Positions 1-35,475 of a stretch of 35,475 nt of DNA are shown here, in pieces. The notes below the pieces were generated by a model that searched no databases, was not told the DNA's origin, and saw nothing but the letters and a program-made list of their open reading frames with translations. Position numbers and translations under genes: made by a program. Position 1 is the first letter of the stretch, and every line of letters starts with the position of its first letter. The stretch is from the IMG/VR virus record IMGVR_UViG_3300048026_000960, positions 1-35,475 of that record; one strand, written 5' to 3'. Origin of the DNA: a virus.

Positions 1-136
1 AGAACAAATTTAGGACTCGGAACGGCGGCTATAGAGTCTGCTGCTTCACTTTCACCCACTGGAGGTGTCCAAGCATATGCTGGAAGTTCTTCGCCTACGG
101 GCTGGCTTATTTGCGATGGCAGTGCTGTTTCTCGGA
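1..136. repeat. Terminal overlap copy (left) closing the circular map
   Basis: These 136 bases recur at 35340-35475. The only difference is position 120 (C here, T at 35459), and it is synonymous because GGC and GGT both encode Gly. The tail-fibre frame passes through both copies in phase. The simplest reading is assembly overlap of a circular or circularly permuted genome, with the mismatch reflecting strain variation or a read error. The unique genome is then about 35,339 bp. Confidence 0.93.
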
Positions 137-540
137 CTACTTACTCTGATTTATTCTCCGTAGTTAGCACTACATACGGAGTTGGCGACGGGTCTACAAC
201 ATTCAATCTACCAGACATATCGGGGCGCGTAATTGCAGGTAAGGAATCAACCGCTTCGCTTTTGACATCTGCTGGCAGTGGAGTAGATGGGGCAACTCTC
301 GGATCAACGGGTGGAAGCCAAACGCACCAACTCGACGAAAACGAAATGCCGATCCACGATCACGACACTAGTGATAGATATGATACGACTTCCAGGAACA
401 TGGCAGACACTGGCAGCGGGGTCTCTGTGAGGTTGAACAACATCACTACTCTGGCAAGAACTGTTACTTCGGCAGGTGGAGACCTGGCGCACCAGAACAC
501 GCAACCCACAATCGTTCTCAATTACATTATCAAAACGTAA
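1..540 (+). CDS. Tail fibre, C-terminal part with phage collar domain (continues from 32451)
   Basis: This is the open C-terminal end of the fibre gene that begins at 32451; there is no start codon because the window cuts the gene. Read from base 1 it gives the hallmark collar-domain stretch (GWLICDGS at about bases 100-123, then PDISGRVIAGK at about 211-243), as in Pfam Collar tail-fibre proteins. A short histidine-containing stretch follows (IHDHD near base 350), then a C-terminus ending LNYIIKT, typical of collar proteins. Joined to the right end, the whole protein is about 1142 aa and the collar falls near residues 985-1043. The domain sits at the host-facing tip of tail fibres, so a role in adsorption is inferred from the family. 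Confidence 0.93.
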   Translation, partial: RTNLGLGTAAIESAASLSPTGGVQAYAGSSSPTGWLICDGSAVSRTTYSDLFSVVSTTYGVGDGSTTFNLPDISGRVIAGKESTASLLTSAGSGVDGATLGSTGGSQTHQLDENEMPIHDHDTSDRYDTTSRNMADTGSGVSVRLNNITTLARTVTSAGGDLAHQNTQPTIVLNYIIKT

Positions 541-553
541 GGCCACATAGATT

Positions 554-850
554 ATGAGCTTAATCAACAAAACGCAGGCTGAAAAGCAAGCAGATCAAAT
601 ACTGTCACTAATAAAAGTTTTGCACGATCAGCTAAAGGAGTTTCACGAACAAGGAATGTGCCAACTCTGGGACGGCGAAGCCAATCCCCAAGATGTATTG
701 GATTCACTCGGAACTAATGCTGGAGAGGTTTTTTGGTTAAGTGGGGAGCTGGTGAAGTTTCTCAACGTCATTGATCCAGAATATGTTCCAAAAACTCCTC
801 CTCTGCCATTTACGATTGAGGCAGACGGAACTGTATCAATAACAGAATAA
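554..850 (+). CDS. Small hypothetical protein downstream of the tail fibre
   Basis: A 98-aa soluble protein, rich in Glu and Leu, with a helical N-terminal half (residues 1-60) and a short proline-containing segment (KTPPLPF) before a beta-like C-terminus. I do not recognise a family. It begins 13 bases after the fibre stop, with a possible AAGG ribosome-binding sequence 11 bases upstream of the ATG, and ends 4 bases before the next gene, so the three are surely co-transcribed. Position immediately after a receptor-binding fibre suggests a fibre-assembly chaperone or a minor tail protein; that is inference from position only. Confidence 0.7.
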   Translation: MSLINKTQAEKQADQILSLIKVLHDQLKEFHEQGMCQLWDGEANPQDVLDSLGTNAGEVFWLSGELVKFLNVIDPEYVPKTPPLPFTIEADGTVSITE

Positions 851-854
851 TACC

Positions 855-2444
855 ATGACATTATATTTCGACAGACGACTCCGGCGATTTGTGACCGTTC
901 CCGGTCTTGATGGCGCACTTGAAACGCTAACATTTAAGGCTGGTGATGTAGAGGAGGTGATCGTTCAATTCGGACAATCGCCAGATGGAGCGGCGCCCAA
1001 CTCTGTTGTTTCAGCGCCATCGTGGACGGCAGAAAATCTGGGCGCAGGCGCACTGATTGACATTGGTATCAAAGCAAGCGGCGACTATTCGGATGGCGAT
1101 TTACTAGCCGGAACATCCACATACGCTCACGATTCGGCAGCGAAAACATACACTTTCAATCTTTCGCTAAATACTACTCAAATAAACAATGCGCTAGAAA
1201 GAGTAGACGCAGACGACACTAACGACATTGCATCTTTAGACGACTGTCTATTTGAGCTTACTTACAAATACAGCGCAGGCGCAGATTACCAATCGTCTAT
1301 TGACGACGTTACAACGACCATTAAACACGACGTTCTCAGCGGCAGCGAGGGAACGCCTACGGACAGCGGAAATCCTGACGACTATGCGTTGACATCTAAC
1401 ACTATCCAGTTCAATCCGTCGCTGACAGGACTAACGGGAGGAACTGCATCAGACTTGGACTCACTGTCTACCGTCTCTCGGACTGTTGGTGAGACGTTTG
1501 CAATGCTGGATGCTGATGCAAGTAACGCTCTGCGGATTTACGAGCTTGCTTCTGGAACCGACGCTGAATCTTCGCCAGATGTAATCAGGCCGGATGATTA
1601 CGCTGCCAGCACCAATGAGAAGGTATTTAAACTAAAGACACTCAACACAGGGTCAAACGACTACCTTCTACTTTCGCAAACCGGCTCAGGCGGATTAACT
1701 TCGCAGACATGGACAAAGCGCAGCCTCGTCGAGTCTGTAGACACGGCTGGGATTTGCACAATGTCGAGCGGAGGTTTCCAACTACCAGTTGGAGACTATC
1801 GCGTTCGAGGATATGCCAACGCATACAATTGCGGCCACAACTACTTGCGGATTCAAAATACCACGGCTGCGACAACATCGGTGGAGGGCATGGAGGCATA
1901 CGCGCAGATAGCGCCCACCGAAACTGAGACTATTACATGCGTTGCAGATACCGCTGGATCACTAGACGGAACTTACTTCATCCTGCACGATGAGGATGGT
2001 TCGGTCGCCTTTTGGATAGACGTAGATGATAGCGGAACGGCGCAGCCTACTCTTACGGTCGATAGATACGTAGAGATTACCGGCATAGCCACGGGAGACT
2101 CAGCAACAGCAGTTGCAACAGCAGTTGCATCCGCTATTGATGGCGACTCTAAGTTTTCAGCAAGCTCAGCATCGGATGTGGTTACCGTTACACACGGCGA
2201 CGACTCACCGCAATATCCGGGCTTTCCACAAACTGCCGGTTTTACATTTGCAGTAACAGGCTACCGAGGCACTGGCGACCAAACAACCGCTCACATTGTA
2301 GGTAGGTTTTCGGTTACATCGGCCACAGATGTTTATGAACTGCAACATTTCTCGCGATTTACGCAAGGATCTGACGGTCAAGGATCAAATTTTATTGCGG
2401 CTCTTGGCAATACATCAAAGATTGAAATCGAGCAGGAGAAATAA
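855..2444 (+). CDS. Probable tail/adhesin structural protein with jelly-roll-like C-terminus
   Basis: A 529-aa acidic protein rich in Thr, Ser, Asp and Ala, with no signal peptide or membrane segment, typical of secreted or virion beta-structures. Residues 1-160 form one module beginning with an RRLRRFV stretch. Residues from about 270 to 355 read like a C1q/TNF-like jelly roll of phage tail proteins (W-T-K-R-S-L, then FQLPVGDYRVRGYANAY). This module seems to resume near residue 475 (VGRFSVTSATDVYELQHF) and ends IEIEQEK. About 120 residues in between look like a separate domain inserted in a loop. It sits between the fibre and the lysis cassette in a tight operon. A role as accessory receptor-binding protein is inferred; no catalytic motif is visible. 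Confidence 0.75.
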   Translation: MTLYFDRRLRRFVTVPGLDGALETLTFKAGDVEEVIVQFGQSPDGAAPNSVVSAPSWTAENLGAGALIDIGIKASGDYSDGDLLAGTSTYAHDSAAKTYTFNLSLNTTQINNALERVDADDTNDIASLDDCLFELTYKYSAGADYQSSIDDVTTTIKHDVLSGSEGTPTDSGNPDDYALTSNTIQFNPSLTGLTGGTASDLDSLSTVSRTVGETFAMLDADASNALRIYELASGTDAESSPDVIRPDDYAASTNEKVFKLKTLNTGSNDYLLLSQTGSGGLTSQTWTKRSLVESVDTAGICTMSSGGFQLPVGDYRVRGYANAYNCGHNYLRIQNTTAATTSVEGMEAYAQIAPTETETITCVADTAGSLDGTYFILHDEDGSVAFWIDVDDSGTAQPTLTVDRYVEITGIATGDSATAVATAVASAIDGDSKFSASSASDVVTVTHGDDSPQYPGFPQTAGFTFAVTGYRGTGDQTTAHIVGRFSVTSATDVYELQHFSRFTQGSDGQGSNFIAALGNTSKIEIEQEK

Positions 2445-2987
2445 ATGCAGATATTAAACGAAGGCGGCAAGCTTGCCCGAAAAGCCAGAGAGACTGGCCT
2501 GGACGAAGTTGCTGACGCTATTATCTCTGTCTCTCCCATCGGAGGTTATTGGAACATTGCCAAAAAGATCGGTCGAGCGTTGGGGCTTGGCGACAACGCA
2601 AGCGAAACAGCCATTGCCGACGCGCTAGAAGATGCGACGCCAGAGCAAAGGGCGCAGATCGCAGAGATAGCATTGCAAGAGCAGCAGGCAATACTGGCAG
2701 ACTATCAACAGGACCGGGAGCAGGTCACCGCTCGACACGCTGCCGATATGATGGGTGATTGCAAGCTTTCAAAAACATGGAGACCGATTGTCGGGTATAT
2801 TGTGATCAGCTGTTTCTTAATTGACTGGATTCTTTGCCTTATACTTTTCGCAGCAGGCAAACCATCGCAACCAAGCGAATTACTGGCGACGCTCGCCACA
2901 ACAGTCGTCGGTTTCTACTACGGATCTCGAGGACTCCAACACATTGCGTCAAAATTCGCTTCGAAGTGGCCAGGTAAAGTCAGGTAA
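2445..2987 (+). CDS. Holin of the three-TM gene-transfer-agent type
   Basis: A 180-aa protein matching the layout of the GTA_holin_3TM family (PF11351). It has a soluble helical N-terminal half with a coiled-coil-like segment (residues 60-110). An S-K-T-W-R-P motif (about residue 115) follows, then membrane segments at about 120-140 and 147-162. It starts one base after the preceding stop with a good AGGAGA ribosome-binding site, and its stop overlaps the lysin start (TAATG). Holins of this family are proposed to make the inner-membrane lesion that lets the lysin reach the cell wall. The family call rests on pattern recognition. The adjacent lysin and a second holin-like gene support a lysis role. 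Confidence 0.72.
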   Translation: MQILNEGGKLARKARETGLDEVADAIISVSPIGGYWNIAKKIGRALGLGDNASETAIADALEDATPEQRAQIAEIALQEQQAILADYQQDREQVTARHAADMMGDCKLSKTWRPIVGYIVISCFLIDWILCLILFAAGKPSQPSELLATLATTVVGFYYGSRGLQHIASKFASKWPGKVR

Positions 2988-4384
2988 TGGTTTTTCTCCT
3001 TACATTGCTACGGTTAATTGTGCGCGAGCTATTCGGCAGGAATAGGACGATCCACCGCGCACCGCTACCTGACCCTGCACCGACTCCCAGCGATCCACCA
3101 GAGCCGCCGGAAGCTCCCGCCATAGTCAAACCACCGTCGATGGATTTCGGCGCAGCTACGGACGTTGCAAGGGCCGTGCTAGGCAAAGGATATGATGTTT
3201 TCGCGAACAACTCAGAGCCATACAATCTCAACATCGTAGGCATCAGGGACGCATCTCCAGAGTTTGACCGATTCGGATGTCGATTGGTGCAATTCTGGAA
3301 ACAGGAGGATGGAGAGTGGCATGTTATCTCTGTTCCGTTTACGACTTACCCGGGCGAGAGATATACTAGGCGCAAACTGCTCAACCCACGCGGCGCAATG
3401 ATATTAAAGCCGGGGCAATACAGAAACATCTACCGACTCCGAAAGCATCGAGGACTCTACAATGCACTTTGTCAAGATGGTGGTCCGGTGAATGTCTACC
3501 GCGACGGAAACAGAGATAGAGTCTACGATCTCAAACCAAACACGCTACAGAGTGGCAATTTTGGCGCAAATATTCATGCTCCAGAGAATCCAGACGACGG
3601 CATTTGCCGCGACATTTACGACAAGATCGGTGCATCGTCGGCAGGATGCCAGGTAACAAAGAGCGTTCGCGACTTCCTGCGACTGCGGGACGAGTGGGAA
3701 AAGGCCAATCAGATTTGGGGCAATGTTTTTACTTATACGCTGATTGAGGACACCGACCTGATTGATTCCAGTTCTGAGCAGGTAAATATTGCAGATGTTA
3801 CCGCCGAAACGCCTAGCAACTATGCAGCAGGCAGAGTCATCGTCGATCTCGAGGCGCGAAGAGACGCAGACCGAACGCTAAAAATTTACAAACTGCCAGA
3901 AAATGACGGTGGAGGAAAATACGAGATTGCAGGGATCAATGACCGATACCACCCAGAAGCACTTGCTGACCTGCGAGCGATGCAACCCGATCAACGGGAA
4001 ACATACGCGGCCAGATACATCGAGGAATATACGCTGCGATATACAAAGCTCGACGAGGTAAAGCTCAAGCCTGGCACTAAATTCTTCGTTCTAGATACGA
4101 CTTTCAATCGAGGCCCAGGCGGAAGTGCGTGGATTGTTCAGGATGCGCTTCGGGCAATGGGGCGCAATGTAAGGAGAGACGGGAAATGGGGACCACAAAC
4201 TCGCGGAATGCTTAAAAAGGCAGACCGAGAAACGCCTTCCCTATTGCTACAAAAGCTACGAGACTCGCGAGAGAGATACGAGCGCGAGAGAGTAGGGTAT
4301 AGATCGAATTTTTGGAAGGGACTTGTAAACAGGTGGAATAAAGTTCACGAAATCGCGGAGGAAATGAACAGTAACCTTTTATGA
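2987..4384 (+). CDS. Two-domain endolysin: YkuD-like N-terminal domain plus GH108/PG_binding_3 muramidase-like C-terminal domain
   Basis: A 465-aa protein. Residues 3-15 are hydrophobic (FLLTLLRLIVREL), like a signal-arrest-release or anchor segment, followed by a proline-rich linker (28-50). Residues 80-235 contain H197 in FGANIH and C221 in SSAGCQV, resembling the His...Ser-x-Gly-Cys active site of YkuD-type L,D-transpeptidases. That assignment is inference. Residues 285-465 fit the GH108 lysozyme plus PG_binding_3 layout: NDGGGKYEIAGI, then FVLDTTFNRGPG, DGKWGPQTRG and a final WKGLVNRWNKV. The canonical catalytic Glu of the EGGY motif is not obvious; E289 or E305 are candidates. The gene overlaps the upstream holin by 1 base and the downstream holin by 4, forming a lysis cassette. 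Confidence 0.8.
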   Translation: MVFLLTLLRLIVRELFGRNRTIHRAPLPDPAPTPSDPPEPPEAPAIVKPPSMDFGAATDVARAVLGKGYDVFANNSEPYNLNIVGIRDASPEFDRFGCRLVQFWKQEDGEWHVISVPFTTYPGERYTRRKLLNPRGAMILKPGQYRNIYRLRKHRGLYNALCQDGGPVNVYRDGNRDRVYDLKPNTLQSGNFGANIHAPENPDDGICRDIYDKIGASSAGCQVTKSVRDFLRLRDEWEKANQIWGNVFTYTLIEDTDLIDSSSEQVNIADVTAETPSNYAAGRVIVDLEARRDADRTLKIYKLPENDGGGKYEIAGINDRYHPEALADLRAMQPDQRETYAARYIEEYTLRYTKLDEVKLKPGTKFFVLDTTFNRGPGGSAWIVQDALRAMGRNVRRDGKWGPQTRGMLKKADRETPSLLLQKLRDSRERYERERVGYRSNFWKGLVNRWNKVHEIAEEMNSNLL

Positions 4385-4743
4385 ACATACTACATCAAAT
4401 CATTGCAGCAGCGAAATCAATTGCTACGCTACCGGCCTCGGAATTTACCATTTCCGGCTATATCAAATACTTTGCGGCAATCATCGCTATTTCCTCACTT
4501 GGAAGCGTTGCCAAAATGCTTGGCGATCATACCGAGAAAGTAACCAAGCGAGTCGTTTTGACTTATTTGATTACCGGAACCACTGCCGGACTTATACTTT
4601 CACTTTTGACCATTGATAAATACGGCGGCTCTTTCTTGCTTGTCGGTATATCCGGCGTTGCTGGTTTTGGATCGGTCCAGATTCTCTCGGTTCTTTCCTA
4701 CGGATTTCAATCAGTCATTAAAAAGTTTTTCGGAACAAAATAA
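4381..4743 (+). CDS. LydA-like holin
   Basis: A 120-aa very hydrophobic protein with three or four predicted membrane segments (about residues 27-47, 58-77, 82-106) and a charged KKFFGTK C-terminus. The GGSFLLVGISGVAGFGSVQ stretch resembles LydA/holin superfamily III proteins. The start overlaps the lysin stop (ATGA). It is the second holin-like gene around the lysin; one may be the holin and the other an antiholin, or they may act in different steps. Family assignment is moderate, membrane location is clear. Confidence 0.68.
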   Translation: MNILHQIIAAAKSIATLPASEFTISGYIKYFAAIIAISSLGSVAKMLGDHTEKVTKRVVLTYLITGTTAGLILSLLTIDKYGGSFLLVGISGVAGFGSVQILSVLSYGFQSVIKKFFGTK

Positions 4744-4766
4744 GAACCAAGTAAGGAGAATGAGCG

Positions 4767-5507
4767 ATGGGAATAAAAAGATTCTTATTTGGAACCGACA
4801 GCCACGGCGATCAGCAGGACGACGAAACCGTAAATGCGTTTTTGTCGTTTGCTGACAGGTGGAAACCTCACATCAAAATCCACGGCGGCGACGTGTTCGA
4901 CTTTCGGCCCTTGCGAAATGGAGCAGGGGCGGAAGAACGAGCCGAGTCGATGGAGCGCGATTGCATTACGGGAATCGCCCTTCTCGACGCATACCGCCCG
5001 AACTACATCCTGCGAGGCAATCACGACGAAAGGTTGTGGCAATCGGCAAAATGTTCGACGAATGGAAACATGCGCGATCTATGCGGTAGGCTTGTGCAGG
5101 AAATCGAGCAGCAAAAGACTTGGAAGGCGGCAACCGTGCTACCTTACGACGTGAGAAGCGGCGTCTTGAAATTGGGACAATTGCAATTCGTTCACGGCTA
5201 CCATGCGGGAGTCGCAGCGGCTCGCCAGGCAATAGGAATCTACAAGGGAAGCGGCACTGGTGTTGTCCAGGGCCACGTTCACTCCTTCTCACGTTTTGCT
5301 GATTCGTCGCTCTCCCGGGCGGAGGGAATTAGCGTAGGCGCACTCTGTAAAATTGACATGCCCTACAACGCAAAAACGCCAAGGAAATTGGCGCATGAGA
5401 ACGGATGGGCATTTGGCGAAATCCACCAATCCAAAAGCGGAAAATCAGATTGGGAGCTGTGGTTTTGCCGCAAGGGAGAGACTGGCAAGTTTATTTCTCC
5501 TGTTTGA
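4767..5507 (+). CDS. Calcineurin-like metallophosphoesterase
   Basis: A 246-aa protein with the full metal-ligand set of the calcineurin-like phosphoesterase fold: D11 and H13 in TDSHGD, D42 in HGGDVFD, N85-H86-D87 in GNHDE, H143 in FVHGYH, and H170/H172 in GHVHS. The start has a strong AAGGAG ribosome-binding site 8 bases upstream. It ends the rightward transcription unit and its 3' end overlaps the convergent gene at 5491-5664 by 17 bases. Substrate is unknown: members hydrolyse nucleic acids, cyclic nucleotides, nucleotide tetraphosphates or phosphoproteins. Placement next to lysis genes makes a late role possible, but that is only context. Confidence 0.9.
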   Translation: MGIKRFLFGTDSHGDQQDDETVNAFLSFADRWKPHIKIHGGDVFDFRPLRNGAGAEERAESMERDCITGIALLDAYRPNYILRGNHDERLWQSAKCSTNGNMRDLCGRLVQEIEQQKTWKAATVLPYDVRSGVLKLGQLQFVHGYHAGVAAARQAIGIYKGSGTGVVQGHVHSFSRFADSSLSRAEGISVGALCKIDMPYNAKTPRKLAHENGWAFGEIHQSKSGKSDWELWFCRKGETGKFISPV

Positions 5508-5664
5508 TCCAATCAGTTATTTGCCCTGATTGAGACTTTCCGCGCTCCTCGCAGATAGCGCGAAACATCTCGGCGTGTTCCGGCTCCAGCCGCACCGTAA
5601 CGGCCTCCCGTGGCTCTGAGCGAGGCTTTCGCCCCGCTCCCTTGCGTTTTCCTCCTGCTCCCAT
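5491..5664 (-). CDS. Ribbon-helix-helix-like small DNA-binding protein
   Basis: A 57-aa basic protein starting MGAGGKRKGAGRKPRSEPRE, a basic glycine-rich arm common in phage small DNA-binding proteins. A ribbon-helix-helix-like core follows (VTVRLEPEHAEMFRAICEER, then SGQITDWIKQ). An in-frame upstream extension to 5760 exists. The ATG at 5664 is preferred because it has AAAGGA at good spacing and overlaps the upstream gene stop by one base (TAATG). It is the last gene of the leftward unit and converges on the phosphoesterase. Likely a transcriptional regulator; its operator is unknown. Confidence 0.7.
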   Translation of the reverse strand: MGAGGKRKGAGRKPRSEPREAVTVRLEPEHAEMFRAICEERGKSQSGQITDWIKQEK

Positions 5665-5837
5665 TAGAGTCCTTTTTCGGTAAGAAGATCGAATGCCGTT
5701 TTGCCTTCTCTGTTTACCAACTCTTGATTGATCCGATTGAGCTTTACACGGTCTGAGCATCCATTTTCTTTCTCATCGGTAAGAACTACATTAAGAAGAG
5801 TTTCGGTTGTTGCGGCGTTGATTTCGTTCGTTGTCAT
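5664..5837 (-). CDS. Small hypothetical protein upstream of the RHH-like gene
   Basis: A 57-aa reading frame beginning MTTNEINAATTETLLNVVLT and ending FDLLTEKGL. It is too short for common length cut-offs. Support is contextual: its TAA stop overlaps the ATG of the next leftward gene (TAATG), the arrangement seen at several other gene pairs here, and a promoter-like sequence lies just upstream. It is acidic, likely helical and has no recognised domain. It may be a small partner of the RHH-like protein, as in two-gene regulatory pairs, but there is no direct evidence for a toxin-antitoxin relationship. Confidence 0.5.
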   Translation of the reverse strand: MTTNEINAATTETLLNVVLTDEKENGCSDRVKLNRINQELVNREGKTAFDLLTEKGL

Positions 5838-5880
5838 GTAAATAGATTACACCCTATTTGATTTCGCGCAAGTGCTTTTT
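5838..5880 (-). promoter_or_regulatory. Candidate sigma70-like promoter for the 5837-5491 gene pair
   Basis: Read leftward there is TTGCGC, a 16-base spacer and TAATCT, ending about 9 bases before the ATG at 5837. The gap between this gene and the HNH gene (5838-5976) is one of the few intergenic spaces in the leftward unit, so a separate promoter is plausible. Judged by eye only. Confidence 0.35.
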
Positions 5881-5976
5881 CAAATAAAAGTGCATTTATT
5901 TTTCTTCCTTCGTATTGCTGCGAACAAGTCGAAGCGCAAGACCCACTCGGTATGCTCGCGATCTGGGGCGTTCAGC

Positions 5977-6435
5977 TCAATAATACTCCCCCTCTTTGCG
6001 TTCCAACCATTCATCAAATTCCTCGTAATCAGCTTCGGTGGCATACCAAGGATTATAGCCTGTTTTCTTCTCAAACCAGGTATCGAAAGCGTTGGCGACC
6101 CGGCGCGATTTTCTTTTCCTTGCTACCTTACTTTCGCGTTTCCTATCTGCCTCCTCATGGCACGGTTTGCAGACGATCTGGAGGTCAGAGGGCAATTCTT
6201 TGCCAAGGCGTTCGTAGTTCAAGTGATGCACCTCCAGCGATGCCGCCGCCTTTCCGCACAATTCGCATTTTCGACCGCGCAACCTAAAGAGATCGCGTCT
6301 GGTGTTTTTCCACTGTGCAGATTTTAGATGAGCCTGGTATCTCTGCCGCCATTCCAACTCAGCAGAACAAGCGGATGAAGCCAACGGCGATACCGTATCT
6401 TGTTCCAATTCAAATCTTTCTGCGCCGTGCCTCAT
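5977..6435 (-). CDS. HNH endonuclease
   Basis: A 152-aa protein with an HNH nuclease core at residues 50-98. The zinc-binding pair is C-E-L-C and C-K-P-C-H, with the catalytic H-H in LEVHHLNYERLG and the Asn-containing SDLQIV stretch. A basic segment (about 100-112) and a Trp/Tyr-rich C-terminal tail (WFEKKTGYNPWY) follow. Its start overlaps the stop of the upstream winged-helix gene by ATGA, so it is translationally coupled. HNH proteins in phages serve as homing endonucleases, packaging cofactors or DNA-degrading enzymes. This one is far from the terminase and in a recombination gene cluster, so a nuclease of DNA metabolism or a selfish element are both possible. Confidence 0.87.
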   Translation of the reverse strand: MRHGAERFELEQDTVSPLASSACSAELEWRQRYQAHLKSAQWKNTRRDLFRLRGRKCELCGKAAASLEVHHLNYERLGKELPSDLQIVCKPCHEEADRKRESKVARKRKSRRVANAFDTWFEKKTGYNPWYATEADYEEFDEWLERKEGEYY

Positions 6436-6695
6436 CTTAGTCGTTCTGCTGAAATCTCCCGATATGCCGCAGCCTTTCGACCTCCAGATAGTCTAACCTT
6501 CTTCGTTTCCCACGTTCCAGCGGCGACAGACAAGCGCATTAGTCGAGTGATTGTGCTTCGGCCACAATCAGCCAACGCAGCGAGATCATCAATCGTTCGC
6601 CATCCGTCCGGCCTGGCGTCGTCGTAATGACAGTCGACCGAATCAGCTCCGGCTCGCTGCAATGCCTCAAATATAGAGCTATCTTCCATTTTCAT
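6432..6695 (-). CDS. Winged helix-turn-helix DNA-binding protein
   Basis: An 87-aa protein with a winged-helix pattern: a helix (TIDDLAALADCGRSTITRLM, residues 34-53) that reads as helix-turn-recognition helix, followed by a wing (GTWETKKVRLSGGRKAAAYR). The start lies 17 bases inside the preceding gene and the stop overlaps the HNH start. Such single-domain MarR/replication-initiator-like wHTH proteins act as regulators; the target is not visible. Its tight coupling to early DNA-metabolism genes suggests it controls this unit. Confidence 0.68.
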   Translation of the reverse strand: MKMEDSSIFEALQRAGADSVDCHYDDARPDGWRTIDDLAALADCGRSTITRLMRLSVAAGTWETKKVRLSGGRKAAAYREISAERLR

Positions 6696-6903
6696 TCCCT
6701 TTCGACTCAGACTGTAAAATAAGATTCCGGGCGTAGTCTGTCGGTTTTGGATCGTCCCATAAATCCAGCTTGGTCATTACATCGTCCAAAACTGGAAAAA
6801 GATGGGGCGACTCAAACAACTTCATTTTGATTTTATCCAGCCGCGATTCCGCAGCTCGCCAATGCAAATCGTCTAGGTTGAAATTGTTTAAGTCGCCTTT
6901 CAT
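6679..6903 (-). CDS. Small hypothetical protein between SSB-like and wHTH genes
   Basis: A 74-aa acidic protein beginning MKGDLNNFNLDDLHW, probably all-helical. A longer in-frame extension up to 7158 overlaps the SSB-like gene in another frame. The ATG at 6903, four bases after the SSB-like stop, is chosen to remove that overlap and because the extension has shadow-like composition. The 3' end overlaps the wHTH gene by 17 bases. No family recognised. Confidence 0.65.
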   Translation of the reverse strand: MKGDLNNFNLDDLHWRAAESRLDKIKMKLFESPHLFPVLDDVMTKLDLWDDPKPTDYARNLILQSESKGNENGR

Positions 6904-6907
6904 CTGA

Positions 6908-7222
6908 CTAAAACGGGATTTCGTCATTACTTGGCGCGGGGACATCCTGCATCGGATTTGCTCCTGGCTGAGATGCAGGCTGAGATGCAGGCTGATTATC
7001 CCATCCCCATTTGCACTCTCCATTCCCAATGTAGTTTTTGGGCAAACCTGCCTCCCGGTCCTCCTGCGATTGGGACTGATTGAGAGAAACTTGTTTCCAC
7101 GCCTCCGGCTCGTTTTCGTCAATCCAGATGTCGACATCCAGATACGTGCCTTTCGCACCTTGAAACAGTTTCGTTTTGTCGATTTTAGTAACGTCGATTT
7201 TTGCTTTGACTAGCTTGCTCAT
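6908..7222 (-). CDS. Single-stranded DNA-binding-like protein with acidic C-terminal tip
   Basis: A 104-aa protein. Residues 1-75 have an alternating beta pattern fitting a small OB-like fold (KAKIDVTKID, GTYLDVDIWI). A low-complexity Gln/Pro/Ala/Ser linker follows (QPASQPASQPG), and the last residues are NDEIPF. The DxIPF tip after a flexible linker is the hallmark by which bacterial and phage SSB proteins recruit partner enzymes. It is shorter than bacterial SSB and the OB core is not confidently matched. Neighbours are a RecE-type exonuclease and a clamp, a typical phage recombination/replication module. Confidence 0.75.
   Translation of the reverse strand: MSKLVKAKIDVTKIDKTKLFQGAKGTYLDVDIWIDENEPEAWKQVSLNQSQSQEDREAGLPKNYIGNGECKWGWDNQPASQPASQPGANPMQDVPAPSNDEIPF
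6966..6995. repeat. 12-bp tandem repeat encoding the SSB-like linker
   Basis: The unit GGCTGAGATGCA is present 2.5 times (6966-6977, 6978-6989, 6990-6995). Because 12 is a multiple of three, copy-number change would lengthen or shorten the QPAS linker without shifting frame. Confidence 0.9.
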
Positions 7223-7233
7223 ATTTTTGTATG

Positions 7234-7704
7234 TTAGTTTATTGTTAGGGCATATTCAACCCCTTTTGCATTTGGAAATTGCTCGATAGACGGCAGCTTA
7301 CCTCCGATGACGTGTATCTCTCTCGATGCCGATTCTGTCAGTGTTATTTGAAAATCACTCTCGCCGTTCAATTCTTTTATCTCTCTGGCTAAAAAATTCC
7401 GATCCGAACGCTTTACTTGCGAAATGTTCAATATTGGTCTGCCAATGATTTCGCTGAGTAAATACCAGGACATCGTAATTTGAGGCTTTACGTCCGGCAA
7501 ATCTAGATGCGGCTCTTCAACCTCCGCGTAAGCATTAACCCGTCTCTGTAATAGTTTTTTATCCTTATTTGTGATTTGGTCGAACGACTTCAAATCGGAC
7601 CTGTTCAAAAGCAACTTGCAACTGCGTAAACTCAGCCGAAGAAAATCAGGCTCCTTTTTGGAGCTTTTTCGATGGAAGATCGAAAGGTTTCTATTGGGGT
7701 GCAT
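7234..7704 (-). CDS. Hypothetical protein in the recombination module
   Basis: A 156-aa protein with a very basic N-terminal third (MHPNRNLSIFHRKSSKKEPD) and a mixed alpha/beta remainder (residues 75-156). No recognised domain. Its start lies 14 bases inside the exonuclease gene and it ends 11 bases before the SSB-like gene. By position it could assist the exonuclease/SSB pair (the annealing-protein slot of RecE/RecT-like operons), but the sequence does not show RecT or Erf motifs. Confidence 0.68.
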   Translation of the reverse strand: MHPNRNLSIFHRKSSKKEPDFLRLSLRSCKLLLNRSDLKSFDQITNKDKKLLQRRVNAYAEVEEPHLDLPDVKPQITMSWYLLSEIIGRPILNISQVKRSDRNFLAREIKELNGESDFQITLTESASREIHVIGGKLPSIEQFPNAKGVEYALTIN

Positions 7705-8542
7705 TTGTGAAACCTGTCATCTCCTCCTCATCCTGCGCGTCAGCCCATCCCGGGCGACCTATCACGGCGACTTTGTCATTGAAAATATTGCCCCAAGACT
7801 CGGTTTTCGCGGCGTAAGTCAATCGGTCAAGTTGGTGGGCGCACCAATCCTCGCCAGCTGCTATGTCCATCGCTGGCAACTCAGTTACGGCTACCTCGTA
7901 GGGCGACTCGCTGGATTGCCAAACAAATCGAAACCGACTGCGTTGGTCGTCTGGATTCTCATTGTTCCAGATTTTGAGATACCACGCTGCTTGTGCGTGG
8001 TATCCGAATTGCGCGATTTTTTTACTGATACCGACCGGCGAAAAGTCTCCGGTCGTTTTAATGTCTACCAAGTAGTCGCGATTTTCTGGAACCAGATCAA
8101 TCATGCACTTTACGTTCACGTCTTTGATCTTAGAAGTGAGAATCACCTGCCCTTCTGAGCAGTCCAGCAAATCTGCCGCGTTTCGATCCAATCGGATTTT
8201 GTTTGCAGCAATCTTGGCCTGGTCTACCTCAGACTGCTTTACGACGACCAATCCTGACTCAGCCTGCTCATCTCGCCATTCCCGGGCATCTTTCGACCGG
8301 AACGAGTCAAACGGAGAAACCGCGACGATTGATTCACAGCCTCCCGGCTCAGTTAGTTCTGCGTCGACCATACTGCCCCAGCTCGCTGCTGGCGATCCGG
8401 TAAAAACCTTTGGAGCGAATCTCCATCGGTAAAGGCTGGATGATTTCAATTCCCACAATACAGATTTGGAAAGGTAGCTGTCGTCTGCGAAAATGTCCTC
8501 GCGATTGCATACTAGATTCTTGTGATATTCGTTTGGTGTCAT
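7691..8542 (-). CDS. RecE/DUF3799-type PD-(D/E)XK exonuclease
   Basis: A 283-aa protein of the exodeoxyribonuclease VIII-like family (PF12684). The N-terminus (YHKNLVCNREDIFADDSYLS, then S-S-S-L-Y-R-W) matches the usual YH...S.S.L family start. The catalytic signature is visible as CMIDLVPENRDYLVDIKTTG (about residues 145-165), supplying the Asp and D-x-K of the PD-(D/E)XK site. A family-typical FGYHAQAAWYLKIW helix follows. It resects double-stranded ends for recombination. It lies 8 bases after the HNH/AP2 gene and overlaps the next gene by 14 bases. Confidence 0.88.
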   Translation of the reverse strand: MTPNEYHKNLVCNREDIFADDSYLSKSVLWELKSSSLYRWRFAPKVFTGSPAASWGSMVDAELTEPGGCESIVAVSPFDSFRSKDAREWRDEQAESGLVVVKQSEVDQAKIAANKIRLDRNAADLLDCSEGQVILTSKIKDVNVKCMIDLVPENRDYLVDIKTTGDFSPVGISKKIAQFGYHAQAAWYLKIWNNENPDDQRSRFRFVWQSSESPYEVAVTELPAMDIAAGEDWCAHQLDRLTYAAKTESWGNIFNDKVAVIGRPGWADAQDEEEMTGFTNAPQ

Positions 8543-8550
8543 AATTGTTT

Positions 8551-9042
8551 CTACTTTGTAATCGGGCTTGTCGGATGAAATTCTGCTTTCGCCTCGAGGT
8601 AGGCCGCTCTTGCTTCTTCCTCGGTAGTGTAATATCCAATATGTCGATTCTTACCGTTTAGCACGATTTGAGCGCGCCACTTACGCGCCCGGATGTGAAA
8701 GTGGTATCCCCTTGCGCGCCTCTGGTTGTGTTGATTCTCTGAATTTGTAACAAGGCGCAGATTTTCGCGACGATTGTCATCTTTCAGGCCGTTGATGTGG
8801 TCAACCTGTAAATCGCCTGGATCATTTCCTTCAGAAATCAACCACACCAGCCGGTGGGCTAAATATCTAATGCTGTCAATCCTAATTTGCCTATATCCGT
8901 TTTTGTTAAAGGAGCCTGCGACTTTTCCGGCTACTTTTTTTGGAACTTTCTCATTCCTCCTCCAGGTAAATACTCCTGTATCGGGATCGTATTTCAGAAC
9001 TTTAAAAACGCTGTCTATCGGAGGCAGTGGATTTGCTCTCAT
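8551..9042 (-). CDS. HNH endonuclease with AP2-type DNA-binding domain
   Basis: A 163-aa protein. An N-terminal segment (residues 10-75, LKYDPDTGVFTWRRNEKVPK) and an HNH_3-type core (LQVDHINGLKDDNRRENL) are followed by an AP2-like domain (RKWRAQIVLNGKNRHIGYYT, then EEARAAYLEA). This architecture is typical of free-standing phage homing endonucleases. It sits exactly between the clamp and exonuclease genes (2 bases after one, 8 before the other) on the same strand, as expected of an intercalated mobile gene that kept the operon intact. Confidence 0.92.
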   Translation of the reverse strand: MRANPLPPIDSVFKVLKYDPDTGVFTWRRNEKVPKKVAGKVAGSFNKNGYRQIRIDSIRYLAHRLVWLISEGNDPGDLQVDHINGLKDDNRRENLRLVTNSENQHNQRRARGYHFHIRARKWRAQIVLNGKNRHIGYYTTEEEARAAYLEAKAEFHPTSPITK

Positions 9043-9044
9043 AA

Positions 9045-10118
9045 TTATTTACGCATCGGCATAATGATATATTTAAGGCCATCCGATTCGATCAACACAG
9101 GCGATTCGTACTCGCCAACTTTAATATCGACCGATTCCCCGTCGATGGTCGCGAGCATCTTCGCCAGGAAGTCGTGATTTACAGAAACGCCAAACTCGGG
9201 CGACTGGCATTCCAGTTTCTCCGACGCTGACTCTCCCGCGTTCGATGATGAAACGGTAATCCCATCAGCACTCCCGTCGAGCCGAACGCATCCGATCCGG
9301 GGATCGGCAATCAATCCGACTCGACGAAGAATGCCGAGGAGCTTTTTGTGCGGAGCGGGAAAAGTTCTCATTGCCGACTCATCCGGCATCACTCTGCGCC
9401 ACTCTGGAAATTTGCCTTCGATTGTTTTTGACCAGGTTCTTGCCGTGTCTGTCGCTACTCCTACAGAATTGTCTCCCAGAGCAATTTCAATATTGGCTTC
9501 GCCTTGACACGCATCGAGAATAGCGTCAGCGGCCAATGTAGGTATTATCACATTGAAGTCGTTCCAATCTGCCTCGAACGAATGCACGGCTAGCTGTCGC
9601 CCGTCAGTAGCGACTACACTAACCACGGAGTCGACACACTCCAGAAATACACCATTCAGAACATAGCGAGACTCATCGGCAGAAACGCAGCCGATCACGC
9701 TCTGTATCGCGTTCGATAGCTGATTGGCCTTAATGTCATACGCTCGATTGATCTCCATTGAGCGTTGCGGCCAATCAGCAACGTCAACTCCTTGCACCGA
9801 TGCTTTGAATCTTCCAGCCCGAATTTGGGTTTTTGATCCATCAGATTCAAGTTCCACAGTTTCGCCGTCGAGATTACTTATCACGGAATTCAATCTACGA
9901 AAGGGGACCAAAACCTCGCCATTCTCGCCAACATCAGCCGCAACCCCGATCGAGGTGTATTGGTCCAGATTGGTGGACTCAATGAAAAAACTATCGCCTG
10001 CGCTTAGAGCAGAGATTTTAACGTTCGACAAAACGGGGATATTGCCGTGAGAATTGCAAGTTTTCCCGGCTGCTTTTAAAGCAGCTGCCAGTTCTGATTT
10101 ATTTACTGTTATTTTCAT
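9045..10118 (-). CDS. dnaN: DNA polymerase III beta subunit (sliding clamp)
   Basis: A 357-aa protein close to the bacterial clamp length (about 366). It carries characteristic stretches in order: MKITVNKSELAAALKAAGK at the start, SRYVLNGVFLE, VVATDGRQLAVHSF, GKFPEWRRVMP, and a C-terminus YIIMPMRK that matches the clamp MPM-R end. Clamps encircle DNA and tether polymerase. An upstream in-frame extension is rejected because the ATG at 10118 has an AAAAGGA ribosome-binding sequence and overlaps the upstream stop as ATGA. No phage polymerase is seen in the window, so the clamp presumably works with host Pol III. Confidence 0.95.
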   Translation of the reverse strand: MKITVNKSELAAALKAAGKTCNSHGNIPVLSNVKISALSAGDSFFIESTNLDQYTSIGVAADVGENGEVLVPFRRLNSVISNLDGETVELESDGSKTQIRAGRFKASVQGVDVADWPQRSMEINRAYDIKANQLSNAIQSVIGCVSADESRYVLNGVFLECVDSVVSVVATDGRQLAVHSFEADWNDFNVIIPTLAADAILDACQGEANIEIALGDNSVGVATDTARTWSKTIEGKFPEWRRVMPDESAMRTFPAPHKKLLGILRRVGLIADPRIGCVRLDGSADGITVSSSNAGESASEKLECQSPEFGVSVNHDFLAKMLATIDGESVDIKVGEYESPVLIESDGLKYIIMPMRK

Positions 10119-10444
10119 AGTGTTTTTCCTTTTACTCGGATACAAGGCACGTTCTTCTTTCCAAACGCGTCGCAAGTTGAGCGGAATAGCGTGATTTTTT
10201 TACCAAGCCATTCATCCATTTCGTTGCCGTGATGTCGGCGGATGGTCCGGGCATTGGTTTTGTTCAAGACCATCTCCTTTTTCACGCCTTTAATTTTCAT
10301 TAGCGGGTTTTCAATCGGTCGCCCGTCCCGGCCCAAGTCTTTGCGCGTTCCTATACGAACACTTTCGATCTCCACCTCAATTTCCTTGCCGTCTGGAATG
10401 TCCTCGGCCTCAAGAAAGCCGGAAAAAGCATCAGAGACTTTCAT
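10115..10444 (-). CDS. Conserved small phage protein, possibly nucleic-acid binding
   Basis: A 109-aa protein (MKVSDAFSGFLEAEDIPDGK...). It resembles small phage proteins often found beside recombination and replication genes, with beta-rich character and a basic C-terminal half (KKITLFRST, KNVPCIRVKGKTL). An OB-like fold is possible but not proven. It overlaps the clamp start by ATGA and the preceding gene by 14 bases, so it is co-translated with the clamp. Confidence 0.75.
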   Translation of the reverse strand: MKVSDAFSGFLEAEDIPDGKEIEVEIESVRIGTRKDLGRDGRPIENPLMKIKGVKKEMVLNKTNARTIRRHHGNEMDEWLGKKITLFRSTCDAFGKKNVPCIRVKGKTL

Positions 10445-10628
10445 TCAACACCTCCAGCAAATCTTCCAGGTTGATCCGCGAGCATTTGTGACTCTTTGCC
10501 TCCATCGACTCAATGCAATCATCGCAATGCGATTGCGTGAAAACGAAATCAGTTTCGCATATCTCAAAAACAACCGACGACGCTTCAAAAACGCCATCGC
10601 AGGTTTTGCATCTTTTTTTATCTTCCAT
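10431..10628 (-). CDS. Small Cys-rich putative zinc-binding protein
   Basis: A 65-aa acidic protein with C-K-T-C near residue 7, a single Cys at residue 24, H-C-D-D-C at about 34-38 and H-K-C near 48. This spacing fits a zinc ribbon or treble-clef-like knuckle. It is the first gene of the leftward unit, 10 bases after the promoter region's left inverted-repeat arm starts, so it should be among the earliest products made. Function unknown; small zinc proteins at this position often modify host transcription, but that is speculation. Confidence 0.65.
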   Translation of the reverse strand: MEDKKRCKTCDGVFEASSVVFEICETDFVFTQSHCDDCIESMEAKSHKCSRINLEDLLEVLNESL

Positions 10629-10738
10629 CGCCGGAGACTAAAACCGCAATCGGTTCTTGTCTACTATTTTTTTCAAACAAAAAAAATTGGACGTTTTGAA
10701 AAAAGCGGTTTAGTCTCCGATTCTGAAAGAAAAAAACC
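10629..10738. promoter_or_regulatory. Divergent control region with long nested inverted repeats
   Basis: This 110-base AT-rich gap separates leftward and rightward units. An outer inverted repeat pairs CGGAGACTAAAACCGC (10632-10647) with GCGGTTTAGTCTCCG (10705-10719), identical apart from one extra A. An inner one pairs TTTTTTCAAAC (10668-10678) with GTTTTGAAAAAA (10693-10704), again one base different. Each outer arm lies just upstream of one start codon and reads outward as GCGGTTT(T)AGTCTCCG, so the two look like mirrored promoter/operator boxes. On the right side TTGGAC (10687-10692) with TTAGTC 17 bases on is promoter-like. Function as paired early promoters is inferred. Confidence 0.65.
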
Positions 10739-12175
10739 ATGAAAGAAACGATACCAAAATCTAAAAAATCTAAAGAACCAAAGGACAAGGATGTGTCGTC
10801 TGATAATAATTGTTCGACTTATTACGATTTTCTTGCCAGCAAAAAACAGTTGGCAGGGAATTTCGGATTTGAGCCGACGTTCATTCCTGATATTGCATTT
10901 CCTTTTCAGCAAGACCTCATTGAATGGTCTGTTAGAAAGGGGCGCGGAGCGTTGTTCGCTGACTGCGGAATGGGGAAGACGCTGATTCAGCTCGCCTGGG
11001 CTAAGAACGTAGCCGAGCATACGGGTGGAAAGGTTTTAATACTGACTCCTCTTTCCGTCAGTCATCAGACAGTTATGGAATCGGAGAAATTTGGTATCGA
11101 GGCGGCTCGCTCTGATAATGGGGAAATTAAGTCTAATATTGTTGTAACAAACTACGAGAGGCTGCACTATTTCAACCCGGAGGATTTCGAAGGAGTTGTA
11201 TGTGATGAGTCTAGCATTCTAAAAAACTTTGATGGATCAACGAAATCTGCGATCACCGAGTTTATGCGGACTCGCAAATATCGACTCCTATGCACGGCCA
11301 CCGCTGCTCCGAATGACTTTATCGAGCTAGGAACGTCGAGCGAGGCACTCGGTCATATGGGGTTTATGGACATGATTGGAAGATTTTTTAAGAAAGCCGA
11401 TCAAACATTTTGCCGGAAACAGGAAACGATGGCCGGAACCTATCTACTCAAACCTCATGCAGCCAGTGACTTTTGGCGATGGGTATGCTCATGGGCGAGA
11501 GCTGTTCGAAAACCGTCGGACCTAGGTTACGATGATGGCGGATTTCAGCTTCCTAAGCTAATTACACGTCAGCACATAGTCGAAGCGCGGTCTATAAATC
11601 CTGATTTTCTTTTTGAGATGCCTGCGGTAGGCTTGGCCGAGCAGAGAAACGAGCTATCAAGGACCGTCGAGGAGAGATGTGAGATGGCTGCAAAACTTGC
11701 GACCGATTCCGACCTACCGTTTGTATGCTGGGTAAATCGCAACATAGAAGGCGATCGTCTGGAAAAAATGATTCCCGGAGCTGTCCAAGTATCGGGCGGC
11801 GACTCGGACGAGGTGAAAGAGGAGCGATTTCGGGCTTTTGAATCTGGAGATGTAAGGGTTCTTGTAACCAAGCCCACTATTGCCGGATTCGGTCTGAACT
11901 GGCAGCATTGCGCCAACCAAACATTTTTTCCGTCTCATTCGTTTGAGCAGTGGTATCAATCTATCCGCCGAAGCTGGCGATTCGGTCAGACCCGCGATGT
12001 TGTAGTTGATGTGATTGCCACCGAAGGACAGTCGCGAGTCCTAGCCAATTTAGAGCGGAAGGCTGAAGCAGCTGACCGCATGTTCGGCGAACTCGTCGGA
12101 AACATGAACAACGAACTGAAACTAAACCAAAAAAACAAACATACTAATCCCGAAATCATTCCATCATGGCTATAA
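10739..12175 (+). CDS. SNF2-like superfamily 2 helicase
   Basis: A 478-aa protein with SF2 motifs in order: FPFQQDLIEW (Q-like motif), Walker A in FADCGMGKT (about residues 73-81), D-E-S-S in VVCDESSILKN (about 156), CTATAAPNDF (motif III), a helicase C half with VQVSGGDSDEVKEERFRAF, and SIRRSWRFGQT (motif VI). These suit a SNF2-type translocase. Residues 1-25 are Lys/Ser-rich and probably disordered. It is the first rightward gene, directly under the divergent promoter, and overlaps the methyltransferase start by 10 bases. Helicase/methyltransferase neighbours recur in phages; the joint role is not established. Confidence 0.9.
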   Translation: MKETIPKSKKSKEPKDKDVSSDNNCSTYYDFLASKKQLAGNFGFEPTFIPDIAFPFQQDLIEWSVRKGRGALFADCGMGKTLIQLAWAKNVAEHTGGKVLILTPLSVSHQTVMESEKFGIEAARSDNGEIKSNIVVTNYERLHYFNPEDFEGVVCDESSILKNFDGSTKSAITEFMRTRKYRLLCTATAAPNDFIELGTSSEALGHMGFMDMIGRFFKKADQTFCRKQETMAGTYLLKPHAASDFWRWVCSWARAVRKPSDLGYDDGGFQLPKLITRQHIVEARSINPDFLFEMPAVGLAEQRNELSRTVEERCEMAAKLATDSDLPFVCWVNRNIEGDRLEKMIPGAVQVSGGDSDEVKEERFRAFESGDVRVLVTKPTIAGFGLNWQHCANQTFFPSHSFEQWYQSIRRSWRFGQTRDVVVDVIATEGQSRVLANLERKAEAADRMFGELVGNMNNELKLNQKNKHTNPEIIPSWL

Positions 12176-13128
12176 TAGACCAAACGATTACAGATAACTT
12201 TGCCGCCTACAATGGCGACTGCCTTGAAGTTATGCCAACCATACCAGACAACTCAATTCACTTGTCGGTATATTCCCCTCCGTTCTGTGGCTTATACCAA
12301 TACTCAAGCAGCGAGCGAGATATGTCGAATTGCCGAAGCTATGACGAGTTTTTTGATCACTACGAATTCCTTGTAAAGGAACTTGCGCGGGTAACGCTTC
12401 CCGGACGATGCACGGCTGTTCATTGTATGGACGTGCCTACGCCCGGGAAGAGCGGCGCGAATCTTGGCTCAGGGCTAAAGGATTTTCCCGGTGATATTAT
12501 TCGACTTCACGAAAAACACGGGTGGACCTACGCGGCCCGATACGCTGTATGGAAAGAACCTCTAGGCGTTCGTAATCGCACAATGGCAAAAGGATTGGCA
12601 CATAAGCAGATTTGCGATGATTCTACGCTTTGCGATGTTGCCTCTGCCGACTATCTCCTTCTGTTTCGCAACAAGGGCGAAAATACGGTCCCAGTGGCGC
12701 ATCCTACCGGATTGCACGAATACGCCGGGAGTCGAGAGATTCCGCATGAGCTGTATGAATGGCGCGGATACGAAGGCGACCAGAAAAAAAATCGGTATTC
12801 CCATTGGATTTGGCGTCAGTATGCCTCCGCGTTTTGGGACGACATTCGAATTAATCGAGTGCTGCCTTTTAAGGAAGGCCGCGATCCTGACGACGAGCGG
12901 CACGTTCATCCACTTCAACTTGATGTTATAGAGCGAACTGTTATTCTGCGAAGCAACCCTGGCGAGAAAGTGCTTTCTCCATTTATGGGAGTCGGATCAG
13001 AGGTCTATGGTTCTGTGATTAACGGTCGCAAAGGCATAGGGATCGAACTCAAGGAAAGCTACTACCGGCAAGCGGTCGCTAATCTGGAATCGGCAGAATC
13101 TAGTGGGGTGGAGTCGACTTTATTTTAG
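12166..13128 (+). CDS. Beta-class DNA (N4-cytosine/N6-adenine) methyltransferase
   Basis: A 320-aa protein. Catalytic motif IV is S-P-P-F at about residues 37-40 (SVYSPPFCGLY) and the AdoMet-binding motif I comes near the C-terminus (LSPFMGVGSE, about 273-282, followed by GIGIELKESYY). That order defines the beta class. The target-recognition part would lie between (about 60-240). No restriction endonuclease is adjacent, so it is an orphan methyltransferase, likely protecting phage DNA or affecting transcription. It overlaps the upstream helicase gene, which may help it track DNA. Confidence 0.92.
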   Translation: MAIIDQTITDNFAAYNGDCLEVMPTIPDNSIHLSVYSPPFCGLYQYSSSERDMSNCRSYDEFFDHYEFLVKELARVTLPGRCTAVHCMDVPTPGKSGANLGSGLKDFPGDIIRLHEKHGWTYAARYAVWKEPLGVRNRTMAKGLAHKQICDDSTLCDVASADYLLLFRNKGENTVPVAHPTGLHEYAGSREIPHELYEWRGYEGDQKKNRYSHWIWRQYASAFWDDIRINRVLPFKEGRDPDDERHVHPLQLDVIERTVILRSNPGEKVLSPFMGVGSEVYGSVINGRKGIGIELKESYYRQAVANLESAESSGVESTLF

Positions 13129-13169
13129 TCTATCTCACAATCATTCTTGAAACGTAAAAAACTGATAAT

Positions 13170-13625
13170 ATGAAAAAAATCATTGCACTGACTTTGCTTG
13201 TGTTTGTCACAGGCAACTCCCAAGAAAAACGGGCATTTCGTCCAATTCTGCAATCTGGCGTATTGCCTAGCCGGATTGTAAAAACAGCGAAACTGTGGAA
13301 CGGCAAGTATTTTCGAAAGGGCCAATCTTGCCAATGCGCCAATTGGGTGAGCCAAGTGGTTTTCTCTGCCGGTGGAGGCAGACCGGTATATTCGTCGATG
13401 GCGCGGAATTGGCTCAAATGGGGGAAAGTCGTCAGCAAATCGGCCATGAAACCGGGAGATGTCATTGTGACCTGGCGCGGAAGCAAGAGCGGTAAAAGCG
13501 GTCATGTTCTGATTTATCTCGGAAACGGTCAGTGTATCCACCGCCCGACAAGATCAAAGCCTGTGCAACTTACGGAGCTATCGTTTTACCAGTCAAAAAT
13601 TCTTGGCGTAAGGAGGGCAATATGA
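13170..13625 (+). CDS. Secreted NlpC/P60-like cysteine peptidase
   Basis: A 151-aa protein. Residues 1-16 (MKKIIALTLLVFVTGN) look like a signal peptide. C56 in CQCANWVSQ is placed like the nucleophile of NlpC/P60 and CHAP-like enzymes. H112 follows in GHVLIYLGNG after the family-typical MKPGDVIVTW, and H124 in IHRPT is a third candidate. The enzyme class cuts peptidoglycan peptides or amides. Its place among helicase, methyltransferase and primase genes is unusual for a wall enzyme. Its stop overlaps the next start (ATGA). Export to the periplasm is inferred from the signal; a role in superinfection exclusion or remodelling is speculative. Confidence 0.78.
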   Translation: MKKIIALTLLVFVTGNSQEKRAFRPILQSGVLPSRIVKTAKLWNGKYFRKGQSCQCANWVSQVVFSAGGGRPVYSSMARNWLKWGKVVSKSAMKPGDVIVTWRGSKSGKSGHVLIYLGNGQCIHRPTRSKPVQLTELSFYQSKILGVRRAI

Positions 13626-13852
13626 CCGAATCGCAGAGAAACGGCATTCAAGACATTCAAGACGAAGGATTGCGCCTTGCTCGCATTCTGCTGTATAGAG
13701 AAATCACGCGGAGCAATATTCCGAATGAATATCTCGCAGGACTTGAGCAGGTGATGGAGGACATCTACAGAGTCGGCATCGAAACAGAAGCAGACGCGAT
13801 GCTGTTCCTTTTTGACGAAGAAGAAAAACAACAAATAGAAAAAAACAAATAA
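13622..13852 (+). CDS. Small acidic hypothetical protein
   Basis: A 76-aa Glu-rich, probably all-helical protein (MTESQRNGIQDIQDEGLRLA...EEEKQQIEKNK). The start at 13622 is chosen over an upstream in-frame ATG at 13532 because it has a near-perfect AGGAGG ribosome-binding site and the ATGA overlap with the NlpC-like gene. It runs into the next gene by a TAATG overlap. No family recognised. Confidence 0.72.
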   Translation: MTESQRNGIQDIQDEGLRLARILLYREITRSNIPNEYLAGLEQVMEDIYRVGIETEADAMLFLFDEEEKQQIEKNK

Positions 13853-14085
13853 TGAAATTAGGATACAAACTCGCTTATGCGGCGATTGGTAGGAATGTCT
13901 GCTTGGAAATCGCAGAAATTGACGCACACAGAATCGCTGCATTTTTGCGGGAAACTGAAATCTACAACGAATCGGAGCTTTTCCGTGACCTTACGGATAA
14001 CATTGAGCGCGGCGATCTTGCTTCCCTAGAGCGAGCCGGGAAGTTGTGGGATTCGTGGAGAAAGATGGAGGGGGGGGATGAATAA
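13852..14085 (+). CDS. Small hypothetical protein
   Basis: A 77-aa protein (MKLGYKLAYAAIGRNVCLEI...), mostly helical with no membrane segment or known motif. Start overlaps the preceding stop by one base and its end overlaps the next gene by 8 bases. The last codons (E-G-G-D-E) are encoded across a run of eight G residues (14070-14077), which also supplies the ribosome-binding region of the following gene. Confidence 0.65.
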   Translation: MKLGYKLAYAAIGRNVCLEIAEIDAHRIAAFLRETEIYNESELFRDLTDNIERGDLASLERAGKLWDSWRKMEGGDE

Positions 14086-14302
14086 GCAGGAAAGACTAGC
14101 TTCAGAAATGCTGCAACAGGTTCTCGGAATTGGGGCGGTAGACGCCGATTCGGCTGTTGCTTTTGCAATCGCTCGCCGGGATCGGAGTAATTCGCGGATC
14201 GAGGAGGGCCACATTTCACGGTGGGGGTCAGATATTGAGTGGCGCAAAATGCCGCCTGTTCCGCTTTTTCACATCAGGACGCGCTACAAACTTAAAAGAT
14301 AA
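14078..14302 (+). CDS. Small basic hypothetical protein
   Basis: A 74-aa protein with a helical first half (MNKQERLASEMLQQVLGIGA) and a basic C-terminal half (HIRTRYKLKR). It starts directly after the G-rich ribosome-binding stretch inside the previous gene. It is the last gene before a rho-independent terminator, closing the small-gene group 13170-14302. Its basic character would suit nucleic-acid binding, but no domain is recognised. Confidence 0.62.
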   Translation: MNKQERLASEMLQQVLGIGAVDADSAVAFAIARRDRSNSRIEEGHISRWGSDIEWRKMPPVPLFHIRTRYKLKR

Positions 14303-14309
14303 ACAAAAT

Positions 14310-14350
14310 AATTCCCCATCAGCGGCAGGTGTTTGCTATGGGGAATTTTT
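14310..14350 (+). terminator. Rho-independent terminator before the primase-helicase gene
   Basis: The perfect 10-base stem AATTCCCCAT / ATGGGGAATT (14310-14319 with 14338-14347) encloses an 18-base loop, and five T residues end at 14350. It sits just downstream of the gene ending at 14302 and directly against the start of the primase-helicase gene, so it may also act as an attenuator for that gene. Confidence 0.82.
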
Positions 14351-14368
14351 ATGCACAAAAATAGAATT

Positions 14369-16792
14369 ATGACATTTAGCCAATTTAGAACGGTATTTTC
14401 TACCGACGACCTGCCTGACCAGACGACACTTCGCCAGGTATGGGAGGATGTAACAAAGGGCAAGCATTACAAGCTGATTGAGGAAATTAGGAGGGAGCAG
14501 GACAAAGGCAAACGCGGAGAATTGAAGAAACGACTCCCGGCAATAACTCCGCAATCGCTTTTCTCAACGCCGCATCGCACAAAAACGGCTCCGCATACTC
14601 CTCGACCGTTTATCTGCGTGGATGTCGACGGACTCAGCATCGAAAGGGCCGAAAGGCTTCGGAGCGATATGGGAAATGACGAGCATTGCCACCTCGCGTT
14701 TCTTTCGCCATCTGGTGAAGGAGTGAAGGCAATTTTCGCAATTTCTAACGCTCAAGCTGACGCTGCCGATATATTCTACACGGCTCAGAAGTATGTAGAC
14801 GATACATTCGGAGTCGAAATCGACGTAAAATGCAAAGGGGCAGATCGAGCTTGTTTTCTTTCCTGGGACGCAGGCGCAATTTACAAAGAAGCAGCAACGC
14901 CGTTGATAGTGGAAGCAAAGCCTGCGCCAAAAAGGGACCGGATTATAGACCTGTCACCACCAGCCGATCAATCGGCAACGGGCGAGACACCTCTCGACGA
15001 CTTTAGCAATCAAGCCACGCAGGAGACGTTTGAGAGCCTTCTATTGTCGGGCGGGTGGACGCCTTGCAGTCACGACCGTCTAAAATGGACTCGACCGGGT
15101 AAGGATAGCGGCACTTCGGGCGTTATCAATCCGCCCGATGCGAAGATGGATGTATTCAGCTTTTACTCTCACAGCTCAACAGTAGATTTTGATTCTGAGA
15201 AGGCATATACGGCAGGCGCGCTTTACGCAGTGCTGAATCACGGCGGAGATTTCAGCGCGGCGGCGAAGGAGCTGTCTGCGAACGGCTACGGGTCCAGGCG
15301 AGAAGCCCAGTCAACACAAGTTTCGACGGTGGATGAGTCACAATCTGCATCTCAAGAGGCGAAGGCGGTGATGGAATTGGAGCAGGAGCTTATTCCATTT
15401 CCAACAATTTATCTTCCTTCAAATATGCAGGGCTTTGTGAGAAATGTTGCGGAATTAAACGGAGTTCCAGAGTCGATGGTTGCGGCTTGTTGCTTCTCGG
15501 CCATTTCAACAGCCGTAGGAAACTCTGTCGTCGTCGATTCACTCCCGGGCATGGTTTCGCATTGCAATCTGTATATTTTGACATTGGCGAAGTCAGGCAC
15601 CGGAAAGGGAAGGACGCAAAGGACTGTGATGAAACCTTTGATTGAGGCCGCAGCAGAGGCAGAGGAAAAGCGGAAGAATGTTCACGCACCAGTCGCGCAA
15701 AAGCGTTTGGATGAGCTGGAGAATGAGATTAAAGACCTGCTCGACGAGGGCGGGAATCCAGAGTCACTGTATGAGGAGAAGTCAAAACTTGAGAAACTAC
15801 TCACGCCAGAAAAGGTGGTTGTAAGCGATACGACGACAGAAACGATGCTCGGGTATTTGGGGCGAAATTCGCATCCTACTGTTCTCTCGATGTCGGCAGA
15901 GGCGTCGCAGCAGTTCCAGAATATGTCTGGCAGGTATTCAAGCCAAAGAGGGACGAACGACGACGGGACCTGGTGCGATTTGTATTCGGGCGATGCGGTC
16001 AGCTACGACCGGAAAAGCGAGTCGCATAGTCTGATAGGCGCGACGCTCGGCATATCGTGGATGACTCAGCCACACGCTTTCCTTTCGATCCTCGAGGATT
16101 CAAACAAGATCGAGGGAGGGTTTCTCGCTCGATTCCTTATGCACGATTCAGAGGCGGAAGTCCAGGATTGGCCGGAGGATATTGATTTCGATGCAAAGGC
16201 TCATAATCTGTGGGCTGAAATAATTGAACACCTATTTTCCGCTTACAGAGCAAAGCCTGTGCCTGAGCAGCTCGGCAAGATTCCGCAAACCTCGAGCTTC
16301 ACGGATGCGATGAAGAGTTACTACAATCTATGCGCGAAGGCGAGCCGGGAGGAGCCAATCGAGTCGCTGGCGTCGTTCCACAACCGATACGCTGAGAACG
16401 CCTACAGGCTCGCAATCGTCCTCCACATGGCGGAAAATTACGACAATCCGTTTGGAAATCCTTTGCTCGAAGAACATGCCGTTCGAGCCTGTGGATTTGT
16501 GAAGTGGTTTGCAGATAGGCAAAAAGAATTGCTTTTTCCGCTATTAATTGAAAAAACAAAAGAGCAAATGAGCAAGCAAGAAAAATGGGTTGAGATGGTG
16601 AAAGAGGCAGGCGATAAGGGCTTGCTTTTGCGGAGCGCATTACGGTCAGCTCATTTATCCCGGGGCGCGTTTGACCTGAAACTTGCAAAGATGCCGGAGA
16701 TCGAAATGCGAAAAGTTAAAGAGGAGGGCGCAATTCGGGCAGCGGAAAGGCTGTTTTGGATCGGCCCAAATGATGCGAAATCGACTGCTTAG
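14369..16792 (+). CDS. BT4734-like/DUF3987 primase-helicase replication protein
   Basis: An 807-aa protein. The N-terminal 180 residues match the BT4734-like primase/virulence-associated N-domain: KKRLPAITPQSLFSTPHR, FICVDVDGL, HLAFLSPSGEGVKAIF, ADRACFLSWD. A short middle domain follows (GGWTPCSHDRLKWTRPGKD). The C-terminal part is DUF3987, a helicase-like ATPase, with Walker A in LAKSGTGKGRTQ (about residues 406-416) and a coiled-coil-like insertion (about 425-480). ATG at 14369 is preferred because it clears the terminator; ATG 14351 (with GGGGA upstream, inside the hairpin) and TTG 14333 are alternatives. The candidate origin begins at its stop codon. Confidence 0.9.
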   Translation: MTFSQFRTVFSTDDLPDQTTLRQVWEDVTKGKHYKLIEEIRREQDKGKRGELKKRLPAITPQSLFSTPHRTKTAPHTPRPFICVDVDGLSIERAERLRSDMGNDEHCHLAFLSPSGEGVKAIFAISNAQADAADIFYTAQKYVDDTFGVEIDVKCKGADRACFLSWDAGAIYKEAATPLIVEAKPAPKRDRIIDLSPPADQSATGETPLDDFSNQATQETFESLLLSGGWTPCSHDRLKWTRPGKDSGTSGVINPPDAKMDVFSFYSHSSTVDFDSEKAYTAGALYAVLNHGGDFSAAAKELSANGYGSRREAQSTQVSTVDESQSASQEAKAVMELEQELIPFPTIYLPSNMQGFVRNVAELNGVPESMVAACCFSAISTAVGNSVVVDSLPGMVSHCNLYILTLAKSGTGKGRTQRTVMKPLIEAAAEAEEKRKNVHAPVAQKRLDELENEIKDLLDEGGNPESLYEEKSKLEKLLTPEKVVVSDTTTETMLGYLGRNSHPTVLSMSAEASQQFQNMSGRYSSQRGTNDDGTWCDLYSGDAVSYDRKSESHSLIGATLGISWMTQPHAFLSILEDSNKIEGGFLARFLMHDSEAEVQDWPEDIDFDAKAHNLWAEIIEHLFSAYRAKPVPEQLGKIPQTSSFTDAMKSYYNLCAKASREEPIESLASFHNRYAENAYRLAIVLHMAENYDNPFGNPLLEEHAVRACGFVKWFADRQKELLFPLLIEKTKEQMSKQEKWVEMVKEAGDKGLLLRSALRSAHLSRGAFDLKLAKMPEIEMRKVKEEGAIRAAERLFWIGPNDAKSTA

Positions 16793-17020
16793 TGTCCCAT
16801 TTGCTGACGTGACAGAATCCTTAGTGTCACATTTGTCACATTGTCACGTGCTTGTAGTCACAAAGTCCCAAACGTATTACTATATCATTATTATTATATT
16901 ATTATTATAATAAAGATTATTTACCATAATGCAGGGCATCAATTACAATTCGATTTTTCAGAGTTTTTGTTTTCGCAATGTGACACGTGACAAATGTGAC
17001 ACGAGAAATGTGACACTAAG
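16788..17020. other. Candidate replication origin: iterons flanking an AT-rich segment
   Basis: This gap holds clustered TGTCAC/GTGACA boxes. On the left are CTTAGTGTCCCATTT (16788-16802), CTTAGTGTCACATTT (16820-16834) and further TGTCAC boxes at 16834 and 16842. On the right AATGTGACAC occurs at 16977, 16993 and 17008, 15-16 bases apart. The 16820-16834 arm is an exact inverted repeat of 17006-17020. Between lies an almost pure AT stretch (about 16875-16925) with ATT repeats and the palindrome TTATTATAATAA. Iterons plus an AT-rich unwinding element beside a replication gene fit an origin. An operator for the downstream genes is the alternative. No other gene is seen in this gap. Confidence 0.68.
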
Positions 17021-17090
17021 AAAAGGGCAAAAATTGAGTCGTCGACGTATCGTTTTTTGCAAACAGTCAGGGATTGGCGCATTGTTTGTA

Positions 17091-17588
17091 ATGATCTTAG
17101 GAATCGACCCGGGGACAACAGAATCAGGATACGCGATGATTGGCGAAGATTGGAGAGATGCAGGACCGGCTCAGGCGGGAGTGATAGACAATCGCCAGAT
17201 GTTGAAACACATTACTCGGTATCACCTGGAGCATGGCGCATCTGTCGCCATTGAGATGGTGTCGAGCTATGGCGCGAGAGTAGGACAGACTACGTTTGAC
17301 ACGGTTGTATGGATCGGGCGCATGGTCCAGCTCTGCGAATCGCACGGCATTCGCTACAGGCTTATCAAGCGGCACGAAGTGAAAAAGCATATAGCACCGG
17401 GGCAGAAGTCGAACGACGCGGTGATCCGCAGGAAGATGATTGAGGCAATGACGTGGTCAGACGAAGAAACAAGGGCGAATGCAAAGCGACTTGGCCTCAA
17501 GTCTCACGCATGGCAGGCGTTAGCTGTTGCGGCATCGTCAGAGATAATCGACGCAAAACGATGCGGATTGGCTTTTGAACATGCGTAA
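17091..17588 (+). CDS. RuvC-like Holliday junction resolvase
   Basis: A 165-aa protein starting MILGIDPGTTESGYAMIG, the RuvC-fold first strand with catalytic Asp. Next come AIEMVSSYG with the second acidic residue, then a Lys-rich DNA-binding stretch (YRLIKRHEVKKHIAPGQK, KSNDAVIRRKM), and KSHAWQALAVA in place of the final Asp motif, a variant common in phage RuvC-like proteins. A longer in-frame start at 16929 would run through the iterons with untypical sequence, so 17091 is chosen. Phage resolvases cut branched DNA before packaging, consistent with its place just upstream of the terminase genes. Confidence 0.9.
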   Translation: MILGIDPGTTESGYAMIGEDWRDAGPAQAGVIDNRQMLKHITRYHLEHGASVAIEMVSSYGARVGQTTFDTVVWIGRMVQLCESHGIRYRLIKRHEVKKHIAPGQKSNDAVIRRKMIEAMTWSDEETRANAKRLGLKSHAWQALAVAASSEIIDAKRCGLAFEHA

Positions 17589-17687
17589 GGCACTAAAAAT
17601 AAGCGGTTCCTTTCCAAACAATATCCAATTAAGGAGCGCACCGCAACCTTTTACTACATTTTACACCCATTAGCGACCACCACCGGA

Positions 17688-18101
17688 ATGCCAAGTAAAG
17701 AAACAAAGAGAGCTGAGTGGACAGTGAGAAAGGCATCGAGCATCTGCCGGATGGACAAGGGCAAGTTTACTGCGCTGATGGAAGAGCAGGGATTGAGGCC
17801 ACGCATAGCAGGGAGCAGCCACCTGTATGATGTTGAAAAGTTGGTAGCTATCGTGATCGACCACAAAGGCGCAACGACATCGACGGATCGCCGGAACATG
17901 GCGCAAGCTCGAAAGGCCGAAACAGAGACGGCAATTCTCGAGCGCAAATACATCAAGATTGAGGACATCGCCAAACCACTAGGACACGCTATTTCAGCGA
18001 TGAACAAAGTTATTTCCAGGCTCGACATCAGCGACGAGGAAAAAGGGAATTGTATCGAGCAACTCCAAATAGTGCTGGACGAGTTCACAGAGGAAGATTG
18101 A
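17688..18101 (+). CDS. Terminase small subunit (Nu1-like)
   Basis: A 137-aa protein. Residues 10-60 fit a winged-helix DNA-recognition domain (ASSICRMDKGKFTALMEEQG, then S-H-L-Y-D-V-E-K-L). A charged helix (ARKAETETAILERKYIKIED) and a C-terminal helical region typical of Nu1-type small terminases follow. It recognises the packaging site and recruits the large subunit. It lies 4 bases before the GpA-type large subunit. The preceding gap (17589-17687) has no gene and could hold the packaging site. Confidence 0.85.
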   Translation: MPSKETKRAEWTVRKASSICRMDKGKFTALMEEQGLRPRIAGSSHLYDVEKLVAIVIDHKGATTSTDRRNMAQARKAETETAILERKYIKIEDIAKPLGHAISAMNKVISRLDISDEEKGNCIEQLQIVLDEFTEED

Positions 18102-18105
18102 GGCG

Positions 18106-19932
18106 ATGGACGACAGCTACAATATTTCGCAACTGTCTTTGCTGGAAACGGTCAATCAGACGCTAAAAGACTCGCTTCGGTTCCGCCCAGCAATTTCTTT
18201 CGAAGATTGGGCCACGCGATATATCATCAATCCTGACGGCACTCCGTTTCGATTTCGGGAGACGCAGGTGCAAATAGCCCGAGATTTGTTTAATCCATCG
18301 CTGACATCAGTAGCGATCCGGGCGTTTTCAGGAGCGGGAAAAACCTATCTTTTTGCAGCGGGACTTTGCTATGTCGTCGAACAGTTGCGGGCTGCCGCTG
18401 GCGTCATGTTCCCATCGCAGAGCATTGCGGAGGATTGGGTGAACGAGGAGCTTTACAAAATGTTCCTGGCGACTCCGGCCATTGAGAAGATGGAGATGGA
18501 AACCGATTTGAAAAGATTGAAACGATGGAACTCCGGCGCAGCGATCCACGCAATCGGCAGCAATTCATCCGGCATGATTCGAAGACTCCAGGCTCCTGTT
18601 CTCTACGCAGACGAGATCGACGCAATCACCCAAGAGACTACCGACGAAGGCGACAAGCTCGCGCAATTTTTCAAACGCGCCCGAGGCGAAAAGAATCAAT
18701 ACAAGTGGGCGTCGTCTTACCCGTCGCTCAAAGGTCACTCCAAGATTGATGCAATGTTTGACCAATCAGACCAGTGCCGTTGGTTTGTGACCTGCTCAAA
18801 ATGCGAGCATGAGTGGGAGATGCAGATAAAAGACCTAAACTGGAAAACAGGCGAGCCAGAAAGCGCAGTAATCGTCTGCCCCAGTTGCGGCGAAAGACAC
18901 AACGACGAATCGAGACTCGCGATGGCAAAGGGTGGAAGATTTCTCGACAAGACACTGAGCGAGCCTAGAGATTCCGGCGAGCGCGGATTCCACCTGAATT
19001 GCTTGGCGAACGTCGGCGAGCATTCGGCAGCCTATAACGGCTATTTGCATGAAATCGCTGCCGAGATTGAGCGCGGGAAAAAAGCAGACTCGCCGGAAAA
19101 AGCCAAGCGGGTATTTGTAAACACGATGCTGGCCGAATCTTACGCGGAACAGGTAGAATCAAAACCGGAGCCTCATGTCCTGTATGCTCGCCGCGAAGAA
19201 TACAATCCCGGCGAAATGCTGCCAAGTGAAGTTCTAATGCTCACCGCTGGCGTCGATTGGCAAAAGAATAGATGCGAGTTGATCGTGATGGGTTGGGGCG
19301 ACAATGCCGAGAGTTGGGGCGTCGCATACAAAACCATTCTGGGGAGTCCGATGGAGCTTTCTACCTGGCAAAAGCTCGACAATGAATTGTCGAAGCGATA
19401 CCCTCACCCGATAGCCGGATCGCTCGGAATCGTCTGCACGATGATTGACTCGGGGAAATGGCAGGATGCGGTATTGGCGCAGACTCACATGCGGACACGG
19501 CAACGAGTCTATGGCTGCAAAGGAGCAAGGACAATCGACCGCGTATTGATGGACAATAAACCGACGCGGATCGGAGCGGCCAAAATTCTGCAATATCACA
19601 TCGGCACTCACGAAGCGAAGGAGACCATATACTCCCGTCTTGATTTGAAACCAGACGAGGACGGCGAATCACATCCTCGAGGATTTATTCACTTTCCCCA
19701 AATAGCAGAGTTTGGACCGTCAGCCGGTGGAGAGGCTACCGGCTTTTTCGAAATGCTACTCGCAGAGGATTCTGTGATCCGGCGGAGCTCCAAGACGGGC
19801 GAATTTGTTCGCTTTTTCGAATGCCAAAGAGGTCAGCGAAACGAAGCTCTCGACTGTATGGTTTATGCGATGGCAGCAGAGCGGAGAATGTCGCCTAAAT
19901 ACGAGGAGATTGCGCGAAATATGCTCAAATAA
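18106..19932 (+). CDS. Terminase large subunit, GpA family
   Basis: A 608-aa protein of the lambda GpA type, near the usual 600-650 aa. The ATPase half has RETQVQIARDLF, Walker A in RAFSGAGKTYLF (about residues 72-83) and Walker B in LYADEIDAI. A zinc ribbon follows (C230-x2-C233 and C258-x2-C261). The nuclease half begins around GVDWQKNRCELIVMGW with its catalytic Asp region. It translocates DNA into proheads and cuts the concatemer. GpA members typically cut at cos sites, making a cos-type phage likely, though the site itself is not identified. Confidence 0.97.
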   Translation: MDDSYNISQLSLLETVNQTLKDSLRFRPAISFEDWATRYIINPDGTPFRFRETQVQIARDLFNPSLTSVAIRAFSGAGKTYLFAAGLCYVVEQLRAAAGVMFPSQSIAEDWVNEELYKMFLATPAIEKMEMETDLKRLKRWNSGAAIHAIGSNSSGMIRRLQAPVLYADEIDAITQETTDEGDKLAQFFKRARGEKNQYKWASSYPSLKGHSKIDAMFDQSDQCRWFVTCSKCEHEWEMQIKDLNWKTGEPESAVIVCPSCGERHNDESRLAMAKGGRFLDKTLSEPRDSGERGFHLNCLANVGEHSAAYNGYLHEIAAEIERGKKADSPEKAKRVFVNTMLAESYAEQVESKPEPHVLYARREEYNPGEMLPSEVLMLTAGVDWQKNRCELIVMGWGDNAESWGVAYKTILGSPMELSTWQKLDNELSKRYPHPIAGSLGIVCTMIDSGKWQDAVLAQTHMRTRQRVYGCKGARTIDRVLMDNKPTRIGAAKILQYHIGTHEAKETIYSRLDLKPDEDGESHPRGFIHFPQIAEFGPSAGGEATGFFEMLLAEDSVIRRSSKTGEFVRFFECQRGQRNEALDCMVYAMAAERRMSPKYEEIARNMLK

Positions 19933-19984
19933 GAGTTAATTGCGGCGAATTTGCCTATATCTCCATCGGTGTTACCGTTAGATT

Positions 19985-20539
19985 ATGGCAATCGAGATAT
20001 ACTCAACACCGCCGAAAAGCCTAATTGCGGGAGATGTTTACCAGTGGAGAGACACTCCAGAAAGCATTGACGACGTTACTGCGTATTCTGTGATTTTCAG
20101 GTCGGTTAATGATGGCGATATATCTTTCACTGTCACGGGAACCGACGACTCTAGCCATTTCAGTTTTGAAATAGAGGGCGCAGATACCGAGTCTCTGGCA
20201 GCAGGCGAGTTTGCTATTACCAAAATCATTACCTACACTTGGGGGCGAGAAAGCAAAGAAAGCGGTTTTCTGACCTTGCTACCAAATCCAACAGCAGCAC
20301 CGTCAGAATCATTCAACTCGAGGATGGTTAGCCTGCTCGAATCTCACATCGAAGGTCGACTTCCAGAAGGCTTGGAGAGCCACACAATCGGAGGCGTTCC
20401 AATTTCTAAAATTTCCTTATTGGACGCACAACAGTTGCTGTCAGAATACAGGAGCAGACTAGCCTACGAAATAAAAGCAGAATTGCAGCGCAGGAATCCA
20501 GAAGAGCCTACCGGCAATACAATCCACATTCACTTTTAA
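19985..20539 (+). CDS. gpW-like head-tail connector with extra N-terminal domain
   Basis: A 184-aa protein. Residues 1-100 are beta-rich (LIAGDVYQWRDTPESIDDV... FAITKIITYTW), resembling small Ig-like or BppU-type N-terminal modules; a Pro/Ala linker follows (PNPTAAPSE). Residues 110-184 contain a gpW-like pattern (HTIGGVPISKISLLDAQQLL, then SEYRSRLAYEIKAELQRR). The location between large terminase and portal is exactly that of lambda gpW, which joins the head to the tail. gpW itself is only 68 aa, so the fused N-terminal part is unusual. Confidence 0.7.
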   Translation: MAIEIYSTPPKSLIAGDVYQWRDTPESIDDVTAYSVIFRSVNDGDISFTVTGTDDSSHFSFEIEGADTESLAAGEFAITKIITYTWGRESKESGFLTLLPNPTAAPSESFNSRMVSLLESHIEGRLPEGLESHTIGGVPISKISLLDAQQLLSEYRSRLAYEIKAELQRRNPEEPTGNTIHIHF

Positions 20540-20542
20540 GAG

Positions 20543-22327
20543 ATGCCTTCCAAAATAAAAGCAGCATGGGACGCCCTCCGCGGCAAGTCTGAAATTACAA
20601 AGCCGAAAAATAGATTTTTCGAGGGGGCATCTGTCAGCCGTTTTACGAGCGATTGGGTGACGCGGAATGCGTCTCTCGATTCGCTGATGGAAAACAGCTT
20701 GGTAAAACTTCGCTCCAGGTCGAAGCAACTTTGCCAAAACGACGGATATGCCGCAAACGCAACAACGCAAGCGGTTCAGAATGTAGTTGGTCACAGTGGA
20801 TTCCGCTTGAAGGTCCGGGCCAAAAACAAACGAGGCGGAATCGACAAGGCAGCGAGCAAGGCGGTAGAGGATGCCTGGAAGAAATTTTGCAAGCGTCAAA
20901 ACTACACCGTGACGGGCGACGTGACTGAGCATGAATTTGACTGTATATTCATGCGGTCCGTATTTGTTACCGGCGGGGGATTGGCGAGGATGGTAAAAGG
21001 TTACAATCGCAATCCATTCAGATTCGCCATGCAAGGAATCGCGATGGAGCGACTTGACCCAGAGCTGTATGACAAGGACCGGCGCATTTTCATGTCAGTC
21101 GAAAAGGATGGATTTGGAGCAGTTACAAAGTATCACGTTTTGGATAAACACCCGGGCGACAGGTGGGATGGCAGAGTAATTAACGGACCACGACAGACTC
21201 TTGATGCAAGCGAAGTGATTCACGCATTCATTAAGCATGAGTTTTCGCAATCTCAGGGATTGCCTTGGCTGAGTAACTGCCTGACTAGGCTGAGAATGCT
21301 TCACGGTTACGAGGAGGCGGAACTGATTGCGGCTCGCGCACATGCTAGCAAATTGGGCTTTTTCGTTTCTGATTTCGACTCTCCCGCTGGCGGATACCAA
21401 GGGGAAGGGAAAGACAATTTCGGAAATATCAAAATGGACGGTAGCCCGGGCAGTTTCGAAAACCTACCTCCTGGCGTCAGACCGGAGCTACTTGATCCAA
21501 CCCATCCCAACCAAAACCTACCGGGATTCCGCAAAGCAATGTTGCAAGCGGTCGCGGCAGGACTCACGATCTCATATCCGCAGCTTGGTTCTGATTTGGA
21601 GGGCGTGAACTACAGCTCGATTCGGCAAGGCACACTGAGCGAGCGCGATATGTGGAAATTGATTCAAAAGTGGTATATCGACGAGGTGAAAATGCCAATT
21701 TTTGAGCAGTGGCTCGAGATGGCGATTATGTCCGGCCAGTTGAATTATGATATGTCCGACTTTGAAAGATTGGCACATCCAGAGTTTCAAGGGCGACGAT
21801 GGGAGTGGATCGACCCAGACAAGGATGCAAGGGCAGAGGATCGCAGACTCAAAAACAGACTTACATCTCACCAGCGACTCGCACGTAGCAAGGGCGAGGA
21901 CATCGAGGAGATTTTCGACGAGATCGAGGCCGACTCGGCATCTGCCGGTAGTAGGCAAATAGATATGTTTTTGGACATTCCAGATGTCCAGGCTCCATCC
22001 GATGACCGGCAAGGGGGGAGCAATGACGACGGGGCAACAGTGGCGACCGAAAAAGATTTCCAAACCTTGAAGGCTAAGTTTGATGCCTATGGCGTAGGAG
22101 TTAGGGCGGGAGTCATTACTCCTCAACCACAAGATGAAGAGGATTTCAGAATGGTTTCCAATCTTCCAGAGATGAGTGACCAGGTCAGGGAAGGATGGGA
22201 TGAAGAAGGCGGAACGCGCAGACCAATAACTCTTGTTGCAAAAGGATTGGAGGATGAGGCATTAGAAGAGCCTACTGACGAAGCAGATAAAGACGAAGCA
22301 GAAGATCAGCCAGCACCCGACGAGTAG
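20543..22327 (+). CDS. Portal protein, lambda family
   Basis: A 594-aa protein of the lambda-type portal family (PF05136). It shows the usual N-terminal RSRSKQLCQNDGYAANATTQ and VVGHSGFRLKVRA stretches, AMERLDPELYD, and VIHAFIKHEFSQSQGLPWLS in the crown/stem region. The family-typical YSSIRQGTLSERDMWKLIQK and RRWEWIDPDKDARAEDRRL follow, before an acidic C-terminal tail. It forms the dodecameric DNA entry ring. It starts 3 bases after the connector gene, with a weak AAGAG sequence upstream. Confidence 0.95.
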   Translation: MPSKIKAAWDALRGKSEITKPKNRFFEGASVSRFTSDWVTRNASLDSLMENSLVKLRSRSKQLCQNDGYAANATTQAVQNVVGHSGFRLKVRAKNKRGGIDKAASKAVEDAWKKFCKRQNYTVTGDVTEHEFDCIFMRSVFVTGGGLARMVKGYNRNPFRFAMQGIAMERLDPELYDKDRRIFMSVEKDGFGAVTKYHVLDKHPGDRWDGRVINGPRQTLDASEVIHAFIKHEFSQSQGLPWLSNCLTRLRMLHGYEEAELIAARAHASKLGFFVSDFDSPAGGYQGEGKDNFGNIKMDGSPGSFENLPPGVRPELLDPTHPNQNLPGFRKAMLQAVAAGLTISYPQLGSDLEGVNYSSIRQGTLSERDMWKLIQKWYIDEVKMPIFEQWLEMAIMSGQLNYDMSDFERLAHPEFQGRRWEWIDPDKDARAEDRRLKNRLTSHQRLARSKGEDIEEIFDEIEADSASAGSRQIDMFLDIPDVQAPSDDRQGGSNDDGATVATEKDFQTLKAKFDAYGVGVRAGVITPQPQDEEDFRMVSNLPEMSDQVREGWDEEGGTRRPITLVAKGLEDEALEEPTDEADKDEAEDQPAPDE

Positions 22328-22349
22328 GCTAATTTGCCTTCTCGTTTTT

Positions 22350-24308
22350 ATGTGTTTTCTTTTTAAGGTGAAAACGCAGCAGAAACAGACATGGTATAAC
22401 CTTTCTCAAGAAGGTTCAGTAGCCGACATCTCTATTCACGACGAAATCGGGGGGTTCGGAGTATCGGGCAGTAGCTTCCTAGCAGAGATGCAGTCGATGG
22501 AAGGAGTAGACGAAATCAATCTATCTATACACTCTCCCGGCGGAGACGTGCTAGAAGGTTGGGCCATTTACAACGCTATCAAAAATTTCGAAGGCATCGT
22601 ATCCGCAAAGGTAGAAGGATTTGCTGGCAGCATGGCCTCGGTCATTCTGATGGCGGCAGACGAGATCATCATGCCATCCAACAGCTATTTGATGATCCAC
22701 AATCCTTACGTCGGACTTGTTGGCGATTCTCAGGCTCTTGGAGATGCCGCAGCTACGCTAGAGAAGATTCAAAACAGCATTGTATCAGTCTACGTCGAGC
22801 GGACCGGACTAACACGCGAGCAGGTCCAGGATTTGATGGATCGCGAGACTTTTATGGATGGCAGCGAGGCCGTTGATCTCGGTTTTGCGGATCGAGTCGA
22901 GGAGAGTTTCAAGGCCGCAGCTTTCAAGGATTCATGGGCGAACAGCATTACAAAAGATTTACCAAAAGGGTTGGTTTTCGGGGAAATTTCCGAACAGCCC
23001 GAAACAAAACCAACAAACCAACAAGAACAACTACCTCACAACATGAGCGAAGAAGTAAAGCCGGAAGCCCCGGCCATCAATATCAAGGACATCCGCGACG
23101 AGGAGCGTCACCGCATCGGAGAAATCTCCGCTATCGGGCAGCGTTTCAACGTCGACGACAAGGAAATCAACTCTGCAATCGACAGCGGCAAAGCTACTGA
23201 CGAGTTCCGCGCAGAGGTGATGAACAATTTCGACCCAAGCAAATTTGCAGCAGGCGGCTCCAATGAGTCTGTCTACGTAGGCGAAAAAGAGGTGCAGAGC
23301 TACTCTGTTCTTAAAGCAGTCAACGAGCATATCAACGGCGGATTGACCGGCCTGGAGCGCGAAGTTCAAGACGAACTCTCCCAGCGTTTCCGCGCAGCAT
23401 CCGGCGACACTCCAAAGGGCATTTTGATTCCCGGAGAAGTTTCTCACGGTGTCAAAAACGCAGCTACAGTCGGCACAACCACTTCTGGTGGCCACACAGT
23501 AGCAACGGAATTGCAGCCTGTCGTCGATTATTTCGAGGACTACTCGCTTCTTCCACAGCTCGGGGCAACGATCTTTCGCGATGCTACCGGCAACCTCAGT
23601 TTCCCTACCGCGACAAGCGGATATACGGGAGCATGGGACGCAGAAACCGACACGATTGCGAACGCAGATGCAGTATTCTCCAACTTCACAATGTCGCCAA
23701 AGCGAGTAGGTGCAGGAACTAGCGTTTCTCTCCAACTGCTCCAGCAGTCATCTGTTGATTTTGAGGGCTGGATTCGCTCCAAGCTCGGACAGGGCATCTC
23801 GATTGCCATCGACCGGGGAGCATTCACCGGAGCAGGTGGCGACGCCCCAACCGGCATCCTGAACGCATCTGGAACGACCGCTTACACTTGGCAGGTCGGT
23901 AACTCCGCTCACCAGAACGTAATTGACCAGTGGAAGGGACTCCGCGACGCGAAAGTTCCACTTACATCGGCCAAGTGGCTTTCTGAGCCAGGCGTTACCG
24001 CCGACTGGATGGCGACTCCAAAAGAGTCCGGCCAGGCCAACTACGTCATCGACGAGAATCCAAACGGAACTCAGCGCGCCCTTGGTTACGAGTATTACGA
24101 CCACACCGACATTACCGCCAACAAGGTAATCTTCGGAGAGTTCAGCTATCTACTCGTTTGCCTTTGGGGTGGAATCGACCTCGTTGTTGATCCATACAGC
24201 AGCAAGAACTCGGGAACGGTTGAACTGTTCGCGAACGCATTCGCTGACGCAGCACTCGAGCAGCCTTCCGCCTTCGTTATCGGAGACAACGGAACGACTC
24301 ACGCATAA
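22350..24308 (+). CDS. Fused ClpP-like prohead protease and HK97-type major capsid protein
   Basis: A single 652-aa frame. Residues 22-200 form an S14 ClpP-like protease: NLSIHSPGGDVLEGWAIYNA, S94 in GFAGSMAS, H117 in LMIHNPYVG, and the RETFMDGSEAVDLGFAD stretch. A Gln/Asn/Pro linker and a charged delta-like segment (about 232-300) follow, then an HK97-fold capsid protein (GLEREVQDELSQRF, ATELQPVVDYFEDYSLLPQL, TGILNASG, then the C-terminal domain). Protease and capsid are usually separate genes. M232 (ATG at 23043) begins a plausible capsid precursor and could be an internal start. The 5' start is uncertain: no ribosome-binding site is seen at 22350, and GTG 22368 is possible. Confidence 0.93.
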   Translation: MCFLFKVKTQQKQTWYNLSQEGSVADISIHDEIGGFGVSGSSFLAEMQSMEGVDEINLSIHSPGGDVLEGWAIYNAIKNFEGIVSAKVEGFAGSMASVILMAADEIIMPSNSYLMIHNPYVGLVGDSQALGDAAATLEKIQNSIVSVYVERTGLTREQVQDLMDRETFMDGSEAVDLGFADRVEESFKAAAFKDSWANSITKDLPKGLVFGEISEQPETKPTNQQEQLPHNMSEEVKPEAPAINIKDIRDEERHRIGEISAIGQRFNVDDKEINSAIDSGKATDEFRAEVMNNFDPSKFAAGGSNESVYVGEKEVQSYSVLKAVNEHINGGLTGLEREVQDELSQRFRAASGDTPKGILIPGEVSHGVKNAATVGTTTSGGHTVATELQPVVDYFEDYSLLPQLGATIFRDATGNLSFPTATSGYTGAWDAETDTIANADAVFSNFTMSPKRVGAGTSVSLQLLQQSSVDFEGWIRSKLGQGISIAIDRGAFTGAGGDAPTGILNASGTTAYTWQVGNSAHQNVIDQWKGLRDAKVPLTSAKWLSEPGVTADWMATPKESGQANYVIDENPNGTQRALGYEYYDHTDITANKVIFGEFSYLLVCLWGGIDLVVDPYSSKNSGTVELFANAFADAALEQPSAFVIGDNGTTHA

Positions 24309-24318
24309 TTCACCAGAT

Positions 24319-24343
24319 AGCCCGGAGGCAATTCCTCCGGGCT
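24319..24343 (+). other. Perfect hairpin after the capsid gene
   Basis: AGCCCGGAGG (24319-24328) pairs exactly with CCTCCGGGCT (24334-24343) around a 5-base loop, just after the capsid stop. There is no T run, so it is more likely an RNA stability element, a processing site or a weak attenuator than a full terminator. Confidence 0.65.
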
Positions 24344-24362
24344 GTCACATCCCGCTGATGAG

Positions 24363-24560
24363 ATGAAAATTTACTTTTCAAAACCCAACGTAAACTACAA
24401 GGGCAAGCCTCAACCACAGGGGACCGTTCTTGATGTAGACAACGCACAGCACCAGGCAGCTTTGTTGTCGGGCGGCTGCAAGATTTACGACCCTGAGATC
24501 CACAAGATCAAAAAGCCAGCACCAGCCAAGGCCAAGAAGGTAAAGAGCGATGAGGGCTAG
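24363..24560 (+). CDS. Small hypothetical protein after capsid
   Basis: A 65-aa protein starting MKIYFSKPNVNYKGKPQPQG, with a short beta-like N-terminal half and a Lys/Ala/Pro-rich tail (KIKKPAPAKAKKVKSDEG). It lies between the capsid gene and a second small gene it overlaps by 11 bases, within the head module. It could be a head-completion or decoration accessory, but no family is recognised. Confidence 0.65.
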   Translation: MKIYFSKPNVNYKGKPQPQGTVLDVDNAQHQAALLSGGCKIYDPEIHKIKKPAPAKAKKVKSDEG

Positions 24561-24843
24561 ACCGTCATATATCGCACCTTGCCCCGGGCCAAAAGAGAGT
24601 GGTCGAAATCACTCGATGCTTCATGCACTAAGGACCGGAGCAGGCTTGGCATTTGACACGGTTACGAGTCTCGAGCGAGACGTAGAGGTGTGGAGATCAT
24701 TGCCCGAAACCGACAGAGATGCAGCGGCGAAAGCTGCCGGAATCGACGCGGAGAATCTGGAAATGGCAATCGACTCAATGGCAGCGGCACTACCACAAGC
24801 GCAGCAGCCAAAGACAAAGAAAACAAGCAAGCCCAAAGACTAA
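24550..24843 (+). CDS. Hypothetical head-module protein
   Basis: A 97-aa mainly helical protein (MRARPSYIAPCPGPKESGRN... then SLERDVEVWRSLPETDRDAA) with an Ala/Gln-rich stretch and a basic tail (KTKKTSKPKD). It follows the capsid gene and is followed by a strong terminator. The position suits a head-tail connector component of the helical type, but the match is not clear from sequence. Start inside the previous gene is set by the only suitable ATG. Confidence 0.62.
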   Translation: MRARPSYIAPCPGPKESGRNHSMLHALRTGAGLAFDTVTSLERDVEVWRSLPETDRDAAAKAAGIDAENLEMAIDSMAAALPQAQQPKTKKTSKPKD

Positions 24844-24893
24844 TTTTTCCACAGGGCGGATCATTCCGCTCAGTGTCCCATCCATCCGCGCAA

Positions 24894-24923
24894 GGGCGGC
24901 GGAGTAATCCGCCGCCCTTTTTT
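24894..24923 (+). terminator. Strong rho-independent terminator between head and connector/tail genes
   Basis: The 10-base GC-rich perfect stem GGGCGGCGGA / TCCGCCGCCC (24894-24903 with 24908-24917) is closed by a GTAA tetraloop (GNRA type) and followed by six T residues (24918-24923). It lies 4 bases before the next start codon at 24928, implying read-through or a promoter hidden upstream, and would lower tail-gene expression relative to capsid. Confidence 0.88.
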
Positions 24924-24927
24924 CATC

Positions 24928-25236
24928 ATGGCAAACAACCTGACAGCAGACCACACCTTAGCGTTCGACGAGGCTTATTCGCTCTCCGGGGCATACGTCA
25001 CGATTGAGGGGGAGAGCATCCGCGCAATCATCCCATTTGAACTGTCAGAGGCGCAATCGTTTGGCGACATGGGAGAGATGGAGTTCACCGGGGAAACAAA
25101 TATAACAGTTCTGGCTGACGACCTTCCAACTATCGACGCGGAAAGCACTCTGTTGCTAGGTGGAGCAGAATACAGAATCACAGAACTATCTCAGGAGGGG
25201 ACTGTGGCAATCCGTCTTAATATAGAAAAACCGTAA
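24928..25236 (+). CDS. Probable head-tail joining protein
   Basis: A 102-aa beta-rich acidic protein. The C-terminal part (LPTIDAESTLLLGGAEYRIT, then ELSQEGTVAIRLNIEKP) resembles lambda gpFII-type head-tail connector or stopper proteins, which end with a beta hairpin describing a coordinate-like YRI segment. Its place between head and tail-terminator genes fits. The start follows the terminator directly and the stop overlaps the next start (TAATG). The family link is by pattern and position only. Confidence 0.62.
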   Translation: MANNLTADHTLAFDEAYSLSGAYVTIEGESIRAIIPFELSEAQSFGDMGEMEFTGETNITVLADDLPTIDAESTLLLGGAEYRITELSQEGTVAIRLNIEKP

Positions 25237-25658
25237 TGGCTGACCCACTAGCAAAACGAGTTGAAACGGTCATAGCAGGACTGATTGAGGCTCAACTATC
25301 TGCCGCGCAAGTCGTTCAATTTGGCGACATTGAGCGAGCAGGGAAGACCTACATCGCGGTCAGGTGCAGCCAGAACGAGGAGGATCCGGCAGGCGCAGGC
25401 ATTTTCAACCTGTCCCTGGAGATAATGGCGCACGGGCAGCATTCGCAGGACGATATTGCTACGCTCGAGGCAATTTTTGACAACTGCTACGAATTTTCCA
25501 ACGCTGTCAGAGTTGCAGCGATCGGTTCCTTCGTCGTTCCACAAGGCAAGGCTATAGACGTGGATGGATCATCTAAAACCGGCGATGCACTAGATACAGA
25601 GTATCGCTACAACTTTTCAATTTACGCGCAGACGCAGGAAATATCTGACTCTGCATAA
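25236..25658 (+). CDS. Probable tail terminator / minor tail protein
   Basis: A 140-aa alpha/beta protein. An N-terminal helix (ADPLAKRVETVIAGLIEAQL) is followed by alternating strands (AGIFNLSLEIMAHGQ) and a C-terminal strand typical of the final R-Y-N-F-S-I-Y-A segment. This helix-then-sheet layout with length about 140 resembles gpU-like tail terminators. It is one base after the joining-protein gene and just before the tail-tube candidate, the lambda order. Moderate confidence because no exact motif defines the family. Confidence 0.6.
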   Translation: MADPLAKRVETVIAGLIEAQLSAAQVVQFGDIERAGKTYIAVRCSQNEEDPAGAGIFNLSLEIMAHGQHSQDDIATLEAIFDNCYEFSNAVRVAAIGSFVVPQGKAIDVDGSSKTGDALDTEYRYNFSIYAQTQEISDSA

Positions 25659-25672
25659 AACAAACAAACATT

Positions 25673-26056
25673 ATGGCAACACCATCTTACATTCAAGCAG
25701 GCGGACACGTCAGGGGAATTACCTCGGCGGAGTCTGGAATCAACATCTCTAGTTTCAGCGAGAGTTTCAGCAACGAAAAAGCACTTATTCTCGACCGATT
25801 CGGAGGAACTACCGGATTCGCCACAGACTTCGATCCGCAAAGCACCGTATCCATTGAGGGCGAAGTAACTACTTCACTCGATGCAATTATGTCTGCTGCA
25901 TTTGCAACAGCTCTGACTATTGCAAACAGCACCGACGCATACGATTCGACTTCGGGCGACTACTTTTTGGAGTCTATCGAGCTGTCAGCGAGCCGCGACG
26001 CCTTCCAGACGGCATCTATCGAGGCCGTTCGCTACAATGGCGTGACAGCAGTGTAA
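25673..26056 (+). CDS. Probable tail tube (major tail) protein
   Basis: A 127-aa Ser/Thr-rich beta protein (GHVRGITSAESGINISSFSE... then SIELSASRDAFQTASIEAVR) without membrane or signal segments. Beta-rich small proteins just upstream of the tail chaperone and tape measure are usually tail tube subunits. It is short for that role (typical gpV-like proteins have 150-250 aa), so it may be a minor tail protein with the tube formed by a neighbour. The start follows an A/C-rich leader with no Shine-Dalgarno. Confidence 0.55.
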   Translation: MATPSYIQAGGHVRGITSAESGINISSFSESFSNEKALILDRFGGTTGFATDFDPQSTVSIEGEVTTSLDAIMSAAFATALTIANSTDAYDSTSGDYFLESIELSASRDAFQTASIEAVRYNGVTAV

Positions 26057-26087
26057 AGGGTAGGATGGGACACAAGTGGATTAAAAA

Positions 26088-26774
26088 ATGGATGTAGGGA
26101 TTGGATTCAGAGCAGTTAGCGGCGACAAGGACGACCGCATAGGCTTCGCTGCGGCAGCAGTGTCAGTAGGTTTTGACCTAGTAGAGGAAACGCCATGCGT
26201 CTCAAATGTCTACTCTGACGAAAACAAATACGAGCCGGACAAACCTGGCGACGTTAAATACTTCCTACCGCTTTCAAAAGGCGCAATCGAAGTATCTGAT
26301 TTGGCAAAGGTATGGATCGACCCGGGAAAAGCACTAAATGACGCGGAGGCGTTGCCTGCCAGAATCAAGTCAGCAGCAAACGCTCAAGAGCTAGCGGCTT
26401 TGTGCGTAGAATTTGATTCTATCTATATTAAGGCGGCTTTTGCTCACATGCGCCTGTTCTCTCTCAATAGGATCAAGCTGCCCGGTCACACATCCGACGA
26501 GGACAACGCATCCAGCTATCTCGACTCATTCGCTCGCAAGCTTGAGGACGCGCATGATAAAAGCGGCAGGACCAAGCTCGCAAAGTCACTCGCAGCGAAC
26601 TGGAAACCGGCAATGGTTAGCTGGCTCAGGGCATACCGCTCCAATTTTCTGGAACTATCCAATTTGTGGAAGGAAGTTCCAAAGAGTTTGAAAATCAAAA
26701 GGGGGAACGGCCTGCCTCCTCTTGTGTTACCACAAGGGCCAAAATTCGAACAAATGCTTAAACGATGGACTTAG
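26088..26774 (+). CDS. Hypothetical tail-module protein
   Basis: A 228-aa protein. The first 70 residues are beta-like (DVGIGFRAVSGDKDDRIGFA), and the rest is helical and charged (ARKLEDAHDKSGRTKLAKSL), ending in a basic tail with P-P-L-V-L-P-Q-G-P-K. No family recognised. It lies between the tail-tube candidate and the tail chaperone gene and overlaps the latter by 10 bases, so it is part of tail assembly by context. Confidence 0.7.
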   Translation: MDVGIGFRAVSGDKDDRIGFAAAAVSVGFDLVEETPCVSNVYSDENKYEPDKPGDVKYFLPLSKGAIEVSDLAKVWIDPGKALNDAEALPARIKSAANAQELAALCVEFDSIYIKAAFAHMRLFSLNRIKLPGHTSDEDNASSYLDSFARKLEDAHDKSGRTKLAKSLAANWKPAMVSWLRAYRSNFLELSNLWKEVPKSLKIKRGNGLPPLVLPQGPKFEQMLKRWT

Positions 26775-27277
26775 GAGAACAAAATCTAAACTTGGATATT
26801 CTGGAAGAACCGGAGGAAATTAAAATCGACGAACAGGATGAGGCTTTTCTCAAATCTGATGGAGTCAGAAAAATATCATTCGGAGGGCCAGACGGTCGAG
26901 ATGTAAAATTGCAGCCTTTCAACACGCATCGCCAGGTCGCAGCGCAGAAGCTCGGCATGGAGTTTTTCAACATGGGCGAGGAGGCGCTAGAAGAATTTCA
27001 GGAACGCGAGACATACAACGGCATTTTTCAAGATGCCGTCATAGTCGTCTACCTCTGCGCTCATCCTGTTTCACTCGCCAAGAAAGCTTTACGTGTTCCT
27101 GCAAAGGTAATGGGCGAGGCGTTGAATTGGGCCGAAAAGGCAGGCGTTCTTGTCGGAAACGAGAAGCACAGCGAGCTCATTGCGGCATTCGGAGACATCA
27201 TCGGAGACATCATCGCCAGTGTTGCCGAGATCGACGAGACAGGAATGCAGTCAGCCGACGACAGCTTGGGAAAGTGA
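26765..27277 (+). CDS. Tail assembly chaperone, short form (G-like)
   Basis: A 170-aa acidic, mostly helical protein (DLGEQNLNLDILEEPEEIKI... NTHRQVAAQKLGMEFFNM...) ending DDSLGK. It occupies the slot of lambda gpG, directly upstream of the tape measure and ending at a slippery heptamer. These chaperones coat the tape measure during tail assembly and are absent from virions. Assignment comes from position plus the frameshift signal rather than sequence homology. Confidence 0.8.
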   Translation: MDLGEQNLNLDILEEPEEIKIDEQDEAFLKSDGVRKISFGGPDGRDVKLQPFNTHRQVAAQKLGMEFFNMGEEALEEFQERETYNGIFQDAVIVVYLCAHPVSLAKKALRVPAKVMGEALNWAEKAGVLVGNEKHSELIAAFGDIIGDIIASVAEIDETGMQSADDSLGK

Positions 27278-27495
27278 TTGGCTCGGTTTGCGAATATGTA
27301 GCTACCATTTCTGAAGCTACTCACGGTTCTATGACCGTTGAGCAGATTTTGGATATGCCAGTCGCTCAAGGATTGCAGCTACGTAGCGCGGGATTGATTG
27401 CCAAAAACGTCAGGATGAAACCGGCAGGGGGAAGCAACCTGCGACGAGAGGCTGAGTCTATACTCGGCGACTATTACGACGAGTTCGCATCGTGA
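26765..27495 (+). CDS. Tail assembly chaperone, long form (GT-like) by -1 ribosomal frameshift
   Basis: Reading 26765-27274 in frame, slipping back one base at GGGAAAG, and continuing to the stop at 27495 gives a fusion of 170 plus 73 aa (243 aa). The extension (VIGSVCEYVATISEATHGSM... GDYYDEFAS) has no good start of its own; the forward frame there also reads in an ORF from 27127 that is shadow-like upstream of the junction. The long and short forms, in a fixed ratio, are typical of siphovirus tail chaperones. Confidence 0.82.
27268..27274 (+). promoter_or_regulatory. Programmed -1 frameshift slippery site GGGAAAG
   Basis: The heptamer G GGA AAG is in the correct phase (codons TTG GGA AAG, then TGA stop) and is identical to the lambda G/GT slippery sequence. 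The stop codon follows immediately, so only slipped ribosomes make the long form. A pause element downstream was not identified by eye. Confidence 0.85.
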
Positions 27496-27502
27496 GGCGT
27501 TT

Positions 27503-27530
27503 TTGATTACGTAGAGAATTAACCTATATT
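27503..27530 (+). promoter_or_regulatory. Promoter-like sequence before the tape measure gene
   Basis: TTGATT (27503-27508), a 16-base spacer and TATATT (27525-27530) lie 7 bases before the ATG at 27538. A transcript from it would be nearly leaderless. It sits in the only gap (27496-27537) in this part of the tail operon. Judged by eye; chance occurrence in AT-rich sequence is possible. Confidence 0.3.
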
Positions 27531-27537
27531 ACTCAAC

Positions 27538-29151
27538 ATGGCCGGAACCGTTAATCTCAAATCTAAAATTTCCCTGGACGACAGCGCATTCGTTTCGGGC
27601 ATGAAAAAGGTAGGTCGAGCTACCGCTACAGCGGCAAAAAAAGCTAGCGCAGCGTTTAGAAAGATCGGCGCAGCAATCGGAAAGGCGGCTGCTAGAATGA
27701 AGAACTTTGCTCTTATCGCTGGAGCATTGACATTCGGCGCGGCCATAGCTGGTGCATACAAGCTAGGCAGGGCGTTAAAAGATGCGTTTGATCTGGGCGG
27801 CAGACTATCAGACCTATCGGCACAGACAGGAGTGGCGGTCGATCAACTTGCCATCTTACAACAGGCTTTTGAGGATAACGGAGTTGCTGCCGACAGTATA
27901 GGCTCAGTCATCAACAAGCTGCAAAGGTCGATTACGGATTTTGGAGCCGGACTTTCTACGCAGTCCAGAGCATTCGAAAGACTTGGAATCACCTTTGACC
28001 AGATCAAAAACAAATCACCGCTTGAACAATTCAAGATGGTGCAAAATGCGATTGCCGACATGCAAGACCCAACGCAGAAGGCCGCAACTGCGATGGAATT
28101 GTTTGGCAGAGCTGGAGGTGATCTCATGGCTTTATTCCAAGACGCCGGGGCCATTGAAAAGGCATCGGTAACGATGGGATCATCTGCCGAAATATTGAGA
28201 AAGAACGCAGAGAAGTTCGACCGCATTTCCGACTTGCTCAACAGGGCGTCGGTAAAATTTCAGGGCATCATTCTTGCACTGGCGGAAGTTGCAGCTCCAA
28301 AAATTTTGGCGGCGTTGGAATCATTTAATAAAATGGATTTTGCAGGAATCGGGCAAAGGTTTCTTGCAGGCTTGGATGTAGATGGCGCAAAAAACCTTTT
28401 ATTCTCCGCAGCAAAAGTAGTCGCTGCCTTTTTGGGGAATAAAATGGTCGAGGCAATCCGACTCTCCGCTTCTCTTTTTGAGGTAGCGTTCAATCACGTA
28501 TCTGCAAAGATTACAGGTAAATTTGGCGAGCAGTTAATGAAAGCCGCTAAGGATGCGGCGGAAGTGATGTTTTTCCTTGCAACCGGGAAGATTGGTCAGG
28601 CGATGGCGAAAATTCAAATCGCGACGGGCAAGACGATGGGAGAACAAGCCAAGACGCTTGAGGAAAAAATGCTGGCAGCGCAGAAAGCGTTTAAGGACAA
28701 GGTGACAAAAGACGACGACCCGTTTGGCTTTAAGAAAGCAGCAGAGGATTTGGACAAAGCCATGTCAGATATAATGGCGAAGGGCGACAAAAAGCTACAG
28801 GAACAAAAGAGCCAAGAGGCAAAAAAGGAAAACGAAACACCTCCACCACCTCCCCTTGCAGTATCTCCAGGCGGGAAAGTTTTCGCAAAAGCTACGGGGG
28901 GGCCGTCTCGATTTACAACGCCTCGAACTCTTGCACCGTCGCGTGACGGGCTTTCCTCCGCTTTGGGCAGGTATGCAACAATCGGAGCTGGTAGCAAATT
29001 GAAAACGGGAGGACTCGGAACGAACCGATATACAAACCCAGCGCGAGAAGCTGCCCGGATCGCAAAGGAGCAGAAAAAAGACGTTCGCGACCAGACAGAT
29101 ATTCTGCGCGATGTTGATAAGAAGCTGGCTCAGGGCTTGGCAGTAAATTGA
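27538..29151 (+). CDS. Tail tape measure protein
   Basis: A 537-aa Ala/Lys-rich helical protein. It starts with a basic helical segment (MAGTVNLKSKISLDDSAFVS, then KKVGRATATAAKKASAAF), has a hydrophobic stretch around residues 55-75 (MKNFALIAGALTFGAAIAGA), and shows the conserved tape-measure stretch LSDLSAQTGVAVDQLAILQQ and FGRAGGDLMALFQDAG. A proline run (PPPPPL, about 435) and a basic C-terminus follow. Tape length sets tail length; at about 1.5 angstroms per residue 537 aa predicts a tail near 80 nm, short for a siphovirus. It lies directly after the tail chaperone pair. Confidence 0.93.
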   Translation: MAGTVNLKSKISLDDSAFVSGMKKVGRATATAAKKASAAFRKIGAAIGKAAARMKNFALIAGALTFGAAIAGAYKLGRALKDAFDLGGRLSDLSAQTGVAVDQLAILQQAFEDNGVAADSIGSVINKLQRSITDFGAGLSTQSRAFERLGITFDQIKNKSPLEQFKMVQNAIADMQDPTQKAATAMELFGRAGGDLMALFQDAGAIEKASVTMGSSAEILRKNAEKFDRISDLLNRASVKFQGIILALAEVAAPKILAALESFNKMDFAGIGQRFLAGLDVDGAKNLLFSAAKVVAAFLGNKMVEAIRLSASLFEVAFNHVSAKITGKFGEQLMKAAKDAAEVMFFLATGKIGQAMAKIQIATGKTMGEQAKTLEEKMLAAQKAFKDKVTKDDDPFGFKKAAEDLDKAMSDIMAKGDKKLQEQKSQEAKKENETPPPPPLAVSPGGKVFAKATGGPSRFTTPRTLAPSRDGLSSALGRYATIGAGSKLKTGGLGTNRYTNPAREAARIAKEQKKDVRDQTDILRDVDKKLAQGLAVN

Positions 29152-29152
29152 T

Positions 29153-29782
29153 ATGGCAGACCCAACCTACATAGGCAATACGTCCTTTCGCACCTTCTCA
29201 GTGGTCGAAAACGAAAACTCAGAAAGTTCTGATACTCTGACCGTTGTTTTACGCGGCGATCTAGATGAGCTGGATGCAGTAAATCAGTCGTGGACTAGAG
29301 GCAGGTCGGGAACGACGCTAGGCTATCCAAATATGTTTTTGCAGACCAAAAGCGTTAGCAGCGGAGGAGGTCAGCCATTTGCAGAGATCACTCTGAACTT
29401 TGAGGGTTTTCTTGTCGCGACTTTTACCAATCCAGTTAATATTGAAGACTCTTTGACCATCCAGAGCGGGTCGTTTGTTTCCGATCAGCCAGACGACGAA
29501 GGCAACGAGGTAACAGTCCAGGCTTCTTTCTACGCGCAGCAAACATCTATCTCATGGATTCACCGAGGCAAAAACGCTCCGACTGCGCCACGGTATCCTG
29601 CTATTGTCCCGTCTGAGGTAAATACTTCCACGCTATTCAATAAGCAACCGCCAACTTTCGATGGTTCTTTGCAGGTAGAAAATGTGGGACTGCTGGCAGG
29701 TTTTACAAGATCAGAACTAGCGACTGGTATTTGGGCCGTGACTGAAACGTGGATCGTGCGAATGGAACCGGATGAAGGATAA
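29153..29782 (+). CDS. Distal tail structural protein, unrecognised
   Basis: A 209-aa beta-rich Ser/Thr/Asn-rich protein (MADPTYIGNTSFRTFSVVEN...), with no signal or membrane segments. It follows the tape measure by one base and directly abuts the next gene. Proteins in this slot are distal tail or hub subunits. No specific family recognised, and cysteine content is nil. Confidence 0.72.
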   Translation: MADPTYIGNTSFRTFSVVENENSESSDTLTVVLRGDLDELDAVNQSWTRGRSGTTLGYPNMFLQTKSVSSGGGQPFAEITLNFEGFLVATFTNPVNIEDSLTIQSGSFVSDQPDDEGNEVTVQASFYAQQTSISWIHRGKNAPTAPRYPAIVPSEVNTSTLFNKQPPTFDGSLQVENVGLLAGFTRSELATGIWAVTETWIVRMEPDEG

Positions 29783-30469
29783 ATGGATGATTTCGAAAAA
29801 TACGATTCCGGCTTTTTCTTCGGTCGATTCAATCGCTTGATTGATCTTATCAGAAAAAACAGAGTTTTACCTGTCAGGCCGGGATGGGAGCAAACACCGG
29901 AGGGACTTGTTCCACCTGCCACTGCAGCGTTTGATGCGTCGGTTCGCGCAATCGAATATTGGAACCTTAAAATAGAAACTACAGACGAAGGCGACAAGGA
30001 AGTCTCAATAAAACACCCGGGCAAAGTTAAGCGAACGACGGCATACGACGACTCGGGCCTGGTTGATGTTGTGGACATAGCCGAAACATTCACACCTGCT
30101 GTAGGCAAGTTTCTATGCTTAGTAGTCGAGCCTGACCTTACGGTGACACTGCAAATGGTTGAGGAGTGGACGGGCTACCCATACCCGGTAAAGGAAACCG
30201 ACTCTGATCCGGTAGGTAAAAAGATTCTCGAAAAATACTACTACGTCATTTGGGCGTTCGTCGAACCGCCTGACGCTGACGACCCGGACGCACCTCCGCG
30301 CCCTATCGGATCAATGGCCGTATCGGATACAATAATGGCGGTAAAATGGGGATACGGGACTCATCTGCAATTTGTCTTGGCGCAGGATCAAACACTCACT
30401 GGTCACGTAGTGCCATACTACCAGCTCATTCCTGGGACCGGAACGGAGGAGGCTAGCTCGGAAGAATGA
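29783..30469 (+). CDS. Tail-module protein, unrecognised
   Basis: A 228-aa acidic protein with an N-terminal helical segment (DDFEKYDSGFFFGRFNRLID), a beta-rich centre (VDIAETFTPAVGKFLCLVVE), a proline-rich loop (PPDADDPDAPPRPIG) and a Glu/Ser tail (EEASSEE). It starts with no gap after the previous gene and its end overlaps the next start (ATGA). By position it belongs to the distal tail/baseplate. No domain recognised. Confidence 0.7.
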   Translation: MDDFEKYDSGFFFGRFNRLIDLIRKNRVLPVRPGWEQTPEGLVPPATAAFDASVRAIEYWNLKIETTDEGDKEVSIKHPGKVKRTTAYDDSGLVDVVDIAETFTPAVGKFLCLVVEPDLTVTLQMVEEWTGYPYPVKETDSDPVGKKILEKYYYVIWAFVEPPDADDPDAPPRPIGSMAVSDTIMAVKWGYGTHLQFVLAQDQTLTGHVVPYYQLIPGTGTEEASSEE

Positions 30470-31311
30470 TAAACAGACCAGTAACGCTCAAACATTGGGC
30501 CACAGGCGGAGCTCGGTCGATGGTTACAAACGAGGTTCTGAATAGCGAGCTAACAGCAACACCAGCCGATGCAATCGGCGTAACGAATTACGACCCGGGA
30601 GGAGGCGATCCGATTGCGACCGTTTACCAAGAGGCATACCAGGTGGGCGGAGACTTTCCAGATTCGGACAACAGCCTGAGCTATTTACTCAACCGCTCGT
30701 ATTCCGACGACCCAGACCACACTTACGGAGGAGCGGAGAACGGACCATTCGAAGCCGTAAATTTCGGGACAGTAGACGATCCGCTATTTTACACCAACTT
30801 TATCGCAAACTATTGGCTCAATGTAAAAACATGGGCCGTAACAGGAACGATAGGAACGCAGACAGTGAGCGCGACGATACCGGCTGGAACTTCCGTGACT
30901 GACTTAATAACAAATCCGACTAGGCCAAACGGAGGTAAGCGAGGAGCTTATTTGTTTTCCTGTAACGTCAACTCGGAGTTTGACGAGGATGAGGCACAGA
31001 CACAAGTCAGGATAAATCCTTTTGCCGTGCTAACTGAGCCTCTGTCTACATATTTTCAAGGGCCGACGCCGTATCTTGCACAGCCAATTCTCAACATTGA
31101 AATGACGGGCGGAGATAATTACACGATAAAAGTTGCCACAGTTGGAACGACAGGCAGCGCATCTGAAGATTCAAACGTCACCATGCTAGGTCAACCGATG
31201 CAGACGGAATTGACCAACTCACCAACGGGCTACTCCCTCTCAATTGAAGCAGATGAGTGGTGGACGACAGAGGAATGGATCACCGAATCGGATTGGGCCA
31301 GTCAAACCTAG
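30466..31311 (+). CDS. Tail-module protein, unrecognised
   Basis: A 281-aa beta-rich protein (MINRPVTLKHWATGGARSMV... then TVSATIPAGTSVTDLI and GDNYTIKVATVG), acidic, without catalytic motifs I can identify. It is the last gene of the tail operon before the inverted gene at 31308, and their stop codons overlap on a CTAG palindrome (31308-31311). Likely a virion tip or baseplate component by context. Confidence 0.7.
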   Translation: MINRPVTLKHWATGGARSMVTNEVLNSELTATPADAIGVTNYDPGGGDPIATVYQEAYQVGGDFPDSDNSLSYLLNRSYSDDPDHTYGGAENGPFEAVNFGTVDDPLFYTNFIANYWLNVKTWAVTGTIGTQTVSATIPAGTSVTDLITNPTRPNGGKRGAYLFSCNVNSEFDEDEAQTQVRINPFAVLTEPLSTYFQGPTPYLAQPILNIEMTGGDNYTIKVATVGTTGSASEDSNVTMLGQPMQTELTNSPTGYSLSIEADEWWTTEEWITESDWASQT

Positions 31312-31931
31312 CTGTATTTATCAGCGACCTTTTGCAACTTATCTGCCAGATACTTTTGCATGTCAGCAGTTGCTTCTCGAATTGCTTTTTCCAACGCTGG
31401 CTTCATTACTTTGGCGTAGTGGTTTGAGTCAAGCCCGGGGATGTGGAGCAATGCAGTCAATGTTGCCGGAGTAGATATTTTTGCAGATGTGTCGTCGATG
31501 GATGCCCTACCTTTTGCATGCGGATTTTTGGTAAAATCAAAAGGCTTTTTTATCAACTGCTTTGCGAGCTTTATAAACATTGCCTTGGAGTAGCCGATTG
31601 ATCTTTTGCGAGAGTCAAAAGTCTGCCTAGCCACGTCATAGTTTCCCTTTCCTCGCGGAGCTTTTCCAAATTTATTACCCTTCGATGCCAACGCATGAAA
31701 TAAAGTGTTTGTTTTATTTCTAGGCTTGGCTCTGCTGCCTTGCTTTCGCGGCTTATGGGGCGCACCCAAAGCAGTAATATCAGGAGCCTTTGCATTGTCG
31801 ACGTGTTTCGCCGCCCGGAAAGCAATATCTTTCGCTTTCTTGTTTATCAAATCTGACGATTCCCGCTTGTTCGCTTTCACGTATTCGTTCAGCGTCTTCC
31901 TAAACTCCGACAAATCAATTTCAAGGTCCAT
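31308..31931 (-). CDS. Basic structural-like protein encoded opposite to the tail operon
   Basis: A 207-aa Lys/Ala-rich protein, mostly helical. It begins MDLEIDLSEFRKTLNEYVKA, has a basic central part (KPRKQGSRAKPRNKTNTLFH) and ends with a long helix (ALEKAIREATADMQKYLADK). The pattern resembles HK97 gp10-like tail-completion proteins, though this is weak. Unlike every gene around it, it is on the minus strand between tail genes and the fibre. It needs its own promoter in the divergent gap 31932-32059 or leftward read-through. Unusual, so possibly a recently inserted or inverted gene. Confidence 0.75.
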   Translation of the reverse strand: MDLEIDLSEFRKTLNEYVKANKRESSDLINKKAKDIAFRAAKHVDNAKAPDITALGAPHKPRKQGSRAKPRNKTNTLFHALASKGNKFGKAPRGKGNYDVARQTFDSRKRSIGYSKAMFIKLAKQLIKKPFDFTKNPHAKGRASIDDTSAKISTPATLTALLHIPGLDSNHYAKVMKPALEKAIREATADMQKYLADKLQKVADKYS

Positions 31932-31950
31932 TGCTAAACTTCGCTTGTTT

Positions 31951-31978
31951 TTGCGAATCGGTCAAACTAGGGTAAATT
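31951..31978 (+). promoter_or_regulatory. Promoter-like sequence before the fibre module
   Basis: TTGCGA (31951-31956), a 16-base spacer and TAAATT (31973-31978) face rightward in the gap between the inverted gene and the fibre module. Because the preceding gene is on the other strand, the fibre genes may need their own promoter, which makes this site more credible than chance alone. Judged by eye. Confidence 0.4.
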
Positions 31979-31984
31979 GAGCGG

Positions 31985-32056
31985 ATGAGTTGCCCAGGTC
32001 ATTTTCTGAAAATAAAAACGGGCGCAACCGAATACGGAGCGCGCAAATCAGAATAA
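31985..32056 (+). CDS. Possible tiny peptide ORF (23 aa) in the fibre-module leader
   Basis: An ATG opens a 23-aa frame (MSCPGHFLKIKTGATEYGAR plus three residues) starting 7 bases after the promoter-like -10 and ending 3 bases before the next gene's start. No Shine-Dalgarno is clear. It might be a leader peptide coupling translation to the next gene, or chance. Confidence 0.3.
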   Translation: MSCPGHFLKIKTGATEYGARKSE

Positions 32057-32059
32057 TCA

Positions 32060-32458
32060 ATGTCAAATACCACTTACACTTTAAAAACGGCAGTCGTTCC
32101 AGTGATTGAGTTTCCGCAAGGCGCATCGCTTGAGCTATCTATTCCAATGGATGCAGCGTATGACATGGATGGTAAACGTGTTGAGTTTGAAATTCGTTCT
32201 CGCAATTTAAGCGACAGAAGATCATTCACGGCAAGCACTGATGGATCATATGTCACGGTTTCAGATCAAACGACAACGATCAGCATTCCGCCTGTTGCAG
32301 TTTCAGCAGCAGACAGTTCGATCACCTTGTCTGACATCGCACAAAAAGAGGAATGCGAATACAGAGTGGATTTTCTTGCCTCATCCGGTCAACCGGTAGA
32401 GTTAAGGCTGCAAGGCGACATGAACTTTCTCGAGGAAGCTGGAGACTGGAATGACTGA
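32060..32458 (+). CDS. Small beta-rich protein preceding the tail fibre
   Basis: A 132-aa protein with repeated beta strands (YTLKTAVVPVIEFPQGASLE, then VEFEIRSRNLSDRRSFTAST) and an acidic tail (MNFLEEAGDWND). The pattern of a strand-rich module with K-R-V-E-F-E-I and EYRVDFLASSGQ resembles N-terminal BppU-like modules of baseplate/fibre proteins. Its stop overlaps the fibre start by 8 bases, so it is translated together with the fibre and may attach or assemble it. Function is inferred. Confidence 0.62.
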   Translation: MSNTTYTLKTAVVPVIEFPQGASLELSIPMDAAYDMDGKRVEFEIRSRNLSDRRSFTASTDGSYVTVSDQTTTISIPPVAVSAADSSITLSDIAQKEECEYRVDFLASSGQPVELRLQGDMNFLEEAGDWND

Positions 32459-35400
32459 AATATCTGTATCCATTGCTACGTCGCCAAGCATAGCCGTAAC
32501 GCTAGACGACGATGGCGTATCCGTTTCGGTGACGACCGGCAGCGTTTCCGTTCCTGTAAGCGTAACCGGCGTTAGCAGTGGCGGGGATATGGCTGCATCG
32601 GTCTATGACCCTACTTCTGTTGCTGGAGATGCCTTCGCAATGGATAATATGGTCGAAGGATCGACCACAAAAATTCTCACAGACGCGGAGCGCTCCAAGC
32701 TTTCAGGTATTGAATCGAACGCTACTGGTGACCAGACTGGTGCAGAGATAAAATCTCTTTACGAGTCAGAGTCTGACACAAACGCCTTTACAGACGCGGA
32801 GAAAACACTGCTTGGAAATCAGAGTGGTACGAACACAGGCGATCAGGATTTGTCTACCTATCAACTCCAGCCATCTGAAGGTGCATTTATCGACGGTGAC
32901 AAAACAAAGCTAGACGGGATAGAGTCGAACGCTACTGCTGACCAAGATGCCAGCGAGATTCGAAGCCTTGTTGATTCCGCTACAGACTCCAACGTATTTA
33001 CCGACGCAGACCACAGCAAGCTAGACGGTATTCAAGCCAATGCAGATGTGACCAATGCCCAGAATGTAGCAGATGCTGGCGCATTGATGGATAGCGAAGT
33101 GGCTAATCTGGACGATGTAAAGTCATTCGACCCTGCCGACTATGCGACAGCAGCGCAAGGGGCAACAGCGGACACAGCAATTCAGCCAAGTGACATTTCA
33201 GGTTTGACCGGAGGCACAACGGGGCAGATTGCTACCAAGGCAAGCGGCGACTATTACGATCTGACTTGGTCTGATGACCTCAACGTGCCGGGACTTTTAA
33301 CCGCTGACCACATACATGGTAGTATAGCAGGGACGCTTTATGTTCATGTCAAAAACACCAGCGGAGGAACGCTAACGAAAGGAACACCAGTATACGTCAC
33401 CGGACATGTGGGCGTGTCGGATCGAATCGAGGTAGCAGCAGCAGACCAATCTGATTCCGCCAAGATGCCAGCCGTCGCACTACTCGCGGATGATCTTGCG
33501 AACAACGCCGAGGGAGATGGTGTCATCGTGGGGGAAATTCGATCATTTGATACAGACACTCCGGGCTGGAGCCTCAATGATGAAATCTTTGTAGGCGCAA
33601 GCGGTCTGACATCGACGCGACCAACTAGCGGAACCGTGCAACCAGTTGCGACAGTAGGAAGAATACACGCATCGACCGGAGTTCTTGTGATCAACTGCCA
33701 AGGGCAAAGATCGCCCGATGAGACATTTGCAGAGGCAACGCACAGTCACACTCTTTCTGATATTACTGACGCGGGTACGGCGGCGGCGAGCGACACGGGG
33801 GATCTTGCAACTGCCGCTCAGGGGACTCTAGCTGATTCAGCTACACAGCCTGGCGATCTAGGAACTGCCGCAAGCCTTGACGTAGGCACATCGGCAAATG
33901 AGGTAGTCCAGCTAGACGGATCGTCTAGACTCCCCGCTGTAGATGGGTCGCAGCTAACTAATCTACCATCGGGAGCCACTCAGCTATCAGATTTGTCCGA
34001 TGTCAACACTAGCACGGCGACCAATCGCAACGCACTCATCGCTGACGGAACTGACTTTGAATCTCGCCAATTGGTTGAGGCTGATATATCCGATCTGGGC
34101 AATTACATTACCGACATTGCAGGTGAGTCGCTCTCCGACTTGTCCGACGTTACGACCACAGGGGCGCAACTTGATGCGATCAAAACGAAGGTAGACGGAA
34201 TAGAATCGGGTGCAGAAGTGAACGACCCGACCACATTGGTCGATTCTGACATTGGTGTAAATGTTCAAGCATATTCCTCTGCGCTCGATGCGGTCAGCGG
34301 GACCAATACAGGCGACCAAGATTTATCCTCCTATCAACTCAAACCGTCCGAGGGAGCTTTTGTAGACGGCGACAAAACAAAACTAGACGGTATTGAGTCG
34401 GGCGCAGATGTGACTGACACGACAAACGTGGTTTTATCGTTAACTGCTGGAACCAATATCACAATAGCAGGCGACGGAACCATCTCTTCTACTGGAACAG
34501 GACTTTCCGACGAAGAAGTTCAGGACATTGTTGGGGGAATGGTTACGGGAAATACCGAAAGCGGTATAACCGTTGACTATGACGATACAGGCGGGAAACT
34601 TGACTTTACTGTGGCATCGCAGACTGACGAGAACTTCACAACAGCAGATCACGCAAAGCTGGACGGCATTGAGGCCGGGGCAGATGTTACCGATACCGCG
34701 AACGTCACATCAGCGGGGGCATTGATGGATTCAGAAGTATCTAATCTGGATCAAGTCAAAGCTTTTGATTCAAGCGATTATGCAACTTTCGCGCAGGGAT
34801 CAGCAGCGGACTCTGCACTGCAAGCCGGTGATAATATATCTACACTCACCAATGACTCTGGTTTCACGGGCGACCAGACTGCTGCCGACATCAGGTCTTT
34901 GGGATTCTTCGACACTTCAAATGACGGCGCAGCATCGGGGCTTGATGCAGATTTACTAGACGGAAACCACGCGAGCGCATTTGCTACGGCGTCGCAGGGA
35001 TCGCTTGCCGATTCCGCGGTCCAGCCTGGAGACAACCTAGACGTGCTGGGAGGCGTTACCATCACAGCTCCAGCTAATGCGGGTCAATACCTGCGATACG
35101 ATGGCGTTAGCGAGTTTCGTAACTCTGCGATTGGAGCCTCCGATCTTCCCGACCTATCCAGCACCTATGCGACAGCCGCGCAGGGAACAGCAGCGGACTC
35201 CGCACTGCAATCCGGCGACATTGATACACTCGCTGAATTGAACTCTGTCGTAACGGACGCAACGCTGATTGATACGGCAGACAGCAGACTTTCCGACAGC
35301 AGAACTTGCGATAATACTTTTGACAATGCTGCGACAGCAAGAACAAATTTAGGACTCGGAACGGCGGCTATAGAGTCTGCTGCTTCACTTTCACCCACTG

Positions 35401-35475
35401 GAGGTGTCCAAGCATATGCTGGAAGTTCTTCGCCTACGGGCTGGCTTATTTGCGATGGTAGTGCTGTTTCTCGGA
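32451..35475 (+). CDS. Tail fibre protein (N-terminal and repeat region; ends at 540 across the junction)
   Basis: The frame has no stop from ATG 32451 to the window end and continues at base 1 to 540; subtracting the 136-base overlap gives 1142 aa. The first 45 residues are a beta-rich head (MTEISVSIATSPSIAVTLDD). The body is built of fibre repeats: several copies of F-x-D-A-D-H-x-K-L-D-G-I-E-(S/A)-x-A-D, and of D-Y-A-T-x-A-Q-G-x-x-A-D-x-A-x-Q. A globular stretch near residues 290-410 (LYVHVKNTSGGTLTKGTPVY) interrupts them, and the collar domain is C-terminal. This is the main host-recognition candidate. Confidence 0.92.
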   Translation, partial: MTEISVSIATSPSIAVTLDDDGVSVSVTTGSVSVPVSVTGVSSGGDMAASVYDPTSVAGDAFAMDNMVEGSTTKILTDAERSKLSGIESNATGDQTGAEIKSLYESESDTNAFTDAEKTLLGNQSGTNTGDQDLSTYQLQPSEGAFIDGDKTKLDGIESNATADQDASEIRSLVDSATDSNVFTDADHSKLDGIQANADVTNAQNVADAGALMDSEVANLDDVKSFDPADYATAAQGATADTAIQPSDISGLTGGTTGQIATKASGDYYDLTWSDDLNVPGLLTADHIHGSIAGTLYVHVKNTSGGTLTKGTPVYVTGHVGVSDRIEVAAADQSDSAKMPAVALLADDLANNAEGDGVIVGEIRSFDTDTPGWSLNDEIFVGASGLTSTRPTSGTVQPVATVGRIHASTGVLVINCQGQRSPDETFAEATHSHTLSDITDAGTAAASDTGDLATAAQGTLADSATQPGDLGTAASLDVGTSANEVVQLDGSSRLPAVDGSQLTNLPSGATQLSDLSDVNTSTATNRNALIADGTDFESRQLVEADISDLGNYITDIAGESLSDLSDVTTTGAQLDAIKTKVDGIESGAEVNDPTTLVDSDIGVNVQAYSSALDAVSGTNTGDQDLSSYQLKPSEGAFVDGDKTKLDGIESGADVTDTTNVVLSLTAGTNITIAGDGTISSTGTGLSDEEVQDIVGGMVTGNTESGITVDYDDTGGKLDFTVASQTDENFTTADHAKLDGIEAGADVTDTANVTSAGALMDSEVSNLDQVKAFDSSDYATFAQGSAADSALQAGDNISTLTNDSGFTGDQTAADIRSLGFFDTSNDGAASGLDADLLDGNHASAFATASQGSLADSAVQPGDNLDVLGGVTITAPANAGQYLRYDGVSEFRNSAIGASDLPDLSSTYATAAQGTAADSALQSGDIDTLAELNSVVTDATLIDTADSRLSDSRTCDNTFDNAATARTNLGLGTAAIESAASLSPTGGVQAYAGSSSPTGWLICDGSAVSR
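32832..32920. repeat. Imperfect 89-base direct repeat, copy 1 (tail fibre)
   Basis: This segment, beginning AACACAGGCGATCAGG and ending near the KLDGI codons, matches 34305-34393 imperfectly; many differences are synonymous. Both encode N-T-G-D-Q-D-L-S-(T/S)-Y-Q-L and then GDKTKLDGIES. It reflects internal duplication of a fibre segment. Confidence 0.8.
34305..34393. repeat. Imperfect 89-base direct repeat, copy 2 (tail fibre)
   Basis: Second copy of the 32832-32920 segment (begins AATACAGGCGACCAAG). The amino-acid pattern is better conserved than the bases, indicating an old duplication under selection. Confidence 0.8.
35340..35475. repeat. Terminal overlap copy (right)
   Basis: Same 136 bases as 1-136, differing only at 35459 (T for C). 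It joins the two ends of the map within the fibre gene. Confidence 0.93.

Follow-up and report, generated by a model that had tools for sequence, protein, structure and literature searches.

The question raised by this locus is whether a single phage gene joins two different cell-wall enzymes and, if so, to which family the first of them belongs. A preliminary description had proposed a lysin with a YkuD-like N-terminal active site and a GH108-like C-terminal muramidase, tethered until release. The DNA analysed, termed here the window, is the whole viral stretch of 35,475 bases, which encodes terminase, portal, protease/major head, head-tail and tape-measure proteins. Positions 2987-4384 of the plus strand form an open reading frame of 465 aa, arranged with its neighbours as follows.

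2445-2987, plus strand: holin of the GTA_holin_3TM / phrog_3427 type (PF11351 E 1.7e-6; phrog_3427 E 8.6e-13)
2987-4384, plus strand: lysin, 465 aa, with hydrophobic segment, Pro-rich linker, phrog_3000 His/Cys domain and GH108/PG_binding_3-type muramidase
4381-4743, plus strand: small membrane protein, possible second holin (phrog_6384 holin E 0.0046; Phage_holin_3_3 under its cut-off at E 0.007)

The stop codon of the holin gene overlaps the ATG of the lysin gene. Since the holin stands directly upstream and a weakly holin-like small protein directly downstream, and since the same neighbours accompany the full-length lysin relatives in two other viral contigs (93% and 92% identity), the region is a lysis-gene setting. 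Given the upstream gene for a GTA_holin_3TM-type holin, the product of 2987-4384 is very probably an endolysin. It should be added that a promoter and terminator scan returned matches no more than chance. On the sequence evidence set out below, we consider it probable that this tailed-phage endolysin is bifunctional, combining a muramidase with a cysteine-dependent stem-peptide enzyme.

The muramidase part of the proposal was assessed from the following features of the C-terminal half.

3815-4381, plus strand: GH108-type muramidase domain with its PG_binding_3 half, residues 277-465 (AF2, Foldseek, hhalign)
4133-4282, plus strand: Pfam match to PG_binding_3, residues 383-432 (E 8.4e-6, over cut-off)
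3851-3853, plus strand: codon of E289, aligning with the GH108 catalytic Glu ('EGG'), invariant in 18 relatives
3923-3925, plus strand: codon of E313, likewise invariant, close to where the GH108 triad has its Thr

The AF2 model of this domain, made with an alignment of 18 sequences, had a pLDDT of 91.8. Its best PDB matches in Foldseek were the GH108-type muramidases NMB1012 (E 5e-5), Brucella SagA (E 8e-5, TMt 0.72), Sen1395 and TtsA, all with probability 1.00 and E from 5e-5 to 2e-2. Comparison with GH108 proteins in hhalign gave 98.6-99.1%, and PF09374 (PG_binding_3) scored 26.3 bits in the lysin versus a cut-off of 24.6 and was matched in 18/18 relatives (E up to 1). We are confident, from the model, that the C-terminal part has a GH108-type muramidase fold with a PG_binding_3 half, as had been proposed. 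The Pfam GH108 model (PF05838) was not over cut-off in the domain and matched one of the 18 relatives, at E 0.16 only.

With the GH108/PG_binding_3 muramidases (NMB1012, Brucella SagA, Sen1395, TtsA and N4-like endolysins) the lysin has in common the fold, the PG_binding_3 half, the position of the catalytic Glu and the DxGG motif. It differs from them in reading E-A-R for 'EGG', with an insertion thereafter, in its triad Thr position and in escaping detection by the Pfam GH108 model. The earlier doubt about the catalytic Glu was mistaken: E289 is invariant in the 18-sequence alignment and aligned with the Glu of 'EGG', so the residue is in place. E305, formerly named as a candidate, is not conserved; E313 is. 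The catalytic triad of TtsA is E14/D19/T28 (PMC6996933). In the hhalign alignment with GH108 proteins, the position of the triad Thr is held in the lysin by Y312 or E313. A covalent intermediate is trapped in T4 lysozyme when Thr26 is replaced by Glu (T26E), and, with an invariant E313 near the triad Thr position, the mechanism in this muramidase subfamily may therefore differ. Because the triad beyond the Glu is altered, muramidase activity is a prediction from sequence. A plain single-domain GH108 lysin was rejected as a description of 2987-4384.

At the opposite end of the protein, two features mentioned in the preliminary description were recovered.

2990-3034, plus strand: hydrophobic/amphipathic segment, residues 2-16, VFLLTLLRLIVRELF (KD mean 1.87 over 15 residues, hydrophobic moment 0.40-0.55)
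3053-3139, plus strand: Pro-rich linker, residues 23-51, 41% Pro

Residues 2-16 were the best 15-mer; over 19 residues, the mean KD is only 1.14, and R9, R13 and E14 lie inside the 15-residue stretch. With their shortness, charges and amphipathic character, residues 1-18 resemble neither an SAR nor a full transmembrane helix, and a SAR endolysin was rejected on these grounds. The tethering of the enzyme until release is likewise unsupported, and the segment may, judging from its composition, touch the membrane.

Between the linker and the muramidase lies the domain on which the two-enzyme reading depends.

3140-3766, plus strand: phrog_3000 domain, putative cysteine-dependent peptidoglycan peptide enzyme, residues ~52-260 (phrog_3000 E 2.8e-17)
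3446-3448, plus strand: codon of H154, invariant (100% in 79 sequences)
3575-3577, plus strand: codon of H197, invariant, putative catalytic His, in FGANIH
3647-3649, plus strand: codon of C221, in S-A-G-C-Q-V, invariant, putative nucleophile

The FGANIH (H197) and SSAGC (C221) motifs of the preliminary description are present. In a 79-sequence alignment of the N-terminal domain (N-domain), whose members are ~36-43% identical to the query, H154, R172, D173, H197, S218, A219, G220, C221, Q222 and V223 were conserved in 100%. Invariance in 79 divergent sequences places these motifs beyond chance, and, since the patterns used to find the loci contained neither the H197 nor the Cys motif, it does not come from selection bias. 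The distance from His to Cys is usually 15-19 residues, and 23 in the window lysin; variants of the Cys motif in two annotated phages are SLGC (SJC03) and SAGCVV (DAC16).

Among annotated phages, phrog_3000 members are stand-alone proteins of ~205 aa, nearly all labelled hypothetical, carried by crAss-like phages, Bacteroides phages DAC16 and SJC03 and a P2-like Pseudoalteromonas phage. The phrog_3000 members, crAss-like phage proteins such as crAss002 gp5 included, share the domain with the lysin (E 2.8e-17, 35-39% identity) and have the same invariant residues, whereas the lysin adds to it a muramidase and, at the N-terminus, an anchor-like segment. In IMG/VR, 544/600 candidate stretches encode relatives, nearly all as proteins of ~200 aa. 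GTDB genomes yielded 336 relatives, mostly from Bacteroidota among the matches listed, the closest of those being a Verrucomicrobiia sequence (54%). No Pfam or NCBIfam model matches the N-domain of the window lysin, and the open-literature search found no named function for the phrog_3000 family; a BFVD structure search matched a protein named 'Lysin' (E 1.3e-15).

Whether the N-domain belongs to YkuD, as the preliminary description suggested, has to be weighed against the reading that it is a peptidoglycan cysteine enzyme with a fold of its own, in which the H...SxGC arrangement arose by convergence. In favour of such a separate fold, the AF2 model of the N-domain (pLDDT 94.4) gave no significant match in Foldseek against PDB. 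Profile comparison in hhalign (0.7% with YkuD and 0.1% with YkuD_2) was no better than with an unrelated control (0.5%), YkuD versus YkuD_2 reaching 39%. The YkuD active-site pattern is H-x(14-17)-[S/T]-H-G-C; in the N-domain, the second His, that of SHGC, is replaced by Ala; S-x-G-C is invariant and the spacing is usually H-x(15-19)-C. PF03734 and PF13645 matched neither the window lysin nor any of 44 aligned N-domain members, and the sole NCBIfam L,D-transpeptidase match was to one member, at E 0.046. Searches of PDB sequences, by phmmer with the whole protein and by hmmsearch with the N-domain profile, returned chance matches only for the N-domain. No characterised peptidase matched it significantly, whether by sequence or by fold.

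On the other side, an L,D-transpeptidase (4z7a) appears among the weak Foldseek matches (rank 14, E 0.46, TM 0.22). The best local profile alignment with YkuD, although scoring at control level, places SAGC on SHGC, and in YkuD_2, too, the His of that motif can give way to other residues. Moreover, the modelled order of short strand (IH), loop, SxGC, strand, helix and strand is the one expected of YkuD. We regard a separate, convergent fold as unlikely. Motif and local topology alone agree with YkuD, and no Foldseek or profile match is significant, so that membership in YkuD is unproven; it is likely, from the sequence features, that the domain is a cysteine enzyme acting in the manner of L,D-transpeptidases. 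The His/Cys domain that had been described is hence retained, with its assignment to YkuD unproven. Tlde1 effectors and YkuD L,D-transpeptidases have in common with the N-domain the order of His then S-x-G-Cys at similar spacing; the N-domain differs from both in lacking the His of SHGC and any significant sequence or fold match.

Further evidence on the role of the domain came from its fusions. Relatives of the N-domain are fused to PG_binding_1 in three loci (L167, L186 and L090; E 6e-16, 1e-12 and 1e-14) and to Amidase_2 in another (L192, E 2e-21). In the 642-kb uncultured phage LR756502, phrog_3000 stands at the C-terminal end of a Phage_base_V OB protein (L014:2038-3580, E 1e-5), and a second copy lies at 139775-140206; the baseplate OB fusion suggests a role at the virion tip. 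Only the window and its two near relatives, three closely related phages in all, showed the fusion of phrog_3000 with the GH108-type domain. Small membrane proteins adjoined 19/67 stand-alone N-domain genes (28%) versus 60/335 (18%), a weak enrichment (p = 0.06), and recognisable holins or spanins adjoin such genes in a minority of loci only, with few clear cases.

Exchange of the partner module was seen around the muramidase as well. A sibling lysin (L101), whose locus is syntenic (65% for the upstream gene, 41% for a holin match, 35% for the downstream phosphoesterase), resembles the window lysin at its N-terminus and likewise has a Pro-rich linker and, at 60% identity, a GH108-type domain; it has no match to the phrog_3000 N-domain and carries a C-terminal Peptidase_M15_4 (E 2e-13). 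On a plasmid of Microvirga sp. VF16 (L295:2776-4362), the same GH108-type domain is fused to a papain-like C1 peptidase, in a gene which adjoins one annotated as a peptidoglycan recognition family protein. In Microbulbifer sediminum, a protein of 437 aa (L294:10794-12104) combines GH108 (2e-23), PG_binding_3 and YkuD_2 (8e-46). Like the lysin, it contains both a GH108 muramidase and a His/Cys domain of the L,D-transpeptidase type; it differs in its reversed domain order, its genuine YkuD_2 and its bacterial genome. It should also be added that this genome encodes a PG_binding_1 and phrog_3000 protein (L196). These three cases (M15, papain-like and YkuD_2) indicate that the GH108-type muramidase is repeatedly paired with a peptidase-type domain, a role which the phrog_3000 domain appears to fill here. 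A gut-phage endolysin composed of GH25, choline-binding repeats and YkuD shares the two-enzyme concept of muramidase plus YkuD, and differs in its muramidase family and in the thirteen choline-binding repeats in between (PMC13284279).

A second alternative takes the N-domain for a true YkuD fold that leaves cross-links uncut, trims or exchanges the ends of stem peptides and modifies or weakens new wall, with lysis left to the muramidase. There is precedent in Tlde1a, whose modified L,D-transpeptidase fold acts as a carboxypeptidase and exchanges D-amino acids (PMC9638812), and YkuD-family enzymes act as L,D-transpeptidase, carboxypeptidase or endopeptidase (PMC12729407). The non-significant YkuD kinship of the N-domain and the pairing, in the sibling lysin, of the same muramidase with a hydrolytic M15-type peptidase make this decidedly improbable. 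That the N-domain binds peptidoglycan without any catalysis, as its place beside another catalytic module such as Amidase_2 (L192) might allow, is very improbable indeed, for residues that stay invariant across divergent sequences (Cys, Arg, Asp and two His) are typical of an active site, and most relatives are single-domain stand-alone proteins, some already having their own PG_binding_1.

In the bifunctional endolysin that we favour, the upstream holin would open the inner membrane first. The C-terminal GH108-type domain would then cut the glycan strand with E289 as acid, and the phrog_3000 domain would act on a bond in the stem peptides via Cys221 and His197, with H154 and R172/D173 assisting and a chemistry akin to that of L,D-transpeptidase, carboxypeptidase or endopeptidase enzymes. 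The Pro-rich linker would part this catalytic portion from the short amphipathic, possibly membrane-touching N-terminus. Such a domain arrangement agrees with that of a multicatalytic endolysin. The two-part lysin first proposed is in this form retained, with a GH108-type muramidase, a probable stem-peptide His/Cys domain, a holin upstream and M15 in the sibling behind it, apart from membership in YkuD.

Two-enzyme lysins are already known, so that the architecture alone is a variant; the interesting part is the uncharacterised and widespread His/Cys N-domain. It is abundant (the matches checked included >540 relatives from viruses and >330 from genomes) and figures as hypothetical in crAss-like and other Bacteroides phages. 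Its fusions to muramidase, amidase, PG-binding and baseplate modules are a direct reason to view it as a cell-wall enzyme candidate and, if active, it would provide many phages of gut Bacteroidota with a lysin candidate open to testing. It is conceivable, though less likely than not, that phrog_3000 is a hitherto unnamed cysteine hydrolase of peptidoglycan, new at clan level (or else a highly altered L,D-transpeptidase), serving as the stand-alone lysin of many Bacteroidota phages, crAss-like ones included, and recruited here into a two-enzyme endolysin.

Elsewhere in the window, ~3 kb at 32459-35475 contain short ORFs only, mostly on the minus strand. A phage DNA polymerase III beta clamp with all three Pfam domains is encoded at 9045-10175 (minus strand) and adjoins a DUF3799/exonuclease VIII-type gene at 7691-8542 (minus strand). 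In a single frame, a 652-aa ORF at 22350-24308 (plus strand) encodes a ClpP-like head maturation protease (phrog_133/94) and, after it, a major head protein (phrog_617), and is thus a protease-capsid fusion.
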